A stretch of 43,405 nucleotides of DNA from a virus, in IMG/VR virus record IMGVR_UViG_3300037348_000076, positions 1-43,405 of that record; one strand, given 5' to 3'. The notes beneath the pieces are model-generated. The model was not told the DNA's origin, made no database searches, and saw nothing but the letters and a program-made list of their open reading frames with translations. Shown in pieces: positions 1 through 43,405 of the stretch (position 1 is the first letter of the stretch; every line of letters begins with the position of its first letter). The position numbers were made by a program, and so were the translations under genes.

Positions 1-126
1 GATGCTTTGCGCCTGATGCTTTGCGCCTGATGCTTTGCGCCTGATGCTTTGCGCCTGATGCTTTGCGCCTGATGCTTTGCGCCTGATGCTTTGCGCCTGA
101 TGCTTTGCGCCTGATGCTTTGCGCCT
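1..126. repeat. Left-end 14-bp tandem repeat array
   Basis: Nine perfect head-to-tail copies of GATGCTTTGCGCCT, followed at 127 by the short palindrome GCTTGGCAAGC. The same unit in the same orientation fills the right end (43274-43405), so the two ends belong to one array in a circular or terminally redundant molecule. No reading frame runs out of it. The true copy number cannot be read from a contig that ends inside the array. Confidence 0.95.
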
Positions 127-177
127 GCTTGGCAAGCAACAACGAAAAACTGCCCGGAAGGGCGGGAGGCTTATGGT

Positions 178-236
178 ACGCCTACACGCCTACACGCCTA
201 AACTTGAAAAACGTCTACACGCCTATACTTGAAAAT
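178..236. repeat. ACGCCTAC direct repeats, cluster 1
   Basis: Overlapping 8-bp repeats (ACGCCTAC) occur three times in a row, followed by two copies of a longer unit reading roughly CTACACGCCTAAACTTGAAAA, the second with one change (CCTATACTTG). Such short direct repeats next to AT-rich sequence can be iterons or protein-binding sites. No function can be assigned. Confidence 0.75.
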
Positions 237-564
237 TCGCTGGAGTTTTAAGGCGGATTTTTTAGAGAAAAGGTAGACGGAATTTTATGGCGCATGACCG
301 AGGGAATCACCGGGATTACTAGGAGAAGCTGCTGGCGGCGGGTGGCAAAAAAACTCCCGCACGAAGGCCCCTGGCCGCTGCGCGAAGGCTCGGCGGGCAA
401 CCCGCAAACGTGCGGGGATTTTGCCGGTGGCCAGCGGCCAGCGGACAGCTCCGCGACTTGACGTTTGGTGCCAGCCGGCAGGTTGGGCGCAGATATGGCC
501 CGGCACCCCCCGGGGGTAATTTTGGAGATGGCCCCCGGCGGTTTAGGCCGGCAGAACTTAAATC

Positions 565-588
565 TCTACACGCCTACACGCCTAAACG
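565..588. repeat. ACGCCTAC direct repeats, cluster 2
   Basis: A second, shorter copy of the cluster seen at 178-236: two CTACACGC units followed by CTAAACG. Same orientation, about 380 bp away. Shared sequence over more than 20 bp supports a repeat family rather than chance. Confidence 0.7.
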
Positions 589-925
589 TAGGACCGGGCC
601 AATGATCCACCCCGGCTTTTTTCCGGGAAGCTCTTCGGCGATGCGCCGCCGCGTCCGACGTGTCGATGCGCAGCGGTCCGCAAGCGCGACCGCATCAGCT
701 TCAGCGCAACGGCGCGGAGGCAAAGGGGCTCGGAGGCGACGCGCCGGAGGCGAGCGGAGGCGCAACGGCGGCCGACGCGATCAAAAAAACTTTAGGTTTA
801 TTTTGCGCGTTGCAAGAAGCCTTGAAAGCTAGTAAATACGGGCCTTTATCTTGCTAAAAGCGCAGGCTGGCCTATTGCCGGAGAGACCCCCCTCGGGTAA
901 ATTTCAAAAATACTTTATTATAAAC

Positions 926-957
926 TTGCAAGTATGGGAACTTAGTTCGTACATTTG
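926..957 (+). promoter_or_regulatory. Early promoter, cassette 1 (Bacteroidota type)
   Basis: TTG (926-928), a 21-bp spacer and TACATTTG (950-957) fit the Bacteroidota TTG/TAnnTTTG promoter. The spacer contains AAGTATGGGAA and TTAGTTCG, nearly identical to the promoters at 40094 and 41085. The leader after it ends in CACAACTTAGACAAC just before the ATG at 1001. Confidence 0.8.
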
Positions 958-1000
958 CAATCTACCCGGTGGTCATCTGACCGCCACAACTTAGACAACA

Positions 1001-1252
1001 ATGAAAGAATCCACCACCCGCATCTCCGCCGCCGTCACAGAGATGCGCGAAGCACGGGCGAAGTACCTAACGACCAGGGATGCTTACGACACCGCAAACG
1101 AGGCCGCCGCGCTGGTGGACCGCGATGCCTACGCCGCCGCCGATGCCGCCGTCCGCGACGCCCTCGACGTCAAAATCTCCGCATATACCGCGTTCATCGT
1201 CGCAGCCCGCGTCGTCAGGTGCTTACAGAACAATAAAAACAAAGACCAATGA
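1001..1252 (+). CDS. Small Ala-rich helical early protein
   Basis: 83 codons, first gene after early promoter 1. The start follows the recurring leader element ACAACTTAGACAACA. The middle is rich in Ala, Asp and Arg with heptad-like spacing, suggesting a helical or coiled-coil protein. It has no signal peptide or membrane segment. The composition resembles the Ala-rich proteins at 1801 and 2629, so it is probably a member of that set. Its stop overlaps the next start (ATGA), which indicates translational coupling. The function is not recognised. Confidence 0.75.
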   Translation: MKESTTRISAAVTEMREARAKYLTTRDAYDTANEAAALVDRDAYAAADAAVRDALDVKISAYTAFIVAARVVRCLQNNKNKDQ

Positions 1253-1491
1253 AATACAATACAGCCAAGTGCTCTCCCAGCGGTCTATTCCGCATATTCG
1301 GAGTGGCCCCAGAGGGGGTAAATTCTGAAGGCATCGCGCACAAACCGTGCGTGTGGATCGGAACAGTGATGACCCCGGAGGGGGTTGTCGAAATCGACCC
1401 AAAACTGAAACTGACATCAATTCTTCACCTTCGCTCGGCGGGCGGACGGCATACAGCCGAGCTTCCTGCGAGCGACCTCAATTTTTCCTAA
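1249..1491 (+). CDS. Small early protein, unknown function
   Basis: 80 codons, coupled to the preceding gene through an ATGA overlap. The sequence is not low-complexity; it has a mixed beta-rich look (GLFRIFGVAPEGV..., VWIGTVMTPEGVVEID) and ends TAELPASDLNFS. The position in a tight three-gene early operon (1001-1687) supports it as a real gene. The family is not recognised. Confidence 0.65.
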   Translation: MKYNTAKCSPSGLFRIFGVAPEGVNSEGIAHKPCVWIGTVMTPEGVVEIDPKLKLTSILHLRSAGGRHTAELPASDLNFS

Positions 1492-1492
1492 T

Positions 1493-1687
1493 ATGAAAAA
1501 ATGGTTCACTCGTGGCGGTCCTCGGACGCGCTACAACGCTCTCAACCCAACGACTGGCCAACTGGCCACTTGCATCAAGTTCGGGCACATCTACTCCTTC
1601 TCGGACGGCACGACGGTTTATTCCTGGAACATCCAGGAGCTGACCGCCTCTGAGTACCACACGCGCGAAACGCACAAGCAGGACTGA
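1493..1687 (+). CDS. Small basic early protein, unknown function
   Basis: 64 codons starting one base after the preceding stop (TAATATGAAA). It begins MKKWFTRGG and contains several aromatic residues (YSFSDGTTVYSWN). The last gene of the first early operon, followed directly by a large hairpin at 1688. Unknown function, possibly a small host-takeover protein by position only. Confidence 0.65.
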   Translation: MKKWFTRGGPRTRYNALNPTTGQLATCIKFGHIYSFSDGTTVYSWNIQELTASEYHTRETHKQD

Positions 1688-1757
1688 CCTGCACCACTAC
1701 CCCGCTCCAGCCCTCACAGGTCGGTGCGGGGATGCGGTGGTGCAGGGAGATTCTCCC
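1688..1757 (+). promoter_or_regulatory. Double hairpin between early genes
   Basis: A large inverted repeat begins directly after a stop codon: CCTGCACCAC (1688-1697) pairs with GTGGTGCAGG (1737-1746), and inside it CCCCGC (1700-1705) pairs with GCGGGG (1726-1731). A short GGGAG/CTCCC hairpin (1745-1757) follows, then GGCTTAACCCGG and the leader CCACAACATAGAAA before the ATG at 1801. The layout parallels the duplicated elements at 42138 and 42828, whose stems differ in sequence. There is no U-tract, so simple Rho-independent termination is unproven. Confidence 0.65.
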
Positions 1758-1800
1758 GGCTTAACCCGGAGGCCGCGAAGGTCGCCACAACATAGAAACG

Positions 1801-2232
1801 ATGAACTCAATCAATGAGGCCGCTGAGGCCGCACTCGCCGCTGGCAAATCTGCCGTAGTGGCGGCTGCGAAGTACATAACCGCAGCCGCCGCCGCCTCGG
1901 AGGCCCAGGAAGAAGCGGACAGAGCCGCCGCCAACGCGGACTACGCCGCTGACGCCGCTGAGGCTAAAGACCTGGCCGCTCGCGCCGCCGCTGAGGCCGT
2001 AGTCGCCGCCAAAGTGGCCTCCGCCGCCGCCGCCACCGCTGACGCCGCCGCCTCCGAGGCAGATTACATGACCTCCGAGACGGCCTACGCCGCCGCCGCA
2101 GCCACCGCTGACGCCGCTCACTTGGTCGCTGACGTGGCGCGGGCTGAATACACGACCGCACAAGCGGTCGCCACCGCCGCCTATGCCCTATACGCCGCCT
2201 GCGCCGCAGCGGATCAAAACCAAAAGCCATGA
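1801..2232 (+). CDS. Very Ala-rich helical early protein
   Basis: 143 codons, of which 67 (47%) are Ala. The rest is mostly Glu, Asp, Thr, Val and Lys, with Ala-Ala-Glu/Asp periodicity that predicts a nearly continuous helix or coiled coil. There is no Cys pattern, signal peptide or hydrophobic membrane segment. It starts after the CACAACATAGAAA leader and ends in QNQKP with its stop overlapping the next ATG. The gene at 2629 has the same design and the same type of ending (QNEKP), so the two are probably paralogues. Function unknown; a structural or DNA-bundling role is speculation. Confidence 0.75.
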   Translation: MNSINEAAEAALAAGKSAVVAAAKYITAAAAASEAQEEADRAAANADYAADAAEAKDLAARAAAEAVVAAKVASAAAATADAAASEADYMTSETAYAAAAATADAAHLVADVARAEYTTAQAVATAAYALYAACAAADQNQKP

Positions 2233-2531
2233 AAAGTGCAATTGCCGTTAACGCCGCCGAGGTCAAGTACCACGCGGCCAACGACGCCTTCGTCAACGCG
2301 CAGGCGCGTACATACGAGCTACTTCGCGCATACGAGGATGCTGCCGCCGCCGCAAACCTGAGCCGCACCGGGATGTTTGAGACGGTCTACGAGGCCGCTG
2401 AGGCATACGACGACGCCTTATGGCAGCTCGCCGCCCTCCGGGAAGCACGAGACGAAGCGTTGATGACGGCCTGCGCATCCTACTACGAGCACCTGACTAG
2501 CGCGAAAAGCCCCTCTCGGGTAAATTTGTAA
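2229..2531 (+). CDS. Small helical protein coupled to the Ala-rich gene
   Basis: 100 codons, translationally coupled (ATGA) to the Ala-rich gene upstream in the context AAAGCCATGAAAA. It is Ala/Glu/Tyr-rich and predicted helical (e.g. YELLRAYEDAAAAANL). The same pairing, with the same junction sequence, recurs at 3135, although the two downstream proteins do not look alike. Unknown function. Confidence 0.7.
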   Translation: MKSAIAVNAAEVKYHAANDAFVNAQARTYELLRAYEDAAAAANLSRTGMFETVYEAAEAYDDALWQLAALREARDEALMTACASYYEHLTSAKSPSRVNL

Positions 2532-2548
2532 AATAATCTACAATAAAG

Positions 2549-2579
2549 TTGCAGCTATCTAAACATAGTTCGTACCTTG
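2549..2579 (+). promoter_or_regulatory. Early promoter, cassette 2
   Basis: TTG (2549-2551), a 21-bp spacer ending in TAGTTCG, and TACCTTG (2573-2579). The leader downstream ends in CCTTCAAAACTTAGAACAAG before the ATG at 2629. A CCCCTCTCGGGTAAATTT stretch just upstream (about 2510-2527) is shared with the sequence preceding promoter 1 (about 885-902), so the homology extends upstream of the promoter. Confidence 0.8.
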
Positions 2580-2628
2580 CACCCAGACCGAAGGGGGCAA
2601 TTCAGTAACCTTCAAAACTTAGAACAAG

Positions 2629-3138
2629 ATGACAATTTATGACCTTGCCCGTGCCGAAGCGGATTATCTGACCGCCAAAGCGGCCCACCTAGCCGCCCGG
2701 GCGGCTGTTGCAACAGCCTTCGGCACTTTCGCCGAGGCAGACGCCGCTGGGGACGCCTCTGCTAACGAGTTGTACCGAGCCTGGAGCGAGGCCGCTCTGG
2801 CTCTTCAAACGGCCCACGATGGGCATCACAAAGCGGCCGCGAACGCTCGCGCCGCTGCTGACGCCGCCGAGGCTAAAGACCAGGCCGCTGTCGCCGCTGC
2901 TGACGCCGCCCTCGCCGCGAACGCGAACTACGCCGCTGACGCTCCCAAGGCAGATTGGGAGGCGGTGGGGGCGGCCCACGACGCCGCCCTCGACGCCGCC
3001 CTCGAGGCCGAGGACGCTCAATTGGCCGCTGATGCGGCGAGTGAATTATACAGGACCGCACACGCTGACGCCGCCGCCTCTGCCTATGCTCTTCGTACCG
3101 GCCGCATCTCTTGGGTGGTTCAAAATGAAAAGCCATGA
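2629..3138 (+). CDS. Ala-rich helical early protein, paralogue of the 1801 gene
   Basis: 169 codons, 67 of them Ala (40%). The stretch DAAEAKDQAAVAAADAALA closely matches DAAEAKDLAARAAAEA in the protein encoded from 1801. The ending (WVVQNEKP, stop overlapping the next ATG) also matches. Predicted long helix, no membrane segment. Driven by early promoter 2. This gene and its small partner look like a diverged duplication of the 1801/2229 pair. Function unknown. Confidence 0.75.
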   Translation: MTIYDLARAEADYLTAKAAHLAARAAVATAFGTFAEADAAGDASANELYRAWSEAALALQTAHDGHHKAAANARAAADAAEAKDQAAVAAADAALAANANYAADAPKADWEAVGAAHDAALDAALEAEDAQLAADAASELYRTAHADAAASAYALRTGRISWVVQNEKP

Positions 3139-3341
3139 AAACCACAGAAGATCAACTAGTCACGGAGATTAAACTCGCCCTCTTTGGGCTGACGACCGTG
3201 TACGGCTCCGTGCCCCTACAAGGGCGACAGCTAACGTACGCCAAGGGGGAACGACCCTATCGGCTCGCCGAAGCGGACGGAAAGCCAATTGCGGCCTTTG
3301 CTTCGCCGGAAGCGGTCGCCCAATTCCTGACAAAGCAATAA
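3135..3341 (+). CDS. Small protein coupled to the second Ala-rich gene
   Basis: 68 codons, ATGA-coupled to the preceding gene in the same junction context as 2229. It looks like a compact alpha/beta domain: VYGSVPLQGRQLTYAKGERPYRLAEADGKPIAAFASPEAVAQFL. The ending (PIAAFASPEAVAQFL) resembles small phage proteins that describe an edited residue followed by a helix, but I cannot name a family. Confidence 0.65.
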   Translation: MKTTEDQLVTEIKLALFGLTTVYGSVPLQGRQLTYAKGERPYRLAEADGKPIAAFASPEAVAQFLTKQ

Positions 3342-3393
3342 ACCTTACCTTCACCAACCAGGCGGCTACCAAGCCTCCACAAAATTAAAGAAC

Positions 3394-3822
3394 GTGAATT
3401 ATTACGACGAAGCCGTCGAGCTGGTGGCTGCGGGCCACTGCGAGACCATAGTCGCTGCCCTCGCTGCCCTCGGTGCGCCGGTGCGACCTGCCTCAAGCAA
3501 CCCAGCCTGGGTAGCTGTGATCCTAATGATCGCGCTATTCCTAACGTCGGGGACGCCGAAAACCCGATGCGTCGAAGGCACCGGGATGCTAAAGACGCGG
3601 GCCACGGAGCTACCGTGCCTCAACCAACGCACTCGAACGACCTACACGGGTGCGAGAGCCGAAGTGGTCTATAATGCGACGCCAGACAGCGTTGCTTACA
3701 CTTACTGGCGCGAAGGGTACACTACCGAACGGGTCATGATGGCCCGCACACCGGACGCGGTTCGGAAGTGCGCATCTCTTCACAACGACGCTCTTCGCAC
3801 GTCGAAGCGCGACGGCAAATAG
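3394..3822 (+). CDS. Putative single-pass membrane protein, unknown
   Basis: 142 codons with a GTG start in an A-rich context (AAAATTAAAGAACGTG). Residues about 39-51 (VAVILMIALFLTS) form one short hydrophobic segment; an Ala-rich helix precedes it and a soluble basic part of about 90 residues follows. The gene sits six bases before the next one. Unknown function. A membrane-located early protein (superinfection exclusion or host modification) is possible but unsupported by homology. Confidence 0.55.
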   Translation: MNYYDEAVELVAAGHCETIVAALAALGAPVRPASSNPAWVAVILMIALFLTSGTPKTRCVEGTGMLKTRATELPCLNQRTRTTYTGARAEVVYNATPDSVAYTYWREGYTTERVMMARTPDAVRKCASLHNDALRTSKRDGK

Positions 3823-3828
3823 AAGGTT

Positions 3829-4086
3829 ATGAGGCCCTATCTTTACCTCCGGGCGCGGAAAGAATATAACTTTTTGGGTCTTGCGCGAAGGCTTGACGAA
3901 AAAGAAACCGTATCCGCGCTATTTTGCGTACGCAGCTACGCCAGCGACCGGAGCGTCCGGCTGTTAGTGCTGGAATCGAGTTCGGGGATCGGACACAGCG
4001 ACCTTTACGACCGTAGCCTCTTGGGCTGCGGCACGACGGACGGTAAGTTCTTTCTCCAGATCGCGTACATCACGATCTTCTTTTAA
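3829..4086 (+). CDS. Small early protein, unknown
   Basis: 85 codons following the 3394 gene closely. The composition is ordinary, basic at the N-terminus (MRPYLYLRARKEYNFLGLARRL), with a beta-rich second half (VRLLVLESSSGIGHSDLYDRSLLGCGTTDGKFFLQIAYITIFF). No family is recognised. The same-strand, close-packed position supports coding. Confidence 0.55.
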   Translation: MRPYLYLRARKEYNFLGLARRLDEKETVSALFCVRSYASDRSVRLLVLESSSGIGHSDLYDRSLLGCGTTDGKFFLQIAYITIFF

Positions 4087-4107
4087 CAACGAAAAACAAC
4101 GAAAAAC

Positions 4108-4464
4108 ATGAGTTCTCCAATACCAAATCTCCAGAATATCGGATTTTTAGCCACCCTGGTCTTTCAGGTGGTTCAATTCTTCCAGCCAACCACCGAAGGG
4201 CGGTTTGCCAAAGCCCTCAACCGACACCGGAAAGATCGGAAAGCCTACGAAAAGTTATCGTGGAAGCGGGTGCGAGACGGCGCACTACCCACACAGGCAT
4301 ACGAGCTGCTTATGATAGGGTGGGATGACCGGAACCCGCAGCCCGTAATTGCCGACTTCGACCCCACCGAGGTGCCACTGAGCCTCAACGCTCCTCCGAG
4401 CCTAGTGGACTATCAAGCGCGGCTGCTTCGTAACTCGGAGGCCGGAGCTAAACAGAAGGACTAA
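4108..4464 (+). CDS. Early protein upstream of lysozyme gene, unknown
   Basis: 118 codons starting after a repeated CAACGAAAAACAACGAAAAAC leader. The N-terminus has a weakly hydrophobic stretch (IGFLATLVFQVVQFF), which could be an amphipathic or membrane-associated helix, followed by a strongly basic region. Its stop overlaps the next start by one base, so it is coupled to the lysozyme-like gene. A holin-like accessory role is possible by position only. Confidence 0.6.
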   Translation: MSSPIPNLQNIGFLATLVFQVVQFFQPTTEGRFAKALNRHRKDRKAYEKLSWKRVRDGALPTQAYELLMIGWDDRNPQPVIADFDPTEVPLSLNAPPSLVDYQARLLRNSEAGAKQKD

Positions 4465-5012
4465 TGGAATATCGAATATCGGCGGCGATAATTTTGGCGG
4501 TTTTCGCTTGCTCTACACCTCGCGCTCACTACGTACATACCTATATCTCGGTTGACTGCGGCGGTAGCTGGGAAAATGAGCACATTGCCGCCGAGAAACA
4601 CGCAATGCACTTGCTTACCCGTTTAGAAGGGTATTCCTCCGAGCCTTATTGGGATGTGAACGCATATCGCAACGGCTACGGAACACCGGCCCTTCACCGA
4701 CACGAGAGGGTAAATACCGTAGAGGCTTACCGCAGAGCTTTGAACACGTACCGGAAGCAGTCTAGACGGGTCAAACGCGACTACCCCGGCCTTAATGAGC
4801 TGCAAGTCGCAGCCTTGTCGGTCATGCGCTACAATGTGGGTAGTTTTGGCCCCGGCCTAAAAGCTGCAATCGCTTCGGGCGATTCGGGCAGGATGGCCAA
4901 GTACATGCGCCGCTACGTAAAGTCGGCGGGCGAATACCTGCCAGGGCTTGCGGCTCGCAGGGAGCTGGAGGTCAAGCTACTAGAAAATAAATTAGCTATT
5001 TTAGCAAAATAG
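4464..5012 (+). CDS. Lysozyme-like endolysin (GH24-like) with N-terminal signal
   Basis: 182 codons. A hydrophobic N-terminus (ISAAIILAVFACS, residues about 5-17) looks like a signal-anchor or export signal, with a Cys at 16 that could also suggest lipidation. Residues 54-74 read LEGYSSEPYWDVNAYRNGYG then T, matching the Glu-x8-Asp and GYG core of T4-type lysozymes: E55 and D64 are the likely catalytic pair. The usual Thr before IGYG is replaced, so the active site is a variant. The expected product cleaves peptidoglycan glycan strands in the periplasm. It sits at the end of the early region, far from the late operon where a second lysis block is suspected. Confidence 0.65.
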   Translation: MEYRISAAIILAVFACSTPRAHYVHTYISVDCGGSWENEHIAAEKHAMHLLTRLEGYSSEPYWDVNAYRNGYGTPALHRHERVNTVEAYRRALNTYRKQSRRVKRDYPGLNELQVAALSVMRYNVGSFGPGLKAAIASGDSGRMAKYMRRYVKSAGEYLPGLAARRELEVKLLENKLAILAK

Positions 5013-5025
5013 TATTAAAATAATG

Positions 5026-5054
5026 TTGCAGTTTAGTATAAATTACTATCTTTG
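5026..5054 (+). promoter_or_regulatory. Promoter of the replication operon
   Basis: TTG (5026-5028), an 18-bp spacer and TATCTTTG (5047-5054), the closest match in the window to the Bacteroidota consensus. Unlike the early cassettes it lacks TTAGTTCG. Transcription would start near 5060 and cross a strong hairpin (5082-5112) before the first gene at 5140. Confidence 0.85.
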
Positions 5055-5081
5055 CATCGAAAGTAGTTCTAAGTTGATATA

Positions 5082-5112
5082 GCGACCCACCTGATATATA
5101 AGGGTGGGTCGC
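5082..5112 (+). promoter_or_regulatory. Leader hairpin of the replication operon
   Basis: GCGACCCACC (5082-5091) pairs perfectly with GGTGGGTCGC (5103-5112) around an AT-rich 11-base loop. It lies in the 5' leader between the promoter and the ATG at 5140. It could be an operator, an attenuator or an mRNA-stabilising 5' stem. The upstream GTG at 5104 falls inside the right arm, which is one reason to prefer ATG 5140. Confidence 0.75.
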
Positions 5113-5139
5113 CACTTAGCTTCAACAAAAAATAAGCGC

Positions 5140-5379
5140 ATGAAATTCCAGTACAAGATGACCCAACGCCCCTTCGGGATCGGATGCCAGCCCAAAGGGG
5201 CTGTCGATTGTATCAACTCAAACCGGGGACTAACCGGCTATCATTCGATAGCCGTGTACGACTTCCCCTTATCTGAGGAGCAGATTAAATCGTTTGAGCT
5301 TACGCCGGTTGAGCTTACGCCGGTTGAGCTTACGCGGGTTGAGACGTTTGCAAACTATATCGAAGCCCCAAAAAAGTAA
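5140..5379 (+). CDS. DarA-related-like small phage protein
   Basis: 79 codons from ATG 5140, after an A-rich leader (CAACAAAAAATAAGCGC). The pattern KYKMTQRPFGIGCQPKGAV ... GYHSIAVYDFPLSEEQIKSFEL resembles small proteins often annotated 'defense against restriction DarA-related' in phages and mobile elements. That label reflects distant similarity to P1 DarA and does not prove antirestriction activity. Three near-perfect 15-bp repeats (5296-5340) encode ELTPV-ELTPV-ELTRV, a site likely to vary in copy number. First gene of the replication operon. Confidence 0.6.
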   Translation: MKFQYKMTQRPFGIGCQPKGAVDCINSNRGLTGYHSIAVYDFPLSEEQIKSFELTPVELTPVELTRVETFANYIEAPKK

Positions 5380-5389
5380 AAACTAAAAC

Positions 5390-5830
5390 ATGGAAATTAT
5401 AATCGACATCGAAAACCTATCACGTCAATATGACGTGACGAAACAGGCCGTCTCGGCTGCGCTGTTTCCCGGCAACAACTACCCGTCTGCAGCTTATGCC
5501 CGCATGGTTCGCCTTGGTGGAGGGAACATGAAGGCTGTTCAAATGCTAAGCCTATCGACCCTTCTAGGTTGCAGGCCCGGCGACTTGTTCAAGGCCAACC
5601 CGAAGACTTTCCGTCACACGACGGACAGCACCGGGTTACATACATTCGAGCGATCTTCCGACAACGCTCGCGTAACGCTCGACGCCGCCACCGGTACAAC
5701 GCTGATTTATTTGAGCGACGTTCACGTTATGAAAACCGTCATTTCGGATAAGGCAATTCCAATGGATGAATACCTCTCCCAGCTTGATGTAATAATTAGC
5801 GAGTTTCGGCAATCTGCCGTCGCTGCTTAA
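5390..5830 (+). CDS. HTH (XRE-like) DNA-binding protein
   Basis: 146 codons. Residues about 8-70 (LSRQYDVTKQAVSAALFPGNNYPSAAYARM...LLGCRPGDLF) fit a Cro/C1-type helix-turn-helix in which the first helices read VTKQAVSAAL and the domain ends GCRPGDLF, typical of XRE regulators in Bacteroidota. The C-terminal half is beta-rich and unassigned. As second gene of the operon it is a candidate regulator of the promoter and hairpin at 5026-5112. Confidence 0.75.
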   Translation: MEIIIDIENLSRQYDVTKQAVSAALFPGNNYPSAAYARMVRLGGGNMKAVQMLSLSTLLGCRPGDLFKANPKTFRHTTDSTGLHTFERSSDNARVTLDAATGTTLIYLSDVHVMKTVISDKAIPMDEYLSQLDVIISEFRQSAVAA

Positions 5831-5863
5831 AGTCTACTTTTCTCATTTTTAAAATACCATAAT

Positions 5864-6376
5864 ATGAAGCCCACAAAGCTTAGTATCTACTTCGATATGT
5901 CCGACCCCACGGATGTAGAGAAACTCAAACGCATCAACGGCATCCTGGCTGGTGCTCCAGCGACCGACCCGGCACCTACCGCCAAGGCACCTACCGAGAA
6001 GTTGAACCTCTCGTACTACGGCACCGACCTGGCACCCACCACAGAGGCACCCACCAGAGAGGCACCTGAGATCGGCTTTTTGGGGCCTGCCGAGAAGCCA
6101 GCGGCCGAAAAGCCAGCGGCCAAGGAACCCGCCAAGGAACCTACCGCAGCCAACGGACGCGAGCTGGACTTTCCGTTAGTCGTGAACTACCAGCAGGTCA
6201 CACAAGACTTAACCACCGCCATCGTCAGTGCGGTCGGGGCTGACAACCCGAAGTCAGCAGCCAACGGGGCGATTATCGGGACTGAGCTTAAGCGTCTAGG
6301 CTTCCAGAAAGTGAGCCAAATGCCCGATGAGCTGAAGCCTGCGCTCCTTGAGTTCATCGTAAAATACACCAAGTGA
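5864..6376 (+). CDS. rrp5-like phage protein preceding DUF2800
   Basis: 170 codons with three parts: a short N-terminal strand-helix (LSIYFDMSDPTDVEKLKRINGIL), a Pro/Ala/Thr/Lys/Glu-rich flexible linker (about 30-100) with repeats such as EKPAAEKPAAKEPAKEPTA, and a C-terminal helical domain ending LKRLGFQKVSQMPDELKPALLEFI. The same design is found in phage proteins misleadingly annotated 'rRNA biogenesis protein rrp5', which typically precede DUF2800 and DUF2815 genes. The context suggests a part in replication or recombination. Biochemical role unknown. Confidence 0.65.
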   Translation: MKPTKLSIYFDMSDPTDVEKLKRINGILAGAPATDPAPTAKAPTEKLNLSYYGTDLAPTTEAPTREAPEIGFLGPAEKPAAEKPAAKEPAKEPTAANGRELDFPLVVNYQQVTQDLTTAIVSAVGADNPKSAANGAIIGTELKRLGFQKVSQMPDELKPALLEFIVKYTK

Positions 6377-7524
6377 TGAGCGAGTTTAAACTCAAGCCGT
6401 CACACGCGGCGCGGTGGCTCAACTGCTCCGTATCTCCGCGCCTATCGGCCAACATAACCGAAGAGAGGAGCAAGTTTAGTCAGGCCGGAATCTTGGCGCA
6501 CAAGTATGCGGAGGTTTTGCTGAACACTGATATGGACGATGACGTCAGGCTCAAAAAGATCACAGAGCACCCCGACTGGGATGCCAGCAGCGCACGTCAT
6601 GCTGAAACCTACGCTCGGCTGGTCGTAGATGACTACGTCTCAAAAGCGGCGCAGCCTGGCGGAGCTTCTATTGAGATTGAGGTAGAACTCAAGCTGAGCT
6701 TTAATGCCTACTTACCGGGAGCGTTTGGCTACGCGGACGCCGTTATCATTACCAACAAAACGATCACGATCTACGACTTTAAAGATGGCCGCACCCCGGT
6801 ATATGCCAACGACAACCCACAGGCCATGATTTACGCACTTGGGTTGCTAGAGCGGCTGAAGTTCACTCACGACATTGAGAACGTAGAGCTAGTTATCGCA
6901 CAGCCCCGCATCAATAACATCTCATGCGCACTATACCGCGCCCACGATGTGTTAAAGTGGGCCGACGATGTGCTTAAGCCCGGTGCCGAGTTGGCGAAGG
7001 CCGGAGGCACTGAAGCGGTACCCGGTACGTGGTGCGGCTACTGTCCTGCTCGGTTCACCTGCGCCGTACGCGCCGAGGCAGCACTGACCGAGGTGCGCGA
7101 TCTACCAAAGGGAAAGGTAGAGCTGATAGACGCTCAAACGGTGGCCCGCCACCTTAGCCAAATCGAGTTCTCGGAGAAGTGGATCAAAGACGCCCGCGCT
7201 TACCTACTTAGTCAGTTGCAGCTAGGCGTAACGACCGAGGAGTACAAGTTGGTGCAGGGGCGCGGTACGCGCCAATGGGTTGACCCCAAAAAGGTAATCA
7301 AGAAGCTCCGCGCTCTCAAGTTCAAGAAGGGAGAGTACATCAACGAGAAGCTTTGCGGCATAGAGGACGCGACCAACCTGCTCGGCGTTGACGGGCTGCA
7401 AGAACACTTGGGCGATCTGATTCACCGCCCCGGAGGCAAACCGGTTCTGGCCCTCGCATCCGACAAACGGGAAGCCTACGGGCTTGCCGACGCGATCACC
7501 GCCTTCAACGCTTTGGAGGTGTAG
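6376..7524 (+). CDS. DUF2800 Cas4-like nuclease
   Basis: 382 codons from ATG 6376, overlapping the previous stop by one base (a GTG three bases upstream is an alternative start). The N-terminus (KPSHAARWLNCSVSPRLS) and the Cys-rich segment WCGYCPARFTCAV (about 216-228) fit a Cas4/RecB-type PD-(D/E)XK nuclease with an Fe-S cluster. IYDFKDGRTPV (about 131-141) supplies the D-x-K catalytic strand. DUF2800 proteins regularly accompany DUF2815 and DNA polymerase in phage replication operons, as here. Probable 5'-3' or end-processing nuclease in recombination. Confidence 0.88.
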   Translation: MSEFKLKPSHAARWLNCSVSPRLSANITEERSKFSQAGILAHKYAEVLLNTDMDDDVRLKKITEHPDWDASSARHAETYARLVVDDYVSKAAQPGGASIEIEVELKLSFNAYLPGAFGYADAVIITNKTITIYDFKDGRTPVYANDNPQAMIYALGLLERLKFTHDIENVELVIAQPRINNISCALYRAHDVLKWADDVLKPGAELAKAGGTEAVPGTWCGYCPARFTCAVRAEAALTEVRDLPKGKVELIDAQTVARHLSQIEFSEKWIKDARAYLLSQLQLGVTTEEYKLVQGRGTRQWVDPKKVIKKLRALKFKKGEYINEKLCGIEDATNLLGVDGLQEHLGDLIHRPGGKPVLALASDKREAYGLADAITAFNALEV

Positions 7525-7557
7525 ACTTTTAAACAGCCTACGGGCAAATTCAAAACC

Positions 7558-8139
7558 ATGATTAAGCTTACCACAGGCGAAGTGCGCCTATCCTACGTCC
7601 ACCTTTCCGAGCCTAAGCCTGTTGGGGCCGGGGATGCTGGAAAGATCGCCAAATTCGAGACTGGCATCCTCATCCGAAAGGACGACGCGAAAACGCTGGC
7701 GACCGTCCAGCGTCTCATCGACGAAGCCCTTGAGTACGGCCGGGTCAACCTCTGGGGAGGAACAATACCGAAGGGGTCCGCATTCAAGCTGCCGCTGCAC
7801 GACGGCGACACGGACAAGCCCGACGACGATCCGGCCTACAAAGGCTGTATGTTTCTCACGGCCCGCACGAATGTGCGGCCCTGGGTTCTGGACCGCAACA
7901 AAACCCAGATCACGAATCCCAGCGAGATTTACAGCGGAATGTACGGGCACGTCATCCTGACGGCCTACCCTTTCTCACACCCTACCGGAAGCAAAGGTGT
8001 CGGGATCGGCCTCGAAGCCGTGCTCAAGACCCGCGAAGGTGAGCGGCTAGGTTCCAGCGCGATGAGCTACGACCAAGCCGCCTCACTGTTCGGTGACTTC
8101 GACTTCGGCACCGAGCCGGACGGCGGCGGTTTCCTCTAA
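7558..8139 (+). CDS. DUF2815 ssDNA-binding protein
   Basis: 193 codons. The start VRLSYVHLSEPKPVG, the central LWGGTIPKGSAFKLPLHDGD and the end FDFGTEPDGGGFL are characteristic of DUF2815, a family related to the Enc34-type phage ssDNA-binding OB-fold proteins. The acidic tail ending in hydrophobic residues is typical of SSBs that recruit partners. It should coat ssDNA for the adjacent polymerase and primase-helicase. The gene is followed by a terminator-like hairpin. Confidence 0.88.
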   Translation: MIKLTTGEVRLSYVHLSEPKPVGAGDAGKIAKFETGILIRKDDAKTLATVQRLIDEALEYGRVNLWGGTIPKGSAFKLPLHDGDTDKPDDDPAYKGCMFLTARTNVRPWVLDRNKTQITNPSEIYSGMYGHVILTAYPFSHPTGSKGVGIGLEAVLKTREGERLGSSAMSYDQAASLFGDFDFGTEPDGGGFL

Positions 8140-8165
8140 TCGACAACGTTCCGATTTTAACTCAT

Positions 8166-8200
8166 AGCCCTCGGCGGTACTCTTACCGTCGGGGGCTTTT
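8166..8200 (+). terminator. Rho-independent-type terminator after DUF2815
   Basis: AGCCCTCGGCGGTA pairs with TACCGTCGGGGGCT (two G-T type mismatches) around CTCT, directly followed by TTTT. This is the clearest intrinsic terminator on the + strand. Because the polymerase gene follows at once, it may act as an attenuator that lowers expression of the downstream replication genes relative to the SSB. Confidence 0.75.
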
Positions 8201-8211
8201 AAACTGCTATC

Positions 8212-10209
8212 ATGAAGGACTGCATACACATAGATGTCGAGACTTGGAGCGCGGTGTCACTTCCCTCAGCAGGCGTTCACGCCTACGTGGACAGCCCGGA
8301 CTTCGAGATACTTATCGTGGCCTATTCGCTGAACGGCTCCCGCGTCAAGTCCTTTTGCCCGGCTATTGGAGAGGTATATCCAATGGAGTTCACCAATGCT
8401 CTGATGGACCCACTTGTTGAGAAACGTGCGCACAACGTAGCCTTTGAGCTTGCCTGCTTCCGCGCGGTCGGCTTCAATACGGACGCTCGCTCGTGGAGAT
8501 GCTCTATGATAAAAGCCCTCTATTGCGGCCTGCCTGGATCGCTAAAGAATCTTTCCAAAGTTCTTAATCTGGGAAGTGCCGCAAAGGACGCAAAGGGTAC
8601 GTCTTATATTAAGATGTTTTCTATACCTGTACGGCCCACCAAGAAAAATAACCTACGACGCCGCAACTACCCGCAGCACTTCCCTTCCGAGTGGTACGCT
8701 TATGTGTCCTACTGCGAGCAGGATGTAGTAGCCGAGATGGCGGTACACGAAAAGTTAAGTATCTACGGTATGCCAGCCCACGAGTGGGAAGCTTGGGCAC
8801 TCGATCAACGAATAAATGATCGCGGCGTACTGCTTGATATTAAGTTGGCTGAGTGTGCGCTGGCACTACGCGACCAGCAAAAAGTAGTCTTACTAGAAGA
8901 GATGGCCGCGATAACCGGAGAGGCAAAGCCTAACAGCCCCGCTGTGCTTAAACGCTGGCTCTCCACCCGCTTAGGCAGGCCGGTTCTTTCCATAAACAAA
9001 GACAGCCTGGGCGAGTTGCTGGACGGCTGCACCGATGAGGACATTTTGGCCGCGATGGCTATACGCGCTCGCCTGGCTAAGACCTCGGTGTCTAAGTATA
9101 GCGCGATGCTCTCCACCTCATGCGCCGACTTTCATGCGCGGGGCTTTTTGCAGCTCTACGGAGCTTCGAGGACTGGCCGGTGGGCGGGTCGTCGCATCCA
9201 GCCGCAGAACCTACCGCGCAACTACCTCCCCGACATGGAGCAGGCCATAGTGGACGTAAAAACGCTTCCCTTCGCCGCTTTTGTATCGACGTACCCCGAC
9301 CTCAACGACACGCTCTCACAGCTCACCAGAGCGGCCCTGGTGGCAGGTGACGGCTACACATGGGTAGTGGCTGACTACGCGGCCATCGAGGCCCGCGTCC
9401 TAGCGTACCTCGCAAAGGAGGAGTGGCGGCTGGAGGTATTCCGCACGCATGGCAAGATATACGAAGCCTCGGCGGCGGCAACGTTCGGCGTACCCTTCGA
9501 GACGATCACTAAGGAATCCCCACTACGCCAACAGGGCAAAACGACTGAGCTAGCCCTCGGCTACCAGGGTAGTGTTGGCGCGATGCGCAAGATGGACTAC
9601 AACAACGAACTCGATCCTGACGATGAGGTAGTCCGCCAGATCGTCTACGACTGGAGAGCCGCCAGCCCTAACGTGGTAAAGTTTTGGCGGATGCTGGAGG
9701 ACACAACGCTACAAGCTGTGCAGAACCCCGGCGTAATGCAATGGTGCAGGAACGGAGGGCCGATAGCAATAACAATGCGCATGGACGATAATGCGCTGTG
9801 GATTGAGTTACCTTCGGGCCGACGCTTGGCCTATTGGGGTGCGCACATAGCTCAGGGTAAGTACGGCCCGCAAGTCCGATACTACGGCATGAATGACAAA
9901 AACCAATGGGTACCGATTGAATCCTACGGCGGCAAGTTCACCGAGAACATAGTACAAGCCTATGCTCGGGATATTCTTTCAGAGTTGATGCTACGCGCCG
10001 ACAAGGCAGGACACGACATTCGCTTCCACGTACACGATGAGGTAGCGGTAAGGGCAACGGTCGAACATGCCGAGGGCACCCTTGACGCGCTGCTCGCCTT
10101 GATGCGCACACCACCTTGGTGGGCGGACAACGACCCGCTTTGGGCACATTCGGGCGGTGCCATCCCGCTAGGGGCGGAGGGTTTTATAAGTACATTTTAC
10201 AAAAAGTAA
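8212..10209 (+). CDS. Family A DNA polymerase with 3'-5' exonuclease
   Basis: 665 codons. The N-terminal exonuclease begins HIDVETWS (D8, E10), and further exonuclease residues appear in HNVAFELACF and the CEQDVVAEM segment. The polymerase domain carries motif A VVADYAAIEARVLAYL (about 384-399), motif B with R, K and GYQG (RQQGKTTELALGYQGS, about 440-455), and motif C HVHDEV (about 604-609). All catalytic carboxylates are present. The 5'-3' exonuclease domain of bacterial PolI is absent, as usual for phage replicative polymerases of this size. Core of the replisome with the SSB and VapE-type helicase. Confidence 0.95.
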   Translation: MKDCIHIDVETWSAVSLPSAGVHAYVDSPDFEILIVAYSLNGSRVKSFCPAIGEVYPMEFTNALMDPLVEKRAHNVAFELACFRAVGFNTDARSWRCSMIKALYCGLPGSLKNLSKVLNLGSAAKDAKGTSYIKMFSIPVRPTKKNNLRRRNYPQHFPSEWYAYVSYCEQDVVAEMAVHEKLSIYGMPAHEWEAWALDQRINDRGVLLDIKLAECALALRDQQKVVLLEEMAAITGEAKPNSPAVLKRWLSTRLGRPVLSINKDSLGELLDGCTDEDILAAMAIRARLAKTSVSKYSAMLSTSCADFHARGFLQLYGASRTGRWAGRRIQPQNLPRNYLPDMEQAIVDVKTLPFAAFVSTYPDLNDTLSQLTRAALVAGDGYTWVVADYAAIEARVLAYLAKEEWRLEVFRTHGKIYEASAAATFGVPFETITKESPLRQQGKTTELALGYQGSVGAMRKMDYNNELDPDDEVVRQIVYDWRAASPNVVKFWRMLEDTTLQAVQNPGVMQWCRNGGPIAITMRMDDNALWIELPSGRRLAYWGAHIAQGKYGPQVRYYGMNDKNQWVPIESYGGKFTENIVQAYARDILSELMLRADKAGHDIRFHVHDEVAVRATVEHAEGTLDALLALMRTPPWWADNDPLWAHSGGAIPLGAEGFISTFYKK

Positions 10210-10212
10210 AAA

Positions 10213-12627
10213 ATGCAGAACGAACTACTACTTAATGTGGCAATAGGCGAGAAAGCCGACACCGCGAAGCCGTGGAAAAACACGGAGTTTACGTGGCCAC
10301 AGTTCGCAAAGCTGCTCCGCGAAGCCAAGCGGACGCCTGAGACGGAGGCGCAGTACGCGGCAATGGAAAGACCTGTCAGAGGTAAAGTAAAGGACGTGGG
10401 CGGCTACGTGGGCGGCTACCTGGCCGACGGGAAGCGTAACCCTCGCTCCGTCACGCTGCGAAGCATGGTCACGCTTGACATGGATTCTGCCGCTTACGAC
10501 GCCGTCGGGCTGGTGGCTGAAGCCTTGCCATACGCTTACGTCCTGCACTCCACGCATAGCCACACGGTGTCAGAGCCGCGATACCGGCTCATCTTGCCGC
10601 TGGATAGGGCCGTGACGGCCACCGAGTACGTGCCTATCGCTCGCCGGCTCGCTCAGTACATAGGTCTGGAGATGTTCGATGAGACGGGCTACCAGCCCTT
10701 TCGTTTGATGTTCTGGCCGAGTTGCAGCTCAGACGCGACCTACGTGTACGTTGAGGGAGAAGGAGAGCCGGTGCCTACCGACCTCATACTCGACACCTAC
10801 GTGGACTGGAAAGATGTCAGCTCGTGGCCTACCTCCAAAGCCTTCGCCGAGCACGTAAAGTTAGGGATAGAGCGTCAAGCCGACCCCCTGGACAAGCCGG
10901 GTGTGATCGGCGCATTTTGCCGCACCTACAACATCCACGAAGCCATCGAGAAGTTCCTGGCTGATAAGTACACAGCCTTGGAAGGCCGCGAAGCGGGCGA
11001 GCCGGAGCGGTACACTTACGTGTTTGGCAGCGCGGCCGGCGGCTTGATTGTCTACGACGATAAGTTCACCTATTCGCATCACGGCACCGACCCGACCTCG
11101 AACCTGTGCTGCAATGCCTACGACTTGGTGCGCCTGCACCTGTTCGGCGATCTGGACAACGGCCGCGACAACAAGCGCAGCATGGCCGCTATGAACGCTC
11201 TGGCCTACGACGACACGGACACATCTAAGACGTTAGCCGCTGAGCAGTTAGCCTCAGTACGCGATATGTTCGGTGACCTTGGTGGGGTGCCAGCCGGTGA
11301 CGACGGGGAAGACGCGGACGCGATCGAGTGGATGTCTACTTTGACTATGGTCAAAGGGAAGTATGTGGCCAGCGCGGCTAACCTAAAGATTATTTTCCAG
11401 AACGACCCGAAGCTCGCCCACACCCTGAAGCGCAATGAGTTTGACAGCTTCTCGTATATCTTCCCCGGCAACCCGTGGCGCACCGGGCTAAAGGATAAAG
11501 ACCGGGTGCGCGATGTGGACTTCGCCGGACTGCGCAGCTACATTGAAATAGTCTACGGCATAAGCAGCAGCGCGAAGGTGGACGACGCCCGAAAGCTGGC
11601 CCTGGAAGCCAACTCGTTCCATCCGGTACGGGACTACCTCAACGCCGCAGCGGACGCCTACGACGGCAAGGCTCGAATTAAGACATTATTGCCTAAGTAC
11701 ATGGGTACGGAGACCTCGATCTACACTCACCAAGCAATGAAGGTCTGGATGATGGCGGCGGTGGCCCGCATCTTTAACCCAGGCTGTAAGTTCGATATGG
11801 TCTTGACGCTGGTCGGGCCGCAGGAATCTCACAAAAGTACCTTCTTTGCCGCGCTGGCCGGTGAGTGGTTCTCAGATACCTTCACCACGTTCCGAGGGCA
11901 AATCGCCTTTGAATCCCTGATGGGGAACTGGATAGTAGAGATGGGCGAATTGTCCGCGATGAATCGCACCACAATAGAAGTGGCGAAGGGGTTTATTGCC
12001 AGCCAGCGCGACAACTTCCGACCCGCCTACGCACACACCGTTGAGAGCTTCCCGCGTCAGTGTGTGTTTGGCGCAACGACGAACATAGACGCTTTTCTAT
12101 CGGACGAAACTGGCAACCGCCGCTTCTTGCCCGTGGTCGTAAACCGCGAAGCCGCAGAGCTAAGCCCCTTTGATCTTATCGACAATCCCGGGGATGTGCA
12201 GCAGCTTTGGGGCGAGGCGGTGAAGGCGTACCGGGCTGGCGGCAAGCTGTACCTGACCGGAGAGGCGCATAAGCAACACGCCGCCGCGCAGGAACGCCAC
12301 AGCGCGACGGATGACAGGCTCGGTGCCGTAGTTGAGTACTTAGAGATGCTGTTACCAGCGGGGTGGGACGATCTGGAGCTGCCTTTACGGCGGATGTACA
12401 TAGAGAATTACGGCCGCGATGCCACCCCGGTCGGGACAGTCGTGCGTCAGCACGTCACCGCTCTGGAGGTGTGGTCGGAGGCGTTCAAGAACCCGCCGGA
12501 AGCCATCGACAAGATCAAGTCACGCGAAGTAAACGCAATTCTTAAACAAGTAGGCGGCTGGTCCAATACGGGCAAATCTCGGAAGTTCGGCCGCTACGGA
12601 AAACAACGATATTATGAGCGCAATTAA
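10213..12627 (+). CDS. VapE-type primase-helicase
   Basis: 804 codons. The N-terminal third looks like an archaeo-eukaryotic primase domain: TLDMDSA (about 87-93) for the metal-binding DxD, HSTHSH (about 112-117) and RYRLILPLDR. The C-terminal half is a virulence-associated-E family SF3-like helicase: LVGPQESHKSTFFAALAGEWFSD (Walker A near 534-541), GNWIVEMGELS, and ATTNIDAFLSDETGNRRFLPV. The Walker A Gly before Lys is His (ESHKST), a noteworthy variant; Lys and Ser are kept. Expected to prime and unwind DNA for the polymerase encoded just upstream. Confidence 0.9.
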   Translation: MQNELLLNVAIGEKADTAKPWKNTEFTWPQFAKLLREAKRTPETEAQYAAMERPVRGKVKDVGGYVGGYLADGKRNPRSVTLRSMVTLDMDSAAYDAVGLVAEALPYAYVLHSTHSHTVSEPRYRLILPLDRAVTATEYVPIARRLAQYIGLEMFDETGYQPFRLMFWPSCSSDATYVYVEGEGEPVPTDLILDTYVDWKDVSSWPTSKAFAEHVKLGIERQADPLDKPGVIGAFCRTYNIHEAIEKFLADKYTALEGREAGEPERYTYVFGSAAGGLIVYDDKFTYSHHGTDPTSNLCCNAYDLVRLHLFGDLDNGRDNKRSMAAMNALAYDDTDTSKTLAAEQLASVRDMFGDLGGVPAGDDGEDADAIEWMSTLTMVKGKYVASAANLKIIFQNDPKLAHTLKRNEFDSFSYIFPGNPWRTGLKDKDRVRDVDFAGLRSYIEIVYGISSSAKVDDARKLALEANSFHPVRDYLNAAADAYDGKARIKTLLPKYMGTETSIYTHQAMKVWMMAAVARIFNPGCKFDMVLTLVGPQESHKSTFFAALAGEWFSDTFTTFRGQIAFESLMGNWIVEMGELSAMNRTTIEVAKGFIASQRDNFRPAYAHTVESFPRQCVFGATTNIDAFLSDETGNRRFLPVVVNREAAELSPFDLIDNPGDVQQLWGEAVKAYRAGGKLYLTGEAHKQHAAAQERHSATDDRLGAVVEYLEMLLPAGWDDLELPLRRMYIENYGRDATPVGTVVRQHVTALEVWSEAFKNPPEAIDKIKSREVNAILKQVGGWSNTGKSRKFGRYGKQRYYERN

Positions 12628-12913
12628 GCAGAGCGAAAAGCACGTAGAGGCAATGCTAAAGGCAGCGACGGAGCAGTGCGGCGGCACGGCCGTCAAGATG
12701 GCACTAACAGGGGCTAGGGGCTTCCCCGACCGACTGCTACTACTACCCGGCCGCGTCGTCTTCGTGGAGGTCAAGGGCACCGGCGGGAAGCCTGACCCGA
12801 TGCAGGAAGTCTGGAAGCGAAAGATAGAGGCACTAGGGCTTGAGTGGTATCTGCTCGATCACACCGACGACATCAACGCGATACTCCGAGGGCCGGAGGA
12901 GCCTAACAAATAA
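12614..12913 (+). CDS. VRR-NUC domain nuclease
   Basis: 99 codons, overlapping the end of the primase-helicase gene by 14 bases. GFPDRLLLL...VVFVEVKGTGGKPDPMQ supplies the PD-(D/E)XK site (D39, E52, K54) and the downstream Gln (Q64) of minimal phage VRR-NUC nucleases, which cut DNA junctions or act as nickases. Small stand-alone VRR-NUC genes between VapE and SNF2-type helicases are common in phage replication modules, so the context agrees. Confidence 0.92.
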   Translation: MSAIKQSEKHVEAMLKAATEQCGGTAVKMALTGARGFPDRLLLLPGRVVFVEVKGTGGKPDPMQEVWKRKIEALGLEWYLLDHTDDINAILRGPEEPNK

Positions 12914-12918
12914 AGAAA

Positions 12919-12942
12919 CTCGGCCCTCTTACGAAGGCCGGG
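12919..12942 (+). promoter_or_regulatory. Hairpin before the helicase gene
   Basis: CTCGGCC pairs with GGCCGGG around a 10-base loop in the 98-bp gap after VRR-NUC. Only two Ts follow, so termination is uncertain. The rest of the gap is GC-rich and then A-rich up to the ATG at 13012. Confidence 0.4.
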
Positions 12943-13011
12943 TTGGGCCCGGGGTACTAACCCTGGGGGTGCTGTTGGCAAAGATAGCACCGCATAAAAC
13001 AAACCTCTACT

Positions 13012-14442
13012 ATGAAAAGGACATACCGCCTCGAAGACCTGCACAACTATCAAAAGGCGATAGTCAAGCACATAATCAACAACCCCGCCGCGCTGGAGAT
13101 GGTGAAGATGGGACTAGGCAAAACGGTGTCTACCCTCACAGCTTTCAATATCTTGAAATTCGATATGTTCGAGATAAGCAACGCCGTAGTGATCGCACCT
13201 AAAAAGGTGGTAAACTATGTGTGGAAGCAGGAAGCCGCGCAGTGGGAGCACCTCAAGCACCTCAAGGTCGTGCGGGTCATTGGCACCCCGAAGCAACGCG
13301 CCGCTGCACTGCGCCAACCCGCCGACATCCACGTAATCGGACGCGACATCATCCCTTGGGTCTGCGCGTTCTACGGAGGCCCTTGGCCCTTCGATATGCT
13401 CATCATTGATGAGCTTTCCAGCTTCAAAAACGCTTCGTCGGGGCGGTTCAAAGCCCTGAAGTTAGTGGCTCCCTCCTTCAAGCGCAAGGTGGGCTTGACG
13501 GGCACCCCGGCACCGAACTCCTTAGAGGAGCTGTGGTCGCAAGTCTACCTCCTCGACCAGGGGGAGCGGCTCGGTCGCTTCGTGTCGCACTTCCGTCAAA
13601 CCTTCTTTAACGCCGCAGGCACTGGTCGCGGCAAGGGCGCACGTCAGTACCAGAAGTGGGAGGTAAGGGAAGATTCCAAAAAGCTCATATATGAGGCCAT
13701 AGAGGACCTAACGTTGTCGCTCGGTCTGGAGCACCTCGATATGCCGGAGCGCGTCGATGTGGACATTATGGTCGAGCTGCCTGCGCCACTTCTCGCAAAG
13801 TATAAGAAGTTTAAGCGCGACGCCTATCTGGCCATAACGGAGGGCGAGGGACCGGGCGAGATAACGGCCATGAACGCAGCGGTACTAACAAACAAGCTCC
13901 TCCAGTTTGCCAATGGTGCGATCTACGATGAAGACCGCAATGTCGTAGACGTACACGATGAAAAGCTGGAAGTCGCAGCGGAACTGGTAGAGAGCAGCAA
14001 TGGTCACCCCGTCCTTATCGTGTATGCCTACCGGCATGACCGCGACCGGCTGATGGAGCGTTTCAAGAAGCAAGGCGTTGAGCTACTCGGGAACAAGACC
14101 AGCGGCGCGGACGATTCGGTAGATCGGTGGAACGCAGGCAAGATACCCATCATGCTCATGCACTCGGCCAGTGGTGGCCACGGCCTAAACCTGCAAGGAG
14201 GCGGCTCGACCATGATCTGGTACGGCCTGACGTGGATTCTTGAATTGTACGAGCAGACGATAGCGCGGCTGTACCGACAAGGCCAAAGCAGCAAAACGGT
14301 CAGCATCTACCATATCCTTTGCGCGGACACAATGGACCTGCGGGTACGCGATGTGTTAAAAGGAAAGCGCGTCAACCAAGAAGCCTTGATGGACGCGCTT
14401 AAACGGGAACTCGCCGATGAGGTCGATATTATGGGCGATTAG
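13012..14442 (+). CDS. SNF2/DEAD-type DNA helicase
   Basis: 476 codons. Superfamily 2 motifs in order: LHNYQKAIV (Q-like), KMGLGKTVSTL (Walker A, about 32-42), LIIDELSSFKN (Walker B, about 130), GLTGTPAPN (motif III, about 162), SGGHGLNLQ (motif V, about 386) and QTIARLYRQGQ (motif VI, about 414-424). The length fits the compact SNF2-like helicases of phages, without a chromatin-remodelling accessory domain. Last gene of the replication operon. Its 3' end overlaps the convergent fibre-chaperone-like gene by 14 bases. Confidence 0.93.
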   Translation: MKRTYRLEDLHNYQKAIVKHIINNPAALEMVKMGLGKTVSTLTAFNILKFDMFEISNAVVIAPKKVVNYVWKQEAAQWEHLKHLKVVRVIGTPKQRAAALRQPADIHVIGRDIIPWVCAFYGGPWPFDMLIIDELSSFKNASSGRFKALKLVAPSFKRKVGLTGTPAPNSLEELWSQVYLLDQGERLGRFVSHFRQTFFNAAGTGRGKGARQYQKWEVREDSKKLIYEAIEDLTLSLGLEHLDMPERVDVDIMVELPAPLLAKYKKFKRDAYLAITEGEGPGEITAMNAAVLTNKLLQFANGAIYDEDRNVVDVHDEKLEVAAELVESSNGHPVLIVYAYRHDRDRLMERFKKQGVELLGNKTSGADDSVDRWNAGKIPIMLMHSASGGHGLNLQGGGSTMIWYGLTWILELYEQTIARLYRQGQSSKTVSIYHILCADTMDLRVRDVLKGKRVNQEALMDALKRELADEVDIMGD

Positions 14443-14746
14443 CCTTTGTCGGCGGCTTTACCTTTTCAACTACAAGGCGGCGACCAGCGTCCGGCGTGGC
14501 ATCCACGACCGGGCGTTCGTCTGTTAGGTCGAAAGGCTCGTTGCCTTCGTGGCGACCAGGCGTTACGGGGCCTAGCTTACCCGGCTTCGGGCTAAGTTGC
14601 CACTTGCCCTTCTCCGCGTCCCACTTAGCTTGTACGCTACCCGGAGGTATCAGCGTGGCGTTGTCGGGGATCGGGGAAGGACCGGTGTGACTGACGTTAC
14701 CGGTATAGCTGCCGTTGGCGGGGTGGAAATAGTAAATGCGTGTCAT
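14429..14746 (-). CDS. Putative tail fibre assembly protein
   Basis: 105 codons, last gene of the leftward late operon, directly after the collar-domain fibre gene. It starts MTRIYYFHPANGSYTGNV and continues PDNATLIPPGSVQAKWDAEKGKWQL, the pattern of small fibre-assembly proteins that begin with a short beta segment followed by a 'P-W-...-W' linker. The C-terminus is basic and Pro-rich. It probably chaperones the fibre encoded upstream. The position is as strong an argument as the sequence. Confidence 0.65.
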   Translation of the reverse strand: MTRIYYFHPANGSYTGNVSHTGPSPIPDNATLIPPGSVQAKWDAEKGKWQLSPKPGKLGPVTPGRHEGNEPFDLTDERPVVDATPDAGRRLVVEKVKPPTKANRP

Positions 14747-14788
14747 TTCGTACGTGTTAAAGTGCGGACTGGCCGCGATGAAAATTGG

Positions 14789-15613
14789 TTAGAAGCGGAT
14801 GAGTAAGTTTACCGCTATGTTTTTTGGTCGCGTCTCGGTGCCACCCGTCGATTGGGTAGCCCTGGTGGAGTTGCCGATGTTGACGTTGTTAACTGAACCG
14901 GCACCCCCATTATCGCTGATGTTCGACTCTTGGTAATCGTGTTCATGGGACGCGAAGCTATCTCCCTGGGAGGAGCCAAGTACCCGGTCAGGGTCACGCC
15001 CTGCACCCTCATCGAGCTGACGAAGGAAACGGCCGCGACCGTCCGGTACCGCGAAGGTGGAGGTGCCGTCGCCCGATCCATACAACACGCCGATTGCCAA
15101 AAACAGCCGCGCGTAAACGGTTCGGGAGAGGAGTTGACCTTGGCACTTCAAGTAACCGGCTGGCGTTGTGGCACCCGCGAAGTGGATCAAAGACCCGGCG
15201 GGCGTAGCATCCAGACTGAGCGTTGTCAGGAACTCAGCCCACGCGCTCCATGCGCTTGAGTTGAAGCGACGGAAGTACACGCCGCCTGCGACATCAAAGA
15301 ACATCTGCAAAACGCTGGCTGCGCCCCCTACACCCGCTGAGCTGACGAAGCAATGTCCGCTTTCTGCACTTGGCTTTTCCGTAGCCGCTACCAGTACGCG
15401 AAACGTTCCAGCTTTGCGAAGGTCGTTGAGGCTCGCGCTGTACTGCGCGGAAGTTCCCAGCGCACCGCCCGCGAGGGCTTGCTCGTATAAGTACAAGGTG
15501 CGGTCTGCCAGAGCCTGCGGGGCCGCGTTGGCAACGGCGGCGTTGACTGGGTTGCCTGCGTCAATCTGGTTAACGTCAGGTCGCCAAATGGGTTGTTGCG
15601 TAAGGTTGGACAT
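14789..15613 (-). CDS. Tail fibre with knob and tail-collar domains
   Basis: 274 codons. The middle (AGTFRVLVAATEKPSAESGHCFV...YFRRFNSSAWSAWAEF) resembles the pyocin-knob/fibre repeat domain. The C-terminal half carries a phage tail-collar domain: GSLIHFAGATTPAGYLKCQG...FAVPDGRGRFLRQLDEGAGRDP, then TETRPKNIAVNLLIRF, the usual collar ending. It follows gpI-, J-, W- and V-like genes exactly as gene H does in P2-like tails. Probable receptor-binding fibre. Confidence 0.88.
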   Translation of the reverse strand: MSNLTQQPIWRPDVNQIDAGNPVNAAVANAAPQALADRTLYLYEQALAGGALGTSAQYSASLNDLRKAGTFRVLVAATEKPSAESGHCFVSSAGVGGAASVLQMFFDVAGGVYFRRFNSSAWSAWAEFLTTLSLDATPAGSLIHFAGATTPAGYLKCQGQLLSRTVYARLFLAIGVLYGSGDGTSTFAVPDGRGRFLRQLDEGAGRDPDRVLGSSQGDSFASHEHDYQESNISDNGGAGSVNNVNIGNSTRATQSTGGTETRPKNIAVNLLIRF

Positions 15614-15623
15614 TATTATATTT

Positions 15624-16151
15624 TTACTCGCCTGCCAATACGGTCAGCGATATAAGCCGCGAGCGGGCGTTTTTGTACTCGTTAATGAGTTCGGTTATTT
15701 GAGCGAGGGTAGCCGTCGATATGGTCACACCAGCCGCTACGTTTATCACCACGGCGAAGCTGGCCCAGTTGCCCTGATCGTAAACGATCTCCCCGTCATA
15801 ATTGAACTCGCCGTCGTAGAACACGCCGATGCCGGTAAAGATGTCTATGTCCGAGTAGCCCAAAGTAGCGACGGCGTTACGGATGGCAGCAGGCGTCCCC
15901 TTAGTGCGCTGGAGCCGAACCGCCGTTTTGATTAAGTCTCTACGTTGCTGTTCGGTTGTAGCTAAACGCCACCCGGCCCACCCAAGAACGCCGTACTGAG
16001 AGGCTAGGTGGAACAACGCCGCGACGGGCGCGGTGTCCACGATGTACATTAACAGCGCGTCGGTTGGCAGCGCGGCGAACTCTTGGCTCAGCGCGTCTAT
16101 CATGCCCTCTATGTGGTCTCGGCCTTGTAGGGCACTAGCTATCTCAACCAT
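15624..16151 (-). CDS. I: Baseplate protein gpI (P2-type)
   Basis: 175 codons. The Tail_P2_I signature is visible: VDTAPVAALFHLASQYGVLGWAGWRLATTEQQRRDLIKTAVRLQRTKGTPAAIRNAVATLGY. It overlaps the gpJ-like gene upstream by eight bases. It links the baseplate wedge to the tail fibre. The second half contains an YDGEFNYDGEIVYDQGNWASF segment like other gpI proteins. Confidence 0.88.
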   Translation of the reverse strand: MVEIASALQGRDHIEGMIDALSQEFAALPTDALLMYIVDTAPVAALFHLASQYGVLGWAGWRLATTEQQRRDLIKTAVRLQRTKGTPAAIRNAVATLGYSDIDIFTGIGVFYDGEFNYDGEIVYDQGNWASFAVVINVAAGVTISTATLAQITELINEYKNARSRLISLTVLAGE

Positions 16152-17256
16152 TGGTAATTCCGATTATGGTGGTGGTTAAAGCTATCGTTTTGGCGAACTG
16201 GATAGGGCTAAGCACCAGATCGGTCGAGCTGCCGTTGAGCGTGACGGACACGTCTGCCACCTCCGTAGCGTCTCCGACCGCACGACCGATGAGCTGCGAT
16301 ACGGTAACGTCCAAACCCAACCGGGTCTCCCGCACAAACAGGTACTGCGCCACGCGGGCACGAGCAGCCGCTAAGGCCGAAGCACTATCCGCGCTCACGT
16401 ACATGGTGAAGGATAGGCCCACCGTGACTTCGATGCGCTCCGGCGAGAGGACCACCACCGTGTCGGTGAGTGGCACTACCGTGTTCGGGTCCAAGGCCGC
16501 TACCACTTGCTGAATCACGGTGTCGGGCGTCACGACACCCCCCTGCACGAGCGGGTAAACGTTCACGGTACCCGGCACCGGGTTCGTGACGGCTACGTCG
16601 ATAATGGAAGGTGAGGCACTACGCGCCCAAAACTGATAAGCCCGAACAGGCCCAGCGGTTGACGTACCGGAGCCAGCGAGACGGACGCGCTCGCGCAGCT
16701 CTTCGTCCGTCTCCGCGTCGGACCCCCCGCCGGAGGTGCCCGTGTTAGTTACCGAGACCAGCTCCGGGCGGCGGTCGATCATGCGCGTGATAAGCCCAGC
16801 CGTGAAGCCGTTGCCGTCCGCGCCGGGATTGATCGCCGTGGCCGTCACGGCAAAGGTCGCAGCTCCAGTCAGTACAACCGCGTCAGCGTCCGTTCTGAAA
16901 GTGGTCTGTCCGTTTTGGGAAGCGACACGGCTACCAGCAGGCAGCGTGAAGCCGCCATGCCCCGCAGCCGTCGCGTACGCGAGGTTGACAGTCGAGAAGC
17001 TGGAGGCCAGCCGGTTAACACCTTGCAGGTCGGCCAAGAAGTCGAGGGCCGGGGCGTTGGAGAACGAGAGCAGCATCTGCGCGGCGGCTGACTGGTTCTG
17101 CTCAGCTACGAGTTTAATCTCATAGGCGCACACTTCCAATACCAGAGCCTCCGGATGCGCAGGCAGCAAAGTTCGCCCGGTAATAGTCTCGAAGCGTTCA
17201 AAGAGCCTCGCTTTTATGCTCTCGATTGAGGTGTCGTAGAATTGTGGAGCGATCAT
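16144..17256 (-). CDS. J: Baseplate wedge protein gpJ
   Basis: 370 codons. Baseplate_J family features: N-terminal helix bundle (LVAEQNQSAAAQMLLSFSNAPALDFLADLQGVNRL), then YATAAGHGGFTLPAGSRVASQNGQTTFRT, the DEELRERVRLAGSGTSTAGPVRAYQFWARSASPSIIDVAV core and repeated beta domains. Length and order (after W, before I) match P2-like baseplates. It overlaps the W-like gene by four bases. Confidence 0.93.
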   Translation of the reverse strand: MIAPQFYDTSIESIKARLFERFETITGRTLLPAHPEALVLEVCAYEIKLVAEQNQSAAAQMLLSFSNAPALDFLADLQGVNRLASSFSTVNLAYATAAGHGGFTLPAGSRVASQNGQTTFRTDADAVVLTGAATFAVTATAINPGADGNGFTAGLITRMIDRRPELVSVTNTGTSGGGSDAETDEELRERVRLAGSGTSTAGPVRAYQFWARSASPSIIDVAVTNPVPGTVNVYPLVQGGVVTPDTVIQQVVAALDPNTVVPLTDTVVVLSPERIEVTVGLSFTMYVSADSASALAAARARVAQYLFVRETRLGLDVTVSQLIGRAVGDATEVADVSVTLNGSSTDLVLSPIQFAKTIALTTTIIGITNG

Positions 17257-17864
17257 ATAATTGAGATAGTTTCTCCGGCTTCGGTGAGGATGACCTCGCC
17301 GGTGTCCGTCGCTAAGATAAGATATATTCCGTCAGCAATAGCACTACCCGGCGCGATGGCAACCACGTCGCTCACCTGCTCGTTGCGGCTATCCGCTGCT
17401 CCAGTCCAAAAGATCGTGAACCGAACGCCGGAAGTGGCACCTGCGACGTCGCCGCCAAAGATAACGTTTTGCGTGTGGGTCACCTGCGATACAACGATGC
17501 GCGGTTCCCACCGATTAAGGTCACGCTTTATGCGAGCAGCGATTAAAGGTGCAGCGGTTGGCGAGGCGGCGTCCAACAAAGAAAAGACCTCGCTGCCAAA
17601 CTCCGGCTCGAAGGGCTGTGAGCCAGGCTCCGTATTAAGAATTATCCACATAGATTGCTCAATGGCCGCTACGCCCTCGACATAGGTGCCTGGCTTCGTT
17701 ATGCTCATCTGACGGTTGCCTGAAAACGTCTCCCGACCAGCGTTGTTGCGACGCACCGTTGCGGCCGCTGCCAGTTCGTCGGACAGCGTAAAGGGAGGTT
17801 CACCTGTGTCTACAAAAAAGTCGTCGAACAGTTCGTCTAATGGCACTTCAGTTTCGGGGTCCAT
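17253..17864 (-). CDS. W: Baseplate protein gpW/gp25-like
   Basis: 203 codons, longer than the usual 110-130 of P2 gpW. The gp25-like core is residues about 60-170: EQSMWIILNTEPGSQPFEPEFGSEVFSLLDAASPTAAPLIAARIKRDLNRWEPRIVV. An N-terminal extension of about 55 residues and a C-terminal tail (GIYLILATDTGEVILTEAGETISII) are additional. It forms part of the baseplate wedge with J and I. Confidence 0.85.
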   Translation of the reverse strand: MDPETEVPLDELFDDFFVDTGEPPFTLSDELAAAATVRRNNAGRETFSGNRQMSITKPGTYVEGVAAIEQSMWIILNTEPGSQPFEPEFGSEVFSLLDAASPTAAPLIAARIKRDLNRWEPRIVVSQVTHTQNVIFGGDVAGATSGVRFTIFWTGAADSRNEQVSDVVAIAPGSAIADGIYLILATDTGEVILTEAGETISII

Positions 17865-17869
17865 AGCTT

Positions 17870-18388
17870 TTAGTTTAGGAGCGCGTCGGCGCGGGTCTTG
17901 AGTGCGGTGAAGGTAACCAAGTTTATCGGCGGTCCGGTCGGTGCGCCCGGTGCTGCGGACAGGTGCGTCATGGTGGTGATGGCCGTAAACAGGTCGCCGA
18001 GAATTAGTTTCAAAGAATCTCCGGCCTTTGCAATCTTAATGCCTTGCGGCCCTATCTCTATTTCGGTAGTGTCAAGGCTTAGCTTCAGGGCCGAGCCATC
18101 CCAAGCAACGCGCCCGCCGCCATCAAAAGCAACCGCGAAGTCCGCCTCCGTAAGGTTCTGCGTCGGCTGAATCTTATCGGTGTAGACGGCTCCTAGTATA
18201 ACGCCCTCCGCGCCGTCCACCAAGCAGGCCACCTGAGTTCCCAGGCTTAGAGGTAAATGCGGCTTGACCTTGTCTACTGAAAAAGCGACATGGGGAAGCG
18301 GAAACGACACGAGGTCATCTTCAGGAAAATAGACCCGGTAACGAGCCAAATCCAAATCCACCCCCACCACATCGCCAAACCTCAACAT
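17870..18388 (-). CDS. V: Baseplate spike/assembly protein gpV
   Basis: 172 codons. The N-terminal OB-like domain (GDVVGVDLDLARYRVYFPEDD...GTQVACLVDGAEGVILGAVYTD) is typical of phage baseplate assembly protein V, followed by a beta-helical stem (VAFDGGGRVAWDGSALKLSLDTTEIEIGPQGIKI). Near the end, THLSAAPGAPTGPPINL fits the Pro/Gly-rich tip region. It should form the trimeric membrane-piercing spike under the hub. Confidence 0.85.
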   Translation of the reverse strand: MLRFGDVVGVDLDLARYRVYFPEDDLVSFPLPHVAFSVDKVKPHLPLSLGTQVACLVDGAEGVILGAVYTDKIQPTQNLTEADFAVAFDGGGRVAWDGSALKLSLDTTEIEIGPQGIKIAKAGDSLKLILGDLFTAITTMTHLSAAPGAPTGPPINLVTFTALKTRADALLN

Positions 18389-18391
18389 AGC

Positions 18392-19696
18392 TCATACTTT
18401 TTTCAGACTTACTTCAGTCTCGTAACCAGCCCCGGAACTGTGGGTGCTGTCAATGATAAACCACTTGCCATCAAACTTGGCTCCGAAACCGGTCAGCAAG
18501 ATACTGATTCCGGCTAACATAGTCGGCCGTCCGGGCATCGTAAGCGACGCGGTGATCTGCTCGCTGGTTGAATCGTGGATCGCCGCACGAGACATAGCCG
18601 CTGCCTCGGCGGGTGACCGGGCCCCCCCGAACAAAATGTCCTCATCTGCATCCGTTCCGTTAATTTCGGGCGGGCGGTGGAAAATAAACCGGGAGACTTC
18701 GCTGTACGGCGGGTGCTTGCCCGTCACGCCATCCGAAGGGAAGGGTACGCCGTTCGCCGCGCCCACCCCCGGTACCGGAGGCTGCGGGAGTTCGTTGTCG
18801 AGCCGCTGAAAGGCAAAGTCGGCGTCTGGCGCATAGGGTGCACCCAAATCGGTCACGCCATCCGAGGGGAACGGGGCACTCGTTATCGCACCGAGGGCTG
18901 GCGGCGGGTCCGTCAGCTCGAAACGGTTCTCGAAGGGTCGGTACAGCGGTGAGTAAGGCGTTGGGACGTACCGGCGCAGCACCTGCCTTCCCGGCTCGGC
19001 CGTGTCGAACCCGGCAAATTGACTGTCCGGGTTCATGTAGCGGGTCGTGGCGGCGCGTTTCACCTTCATAGTCCCGTCCCGGAATGATGCGCGGCCTACG
19101 TCCTTCAGGTCCACCGTTATCACAGGCGAGGCCCCCTCAAGGGCGTACACGTCCGTGAAGATTAGCAGGTCGTTGCGGACGGAGAAGTTGTACCCGTACT
19201 TTTTAGCAAGCCTGGAAAGGAACGCAAGGTCGGTTTCGCGCACCTGCGAGGCGCGGGGGATGACAAGCCTGGGGTCAATGTTACCGAGGGTGCGCAGGCC
19301 GTGGCGCAAAGCCACGTCGCCAATGATGGCGACAAGCGATTGATCTTCGTAGTTCACCGAGCGTTTCGTCCGCAGCCCCTTGGTGACCAGAGCGGCCACG
19401 GCGCGGATGGCGACACGGTACGGGAGCAGTTCGTACTCCACCTCATCTATCTCGAAAATTCCAGCACTAACCATATCACCTTCGTAGCCGAGACTAACCT
19501 CCAGCTTGGCCCCCTTCGGTGGGTACCAGTCGTTAGCAAAGCGGTCGTCCTCAGCCGTCAGGCATAAGTCTATACTGTCCGACAAAGCCTCTGAGCTATC
19601 GAAGTAACGGATCGTCTCGATGTAGGGCGTAAGGTCACGGGTTACATTCCTGCCGTTCATGACTACGCTCACCTGGGGTCTAGCTACTGTTTCCAC
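18392..19696 (-). CDS. D: Tail hub protein gpD (late control D family)
   Basis: 434 codons from GTG 19696, chosen because the longer open frame (to 19822) fully overlaps the gpX gene and adds an unlikely N-terminus. From the GTG the protein begins VETVARPQVSVVMNGRNVTRDLTPYI, the normal gpD start. Further gpD marks are FEIDEVEYELLPYRVAIRAVA, TKRSVNYEDQSLVAIIGDVA and REAETDLAFLSRLAKKYGY-like sequence (RETDLAFLSRLAKKYGYNF). Two internal repeats, each containing FPSDGVT (about 291 and 338), form a linker. Forms the hub joining tube and spike. Confidence 0.9.
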   Translation of the reverse strand: METVARPQVSVVMNGRNVTRDLTPYIETIRYFDSSEALSDSIDLCLTAEDDRFANDWYPPKGAKLEVSLGYEGDMVSAGIFEIDEVEYELLPYRVAIRAVAALVTKGLRTKRSVNYEDQSLVAIIGDVALRHGLRTLGNIDPRLVIPRASQVRETDLAFLSRLAKKYGYNFSVRNDLLIFTDVYALEGASPVITVDLKDVGRASFRDGTMKVKRAATTRYMNPDSQFAGFDTAEPGRQVLRRYVPTPYSPLYRPFENRFELTDPPPALGAITSAPFPSDGVTDLGAPYAPDADFAFQRLDNELPQPPVPGVGAANGVPFPSDGVTGKHPPYSEVSRFIFHRPPEINGTDADEDILFGGARSPAEAAAMSRAAIHDSTSEQITASLTMPGRPTMLAGISILLTGFGAKFDGKWFIIDSTHSSGAGYETEVSLKKV

Positions 19697-19911
19697 GGCG
19701 GTAAGGTTGTGCGAGATACATCGCTGTTTCGGGTAGATAAAATGGGGATGCGCACCCGGATGCCTGGCGGGTAGCGGCGCAAGATAGGCAGCGTCGGGTT
19801 GGCCGCAAGAATTGGACCCCAAGAATCTGAATCGCCGTAGTGCTTGCGAGAGATACTGTCCAGTCTGTCCCCTTGTATGGTGATGTATGCAACGAAGTTG
19901 TTAGGTGTCAT
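19684..19911 (-). CDS. X: Tail protein X (LysM-like)
   Basis: 75 codons. YITIQGDRLDSISRKHYGDSDSWGPILAANPTL is the LysM-like Phage_tail_X signature, and it ends PPGIRVRIPIL. It overlaps gpU by four bases and the gpD GTG start by 13. In P2-like phages gpX belongs to the hub region and may bind the spike or peptidoglycan. Confidence 0.92.
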   Translation of the reverse strand: MTPNNFVAYITIQGDRLDSISRKHYGDSDSWGPILAANPTLPILRRYPPGIRVRIPILSTRNSDVSRTTLPPWKQ

Positions 19912-20768
19912 ATCCTGCGAAGTATTACGAGGCGGTTAAGAGGGCGCGTGGTGTCCAACGCGGAGCTGGCAAGGTCGAGCAGCCCGCCGGAAGACGCGCT
20001 CACGGCACTCAGGTCTCCCCGTTCGGCCGCGTCGCTAAGGATCGCCGCCTGGTTAGCCATCGTCTCGAACTGTGTCACCAGAGCGGGTACCTGAGCTGCA
20101 AGCGTTAACCCCCGGTTTAACAGCGCAAGACCAGCGCGGGCACCTGCCTGTACCTTCTTGGCTCCCGAAGCCACCCGGGTCAGATTGCGCACCCGCTGCG
20201 CGGGAGGGGCCGTCACGGCTAAGGTGGCGGCAAGCTCGGTGGCTCGTATCTCGGCAATCGTTCCTGACAGGCCGATCACTAAAGACGCCGCTTCCGATCC
20301 GGGTAGCTGCTCGATGCGCACCGGGATTACGTCGTTCTCAGCGAGGGCCAGCGCGTTGCCGAAGTCGCGACCGCGAGCCTGATCGTTGACGGCGATGGCC
20401 GCGTACTCCACAAGCACGAGCTGTACGTCTGCATGGATCAACGTCCCCGTCGTTGTGCGGTCGCGCTCGTTCACTTCCAAGGACAAAATTACAACCTCGC
20501 CGATAAGCTCGCCGTTGCCGTCGATGAAAGTACACACCCGGTTCTGAATCTGCTTCTCTCGAAGCCGGGTCAGAGCCTGCGCCACGTCAACAAAGGACGT
20601 GTGGAGGCGCAGGTCAAGCCGGTACTCTACCAGCTCCGTACCTACGCGCAGCAGAGCCGCCTTGCCATTCAGCAGGGGCGTCTTGGCTATGCGCTCGACA
20701 TAGCGGTAGTCGAGAGCACTAGGCCCGAACCGTCCGGTAAATCTTATGTCATCGAGTTGCAGGTACAT
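19908..20768 (-). CDS. U: Tail protein gpU
   Basis: 286 codons. The N-terminal 125 residues fit P2 gpU: PLLNGKAALLRVGTELVEY, DLRLHTSFVDVAQALTRLREKQ, and TFIDGNGELIGEVVILSLEVNE. The protein is about twice the length of P2 gpU; the extra C-terminal half (helical, Ala/Thr-rich) is unassigned and may be a fused hub-associated domain. Placed between tape measure and X, as in P2. Confidence 0.85.
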   Translation of the reverse strand: MYLQLDDIRFTGRFGPSALDYRYVERIAKTPLLNGKAALLRVGTELVEYRLDLRLHTSFVDVAQALTRLREKQIQNRVCTFIDGNGELIGEVVILSLEVNERDRTTTGTLIHADVQLVLVEYAAIAVNDQARGRDFGNALALAENDVIPVRIEQLPGSEAASLVIGLSGTIAEIRATELAATLAVTAPPAQRVRNLTRVASGAKKVQAGARAGLALLNRGLTLAAQVPALVTQFETMANQAAILSDAAERGDLSAVSASSGGLLDLASSALDTTRPLNRLVILRRI

Positions 20769-20771
20769 AGG

Positions 20772-22622
20772 TTAAAAGGCTAGTCGTTGTTTGTTTGCGT
20801 TCGCCCGTTGCATCACGCGCTCGACCTCCCCGGCGTGTTCGCGTAGCATATCCCGGAAAGACTGCTTGTCAGCGGCACCTCCGGCGGGCATATTTATGAT
20901 CGGCGCGTAGTTGATCGAGGTCTGCGATCCCGTTGCAGGTTTCGACACGGGCGCGAGCTTAGGGCCGGACGCCGCGCCGGGTACTGCCTTGGTGGGCATC
21001 AACGTACCGCGCGGACCGGTTCCCGCTTTCTCAGCCGCACGTTCCTTTTCCTGAGCCTTGAGAAACGCTTCGCGCGGGGTGAACCGTACCACCTTACGTT
21101 GATTAGCCGCTGCTTGCTCCTCTGAAACGCCGAAGAGCGACTTTAACTTAGGGTTGATATACTTTTGAATATCCTCCGAGAAGTAAGCTATGAGGCCACC
21201 CACCGCCACTACCGCAAGACCGATGGCAATTGGTATTGCACCCATGGCAACCACAGCGGCGGTGGCCGCAGTCGCTGTGGCGGTCAAAGAGGTAACAAAC
21301 GACGACGCGGCTATTTTTATCAGTATAGGCCCCAACACTCCCGATATTGTGGCGACGGACGATATAACGCTGGCGGTTACGCCAAGCGCAGCGGCCAGAA
21401 CGCCGACCCCCGCCACGACCTTCACAATTGCTGTCGTAGCTTCGCGGTTCGCGCCTGTCCAGTTTGACAACGCTAGTGCTCCTTTGGCACCTGACGCGGC
21501 CAGCTCCGTAAGTGCTGGCAGCAGCGCAATGCCTAGACTGATGCTTAGGTCTTCAGCCGCAGACTTAAAGAGGGCAAAGGAACCCGAAGCAGTCGCTAGT
21601 CGAGCGTCAGCCACCTGTTTAGCGGTACGCGCCTTGTCTCCTTTGCCCTCCCCCGCTATATTCTTAGCGTACTGTGCAAGCCCGCCATCTTTGGCGAACG
21701 TAAGCAGCGTACCTGCGCCCGAAGTACCTTCAGTCTCGAAGAGCGTCTTGATAATGTCCAAAGCCTTACCGGTTGGCATACCGTCCAACGCAACGCCCAT
21801 CTCGCCCAATACCGTCACGAGGTTGCGAAGATTACCCTCCGAATCCACCGTGTTTATGCCTAGTTCGCGGAGTGCCGCTGCGGCCGGTTTGGTCTTGCCA
21901 GCAAGGCGGAGTAGCATACCTCGTAATGAGGTACCCGCCATCTGCCCTTTGATGCCAGCGTTGGCCAGCACTCCCGTCATAGCTGCGGCCTCCTCTAGCT
22001 CCAGACCTGCCAACTTGGCTACCGGACCGACGTACTTCATGGTTGCGGCTACGGACTCCAGCGTAGAGTTAGAGGACGTGAACGTGCGGGTAAGCACGTC
22101 GCCTATCCGGGTCATATCCGTAACCTCCAGTCCGAAAGCGGACATGATGTTCGTGGCTATGTCGGCAGTCTCCGCTAGGTTTAGATTGCCAGCGGCCGCG
22201 AGGTTCAAAACGCCGGGTAGTACCGCTATCGTCTGGTCGGCTTTGAGGCCAGCCATCGCCAGGTACTGCATGGCCTCGGCCGACTGAGTAGCGGTGAACA
22301 TGGTCTCCCGGCCTTGCTTACGTGCAGCTACCCCTAACGCGACCAGCTCGCCCGCCGTGGCTCCAGACACCGCGCCGACATTGGCGATGGCTTGCTGGAA
22401 GTTCACGGCAAGTTGGGTAGGCTTGTAGAGTAACGCTCCAATAGAGGCCGCTACGGCACCCGCGCCGATAGCCAGGTTGCCGTAGCGGTCAGCCCGGTCC
22501 TTTTGCTTGCGGGCGAAAGCGTCGGCCTGCTTATTAGCGAAGCCAAACGTTTTGCGAAAACCCGCAGACGCTTTGTCAACAGCCCGCAGAACGATGAGTG
22601 TCTGTAACACGTTACTCTTCAT
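20772..22622 (-). CDS. T: Tail tape measure protein
   Basis: 616 codons. The TP901-type core is clear: FQQAIANVGAVSGATAGELVALG, GRETMFTATQSAEAMQYLAMAGL, AETADIATNIMSAFGL, MKYVGPVAKLAGLELEEAAAMTGVLANAGIKGQMAGTSLR. Several hydrophobic segments follow (about 390-490), consistent with membrane insertion during DNA delivery. By tape-measure length this gives a tail of fairly short to medium length. The start overlaps the stop of the frameshifted E' segment (ATGA). Confidence 0.95.
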   Translation of the reverse strand: MKSNVLQTLIVLRAVDKASAGFRKTFGFANKQADAFARKQKDRADRYGNLAIGAGAVAASIGALLYKPTQLAVNFQQAIANVGAVSGATAGELVALGVAARKQGRETMFTATQSAEAMQYLAMAGLKADQTIAVLPGVLNLAAAGNLNLAETADIATNIMSAFGLEVTDMTRIGDVLTRTFTSSNSTLESVAATMKYVGPVAKLAGLELEEAAAMTGVLANAGIKGQMAGTSLRGMLLRLAGKTKPAAAALRELGINTVDSEGNLRNLVTVLGEMGVALDGMPTGKALDIIKTLFETEGTSGAGTLLTFAKDGGLAQYAKNIAGEGKGDKARTAKQVADARLATASGSFALFKSAAEDLSISLGIALLPALTELAASGAKGALALSNWTGANREATTAIVKVVAGVGVLAAALGVTASVISSVATISGVLGPILIKIAASSFVTSLTATATAATAAVVAMGAIPIAIGLAVVAVGGLIAYFSEDIQKYINPKLKSLFGVSEEQAAANQRKVVRFTPREAFLKAQEKERAAEKAGTGPRGTLMPTKAVPGAASGPKLAPVSKPATGSQTSINYAPIINMPAGGAADKQSFRDMLREHAGEVERVMQRANANKQRLAF

Positions 22623-23106
22623 TGCTCGGGGGTGTTTATTTTGTTATGCGTTTTTACGGCTGCACGATAGAAAGCCTGCACTTCAACGGCGGGAATATTT
22701 TGCATTAACTCAGTGTAACTCCAGCCGGTAAAGTGCGCTAAGAATACGAAGTGCTCGTACTCTACACAGTCTACCCGCCCAACTGAAAACCCTCCTCGAT
22801 GAGCTTCTCCATAACGGCGGCGAAGTCAAAGTACGCAAGCTCTTCCCATTCTTGGTAGGCCAGCTTGCGCCACGGCTGCTTCTCGTTTTCGGGAGTGGCA
22901 AGGCGCAACAACACGCGCATAGCGCATGGGTAGTATCGCGCCGGGTCTCCGTTCATTTCCTTACCTATCTCTAAAAAGTCGCGTCCTAGAGGCTTCGGAA
23001 TAATGGCTACCTCACGCTCCGTACCTTGGTACGTTACTTTGAGGGCAAGAAGGCGGGGTGCCCCCGGACTTGGATCGGGGGGCACCTTGGTGATAACTTT
23101 AGGCAT
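22619..23106 (-). CDS. E': E-E' tail chaperone fusion by -1 frameshift
   Basis: Predicted fusion of 162 residues: 105 gpE residues, Gly-Phe decoded at the slip site, then 55 residues read in the -1 frame. The -1 extension includes EYEHFVFLAHFTGW, then SYTELMQNIPAVEVQAFYRA, a typical E'/GT-type tail chaperone second half, and stops at 22619 with TGA overlapping the tape-measure ATG. The extension has no start of its own and no annotation-length ORF, so it would be missed by ordinary gene calling. Known tail chaperones recruit the tape measure through this longer form. Confidence 0.85.
22771..23106 (-). CDS. E: Tail assembly chaperone gpE (zero frame)
   Basis: 111 codons from ATG 23106; an in-frame TTG 21 bases upstream is less likely. 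The product begins MPKVITKVPPDPSPGAPRLLALKVTYQG and ends EELAYFDFAAVMEKLIEEGFQLGG. It lies between tube and tape measure, the normal place of tail chaperones. A GGGTTTT heptamer six codons before the stop allows a -1 shift that yields the E-E' fusion. Confidence 0.9.
   Translation of the reverse strand: MPKVITKVPPDPSPGAPRLLALKVTYQGTEREVAIIPKPLGRDFLEIGKEMNGDPARYYPCAMRVLLRLATPENEKQPWRKLAYQEWEELAYFDFAAVMEKLIEEGFQLGG
22786..22792 (-). promoter_or_regulatory. -1 ribosomal frameshift slippery site GGGTTTT
   Basis: On the minus strand the heptamer reads G GGT TTT in the gpE frame, a canonical X XXY YYZ site. Slipping by -1 gives GGG TTT and opens the E' frame, which then stays open to 22619. GC-rich sequence follows (GTTGGGCGGG), but I cannot predict a stimulatory structure by eye. 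Confidence 0.85.
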
Positions 23107-23135
23107 AATGTATGTTGAGGTTTTCAAAGTTGGTC

Positions 23136-23657
23136 TTACAGACCAAGGTTGCGGTTAAGCGTTGCGCTCAGCTCTACTCCGTTTACCCGGAGGAGGCTGT
23201 TGATGGCATCAAACTCAAAGATGTCAGCTCCGCCGATCACCTGTTTGATGTACGTAACGCACATCTTCAGCTCTAAGCCATCTACGTTTTCCATCTGAGA
23301 AAAACTACCCAGGGGGAAATTCATGAAGGTGCCTTGAACGAGGGTTACTACACCGATCTGCTCAGCCAAACCCTCGCCATCCATAACATCCATGTTTGCG
23401 TAGAGCGCAAGCGAAAGACGCTGGTAAGGATCACCGATCTGTCGCAGTGTGTCCGGGTAGAAAGCGTTGAACGTGAAGGTCGCCTCCATCGTTTCATAGC
23501 CGGCAAAGAACTTGGTCTTGCCGAGCAAGCCGATGCCTTCATGTTCTACCATAATGGCGGTCAGGTCCGGCAGTTCCACCTTCGAGACTTGACCCAGCGT
23601 TGAGCCACCTTCGATAACCAGGTTGGCGTTTGTTACTCTATTGATTTTAGTAGGCAT
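23136..23657 (-). CDS. FII: Major tail tube protein (FII)
   Basis: 173 codons. Typical P2 FII-type features: INRVTNANLVIEGGSTLGQVSKVELPDLTAIMVEHEGIGLLG near the start, MEATFTFNAFYPDTLRQIG, and GLELKMCVTYIKQVIGG, EFDAINSLLRVNG near the end. Length is normal for the family. Lies after the sheath gene in the usual order. Confidence 0.95.
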   Translation of the reverse strand: MPTKINRVTNANLVIEGGSTLGQVSKVELPDLTAIMVEHEGIGLLGKTKFFAGYETMEATFTFNAFYPDTLRQIGDPYQRLSLALYANMDVMDGEGLAEQIGVVTLVQGTFMNFPLGSFSQMENVDGLELKMCVTYIKQVIGGADIFEFDAINSLLRVNGVELSATLNRNLGL

Positions 23658-23688
23658 CGTATTCGGAGTGTAAGGTTAGGGAATTGGA

Positions 23689-25098
23689 TTACTGAATAAT
23701 CCCGGCAAGCAGGTCAGGGTTGAAAGACAGGGTGAAGGTCAGTCGCTCCGCCGGAGATACCGCTGCAAACTCTACCTTGAAGAATAGACGCCCTAGCGCA
23801 ATGGCGGCGGTGGTGGTCAGTTCGTTGTCGAGCGTTACATTGCCGTCAACGATAACACCTGTGGACTTCAAGCCGCGCAGGTAGGCATTGTTAGAAGCAA
23901 CCATCGCATCGACAAGACCCGTGGTAATGTCTCGGTCGAGGAAGCGTAAGTTGTTGATACTCAACGCCTCTATGAGCATAAGCTTAACGCGCTGAGCTGA
24001 CATGAAGACATCCTGCTCAGTGTTGTCGGGAGCCGAGGCGTTGCGGTTGCCAAACGTTACGATGCCACGCGACTGACTGTTAAGCACAGTCATAACGCCA
24101 ACCCGGTTGAGCCGGTTCGTGTCGCTAAGCGGATCGGAGATGTTGGAAGAGAACAGCTTGTCTGCGCCGAGAACGCCGCGAAGCTCCTGGTTGGAGAGAC
24201 TGCGTTGGACACCGAACTCACGATCAGACCGCGCCGCGACACCCGCCACGAAGGGGCTGAGGGGCTGTGCGACCGTCTCCCCTTGCGGGTTGAGCGTCAG
24301 GACGTAGGGGAACATCGGCTGGAGGTTCTTGTCGCTGGTGCGAAAGCCGGGGATGCCGCCGAGGGGGCCTCGGCCTTGAAGTACGGTAGTCACCGTGCTG
24401 GCTCGCGGAGCGTCCACGAAGTACACGGCACCGAACTGGTCAGCCTTCTCGGACATCTTAAGGCTGGTAGCCGCCGTCTCGCAGAACTGCGGCGAAATGA
24501 TAATTTTGGGGTAGTAGCCGAACATCGCCAGGGCGTTGTCCAACAGCTCAAGACCAGACCGGTTTCCCGTGGTCACGCCGTTGACCTGTGCAGTCGTTAC
24601 TGTGGTCGGATCGAATCGCTCGTAGGTTGCAAGGGCGGTGCTGGCATCCGCGATGGCAGTGCCGTCAAGCACACGCACGTTGCCGAGAACGTCGATTGTG
24701 TAGTCGGTTCCCAGCGTGTAGGTGGTGTTGCCGTCGTTCGACTTGAGCACCACCGCCGTAGCGGGGTTGAACAGCGTCTTGCCGCGACCATCACCGATAA
24801 TGACAGGATCGTCAACGACATCTACGTTGTGGAGCGCGGGGTCGTAAACATTGACTACGATCACCTCGGCACCTCCTTGTTTGTAGATCGCCTCCAGTGA
24901 GTATGGAATCGTAAACCCGGCGAGTTGCTCACCATGATTCTCGATAGCCTCCCGGCGTGTGGAAGTCGTGGACAGGACGTTCGTAGCACCAATCGGTGCG
25001 GTGCCCACCAGGGCGATAACCGAAGTAAGCGGTGCAGTGAAGCTGCTTTCCAGTCGTTCGATAAAATTAACCTCAAGGCCGTGAATAAAGGTGCTCAT
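23689..25098 (-). CDS. FI: Tail sheath protein (FI)
   Basis: 469 codons. The tail sheath family is evident: early VIALVGTAPIG, YSLEAIYKQGGAEVIVVNVYD, PKIIISPQFCETAATSLKMSEKADQFGAVYFVDAPR, PPSPFVAGVAARSDRE-like segment (PLSPFVAGVAARSDREFGVQ), RFLDRDITTGLVDAMVASNNAYLRGLKSTGVI and a conserved C-terminal end AERLTFTLSFN. Proves a contractile tail. Confidence 0.96.
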   Translation of the reverse strand: MSTFIHGLEVNFIERLESSFTAPLTSVIALVGTAPIGATNVLSTTSTRREAIENHGEQLAGFTIPYSLEAIYKQGGAEVIVVNVYDPALHNVDVVDDPVIIGDGRGKTLFNPATAVVLKSNDGNTTYTLGTDYTIDVLGNVRVLDGTAIADASTALATYERFDPTTVTTAQVNGVTTGNRSGLELLDNALAMFGYYPKIIISPQFCETAATSLKMSEKADQFGAVYFVDAPRASTVTTVLQGRGPLGGIPGFRTSDKNLQPMFPYVLTLNPQGETVAQPLSPFVAGVAARSDREFGVQRSLSNQELRGVLGADKLFSSNISDPLSDTNRLNRVGVMTVLNSQSRGIVTFGNRNASAPDNTEQDVFMSAQRVKLMLIEALSINNLRFLDRDITTGLVDAMVASNNAYLRGLKSTGVIVDGNVTLDNELTTTAAIALGRLFFKVEFAAVSPAERLTFTLSFNPDLLAGIIQ

Positions 25099-25120
25099 TT
25101 TTAGGGTTTTTACTGCACCG

Positions 25121-25154
25121 GCCCCGGCTCTACCATTCCTGGTCTAGTCGGGGC
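25121..25154 (-). promoter_or_regulatory. Hairpin upstream of the sheath gene
   Basis: On either strand GCCCCGGCT pairs with AGTCGGGGC (one G-U), with an inner ACCA/TGGT stem and a four-base loop. It lies in the 79-bp gap between the EF-hand gene and the sheath gene. There is no U-tract on the minus strand, so an mRNA-processing or attenuation element is more likely than a full terminator. Confidence 0.55.
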
Positions 25155-25177
25155 ACTTGGCGCGGAGTTCTTTTCGT

Positions 25178-25594
25178 TTACCCTAGAGTGATGTTCACTA
25201 GGGCTTCGAGGTCAAGCTCGATAGGCTCGCCTTTGGACGTGGCAATGATGGTGTCTACCATCACCTTGTTCAGGTAAGCTGTGATGACCACCAGCTTTAC
25301 CAGCTTCTCAGCTTCGGCTTCGCTGTCGGGTAAGAACTTGGTGGCGATGACGTGCTTGGTCAGTTGACCGAACTCATCGCCCTCGATGTCCTTGATCTCG
25401 GGGAAGGCCGCTTGCGCGGTTCCCGCGTTGCCGAGGGCCGCGAGCAGGAAGCCGGTTCCAAAGGATGTGTACTCTCCCGTGCTGATCTTCCCGTCGCCGT
25501 TGGCGTCGATGGAAAAAGCAGCAGCCGCCTGTGCGGCCACGGCTGTGATGAGCCTTTTCAGGTTCTCAATACCGAGTTGTTTACTGTCTTTCAT
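25178..25594 (-). CDS. EF-hand calcium-binding phage protein
   Basis: 138 codons from ATG 25594, preceded by the A/T-rich leader TTAAAAATACCTCTTAC; an alternative ATG at 25705 would add 37 residues. Residues 30-41 (DANGDGKISTGE) are a perfect 12-residue EF-hand loop with all calcium ligands. The rest is helical, Ala/Val/Leu-rich (AAQAAAAFSI, KLVVITAYLNKVMVDTIIA), without a clear membrane segment. It lies between the DUF5675-like gene and the sheath. Role unknown; calcium-regulated virion or lysis factor are both conceivable. Confidence 0.75.
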   Translation of the reverse strand: MKDSKQLGIENLKRLITAVAAQAAAAFSIDANGDGKISTGEYTSFGTGFLLAALGNAGTAQAAFPEIKDIEGDEFGQLTKHVIATKFLPDSEAEAEKLVKLVVITAYLNKVMVDTIIATSKGEPIELDLEALVNITLG

Positions 25595-25705
25595 GTAAGA
25601 GGTATTTTTAATAATGCGTGAAGTTACGTAGCCGGAAGCAGAAAACCAAAGGTGGCCAATAATAGAGAGAAAATGACCAACGAAGACCTGGGTTCTGGGA
25701 CGCAT

Positions 25706-26422
25706 CTACTGAAAGAGTGATTCGCCAATCGCGGCGACCGTCATGAAGAGAAAGAAGGCCAGCCCGACCAGGAACGGGAGCGCAAGGAGCAAAAACACGG
25801 CCGTGGCGCAGCCCGGTTTTTTCTTTTCGGGCGGTGCGTCTACGGTCGGCTTCGCAGGTTCGGCAACGACGACCGGAGGCTCCGGTTCGACAACGGCGAT
25901 GGGGGTAGGTGACACTTCGGGTAGCAAGACAGCCGAATCTTCCGGCTCTTTCTCAACCTCGCCGCGAGCCACTTCGATGTACACGCGGTGTCCGTCGCTG
26001 AAAAGGGCATCCAGATACTTATACAGATCGAGATAGGCGTCGGTGCTGTTCTTACCTACGTAGTCATTACCTAGCTTGTAGTATCTTTTGTTGGGTAACA
26101 AGCAGCCGGACGTGTCGCTGATCGAATTGCCAATGTGCAAAAGAATCCAGGTGAAGCCGGGCACTCCGATAATGTGAGGGACGAACCTGTGGCTGAAGCT
26201 CTTAGAGTACCGCTGCAAGAACCTACTACCGGGGTCGGTTCGGGCAAGAATCTCGTAGGTGCCCGCCGGGATGCGCGTGTGGTGCTTGACCTTCACGAGG
26301 CGCGGGCCATCTTCGATAATGTAGCAGAGGTGCTCCCCCTGACTTGTCTCTAAGGCACTCACCGTGCTATCGTTGCTCTGGCCAAGATGCCGAAGCTTTA
26401 TAGTAGTGATTTTCGTCTCCAT
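25706..26422 (-). CDS. DUF5675-domain protein with C-terminal membrane anchor
   Basis: 238 codons. Residues 5-140 fit DUF5675: CYIIEDGPR, RIPAGTYEIL, and WILLHIGNSISDTSGCLLPN with H96, D103 and C107, an arrangement reminiscent of His/Cys peptidoglycan enzymes such as L,D-transpeptidases. After a Pro/Glu/Val-rich linker (about 160-200) comes KKKPGCATAVFLLLALPFL and further hydrophobic residues (about 204-232), a C-terminal transmembrane anchor. Neighbours suggest a lysis block. A membrane-tethered cell-wall enzyme is the working idea; enzymatic activity is unproven. Confidence 0.75.
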   Translation of the reverse strand: METKITTIKLRHLGQSNDSTVSALETSQGEHLCYIIEDGPRLVKVKHHTRIPAGTYEILARTDPGSRFLQRYSKSFSHRFVPHIIGVPGFTWILLHIGNSISDTSGCLLPNKRYYKLGNDYVGKNSTDAYLDLYKYLDALFSDGHRVYIEVARGEVEKEPEDSAVLLPEVSPTPIAVVEPEPPVVVAEPAKPTVDAPPEKKKPGCATAVFLLLALPFLVGLAFFLFMTVAAIGESLFQ

Positions 26423-26426
26423 TGCG

Positions 26427-26813
26427 CTATTTTTTGAAGGTTACAAGTACTCGGGTGTCGTCTGTGGGCGACGGGTTGTGTGGCGTGTGCTTCGTGCCTG
26501 TTGGGAAGACGGCAATTTCGCCTTTTGCCCAGACCTGGCCTGAGAGTAAATCTGCCAGAACGCCTTCCTGCACCTCGCAGCACTCGCCCACGTCATGCCA
26601 ATGCTCGGGGAACTCAGTCTTTGGGGGTAGTCGGGTAATGAAACGAGCCTCGGTTCTGTCTTGGTATGTCTTGGTGTTGAACGTCCCGTTAATCATTCTT
26701 GTTTCATGAACAGGCCACACAACTATCTTAGCCCAATCAATGCGCTTAGAAAAGTCAGAGGAGATTATATCATTCATCTCCTTGATAATCTTACAAATCT
26801 TTCGCGTGTCCAT
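26427..26813 (-). CDS. Cupin-domain protein
   Basis: 128 codons. The two cupin motifs are present: PEHWHDVGECCEVQEG (H71, H73, E77) and GEIAVFPTGTKHTPHN (H109), giving the usual 3-His/1-Glu metal site. The N-terminal 45 residues are helical and polar. It overlaps the holin-like gene by 23 bases, so it belongs to the same transcript. Cupins are unusual in tailed-phage late operons. Substrate cannot be inferred; it might modify or bind a small sugar or metabolite. Confidence 0.8.
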   Translation of the reverse strand: MDTRKICKIIKEMNDIISSDFSKRIDWAKIVVWPVHETRMINGTFNTKTYQDRTEARFITRLPPKTEFPEHWHDVGECCEVQEGVLADLLSGQVWAKGEIAVFPTGTKHTPHNPSPTDDTRVLVTFKK

Positions 26814-27129
26814 CGGGGTAAATTTTACTCATGACTGTAATGTAGCAATCGGGGCAGTGTATTTTGAACGTTGCGATAATATGCCTTTGTTCGGCTGCGT
26901 CCGTGGCTCTCGCCATATCCTGTTGAACGGAGGTAATGAGTTTCTTTTTCATTAGCTCCAATTGTGCGTACAGCATCTCGGTGCTGTCCGCGTCAGCAGT
27001 ACTTGCGGCAATCGCTTCAGCGGCATCCTTAACCTTGCGGTCGATGCGCCACTTTACCACTCCAGCCACGGCCGTCCCTGCGCCTAGTACTACGTACCAC
27101 AGCTCCTTTACGGCTTCTACTATTGACAT
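26791..27129 (-). CDS. Putative holin-like membrane protein
   Basis: 112 codons. One N-terminal hydrophobic segment (LWYVVLGAGTAVAGVVKW, about 10-27) is followed by a charged coiled-coil (KVKDAAEAIAAS...LYAQLELMKKKLITSVQQDM) and a C-terminal CPDC motif. The topology suits a small holin, spanin-like or pinholin-type protein. The adjacent DUF5675 and cupin genes support a lysis or envelope role. Not assigned to a family. Confidence 0.6.
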   Translation of the reverse strand: MSIVEAVKELWYVVLGAGTAVAGVVKWRIDRKVKDAAEAIAASTADADSTEMLYAQLELMKKKLITSVQQDMARATDAAEQRHIIATFKIHCPDCYITVMSKIYPDGHAKDL

Positions 27130-27164
27130 TATGTTTTTTTTAATCTTCGTACGGTTTTATTTTT

Positions 27165-27536
27165 TCAGCCTTGGTAAAATTCAAAGTCCTCCGGCTCAAG
27201 GCCATATATTTTGCTCACTCCCGCTTGGTACATCGTCAGTTTTGGCACAATATCAGTTAGTCTCTGTGATACAGTCGTACCAACCACCTGTAAAGCGACC
27301 TCCAGTTGGTTCGCCTCGACTACTGAGAAGCGCACGGTTCGGGTCTCTATTGTTCGTACCGAACTGGTCATGTCGTCACCTTCGCCTATCGTGTCGATTA
27401 CGCTATACACGATTGTCGCTTCGTGCATATCGCGGTCTGGGGTGAAGATTACATTAGCCGTGCGGACATACACCACCGCTTCCGCGCCTGTAATGGGGTC
27501 GATTACGACAGGTCTCTTCGTTCTAATTTGGCTCAT
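27165..27536 (-). CDS. Late protein of unknown function
   Basis: 123 codons between the collagen-like fibre and the holin-like gene. Mostly beta-strand: VVIDPITGAEAVVYVRTANVIFTPDRDMHEATIVYSVID, then VRTIETRTVRFSVVEANQLEVALQVVG. No motif is recognised. Position among fibre genes suggests a small virion or fibre accessory protein. Confidence 0.7.
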   Translation of the reverse strand: MSQIRTKRPVVIDPITGAEAVVYVRTANVIFTPDRDMHEATIVYSVIDTIGEGDDMTSSVRTIETRTVRFSVVEANQLEVALQVVGTTVSQRLTDIVPKLTMYQAGVSKIYGLEPEDFEFYQG

Positions 27537-27538
27537 TA

Positions 27539-28966
27539 TTATACTATTTTTAGGGTTCCGTTATCGTTCCATACGTCGCCAGTTTCCAGCCCGGTTACTG
27601 AGGTGGGCAGGCCGGAGAAGTTTATTGACGTTGCTTTGATTTTCCCATCTACGTGGAGTTTTTCAGTAGGTTCTTCTACGCCTATGCCGAAATTTCCGTT
27701 CGGAAGGACTACATACCTGAGTACTCCTCTGGCCCCAGAACTTGCTGGATTTGTGTAGTGCAAAAGCCTGCCATTCGAGAAGGAAGTCCAGATTGCTACG
27801 TCGTTTCCAACTCTTGATATTCCATGCGAGTTATTGATTCCGCCTAATGCAAAATTGCCAGTAATATAGACAGGTGCATTATCTACACGTAGTACATTGG
27901 TTAAATTTAAAATTTGCCTATCGTTAGGGGCACCTATGTATATACGTGCAAAAAGGCCACCGCCAGTAATGTATAAAGCGTTAACAGCAACATCTAGAAT
28001 ATCAGCAGCAACATATATACTTGCTGTTGGCCTTAGAAGGTCGTTGTTTCCGCTAAAGGTTAATTCGCCCTCAGCACTAACTTCCATTAGTGTTTTCCCC
28101 CCAGCATTTCGCCACTCCGCCAAGTTCGCGGTTTGCCCGGCTGCGCCCTGCACCCTCTGAACGACAACAGCGGCGTCATTGCCTTGAATGTGCTGGCGGG
28201 CAACAGGTAATGCAACACCTACCCCCACCCTACCAGCAAGGTATACAGCGTCGTCAGGGTTAGTGCCGTCTACGAATTTACCGCCGCCGCCGCCGCCGCC
28301 ATCTGCGCCGCGTGGAATAACAAAATTAAACGTCTTGTTTTGTGCGTCCCCTGTTTCGGTCACGCTGGCATTAGTTCCTGCTTCGCCTGTCGTTGTGGTT
28401 CCTACCGACACGGTTGCGGCAGCACCAGCTTCGCCGTCCGCGCCAGCAGCACCATCTGCGCCGCGTGGAATAACAAAATTAAACGTCTTGTTTTGTGCGT
28501 CCCCTGTTTCGGTCACGCTGGCATTAGTCCCCGCTTCGCCCGTCGTTGTGGTCCCGACCGCCACGGTTGCGGCAGCACCAGCTTCGCCGTCCGCGCCAGC
28601 AGCACCATCTGCGCCGCGCGGGATTACAAAATCGAACGTCTTGTTTTGTGCGTCCCCTGTTTCGGTCACGCTGGCATTAGTCCCCGCTTCGCCCGTCGTT
28701 GTGGCCCCGACCGCCACGATTGCGGCAGCACCAGCTTCGCCGTCCGCGCCAGCAGCACCATCTGCGCCGCGCGGGATTACAAAATCGAACGTTTTATTTT
28801 GTGCGGTCCCTGTTTCGGTCACGCTGGCATTAGTCCCCGCTTCGCCCGTCGTTGTGGCCCCGACCGCCACGGTTGCGGCAGCACCAGCTTCGCCGTCCGC
28901 GCCATTCGTTACCGAAATCGTCACAGTTTCAACTGTTTCCTCTACTAATATATTTACAGCACTCAT
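27539..28966 (-). CDS. Repeat-containing tail fibre (collagen-like segments)
   Basis: 475 codons. The N-terminal part holds four copies of a 51-residue repeat containing TTTTGEAGTNASVTETG, then FDFVIPRGADGAAGADGEAG. The GADGAAGADGEAGA parts are collagen-like Gly-X-Y stretches, and the rest matches phage receptor-binding-protein repeats. A Gly run follows (about 228-235), then a beta-rich region with VGVGVALPVARQHIQGNDA and a second FGIGVEEPTEKLHVDGKIKA motif like those of fibre ends with chaperone domains. Likely host-binding side fibre; overlaps the BppU-like gene by four bases. Confidence 0.82.
   Translation of the reverse strand: MSAVNILVEETVETVTISVTNGADGEAGAAATVAVGATTTGEAGTNASVTETGTAQNKTFDFVIPRGADGAAGADGEAGAAAIVAVGATTTGEAGTNASVTETGDAQNKTFDFVIPRGADGAAGADGEAGAAATVAVGTTTTGEAGTNASVTETGDAQNKTFNFVIPRGADGAAGADGEAGAAATVSVGTTTTGEAGTNASVTETGDAQNKTFNFVIPRGADGGGGGGGKFVDGTNPDDAVYLAGRVGVGVALPVARQHIQGNDAAVVVQRVQGAAGQTANLAEWRNAGGKTLMEVSAEGELTFSGNNDLLRPTASIYVAADILDVAVNALYITGGGLFARIYIGAPNDRQILNLTNVLRVDNAPVYITGNFALGGINNSHGISRVGNDVAIWTSFSNGRLLHYTNPASSGARGVLRYVVLPNGNFGIGVEEPTEKLHVDGKIKATSINFSGLPTSVTGLETGDVWNDNGTLKIV
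28304..28910 (-). repeat. Four 153-bp in-frame repeats in the fibre gene
   Basis: The string CTGTTTCGGT recurs at 28351, 28504, 28657 and 28810, exactly 153 bp apart, and the flanking sequence is 90% or more alike by eye. The repeats code for 51 residues each, so copy-number change keeps the frame. Expansion and contraction would lengthen or shorten the fibre. Confidence 0.9.
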
Positions 28967-29301
28967 GTGGTTATATCTTTAGTGATTTCAATCTGTCCAA
29001 CAATGTACGTTTTCGTATCTCCATTCAGGATAACCTGAAGGTCGAAGCTCCACACCCCCACGTGGGGCAAGGAGAACTTATCTTTCCTGAAAATACCCGC
29101 TGCGGCATCGGTCAGCGTAATACCGCCACCTGTGGTGAAAGCGACTTTTACACCTGAAAGGCTGAACGTCATTCTTACGTCCGCGCCGGTCAGGTTAATA
29201 GGCGTGGTAGTGCCTGCGCTGGTGGTGGTCAGCGTGAATGTCTTGGCGTCTATGGTATCGCCGCGAGGGTGTTCACCATAATTTAGGTATCCAGGTTTCA
29301 T
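28963..29301 (-). CDS. BppU N-terminal-like baseplate/fibre protein
   Basis: 112 codons. Reads GDTIDAKTFTLTTTSAGTTTPINLTGADVRMTF, GIFRKDKFSLPHVGVWSFDLQVILNGDTKTYIVGQIEITKDIT, the pattern of the BppU N-terminal immunoglobulin-like domain seen in baseplate upper proteins and fibre adaptors. It probably attaches the collagen-like fibre encoded just downstream to the virion. Confidence 0.8.
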   Translation of the reverse strand: MKPGYLNYGEHPRGDTIDAKTFTLTTTSAGTTTPINLTGADVRMTFSLSGVKVAFTTGGGITLTDAAAGIFRKDKFSLPHVGVWSFDLQVILNGDTKTYIVGQIEITKDITT

Positions 29302-29312
29302 ACTATTTGATT

Positions 29313-30065
29313 TTACAAGGTCGTGGTGTTAAGGGTCAATTCGATGAACGAACCGGGTAGTATGGTGACGGCATCGTCTACTGCTTGAGGGCTTGGCAGT
29401 TGCATAGCCGCCTCGACCCGTACCTGTGAGATGGGCCCAAACACCTGTAAGTTTCCCCGAAGCGAAACCATGTGTCGAGAAGGTGCCTCAGTAGTTTGAT
29501 AAACTTCGCCGCCGCTATCAGAAAATGATAAGTTTAATATGCCCTTATTCTCTGAGCTGTACCCCCCGCCAAACCCCGGTCCTTCGACGGATAGGCGGTA
29601 TTCTAATACGAGATTTGAGGAACTACCAAAAAAGATAAGATTGCTCCTTACCGCGTAGTTCCCCGCCGGAACATTCAACTTCAAATCTTCAACGTGCTCA
29701 AAAGATTGACCTGTAACAGCCGAGGTCACCTCAGTCGCAGCGCGATAGATAACCGGACGACCTGCCTGCAAGTCCCGGATGGCGGTCGCGGCAAGTCGGG
29801 TCTGTCCGGAGAGAGACGAGAGCGAGTCCCGAATCTCAGCGGCTGTTTGTGGCGCACCGCTGGCTCGCCACGTCGTGTTCCCCAAAAAAGCATCGAGCAC
29901 ATCGGAGATAGCCTGACCGCTGGAGGGTGGCGAGGCTCCGACCAAAGCCCGCAACTGCTCAAGGTTGGCCAAGCGCGTTTTGCCGTCAGCCAACGCCAGC
30001 AGCACCTTATCTTCCAAGGTGACCTGCGCGGCAGAAGTTATATCATTTAGATTTACGGTTTCCAT
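29313..30065 (-). CDS. Fibre- or baseplate-associated protein, unknown
   Basis: 250 codons from ATG 30065, overlapping the upstream stop by one base (TGATG). The N-terminus (VNLNDITSAAQVTLEDKVLLALADGKTRLANLEQL) is like the attachment parts of fibre proteins. A middle helix (AISDVLDAFLGNTTW, then AAEIRDSLSSLSGQTRLAATAIRDLQAG) leads to a beta-rich C-terminal half with Gly/Ser loops. Consistent with an adaptor or short fibre. No specific family recognised. Confidence 0.7.
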   Translation of the reverse strand: METVNLNDITSAAQVTLEDKVLLALADGKTRLANLEQLRALVGASPPSSGQAISDVLDAFLGNTTWRASGAPQTAAEIRDSLSSLSGQTRLAATAIRDLQAGRPVIYRAATEVTSAVTGQSFEHVEDLKLNVPAGNYAVRSNLIFFGSSSNLVLEYRLSVEGPGFGGGYSSENKGILNLSFSDSGGEVYQTTEAPSRHMVSLRGNLQVFGPISQVRVEAAMQLPSPQAVDDAVTILPGSFIELTLNTTTL

Positions 30066-30595
30066 CAAGTTGTAATTGTTGATTCCGTTAGTTTCGTTAA
30101 GCCCGGAGGGGCGTCGGCGGGTAGCGTGGTCGGGCCGAAGCTCAGCCCTTGCTCGTTAATAAGCGGTACGCGAATAATCGACGTGAGCACCAAGTACGTG
30201 TACGTGTAGAAACCGTCTTTGTAGCCCACAGGGTCTACGGTCATCGAAGCGACCCGGTGCAGGCCGTGTCCTGGCTTCCAGCCGTGTAGCAGGCGGCGGG
30301 ACAGCTCCAGCCCCTGATAGAGACCTGCTTGACCGCGCTTTTTATTCGATTCCACCACGACGGCCAGCTCGATAAACTCCTCGCCGGTAGGAATACCCAG
30401 CGACAGGATTTCAGGGCGACCGGGGCTTGTCTTATCGCCGTAGCGGGAAGCCCCGTAGGCCACCGTGACGCGGCTGCGAGTAGCAGGCCGCTCCAGTTCG
30501 TCCTTCGTGTCGGGCATGGCCTGTACGACGAACCCAAAGTCGCGCATCGCCACGAGACGATCCAGAAACAAGTCTTCGATGGCGTCGTAGGTCAT
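30065..30595 (-). CDS. Gp37-like tail terminator/neck protein
   Basis: 176 codons. The form IEDLFLDRLVAMRDFGFVVQAMPDTKDE...RVTVAYGASRYG...ELAVVVESNKKRGQAGLYQGLELSRRLLHGWKPGHGLHRVAS resembles the Mu-type Gp37 family, in which a small protein closes the tail tube and contacts the neck. It overlaps neighbours at both ends, and its place between neck and sheath modules agrees. Confidence 0.7.
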   Translation of the reverse strand: MTYDAIEDLFLDRLVAMRDFGFVVQAMPDTKDELERPATRSRVTVAYGASRYGDKTSPGRPEILSLGIPTGEEFIELAVVVESNKKRGQAGLYQGLELSRRLLHGWKPGHGLHRVASMTVDPVGYKDGFYTYTYLVLTSIIRVPLINEQGLSFGPTTLPADAPPGLTKLTESTITT

Positions 30596-30969
30596 AGTGC
30601 CCGATTTATGTGCGTTTGAGTTTGTTCCGGCACCAAGGTGACCCGGAGAGTGTCCCCGTCTCGAATCTCCAGTATTGAAGTGGCGTTGTAGCGGATGCCC
30701 GCAACGGTCACTACCTCAAGTTCTATCGTTGCGCGAGACTTCACGCGCTCCGCAAGACCGTCGAACTGGCCGCGTAGGTACTCCATGTAGACGCGCTGTG
30801 GGTCAAGCTCCATGCCAGCTAAGAGGTAGTCTGCGGCTGGCTGCTTGATGAGTACAATGCCTTCCCATGTTTTAATCTCATCCAACGATACCCACGAGGC
30901 CGCGTACCCAAACGTGCGCTGAGCAGTAAAGAATACGTTGTCTCGCAGGTGGTCGAAGGGTGAGGACAT
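30592..30969 (-). CDS. Head-tail attachment (neck) protein
   Basis: 125 codons. FDHLRDNVFFTAQRTFGYAASWVSLDEIKTWEGIVLIKQPAADYLLAG looks like the head-tail attachment family (lambda FII-type) that also occurs as 'ATP-binding sugar transporter-like' in annotation. The C-terminal VTVAGIRYNATSILEIRDGDTLRVTLVPE is a typical closing beta segment. Lies directly after the DUF2190 gene, the expected position. Confidence 0.7.
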   Translation of the reverse strand: MSSPFDHLRDNVFFTAQRTFGYAASWVSLDEIKTWEGIVLIKQPAADYLLAGMELDPQRVYMEYLRGQFDGLAERVKSRATIELEVVTVAGIRYNATSILEIRDGDTLRVTLVPEQTQTHINRAL

Positions 30970-30978
30970 CAGGTGGTT

Positions 30979-31320
30979 TTAGGCGTTGATCTTGACCTTT
31001 ACGGTGGCGGCGGCGGACGGGACTGCCTCCACTACGACGCCTACGTAGATGCCGTTACCGGCATCTGCGCGAACGCTTACGTTGTTGGAGAACGCACCTG
31101 CGGGAACCATCACCTTAGCACCGAGCGCAAGTGCTCCGGTGGTCTTAGGCAGGGTGAACACGCCCGTCGTAGACAGGGCGATAAGGTCGGTGGTAAGGTC
31201 GGTGTCGCTGGTGGTTACCGCAACGCCTACCAAGGAGTTGACGGTCACGAGGGAGCCTCCGAAAATTTTCTCGGGGGCGATAATGTCGATGCTATCACCG
31301 GGCTGAATGTAATTTTTCAC
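30979..31320 (-). CDS. DUF2190 capsid cement protein
   Basis: 113 codons. MKNYIQPGDSIDIIAPEKIFGGSLVTVNSLVGVAVT...LSTTGVFTLPKTTGALALGAKVMV...GIYVGVVVEAVPSAAATVKVKINA is the full DUF2190 pattern. These proteins decorate and stabilise the capsid. It follows the capsid gene after a strong hairpin, which may set their relative amounts. Confidence 0.9.
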   Translation of the reverse strand: MKNYIQPGDSIDIIAPEKIFGGSLVTVNSLVGVAVTTSDTDLTTDLIALSTTGVFTLPKTTGALALGAKVMVPAGAFSNNVSVRADAGNGIYVGVVVEAVPSAAATVKVKINA

Positions 31321-31347
31321 TTTATTGAATTTTTGGATGAAAGTTAA

Positions 31348-31383
31348 GAAACCCCACGCCTGGCAGGCCGGACGTGGGGTTTC
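31348..31383 (-). terminator. Terminator-like hairpin after the capsid gene
   Basis: GAAACCCCACG (31373-31383 on the minus strand) pairs perfectly with CGTGGGGTTTC (31348-31358), with a smaller inner stem. On the minus strand the T-rich arm end is followed by TTAACTTTC. It sits between the protease-capsid gene and DUF2190, so it probably acts as partial terminator or mRNA 3' stabiliser after the most abundant head gene. Confidence 0.75.
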
Positions 31384-31407
31384 GTTTAGTCGGACGTTCC
31401 GGTGCGG

Positions 31408-33384
31408 TTAGGCTCCGGGGTTCATGAACATACCGCGCCAGTCTAACGCTTTCGCGCCGAAGACCATGCGGACCTTGAGTTGCGTACCGTCAATGTTGAA
31501 GTTCTCAACAGCCTCGGTGTACAGCTCAGGGTGGCCAGCAAGCGTGGCGACCTCGATAGTGTCAATCGAGTTCGGGTCGGCGACCAGGAACCAGGCGTTG
31601 CCCAGTCTTGGCTCTACGATGACGGTGTAGGCGTTGGCGTGAATGTTGATGTCCTCCACCTTAGTAGCCGCGATGCCTGTCATCAAACGGTTAGCTAAAG
31701 CCTTGTTCGTCGGACCGACGATCAGGTACTTAGGCGTCGTGTTGATGAACGCTCCCTGCGAATCGGTCTGGGTCAGGAACATAAGCTCAGCGGCACTCAA
31801 ACTCTCATTGCTGAGGGCCGCGCCGGTACCGAGGTTCTTGTGTGCGGTCGAGAAGAGCGCGTTTCCGTCGCTCATGTTCGGGTTGCCGGTGAGAATGGCG
31901 TACACAACGTCAGACTGACGTTGAGCAGCAGCCAGCGCGAAGGCAGCAGGCACCCGCGTCAGGAAGTTTAGGTCGTCGTTTACGGCCATCTCGTACGTGT
32001 ACGTAAGGAGCGCACCGAACTTGTGTACAGCGTAGCCCTCCTCACTCTCGGAGAACGTGCCAGCTTTGTACTCTCCACCTTCGGGGATCAGGTCAAGCAC
32101 ACCTACCAATGAGGACAGGCGGGCCTTCTTTACCATGCGGAAGTCAGCGTGGGTTGTTGAGCTGGTCCAGTCGAGGAACGTGCGGGCCTGGTAGGCGTAA
32201 GCGCGGGCCAAAGACCGGTTGATGACGTTTCCGAAAAGGATGGGGAAGTCGGTGCTGGAGTGAAAGCCGCTACGAGTGAAGGCTTGCTTAACAATCTGCA
32301 AGCGGGTCAGTCCGGCGGTGCTCTCGCCGCGAAAGTCAAGCATGGCGCGACACATATCGGTCACCGACATATTTGAGTACGGGCGTTCGGCGTCGCTTAC
32401 CTCCTTTGAATCGGGGACGTTGGCCGAACGAAGCAGGCTCGACGCCATACCTTCCATCATAGCAAAGGCGCGGTCGCCGCCGTCCAGAACGTCAGTAGTC
32501 ACACTACCGTTAACACTGACTGGGTTGGCCGCAGCCCAACGCGCCGTAATGGCGCGGCTGGCGTCCAGCTCGGACGTGCCGGCAAGGACCAACTCAGCGG
32601 CATAACCGTCATCGAAGCCCGCAGCGCGAACTTGGCCTTGGATATTGGCCGCTCGGGTGCGGTCGTCCTCGAGGGCCTGGCGAACCAGGGAGGCCACGGC
32701 CCCCGAATCAGCCGCCGGAGTGGCGACTACCACGGGAGCGATAGGCGGTGCGGCTGCGCGGGTATCGTCAGCAGCGGCGGGGGTTGCGCCGGGGTCGGCG
32801 GCGATATTCGCTTTCATTATAGAATCTTTTGGTGAATTTAAACTTTCTTGGTTTCGTGAGTTGGCGTTGTCGTCAGCCGGAACTGCAACTAGGGAAACCT
32901 CGTAGGGTTGCCAGTCGATAATGCGGCGGGTGATCGTCTCGCCCGTATCTACGACCTCCTCCTCATACTTAAATGCAGTGTAGCCGATAGAGAATTTACG
33001 CAGCGTACCCTCCAAAACTTTACGAAACAGCTCGCGTCCCTTCGCGCTCGTGTCGAAGCGAACCACGGCGATCGCTTCGCGGGCCGTGGCGTCGATGCGG
33101 GCAGATAGCACAACTCCGATTACATCGTCATCAACGCTTCCGTCTCGGTAGTGATTATCGAGTAGGGGCGCACCGTTATTCATCTTATCGAGCCGGACGT
33201 GACCGGGTTCGTGGCTCAGCACCTCGTTGAAGATGACGCCATTCATATCGCGGCGCATATACGGCGTCTCGGAAGACATCGTAACCTCTACCGTGAAGGC
33301 TTCCACGCTGGCGGTTGACGGCCGGTAGCTGGCCTCAATGGCCCTCGTGTATTGGGCGATGTCGTTAGACGCGGTTGTTGTCAT
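31408..33384 (-). CDS. Prohead protease-major capsid protein fusion (Mu-type capsid)
   Basis: 658 codons. Residues 1-180 form a U35/S78-type prohead protease: NGAPLLDNHYRDGS with H78, VIGVV, and RKFSIGY with S132, ending WQPYEVSLVAVPAD. Residues about 190-320 are Ala/Asp-rich and scaffold-like. Residues about 320-658 match the Mu gpT-type major capsid: STDFPILFGNVINRSLARAY, PEGGEYKAGTFSE, HKFGALLTYTYEMAVNDDLN, DGNALFSTAHKNLG and LIVGPTNKALANRL. Self-cleavage would release the capsid. An AT-rich leader-like stretch with in-frame ATG at 32817 could also start a separate scaffold-capsid product. Confidence 0.93.
   Translation of the reverse strand: MTTTASNDIAQYTRAIEASYRPSTASVEAFTVEVTMSSETPYMRRDMNGVIFNEVLSHEPGHVRLDKMNNGAPLLDNHYRDGSVDDDVIGVVLSARIDATAREAIAVVRFDTSAKGRELFRKVLEGTLRKFSIGYTAFKYEEEVVDTGETITRRIIDWQPYEVSLVAVPADDNANSRNQESLNSPKDSIMKANIAADPGATPAAADDTRAAAPPIAPVVVATPAADSGAVASLVRQALEDDRTRAANIQGQVRAAGFDDGYAAELVLAGTSELDASRAITARWAAANPVSVNGSVTTDVLDGGDRAFAMMEGMASSLLRSANVPDSKEVSDAERPYSNMSVTDMCRAMLDFRGESTAGLTRLQIVKQAFTRSGFHSSTDFPILFGNVINRSLARAYAYQARTFLDWTSSTTHADFRMVKKARLSSLVGVLDLIPEGGEYKAGTFSESEEGYAVHKFGALLTYTYEMAVNDDLNFLTRVPAAFALAAAQRQSDVVYAILTGNPNMSDGNALFSTAHKNLGTGAALSNESLSAAELMFLTQTDSQGAFINTTPKYLIVGPTNKALANRLMTGIAATKVEDINIHANAYTVIVEPRLGNAWFLVADPNSIDTIEVATLAGHPELYTEAVENFNIDGTQLKVRMVFGAKALDWRGMFMNPGA
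32815..32840 (-). promoter_or_regulatory. Possible internal start in the protease-capsid gene
   Basis: On the minus strand the sequence before ATG 32817 reads ATTCACCAAAAGATTCTATA, unusually AT-rich for this gene and like the leaders of real starts in this genome. The ATG is in frame (residue 190) at the boundary between protease and scaffold/capsid. Translation from here would give a 469-residue product without protease. Confidence 0.5.
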
Positions 33385-33435
33385 GGTGCAATAATACGAA
33401 GATTATTCGGGGCTACCAATTTTGGCAGGTTTCTT

Positions 33436-34929
33436 TTATTTAGCAGTCACTTTGGCCGGTGGCGTCGTGCCCTCCGTTTCGCCCGCGTCTGCGCCCTTAT
33501 CATGCGCGATGTCGGCGGAGGTTTTAATCCCCGCAGCCTCGAAGCGGGCAATATCCGCAACAATCTGAGCCTCCAATACATCTGGGTCGTAGCCCATCTC
33601 CCGAACGGCATCTTGCCACGACGTCAATCGGGCGCGGAGCTTATCAACTATACCCTTCGTCTCTTTGACGACATCAAGCATCTCGCGGCGTGGTGGCGTC
33701 CAAGACGGGCGAAGACTAGCACCGGCCTGAATCTGACCTGCGATGGTCATGGCTTGCCGGAACCAGCCCCACACGCCGCCGCCTAGCTGCGTTATCACGA
33801 TCTCATCCTGCCATTCTTGTATTCCTCGCTGAATCTCTACCGCCGCCATGCGTGCCGAAGAGAAGTTGACGTTGCTGTAATCGTTGGTCAGAGCTTCGTA
33901 GCTTATGTTTAATCCCGCGCTTACTTCTTGCAATATGCGCGTCGTGTACGGTAGGTACTCCCGCGTCTCGGGAGGACTGCCAAACGAGACACTCTCGCCG
34001 GGGCCAAGTCGCTCGATCATTCCCGGCTCTATGCGCTCCGGTAAATAGCCCTCCTCGTTTGAGCCGGGTCGAGAGCCATTGTCGCCGTGGATAAACACGG
34101 CGAAGCTGGATGCGATCTTTTGCCGCATGAGCGTAGCGTCCGCATAGTCATCAAAGTCGCGTAGCTTCAACAGCGAAGCCGCAAGCTCCGATACGCCTCG
34201 GTTCTGTCCGGGTCGCTCCTCCATGAAGATATGCAGCATATCGGCTGCGAGGACGCGGCTTCTCAAAGGGCTTTGATATAGCGTGCTGCTGCCTGGATGA
34301 CTGTCGTAGATGTGATAAGCCTGCACTTGGCCGGCTTTATTGAACTCGATGCCATTTTGAACGTAGTTCCCGCCCCTCAAGCTGAGGCTGTCCAATACTA
34401 CGCCCTCCGCCAAAAAGTCGGCTTCGAGAACTTGAAGCTGCAAGGGTGCCTCTCCGTTCGGGCCTAGTGCCCGGAGGCGAACCTTCCGAACCAGTACCTC
34501 GCCATCAACGAAGCAGCTATTGACCACCTGGCGTTGTATGCCGTACAGGTTCTTGCGCCCGTAAAAGTCACAAGCCGTGCTTCCGGCCCAAGTCTTCCAC
34601 ATCTCCTCAACCCGTTTCGTAAAATTGTCCTCCACGCCATCCAGGGTGAGCTTTATGCCGCGCCCTACGACGCTGGTGCGCCAAGACTTAACCGCCCGCT
34701 TAGCGAAGGAGTTGTTGCGGACTATATAGCGGCCCCGGGCACGTAGCAATGGCGTTACCGTTCCTACCTCCGTAGAGGCGTCCGCCATGCTGCCAGGCAT
34801 ATTCTTGGTACGCTTGGTGCGTCCCGCCGCCTCATACCTGCGGTAGTGCTCAATGGCGTCACGTTGCGCGTGACGCTTCAGTCCCCACTCTGGAGCTACG
34901 TAGTCTACTATTCGGTCAATTAGGTTCAT
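33436..34929 (-). CDS. Portal protein (lambda type)
   Basis: 497 codons. The lambda-family portal features are present: HYRRYEAAGRTKRTKNM near the start, PLLRARGRYIVRNNSFAKRAVKSWRTSVVGRGIKL, TACDFYGRKNLYGIQRQVVNSCFVDGEVLVR, HIFMEERPGQNRGVSELAASLLKLRDFDDYADATLMRQKIA, and NISYEALTNDYSNVNFSSARMA. Length is normal. Start overlaps the gpW-like gene by four bases. Confidence 0.95.
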   Translation of the reverse strand: MNLIDRIVDYVAPEWGLKRHAQRDAIEHYRRYEAAGRTKRTKNMPGSMADASTEVGTVTPLLRARGRYIVRNNSFAKRAVKSWRTSVVGRGIKLTLDGVEDNFTKRVEEMWKTWAGSTACDFYGRKNLYGIQRQVVNSCFVDGEVLVRKVRLRALGPNGEAPLQLQVLEADFLAEGVVLDSLSLRGGNYVQNGIEFNKAGQVQAYHIYDSHPGSSTLYQSPLRSRVLAADMLHIFMEERPGQNRGVSELAASLLKLRDFDDYADATLMRQKIASSFAVFIHGDNGSRPGSNEEGYLPERIEPGMIERLGPGESVSFGSPPETREYLPYTTRILQEVSAGLNISYEALTNDYSNVNFSSARMAAVEIQRGIQEWQDEIVITQLGGGVWGWFRQAMTIAGQIQAGASLRPSWTPPRREMLDVVKETKGIVDKLRARLTSWQDAVREMGYDPDVLEAQIVADIARFEAAGIKTSADIAHDKGADAGETEGTTPPAKVTAK

Positions 34930-35168
34930 ACCGTCTTCGTTGAATGGAAAATGCCCACAGTACGATTGCCGAAGCTAACTCTGTTCCCGCCCGTGATCTC
35001 GTTTATCATTAGCGTGCGGAGCCTGAGCAAGTCGGACAGGCTGCGGTAGGTGACCATTTTGTCGCCGTACTGCACCTGCGTCGCACCAGTAGCGATGGCG
35101 GCGTTAATGATGGCTAGGTTGGCCTCCGTAAACGAGGGCACGAAGTTCTCCGCAGTGTAGGTGTACAT
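34926..35168 (-). CDS. gpW-like head-tail joining protein
   Basis: 80 codons. LAIINAAIATGATQVQYGDKMVTYRSLSDLLRLRTLMINEI matches the gpW helix-strand-strand-helix pattern of the lambda family. It lies between TerL and portal, exactly as gene W does in lambda. It probably stabilises the filled head and contributes to the neck. Confidence 0.85.
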   Translation of the reverse strand: MYTYTAENFVPSFTEANLAIINAAIATGATQVQYGDKMVTYRSLSDLLRLRTLMINEITGGNRVSFGNRTVGIFHSTKTV

Positions 35169-35206
35169 AAACAGGTTTTAGATGGGTGAAGGTAAGGTAA
35201 ATAATG

Positions 35207-37138
35207 CTATGACCAATGCTCACTCTCGCCGCGTCGTTTCTTTCGCGCTCGCGGTGGCGGTTTCTGCTCCTCCGCTTCGGGGGCACTAAGGTAAACCAAC
35301 TTCATGTTTGTTGGTTGTGGCGGCGTGTAGCCGATGTTCAATTCGCTCTCCCAGTCCTTCTCGGACCAGCGATCTACGCCGACCAGGTGGACGGCTGCGC
35401 GGGCGTAGACCCGGCAGTCAAAAGCCTCGTTGCGCGGACGACGTTTCTCCCACGTCCAGCGCATATACCCCTTCATGTCCTTGCGAGCGACGCGCCGCTC
35501 CGCACATAGCATATTGTAGTACTCCAGCGGGTAGCCGTCGGGGAAGTAGCAATACCCGGACGGAGCCTCGCCCTTGCCATCTAGGTCTAAATTCATCTTC
35601 GCGTAAACCTCCGACTTTATCAGGTCAACGCCGAGCGTCCACAGTCCAACTCCCGCGATCTTCTTACCCGACCCGCTCAGGTCCACCGGCTGACTGGCTC
35701 GTAGCAAGGTAGACTGCTTAGAGTTGTCCTGGCCCTTCACCGCCATCACCAGCGCAGAGCTGTGACGCCGACACCAGGCGTAAACCTCAACCGTGTTGTA
35801 GCCGGAATCCACCGCCATCTTACTCAAGCCCATCTCGCGGCCGTCGGGGCGCGTCCAGGTGCGGTACAGCAAGTTGGTGAGGTCATCCCACACTTTGGGT
35901 TGCGTCGTGTCACCTGGCAGCTCGTGGTAGTCGATGCTCCACGATCTCCCCATGAAGCCCCAGCCGACTATCTCTACCTCCAGTCTGTTTTTCTGCACGT
36001 CCACCCCGGCCGTCAAGATAGCCGCGCCATCCGGTATCTCGCCGCGTGCGTACCCGCCAGCCCGGTCGTAGAGCCTCTGAGGCTTAGGCGTTATGCTTTT
36101 GTTCTTTGTCGTCTCTCCGAACACGGTGTTGACGACCACCTTACGCTTCGCGTCGTCGTTCTCACGCTCCGCTACCTCAACCTGGTTAGCGATGTCGGCC
36201 CAACTCTTCCACCCCAAAGGGCTGTACAAGCTGCTAAGGTGGTAGCCGCGTTTGGTCTTGCTCGCGCCCGAGGGGTTGGTGACCGTCCATACCCCCTGCG
36301 CCAGCATCTTCGACTTAAAGCGTTCCTCGATTAGCTCCTCGCAACCCACACATTGATACTTCACGTCCTGAATGTCCTTCAAGTCCTTGTCGTAAACCAT
36401 GCGTGACCAAACGAGTTGCTGCATGAGGCCACAGTGAGGGCAGGGTACGTGGTAGTAGCGCATATCGGAAGCCTTGAAGTACTCAGCTATCAAGCTGGTG
36501 TCTTCGTCCGTAGGTGTTGATACATACGCGATCTTTTTAGAGCTTCCGAAAGTTGACGTTCGCGTCTTAGCCAGCTCGACAGGACTGCCTTCGTTGTCCA
36601 GGTCGTTCGGGTAGGCGTCCAGTTCGTCCATCAACAAAAACTTGATCGGAAGGCTACGCAGACTGGCCGCTGAGTTCGCGCCGCCGAAGACGATCACCCC
36701 ACCGGGGAAGCTTTTCTGCGTTATCGTGTTGCTGGAAGTTCTGGACTTGCCTATGCCGACCTTGGCCAGCAGGGTCGGCGACGCCTCAACCATAGGAGTG
36801 AAGCGCATCTTGGTATTTTGCTCGCTAGTACCCGAAGTGGGCATGATCGACAAGATGGGGCCGGGGTTCACGTCAATCACATACCCCATAACGTTGTAGA
36901 GCATCTCCGTGATCCCGATCTGCGCTCCCTTCATGAAAATCACCTCCCGGATAGGGCTGTAAGCGTCAAAACAATCCATGGGTTCCTGCAAATAGGGCGT
37001 TTTGGCTGTGCGCCACAGTCCCGGCTCCGCGCTGGCCTGCGAAGACAAGACGCGGTGTGTGTCGGCCCACTCAGTAGGCGTGAGGCGCGGCGGCGGGCGC
37101 AGTCCGTCAAAACAGCCCGCAAGCGTGAGGAATTGCAT
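35207..37138 (-). CDS. Terminase large subunit (GpA family)
   Basis: 643 codons. ATPase: MKGAQIGITEML (K70 to T77, the Walker A variant of GpA terminases), LLMDELDAYP (Walker B, D171 E172). A CPHC...CVGC zinc motif (about 234-270) separates the ATPase from the nuclease, which shows AGVDVQKNRLEVEIVGWG and KMAVDSGYNT acidic strands. Lambda gpA-type terminases usually act at cos sites, so cohesive-end packaging is likely though not proved. Confidence 0.95.
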   Translation of the reverse strand: MQFLTLAGCFDGLRPPPRLTPTEWADTHRVLSSQASAEPGLWRTAKTPYLQEPMDCFDAYSPIREVIFMKGAQIGITEMLYNVMGYVIDVNPGPILSIMPTSGTSEQNTKMRFTPMVEASPTLLAKVGIGKSRTSSNTITQKSFPGGVIVFGGANSAASLRSLPIKFLLMDELDAYPNDLDNEGSPVELAKTRTSTFGSSKKIAYVSTPTDEDTSLIAEYFKASDMRYYHVPCPHCGLMQQLVWSRMVYDKDLKDIQDVKYQCVGCEELIEERFKSKMLAQGVWTVTNPSGASKTKRGYHLSSLYSPLGWKSWADIANQVEVAERENDDAKRKVVVNTVFGETTKNKSITPKPQRLYDRAGGYARGEIPDGAAILTAGVDVQKNRLEVEIVGWGFMGRSWSIDYHELPGDTTQPKVWDDLTNLLYRTWTRPDGREMGLSKMAVDSGYNTVEVYAWCRRHSSALVMAVKGQDNSKQSTLLRASQPVDLSGSGKKIAGVGLWTLGVDLIKSEVYAKMNLDLDGKGEAPSGYCYFPDGYPLEYYNMLCAERRVARKDMKGYMRWTWEKRRPRNEAFDCRVYARAAVHLVGVDRWSEKDWESELNIGYTPPQPTNMKLVYLSAPEAEEQKPPPRARKKRRGESEHWS

Positions 37139-37141
37139 ATT

Positions 37142-37276
37142 TTAGCCCTTTGATGCCACTTTGTAGGCTTTCCCGACCGTCAGGCCTAGGGGATAGTCCG
37201 GGTGCCAGTAAAGATAGGCGAAGTAGGACCAGTCCCGGTCCTGTAAAATGAAGTCTCGCTTTTCGTTCGCAGTCAT
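37142..37276 (-). CDS. 44-residue ORF between the terminase genes
   Basis: ATG 37276 to TAA 37142, in the gap between TerS and TerL. The product begins MTANEKRDFILQDRDWSYF and continues AYLYWHPDYPLGLTVGKAY with a KVASKG end; eight of 44 residues are aromatic (four Tyr, two Phe, two Trp). It nearly fills the gap (two bases from the TerS stop, three from the TerL start), which supports a real gene. Unknown function, possibly a terminase accessory. Confidence 0.7.
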   Translation of the reverse strand: MTANEKRDFILQDRDWSYFAYLYWHPDYPLGLTVGKAYKVASKG

Positions 37277-37278
37277 GG

Positions 37279-37968
37279 TTACTTGTTTGTGATGTCAGGT
37301 AAGCGGGTTAGTGCCGTCAGCGCGGCGTCGATCTCTTCAGTAATCAGCCTTATGACCTCCACGCGGTCAGTAGCAGCCATAACGCCATCCACCACGCGCA
37401 CCGGGACGCCTTCAAGTCTGTTCCTTATCATCTTACCGAAGGTGTACAGCTCAGTGTACACGTCCTCCCGGCGAACCAGGTCATTTTGCGACTGCGCCAG
37501 CTCGATCTCGGCCTTCAGCACCTTCGTGGTGTCTGCTGCAATCCGGACTTGAGTAGCCGTCATCGCGGACAAGCGTTCTCGCAACTCGCTCAGCACCTTG
37601 TCCGACGTTCCTGTCAGGTCAAGGCTCGCCCGCGAGGCCGGGAGGGGAGATGCAGCGGCGGCGGCTTCCTGGAGGGCGGTAATCTCATCCGCCGTCTTGC
37701 CTCCCTTCGGTGTCTTTACGTGCTTTGGATCAACGGCAAGATACCAGGTGTCGTTGACGCGCTTCTTGTGGAAGACGAAAGTTCCATCGCCTAGTTTGCG
37801 GTGGTCGCCGAGAGCTATGCGGCCACTCCGGGCACCCCGGCGCAGCGACCGCACCGGTATGCCTAGCGAAGCGGCCATGACCTTCGTACTCACCCACCCT
37901 GGCTGCGACTTTTTTGGCTTGTCAATCACTTTTTGAAACTTATGTTGAGCAGGGGCCTCTCGCCCCAA
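37279..37968 (-). CDS. Terminase small subunit-like protein
   Basis: 229 codons. The N-terminal region (STKVMAASLGIPVRSLRRGARSGRI, about 27-51) is a winged-helix or HTH DNA-binding element like Nu1. A long helical middle and C-terminus (LRERLSAMTATQVRIAADTTKVLKAEIE...MIRNRLEGVP) would mediate oligomerisation. The position before TerL is right. It should recognise the packaging site, for which the repeats at 38683-39124 are candidates. Confidence 0.8.
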   Translation of the reverse strand: MGREAPAQHKFQKVIDKPKKSQPGWVSTKVMAASLGIPVRSLRRGARSGRIALGDHRKLGDGTFVFHKKRVNDTWYLAVDPKHVKTPKGGKTADEITALQEAAAAASPLPASRASLDLTGTSDKVLSELRERLSAMTATQVRIAADTTKVLKAEIELAQSQNDLVRREDVYTELYTFGKMIRNRLEGVPVRVVDGVMAATDRVEVIRLITEEIDAALTALTRLPDITNK

Positions 37969-37987
37969 GGTAGGTAAAATACGCTAT

Positions 37988-38617
37988 TTATCTGAAACCG
38001 AAAGCCGGACCCAACGTGGAAGCTCTACCAAGCAGGTAGCCGAGGCGGTTAGTGAAGTCGTTGTCAATTTGTTGGCGCAAGATAGCAAGTAAACCCGGAT
38101 CGTCCAACTTTTGAGCTACGGTGGTGGTCATGATCTGGGTCATCTTGCCCTTGCCCGTCCCCACGCCGTGTGGCCCGAACTTGAAACCTTGACCTCGTTT
38201 GTACCGTCCGCGAGCGAACACTCCGAGGGTGGAGCCGCCGCCACCGGTCGGGACGCGCTGGAGAAATGCTCGCTTAATCATTTTCCTGCCTCCCTTGCCC
38301 GGCGATATACTCACCTTAGTGCCAGCTTTTAGCTGCGTAGGGCGAAAGTTTCGCGCCCGCAAAGGGGCAGACTTTGAACCGAGGGAAGACTGGAGCTTGC
38401 CCGGACCAGCTTTCGTGACCTTGAGTTGAGCTTTTACAACCGTCGCGCTCAGCCTAAGCTTGCTGCGGGTGTACTGTTGCGAAGGTTTAACCAGCTTAGC
38501 AGTAGTGTGATTGAGTGCCCGGTAGGTTGCCTGCTCCAGCGCGGGTCCAGACATATCAATATACGCCTTCGCTAAGTCTCGCTTTAGTGTCGTCAGGTCC
38601 AATTCGATCTCGATCAT
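37988..38617 (-). CDS. Minor tail protein Z-like protein
   Basis: 209 codons from ATG 38617; the longer frame to 38719 runs through 10-bp repeats and has no leader. ATYRALNHTTAKLVKPSQQYTRSKLRLSATVVKAQLKV, then GTKVSISPGKGGRKMIKRAFLQRVPTGGGGSTLGVFARGRY, fits the minor tail protein Z family (PF06763 type). Its place upstream of TerS, far from the other tail genes, is unusual. First gene of the leftward operon. Confidence 0.7.
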   Translation of the reverse strand: MIEIELDLTTLKRDLAKAYIDMSGPALEQATYRALNHTTAKLVKPSQQYTRSKLRLSATVVKAQLKVTKAGPGKLQSSLGSKSAPLRARNFRPTQLKAGTKVSISPGKGGRKMIKRAFLQRVPTGGGGSTLGVFARGRYKRGQGFKFGPHGVGTGKGKMTQIMTTTVAQKLDDPGLLAILRQQIDNDFTNRLGYLLGRASTLGPAFGFR

Positions 38618-38682
38618 GCCGTAAAGGTAGTTGAAACGGCCGATTCCGCCAAAAGTCGTAGGAGTATAGGCAAACCGACAGC

Positions 38683-38717
38683 CGCACTGTTCCGCACTGT
38701 TCCGCACTGTTCCGCAC
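38683..38717. repeat. 10-bp tandem repeats CGCACTGTTC
   Basis: Three full copies (38683-38712) and a half copy. The unit contains the CTGTTC arm of the larger elements that follow. A 10-bp period places each site on the same face of the helix, as expected for binding of an oligomeric protein such as TerS or an initiator. Confidence 0.85.
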
Positions 38718-39124
38718 AACTAACTGACTGTCAGCACTTTAATTTTCAAAGCGGAACAGTGCTCTTTTTTGCTGTTCCGCGTAACTCATTGACTGTAAGC
38801 ACTTTAATTTTCAAAGTGGAACAGTAAATAAGAGAATGTTCCACTTAACTCCTTGAGTGTCAGCACTTTACGTCAAAAAGGTCTTTTTTAAGAACTCCAA
38901 ACTTTGGGGGGTCTGTTTTAGAGGGTCATTCCGGGTTTACCCCGTAAGCTTATAAGCCCTTTACCCCCTTTTCTCTATATTACTTTATGTCTTTATATAG
39001 AGTTACTGTTCCTAAGAGAGATAATACCCTGATAGTCAAAGAGTTAGGTGGAACATTCTCCAAATTTACTGTTCCCGCTACATCTTGTAACTAGCTGACA
39101 GTCAACAAGTTACAAGGGAACAGT
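38708..39124. repeat. Family of ACTGTTCC...GGAACAGT elements
   Basis: Element A (38708-38760) has arms ACTGTTCCGC/GCGGAACAGT; B (38772-38825) has CTGTTCCGC/GTGGAACAG; E (39068-39124) has ACTGTTCCC/GGGAACAGT. Half-elements C (38836-38871) and D (39028-39055, inverted) keep one arm. Each contains a core of the type AACTnnnTGACTGTCAGCAC or a close variant. Arms can pair across about 35-40 bases, so each whole element could form a hairpin. Confidence 0.85.
38973..39002. repeat. AT-rich inverted repeat
   Basis: CTCTATAT (38973-38980) and ATATAGAG (38995-39002) are perfect inverted copies around an AT-rich 14-base spacer, in the most AT-rich stretch of the control region. Together with flanking repeats this resembles a DNA unwinding element, but that is inference. 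Confidence 0.6.
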
Positions 39125-39210
39125 AAAAGAAGTTGACTGTTCTACTGTTCTTTTTGCCCCATTTAGTTCGCTAGTTTAAAACTTTATTGCTTAAAAATCC
39201 TTCCTTTCAC

Positions 39211-39417
39211 ATGACCTATCGCAACTATACCATCTCTCGGGGAGTGCCCGAGCTACTCCCGGACGGTCGCCGCATCGGGCACTTCGACATTGTGGACCCC
39301 AACGGAGTGTTGATCGACGTGGCCGAGTACCCGGTCGGCAACAGCTTCGCCCGCGCCCTGGCCTTGCTTGACGCTCGCCGCCGGGTTGACCGGGCGGTGG
39401 CTGCTAGTGGTGGCTGA
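39211..39417 (+). CDS. Small early protein, unknown
   Basis: 68 codons from ATG 39211 (an in-frame TTG 24 bases upstream is less likely). MTYRNYTISRGVPELLPDGRRIGHFDIVDPNGVLIDVAEYPVGNSFARALALLDARRRVDR suggests a small alpha/beta fold with a final helix. The GTTCG of the early cassette (TTTAGTTCGCTAG) occurs about 40 bases upstream, perhaps a degenerate early promoter. First rightward gene after the control region. Family not recognised. Confidence 0.65.
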   Translation: MTYRNYTISRGVPELLPDGRRIGHFDIVDPNGVLIDVAEYPVGNSFARALALLDARRRVDRAVAASGG

Positions 39418-39423
39418 TCGCCT

Positions 39424-39712
39424 CCGGGGCCGGGTTGCGGTGCCGGTGATGGCGGCGGTGGCGGTGCGGGCGGTGGCGGTGCGGTCGGTGGTGGCGGGCT
39501 GGTGATGGCGGTGCGGGCGGGCGGTGGTGGTGGTGGGTTGGTGGTGGTGGGTTGGTGATGGCGGTGCGGGCGGTGGCGGTGCGGTCGGTGGTGGCGGGCT
39601 GGTGATGGCGGTGCGGGCGGTGGCGGTGCGGTCGGTGGTGGGTTGGTGGTGGTGGGTTGGTGATGGCGGTGCGGGCGGTGGTGACGGGTTGGTGACGGGT
39701 TGGTGATGGCCC
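39424..39712. repeat. G-rich minisatellite
   Basis: About 290 bp made almost only of GGCGGT, GCGGTC, GGTGGT and TGATGG units on the + strand; a stretch of about 54 bp beginning GGCGGTGCGGGCGGTGGCGG recurs three times. Open frames exist on both strands but encode only Gly/Val/Trp-rich or Pro/His/Thr-rich low-complexity peptides. Strong strand asymmetry and runs of GG make G-quadruplexes or slipped structures possible. It begins directly after a stop codon. Confidence 0.85.
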
Positions 39713-39719
39713 CCCTCGG

Positions 39720-40062
39720 GTTGATTGCGGGGCGATTCCTATTGTAGACTGGATGCCCGCGCGGGTCAGCCCTTTGAAAATCAAAAACTAGCGAAGTTTC
39801 GGGGATCTCTGACCCGCATTCCTGAAACGGCGCGAAGGACCCCACCTAATAGCCTGATAATCAAACACTTATGTATATTAAAAGTCTTAAAGTCTTGCTT
39901 TAGCACCCGGATTGTCTCAAAACGTAAATGTTTGACGTTCAGCACTTTATACATAGGGCGTTTTATTTTACTCATCCAATGATTTCTAAACTTAACTACG
40001 CAGAGACCCATAAGTAGGCCGGATCGTGCTACCTTATATATATAGGTCTCAAAAACTAAAGG
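39720..40062. other. AT-rich spacer before the early promoter
   Basis: About 340 bp without a convincing gene. A 150-codon minus-strand frame crosses it but runs into the early promoter and coding sequence and is hydrophobic low-quality. Two more copies of the TGAnnnTCA-type core seen in the control region occur here (39848-39871 and 39926-39949). Short A/T-rich sequence with TATATATA at 40036 follows. Confidence 0.6.
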
Positions 40063-40178
40063 GAAAAGAAAGTAAAAATAAAGTATAAAAAACTTGCAAG
40101 TATGGGAAATTAGTTCGTACCTTGCACCTAGAAAGAGGGAAACAATTCCGTTTACCTCAAAACTTAGAACAAAATGAC
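40063..40178 (+). repeat. 116-bp early promoter-leader duplication, copy 1
   Basis: Identical base for base to 41054-41169. It spans the A-rich upstream part, the TTG/TACCTTG promoter, the whole leader and the first five coding bases. Identity ends exactly inside the start of two unrelated genes. Confidence 0.95.
40094..40124 (+). promoter_or_regulatory. Early promoter, cassette 3
   Basis: TTG (40094-40096), a 21-bp spacer containing AAGTATGGGAAATTAGTTCG, and TACCTTG (40118-40124). The leader ends TCAAAACTTAGAACAAA before ATG 40174. Confidence 0.85.
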
Positions 40179-40965
40179 TACTTCCACTACCACTAACACT
40201 ACCACTACTAATAACCATACCAACAGTACTCACTTCGCTGAATACTGGAAAGCCTACGACGCGGCTTTTGGGGTATTTAAGTCGGCAGGCTTCACCGACA
40301 ACAGCGACGACGTAGCCGTCGACGCGCTAGTTGCTGCCGGAGCGTCCATTTTGAAGTTGTCAACAGTGTCGGCCGACAATGTTGAGGCAGCCTGGACGGC
40401 GGCCGCTAAAGCGGCCAAATGTAGGGTTAACCCCAAAACAGCCGCTAAGGAATACCGCGCGGCCGTCAAGGCTGAAAAGGTAGCAGCGGCCGCTTTGGCG
40501 GTTGCCACTGATCGGTTCTACGGCGCGTACACGCAGGACAAACAAGATTGCTACACCACATACAAGGTGGCGGCCGCGTGTGCTGCCTCGGCGCGTCTAA
40601 AAGTTGTGGCGGCAAAGGTGGCGGTAGACACTCAAAGGAAGGGAGAGACATTAACCCGGAAAAGCGCGGAGGGCCGCACTTTCCGGACCTCTTTGATCGG
40701 ATTAGAAATCCTTGGATGGAACTTCGACGCGCAATATATCGCGCACTTTAAGACACTTTACGGGCCTCATGCCTTCCCTTGCGGGCAGGGCATGGCTGAT
40801 GCGGCCGCGCGGTTTGAAAATTCAGACGTTTGTATCCGTTGCCAAGAAGGTGAGTTCTCTTATGCCATTGACGGCGGAGAATACCAACCTTCCGGAGACG
40901 ATACGGCTACTTTAGGAGATCTTAACCTTCTTTTAAGGTTGGAAGATCTTACTGAGGTCTTTTAG
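40174..40965 (+). CDS. Early protein with Thr/Asn start and Ala-rich helical middle
   Basis: 263 codons. Residues 1-18 are a Thr/Asn/Ser string; residues about 65-150 are Ala/Lys-rich and helical (AAWTAAAKAAKCRVNPKTAAKEYRAAV...), recalling the Ala-rich proteins at the left end. The C-terminal 100 residues are ordinary globular sequence with CIRCQEGEFSYAIDGGEY. The Cys pair may bind metal. Driven by early cassette 3. Unknown function; largest protein of the early region. Confidence 0.75.
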   Translation: MTTSTTTNTTTTNNHTNSTHFAEYWKAYDAAFGVFKSAGFTDNSDDVAVDALVAAGASILKLSTVSADNVEAAWTAAAKAAKCRVNPKTAAKEYRAAVKAEKVAAAALAVATDRFYGAYTQDKQDCYTTYKVAAACAASARLKVVAAKVAVDTQRKGETLTRKSAEGRTFRTSLIGLEILGWNFDAQYIAHFKTLYGPHAFPCGQGMADAAARFENSDVCIRCQEGEFSYAIDGGEYQPSGDDTATLGDLNLLLRLEDLTEVF

Positions 40966-40972
40966 TCACCTT

Positions 40973-41033
40973 CCGGTACTACCGTTCCCCGTTCAATCCC
41001 TCACCGGCCGGAACCGGGTTAAGGTAGTACCGG
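40973..41033 (+). promoter_or_regulatory. Hairpin after the 40174 gene
   Basis: CCGGTACTACC (40973-40983) pairs perfectly with GGTAGTACCGG (41023-41033), enclosing a loop with its own CCGGCCGG/CCGG element. The right arm runs directly into GGACGTTTTGAGCC. Likely terminator or processing stem separating two early cassettes; there is no adjacent U-tract beyond GTTTT. Confidence 0.75.
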
Positions 41034-41053
41034 ACGTTTTGAGCCGGCCAACT

Positions 41054-41169
41054 GAAAAGAAAGTAAAAATAAAGTATAAAAAACTTGCAAGTATGGGAAA
41101 TTAGTTCGTACCTTGCACCTAGAAAGAGGGAAACAATTCCGTTTACCTCAAAACTTAGAACAAAATGAC
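41054..41169 (+). repeat. 116-bp early promoter-leader duplication, copy 2
   Basis: Perfect copy of 40063-40178, here placed before the 41165 gene. The lack of any substitution implies recent duplication or gene conversion, or strong selection. Confidence 0.95.
41085..41115 (+). promoter_or_regulatory. Early promoter, cassette 4
   Basis: TTG (41085-41087), 21-bp spacer and TACCTTG (41109-41115), identical to cassette 3 including spacer and leader. Confidence 0.85.
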
Positions 41170-41683
41170 ATATCAGATAATTACCTCCGATAAATTTGAC
41201 GCTTTCTTTGATGCGGTAAAGAATTACTCAGTTCAATTATACCTCACTGACCATGACGGCGACCCAATCGAAGGGTTTACGGGCGACGATCTTAGCAACG
41301 ACGCCGAACGTAGTTTGTTAGAGGTCACGCGGCTTTTTTGGTCGCAGGGACTGCGTCACATAAACGTCTTTTTGACTGATGGAAGTAAGGTAACCTGCGA
41401 AGATCGCGATGTGTTGGATCAATTCGGGTGTTGGCTAGCGGCCGCTTTTGGCGGTCGTGGAATTGGTTTCACTGATACGTCTGTTGACGTGGAAAGTGAC
41501 GGCCTTCCATACGATGGTGAAAACAGCCAGGAGCAACTAAAAATACTAGCCCGTTACTTTTTTAGCGACTGCGGGATGTATGTTGAGGAGGGCGCCATTC
41601 ATATAGACGGACCCCCCTGTTTACAACTCCATTGGGCGCAAGCCGGATCGTCCTTTAACGAATACCCTACGCTTGACAACTGA
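41165..41683 (+). CDS. Acidic early protein, unknown
   Basis: 172 codons, with about 30 Asp/Glu against about 10 Lys/Arg, so strongly acidic. Includes YLTDHDGDPIEGFTGDDLSND and FLTDGSKVTCEDRDVLDQ segments, four Cys and many aromatics. Such charge suggests a DNA mimic or inhibitor of DNA-binding proteins, as in several anti-restriction proteins, but there is no recognisable family. Own promoter (cassette 4). Confidence 0.75.
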   Translation: MTYQIITSDKFDAFFDAVKNYSVQLYLTDHDGDPIEGFTGDDLSNDAERSLLEVTRLFWSQGLRHINVFLTDGSKVTCEDRDVLDQFGCWLAAAFGGRGIGFTDTSVDVESDGLPYDGENSQEQLKILARYFFSDCGMYVEEGAIHIDGPPCLQLHWAQAGSSFNEYPTLDN

Positions 41684-41712
41684 AAAGAAACTGAAAAGAA
41701 AGTTCAATAAAC

Positions 41713-41743
41713 TTGCATACGTACAAAATTAGTTCGTACCTTG
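41713..41743 (+). promoter_or_regulatory. Early promoter, cassette 5
   Basis: TTG (41713-41715), 21-bp spacer ending TTAGTTCG, TACCTTG (41737-41743). The first half of the spacer (CATACGTACAAAA) differs from the other cassettes while TTAGTTCGTACCTTGCACC is kept, showing which part is constrained. The leader ends CCTTCAAAACATAGAACA. Confidence 0.85.
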
Positions 41744-41790
41744 CACCTAGAAAGAAAGGAGCAATGTTGCAACCTTCAAAACATAGAACA

Positions 41791-42123
41791 ATGAAAACCA
41801 AAGATCAGATATTCAAGTCATTAGTCGGTAAGATCGACGAACGCTTCACCAAAATTCAGATTACAGAAACATGTTTTTCCCTTAAGCCGGGACGCAAAAC
41901 AGTTTTCCAGATAGACCGTATTTCTACGCGGGAAATATCCAGGAAAGAGTATGCACTCATTCTTGCAGAGGTTCCGGGCTTCCGCAAAACGGGAGGCAAA
42001 GAAACGGTAACCAAAGGGTACACTCATAGTGGGTACTTGCCCGTAAAGCTTGTTTCAACGTCGCCGTTGGGAAGTTTCAAAACGGTGAGGGTATTTAAGT
42101 TCGTGAACCTAGCTACCTTTTAG
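41791..42123 (+). CDS. Basic early protein, unknown
   Basis: 110 codons from ATG 41791; a longer frame starting at 41713 would begin inside the promoter and is rejected. Lys/Arg/Thr-rich with mixed secondary structure: FTKIQITETCFSLKPGRKTVFQIDRISTREISRKEYALILAEVPGF. The second half has a Gly/Ser/Thr-rich segment then VKLVSTSPLGSFKTVRVFKFV. No family. Ends 14 bases before the first 120-bp repeat. Confidence 0.75.
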   Translation: MKTKDQIFKSLVGKIDERFTKIQITETCFSLKPGRKTVFQIDRISTREISRKEYALILAEVPGFRKTGGKETVTKGYTHSGYLPVKLVSTSPLGSFKTVRVFKFVNLATF

Positions 42124-42137
42124 CACCCGACCCCACC

Positions 42138-42257
42138 TACCTTGCCCCGCCCCGACACAGACCTTTAAAAGTCAGTGTCGGGGCGGGGCTAAGGTGTTGC
42201 CAGACGTTTTGTCTGGCTTAATCGGCGACCATTTGCGGACGTCACAACATAGAAAAA
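42138..42257 (+). repeat. 120-bp hairpin-leader repeat, copy 1
   Basis: Identical to 42828-42947. A long hairpin: GCCCCGCCCCGACAC pairs perfectly with GTGTCGGGGCGGGGC, extended by CCTT/AAGG with one bulged A. A second hairpin CCAGAC-GTTTT-GTCTGG follows, then CTTAATCGGCGACC and the leader GTCACAACATAGAAAAA. It starts with TACCTTG, as in the promoters, but no TTG element at the correct distance is clear, so termination, processing or 5' stabilisation is more likely than a promoter. Confidence 0.9.
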
Positions 42258-42258
42258 C

Positions 42259-42807
42259 ATGACTACTCAACTTAGCACAGTGTTCGGCAATGTAAACTGC
42301 CATTCAACGAGAGACGATGGCACAACGTTTGACACCATTGGCCAGCACGGTCTGGAAATTCTCGCCGTCAACGGGGCCAATGACGGCCCCTACTTTGAGC
42401 CCACCGAGGGTACAGAGTATGGCCGGTGGAGTAATCTTAACGACAAATGTATACAGATTGCAGACTGCAATCTTTTTACCCTAGTGGACGAGTTAGACCG
42501 CGCGGACGGAGAGTTCGCTATTGACAGCACCGACACAGACGTACCGCACAACTACGGCGCATGGTGTGCGTGGGTTATCCCGGCCGGTAGCGGCCCGACA
42601 CTTTACGGCCGGGTAAAGGCCGAACTTAAAAATATCAAGAAGGCCGCTAAGGCCGATAAGAAAGCGGCAAAGAAGGCCGCTAAGGCCGATAAGAAAGCGG
42701 CAAAGAAGGCCGATAGGAAGGCCGCTAAGGCCGCTAAGAAAGCAGCAAAGAGAGAAAGAACGTTTCAAGACCTAGATGCGGACGCCCAACGACGGGGGAA
42801 ACGTTAG
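42259..42807 (+). CDS. Early protein with Lys/Ala-repeat tail
   Basis: 182 codons. Residues 1-115 are acidic, mixed globular sequence (FGNVNCHSTRDDGTTFDTIG..., CIQIADCNLFTLVDELDRADGEFAID). Residues about 122-170 are KKAAKADKKAAKKAAKAD-type repeats, a highly basic histone H1-like tail that should bind DNA or RNA. It ends QRRGKR. Flanked on both sides by the identical 120-bp elements. Function unknown, possibly nucleoid modification by analogy only. Confidence 0.75.
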   Translation: MTTQLSTVFGNVNCHSTRDDGTTFDTIGQHGLEILAVNGANDGPYFEPTEGTEYGRWSNLNDKCIQIADCNLFTLVDELDRADGEFAIDSTDTDVPHNYGAWCAWVIPAGSGPTLYGRVKAELKNIKKAAKADKKAAKKAAKADKKAAKKADRKAAKAAKKAAKRERTFQDLDADAQRRGKR

Positions 42808-42827
42808 CTAGCCTCCTTCCCCGACGT

Positions 42828-42947
42828 TACCTTGCCCCGCCCCGACACAGACCTTTAAAAGTCAGTGTCGGGGCGGGGCTAAGGTGTTGCCAGACGTTTT
42901 GTCTGGCTTAATCGGCGACCATTTGCGGACGTCACAACATAGAAAAA
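42828..42947 (+). repeat. 120-bp hairpin-leader repeat, copy 2
   Basis: Perfect copy of 42138-42257, ending right at the ATG of the 42948 gene. The two copies bracket one gene (690-bp unit), so homologous recombination between them could delete or amplify it. Confidence 0.9.
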
Positions 42948-43190
42948 ATGAAGTACGTAACTATCAAAGGCCAAAGGAATAAGATTACCAAAAAGTACAT
43001 TCGGGAGGTCTTACGTCTACCGAATTTCCTAAGCTACTACTCCGAGCATTCAAGTAATTTAGTGGCCATAACGATCCAATACAACCATAGGTATAGCGAG
43101 GATAACCTAGCTAAGACCGTGGGGGTCGTATACAACAATTTTGAGCTGTTGGTCTTAGAGTTTGAAAACGACCACCAGTACGGCGGGTGA
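42948..43190 (+). CDS. Small early protein, unknown
   Basis: 80 codons. MKYVTIKGQRNKITKKYIREVLRLPNFLSYY is basic, followed by EHSSNLVAITIQYNHRYSEDNLAKTVGVVYNNFELLVLEFEND. This looks like a small alpha/beta protein. Starts right after the second 120-bp element and ends before a hairpin at 43212 and the terminal array. No family. Confidence 0.7.
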   Translation: MKYVTIKGQRNKITKKYIREVLRLPNFLSYYSEHSSNLVAITIQYNHRYSEDNLAKTVGVVYNNFELLVLEFENDHQYGG

Positions 43191-43211
43191 GATTATCCGC
43201 TTACCTCCACC

Positions 43212-43249
43212 TTGCCCCATTCAAGCCATTACAGGTTTGAATGGGGCAA
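43212..43249 (+). terminator. Hairpin after the last early gene
   Basis: TTGCCCCATTCAA (43212-43224) pairs perfectly with TTGAATGGGGCAA (43237-43249) around a 12-base loop. No U-tract follows. It is the same kind of element as at 1688, 40973 and 42138, with a different stem sequence. It is followed by GGACGTTTGCGCC, where the 14-bp array begins. Confidence 0.7.
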
Positions 43250-43260
43250 TGGCAATGTAG

Positions 43261-43405
43261 GACGTTTGCGCCTGATGCTTTGCGCCTGATGCTTTGCGCC
43301 TGATGCTTTGCGCCTGATGCTTTGCGCCTGATGCTTTGCGCCTGATGCTTTGCGCCTGATGCTTTGCGCCTGATGCTTTGCGCCTGATGCTTTGCGCCTG
43401 ATGCT
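43261..43405. repeat. Right-end 14-bp tandem repeat array
   Basis: A degenerate first unit (GACGTTTGCGCCT, 43261-43273), nine perfect GATGCTTTGCGCCT units (43274-43399) and six bases of another. The longest exact overlap between the two ends of the window is 118 bp. If that overlap is an assembly artefact of a circle, the array is ten perfect units; if not, it is longer and unresolved. Confidence 0.95.

Follow-up and report, generated by a model that had tools for sequence, protein, structure and literature searches.

Some phages separate early and late transcription at divergent switch regions, as in the lambda immunity region and the P2-type switch. These switches lie between divergent arms and carry repeated symmetric operator-like sites, with promoters at the edges. 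A divergent phage control region is in itself an already known kind of locus. We analyzed a candidate for such a region at 38618–39210 of an IMG/VR virus record of 43.4 kb (43,405 nt), hereafter the window, meaning the whole stretch of DNA under analysis. It resembles the lambda and P2-type switches in lying between divergent arms and in its repeated symmetric operator-like sites, and it has a candidate promoter at its leftward edge. It differs from them in that a repressor pair or an integrase was not recognized beside it, and in that its core site is common to unrelated phages and host genomes rather than phage-specific. We consider it reasonably probable that early and late transcription of a tailed phage of Bacteroidota (probably Cytophagales) is controlled from this divergent region, with a widely shared dimeric factor acting on a 25-bp palindrome (P) and a lineage-specific factor on GGAACA/TGTTCC.

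We examined the organization of the genome around the region. An identical 14-bp tandem array is present at both ends of the window (1–127 and 43265–43405, a 118-bp terminal repeat), indicating that the map is effectively circular; the assembly closes within these end arrays. The major leftward ORFs extend from 38617 to approximately 14.8 kb and include those of TerS, TerL, portal, capsid-protease, and tail collar protein. The major rightward ORFs extend from 39211, via the end array, to 14.4 kb and include those of lysozyme, a DUF2800 nuclease, SSB, PolA, VapE, and SNF2. The leftward arm is that of the structural genes, and the rightward arm is that of the early and replication genes. Few ORFs of 100 aa or more run against these directions (one in a G-rich array and two within the structural arm), and they look spurious. 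The region, bounded by the start codons (ATG) of the minus-strand gpZ-like ORF (38617) and a plus-strand ORF (39211), is the sole divergent boundary of this two-arm genome. The replication genes (SSB, PolA, VapE, and SNF2) are distant from it, at 7.5–14.4 kb. The phage VapE is closest to VapE of phages infecting Croceibacter, Elizabethkingia, and Bacteroides. These affinities and the distribution of P described below point to a Bacteroidota host.

The features of the locus are summarized in Table 1. A search with the gpZ-like protein matched only two contigs in the viral contig collection and none in the annotated phages, and no family match was found for the first rightward ORF. A G-rich noncoding array (GGTGGCGGTGCGG-type, 39433–39710) with strong GC skew is located just 3' of that ORF; a different GC-rich repeat replaces it in the close relative L002. 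Elsewhere, four tandem 153-bp copies (96% match) were observed at 28299–28904 within the structural arm, and the ORF at 5104–5379 carries a DarA_C domain (defence against restriction A C-terminal, PF18789) and possibly encodes an anti-restriction protein.

Table 1 Positions of genes, repeats, and candidate sites in and around the divergent region of the window.
Feature	Position	Strand	Remarks
Terminase large subunit (TerL), gpA family	35207–37138	−	PF20454/PF05876, phrog_15
Terminase small subunit (TerS), GTG start	37279–37929	−	phrog_57, E=3.5e-13; 33% identity to L037 TerS
cos-like site GGGGCGAGAGGCCCC	37953–37967	−	Gap between gpZ-like stop and TerS GTG start; contig-end pile-up and joined L039 ends
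gpZ/neck1-like gene, first of leftward structural arm	37988–38617	−	phrog_27, E=1.7e-14; 34% identity to L037 601–1212
Whole intergenic region between divergent arms	38618–39210		Proposed early/late control region
Candidate late promoter TTTG-N20-TACCTTTA	38622–38653	−	4 nt before gpZ-like ATG (38617)
10-bp tandem array CCGCACTGTT, 3.6 copies, 100% match	38682–38717	+	TGTTCC half-sites at 38688, 38698, 38708
P1, degenerate copy, CAACTAACTGACTGTCAGCACTTTA	38717–38741	+	
Q inverted pair between P1 and P2	38753–38778		GGAACA 38753–38758, TGTTCC 38773–38778
P2, TAACTCATTGACTGTAAGCACTTTA	38782–38806	+	
Q inverted pair between P2 and P3	38818–38842		GGAACA 38818–38823, TGTTCC 38837–38842; 10-nt perfect arms AAGTGGAACA/TGTTCCACTT
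P3, TAACTCCTTGAGTGTCAGCACTTTA	38846–38870	+	
AT-rich inverted repeat CTCTATAT...ATATAGAG	38973–39002		Between left and right P clusters
TGTTCC half-site next to P4	39007–39012	+	
P4, TAACTCTTTGACTATCAGGGTATTA	39022–39046	−	
Q inverted pair between P4 and P5	39050–39075		GGAACA 39050–39055, TGTTCC 39070–39075
P5, TAACTTGTTGACTGTCAGCTAGTTA	39088–39112	−	0 mismatches to P pattern
TGTTCC half-site next to P5	39117–39122	−	Followed by degenerate CTGTTCT repeats at 39136–39151
First ORF of rightward arm	39211–39417	+	
Two outlying P copies, kept in L002	39847–39871, 39925–39949		Within small minus-strand ORF 39781–39975

A first-pass annotation had described the region as densely repeated, with 10-bp tandem repeats and an AT-rich inverted repeat, and our counts agree on all three points. 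Eleven TGTTCC/GGAACA half-sites are present in 594 bp versus 14 in the remaining 42,811 bp of the window, and 1000 dinucleotide shuffles gave a mean of 0.35 and a maximum of 3 for the region. The 10-bp array is found at 38682–38717 with 3.6 copies, and the AT-rich inverted repeat at 38973–39002. The array has five copies in the relative L001 and four in L002, compared to three tandem copies in the window; as the copy number varies among close relatives, it is not critical. The same annotation had listed three hairpin-capable elements and two half elements. The arms of these elements (ACTGTTCC/GGAACAGT) are real, but the arm-flanked units number five (plus strand at 38707, 38772, and 38836; minus strand ending at 39055 and 39122), and all five share a core that had been overlooked.

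This common core, designated P, is the 25-bp quasi-palindrome TAANTNNYTGANNNTCARNNANTTA. Five copies were observed in the region compared to a mean of 0.002 in shuffled sequences, and the reversed-sequence control gave zero copies in the window. The arms are located 3–4 bp ahead of each P and mostly 9–12 bp behind it, giving the layout P-[GGAACA..TGTTCC]-P, with adjacent P copies spaced 64–66 bp apart. The site of P1 in L002 reads TAACTCATTGACTGTCAGCACTTTA. The minus-strand ORF at 39781–39975, in which the outlying copies lie, encodes 64 aa (MSKIKRPMYKVLNVKHLRFE...) and is open in L002 too, with many amino-acid changes. An Rfam scan of the region gave no hit at the gathering score and two sub-threshold matches, both to unrelated families. 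Scans of the region for the sigma-70 and terminator consensus were not above shuffles, and a DNA similarity search of the annotated phage collection with 38500–40200 yielded zero matches.

We compared the region with those of relatives. Alignment with L001 and L002 showed a mean column identity of 96%. Two far more diverged relatives, L036 and L037, are 98.7% identical to each other and were counted as one lineage; their identity to the window is 53% for TerL, 34% for the gpZ-like protein, and 33% for TerS. Upstream of the gpZ-like gene, this lineage carries an exact P at 221, a copy with 1 mismatch at 422, and another with 3 mismatches at 519. Eight GTTCC/GGAAC sites accompany them within 600 bp, where shuffled sequences averaged 0.89 and reached at most 4. 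A AAGTGGAAC-N13-GTTCCACTT pair at 460–490 of L037 resembles the window Q pair at 38818–38842, and the sequence between the P sites has an AT-rich middle, as in the window. The placement between divergent operons proposed by the earlier annotation is thus supported: no other divergent boundary exists in the genome, and the layout of the region is kept in a deeply diverged relative.

Bacteroidota promoters have the form TTG/TTTG and TAnnTTTG. The sequence TTTG-N20-TACCTTTA, located before the gpZ-like gene, resembles this form and is a likely late promoter, because the position of its −7 element before the gpZ-like ATG matches that in L037. A perfect Bacteroidota −7 element (TATATTTG) is located 4 nt before the homologous ATG of L037, so a −7 element (TAnnTTTR) lies 4 nt ahead of the gpZ-like ATG in both phages. 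The earlier view that no standard promoter is visible is therefore qualified by this candidate, whose count is at chance (1 in the window versus 1.5 in shuffles) but whose −7 position is kept in L037. The distance from P1 to the candidate −7 element is 100 bp in the window, 120 bp in L001, and 110 bp in L002, compared to the 50–67 bp common elsewhere; in L037, 58 bp separate the −7 element from the closest P centre. On the rightward side, the region yielded no convincing promoter.

We searched for P in other viruses using a strict pattern with 18 fixed bases. At least 120 stretches of the viral contig collection contained it. All 86 mapped copies among the matches listed were outside ORFs of at least 80 aa, against a coding fraction of 78%, and 21 of 25 copies of a reversed-half control pattern were coding. 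Promoter-like sequences (TTTGG-N17–21-TAnnTTT) pointing away from P were found 34 times downstream and 10 times upstream, with a peak 30–49 bp from the P centre; these counts are partly redundant, as related contigs were included. In many phage contigs, P is located between tandem genes ahead of promoters, often beginning right after a stop codon, and several copies per genome are common. The typical position of the P centre, 30–49 bp upstream of TTTG, resembles that of class I activator sites (CRP-type position). P differs from CRP/FNR sites in having 3 bp between TTGA and TCAA and extra outer TAA/TTA contacts. In three contigs (L012, L013, and L017), we also observed several intergenic pairs of P per contig, 50 bp apart, with a GC-rich 25-bp inverted-repeat-like spacer.

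A close counterpart among described phages is the gp87/gp88 gap of the human gut phage p-crAssphage (Carjivirus communis; BK010471). Its two genome arms diverge at this gap alone, which carries an exact P at 95982–96006, upstream of RepL (gp88) and 62 bp ahead of the TAnnTTT element TATATTTA. It differs from the window region in having a single P, in that GTTCC repeats were not seen, and in that the next gene is RepL; p-crAssphage also encodes its own RNA polymerase. A copy of P with 2 mismatches (28561–28585) lies upstream of the second RepL gene (gp43), so that P or P-like sites precede both RepL genes (loci L248 and L242). An exact P is likewise located in a divergent gap of the phage cr8_1. 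The matches in ProJPt-Bp1 and BT638P6 were weak (no P and one 2-mismatch P, respectively) and were excluded as support, as was the match in cr118_1, which is inside a gene. A Hymenobacter plasmid match was partial (87%) and was not counted, and Vibrio and most other partial matches look like chance.

In bacterial genome contigs, the composite TGTTCC+P pattern was not found, and the window form of P occurred at four loci. Since two of these were in one Microscillaceae MAG (Prado074, G001; loci L021 and L022), we counted P genome-wide. P matched in 12 of the 198 Bacteroidota genomes, with 1–2 copies in all but one. The MAG (6.8 Mb) contains 1050 strict and 2321 relaxed copies, and three other Cytophagales contain tens of copies. 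The reversed P control gave zero copies in the P-rich genomes. The copies in the MAG are mostly intergenic, without orientation preference; neither a link to TAnnTTTG nor conserved flanks were detected there, with no identity beyond 25 bp. Near 970, 3540, 4445, and 7020 of L022, an almost identical insert-bearing, split P is repeated (TAACTCATTGA CTGTGTCTGCCTCTGGC TGATAATCAAGCACTTA, whole or in part), as though an element were inserting into P or spreading along with it. The first-pass annotation had suggested a phage-specific control system. The GTTCC arms indeed seem confined to the lineage of the window phage, but the core P is common to many other phages and some Cytophagales genomes.

The variable half-site positions of P do not covary for pairing in either the MAG or the viral set, apart from one weak pair in each, and P therefore behaves as the binding site of a dimer, not as a hairpin. 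The data fit a putative site read by a protein dimer better than a hairpin or a copied element. It is improbable that P represents a mobile repeat of the REP or MITE kind, acquired from a host in which it had multiplied. The 2321 mostly intergenic, randomly oriented copies in one Microscillaceae genome and the pairs approximately 50 bp apart in three contigs (L012, L013, and L017) recall the REP/BIME elements of enterobacteria, which are short intergenic palindromes, sometimes paired, with thousands per genome in one host. However, identity among the copies stops at 25 bp, with no extended shared sequence or consistent pairing covariation, and the variable positions are independent, unlike those of copied elements. 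P also differs from REP/BIME in its unconserved flanks and non-covarying half-sites, and it is found in many unrelated phages, upstream of promoters. Hairpins serving as terminators or RNA structures are a very improbable explanation; the frequent start of P directly after a stop codon in tandem phage genes would suit them, but consistent covariation, a U-tract after P, and an Rfam family match are all absent, and the five copies here are at the 5' ends of both genes. Bacteroidetes microviruses have been reported to use dif-like sites (PMC3091885), and P is likewise intergenic and palindromic. A Xer/dif-type recombination site is nevertheless extremely improbable: the 11-bp arms of P are separated by 3 bp, whereas dif (28 bp) has a longer spacer, and most of the 198 Bacteroidota genomes lack strict P while one has 1050 copies, when dif is expected about once per chromosome.

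We consider it possible, at a little short of an even chance, that P is an undescribed cis-element broadly shared by phages of Bacteroidota and possibly of other hosts. It would be a strictly intergenic dimer site, often 30–50 bp upstream of promoters, present in the divergent gaps of the window phage and p-crAssphage and multiplied in some Cytophagales. No description of P was found in the literature searched by motif string and topic, with subscription papers and preprints outside the coverage. On this absence of evidence only, within the same coverage, the spread of P and its occurrence in p-crAssphage appear undescribed. One half-site string was present in PMC11080532, solely within a qPCR primer, and this match was rejected.

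The region had also been proposed to contain the packaging site, as it lies upstream of TerS-TerL. We used a TerL profile search to collect 80 relatives. Sixty-eight of them had a locus reaching a true contig end; in 28, this end preceded the TerL match by 590–720 bp, and 14 of the 28 contigs started with GGT. Many separate metagenome contigs (L066–L111) share a similar start, GGT..., a short distance upstream of TerS; these assembly breaks reveal natural cos ends. When the right and left ends of the L039 contig (43,762 bp) were placed side by side (ATTACGGGGAGGGT|AAGCCCCG, right end first), the joined sequence aligned with the uninterrupted 1255–1280 of L037 (GGGCTGAGAAGCCCC) and with 37953–37967 of the window. 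The pile-up of contig ends and the joined L039 ends together place the cos-like site there, approximately 650 bp from the repeat region. The contigs of the window, L001, L002, L036, and L037 run unbroken through this site, so it is by homology that we infer the cos of the window phage at 37953–37967. In the relative L004, the TerL frame is split into two overlapping ORFs (665–2595), possibly owing to a frameshift or an assembly error.

These results disagree with a cos at 38618–39210: the ends of the relatives align elsewhere, and although the region is upstream of TerS-TerL, the gpZ/neck-like gene (phrog_27; 37988–38617) and the cos-like site intervene between it and terS. It is highly improbable that the region is a packaging region, that is, a cos with terminase-binding repeats. 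Its nearness to TerS-TerL of a gpA-type terminase, with repeats upstream, is reminiscent of the lambda-type cos region (cosQ-cosN-cosB), but here the cos-like site is beyond the gpZ-like gene, most cos-bearing relatives lack P (it is absent from L038–L041 and the more distant TerL relatives tested), and P is present in phages of unrelated type. A replication origin, in which an initiator or a host factor would bind P and GTTCC and unwinding would occur at the AT-rich inverted repeat, is unlikely, and it may coexist with a control role. Iterated sites cluster around an AT-rich element between the P clusters (38973–39002) and likewise in L037, and in p-crAssphage, an exact P precedes one RepL gene and a 2-mismatch copy the second. 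Against an origin, the array-masked GC skew reaches its lowest value at 9.3 kb and not at the region (a weak test, because genes are strand-biased), the replication genes are far off at 7.5–14.4 kb, and P occurs in many phage contigs between tandem genes before promoters, with several copies per genome.

The reading of the region as a transcription control region is favored by its place at the sole divergent boundary and by the same elements ahead of the same gene in L036/L037 despite divergence. The −7 element shared with L037, the intergenic position of P upstream of promoters in other viral contigs, its presence in the divergent gaps of p-crAssphage and cr8_1, and its dimer-like half-sites also support this reading. 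Against it, the leftward promoter match does not exceed chance by count, a convincing rightward promoter was not recognized, the 100 bp between P1 and the −7 element is longer than usual, P in the P-rich host genome shows neither orientation preference nor a TAnnTTTG link, and no DNA-binding regulator was recognized among the scanned phage proteins.

Protein binding, regulation, and the choice of promoter at the region are what we infer from these sequence features. In the proposed model, leftward transcripts would start at a promoter immediately ahead of the gpZ-like gene, cover gpZ, and continue through cos on the circular DNA to TerS-TerL and the structural arm. Transcripts leaving the region rightward would serve the early/replication arm. 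The five P copies would be sites for a dimeric DNA-binding protein not limited to the window phage, either a host factor or a widely shared regulator. The GGAACA/TGTTCC half-sites between the P copies would bind a second, lineage-specific protein, probably phage-encoded, and the two proteins together would set which arm is transcribed.

The pile-up of contig ends used here is a cheap means of locating cos in uncultured phages. Transcription control in Bacteroidota phages, including crAss-like phages, is poorly understood, and the recurring 25-bp site could be used as bait in cell extracts for a direct search for the controlling factor. If P is indeed such a broadly shared element, it would point to a conserved host or phage regulator on which many phages have converged.
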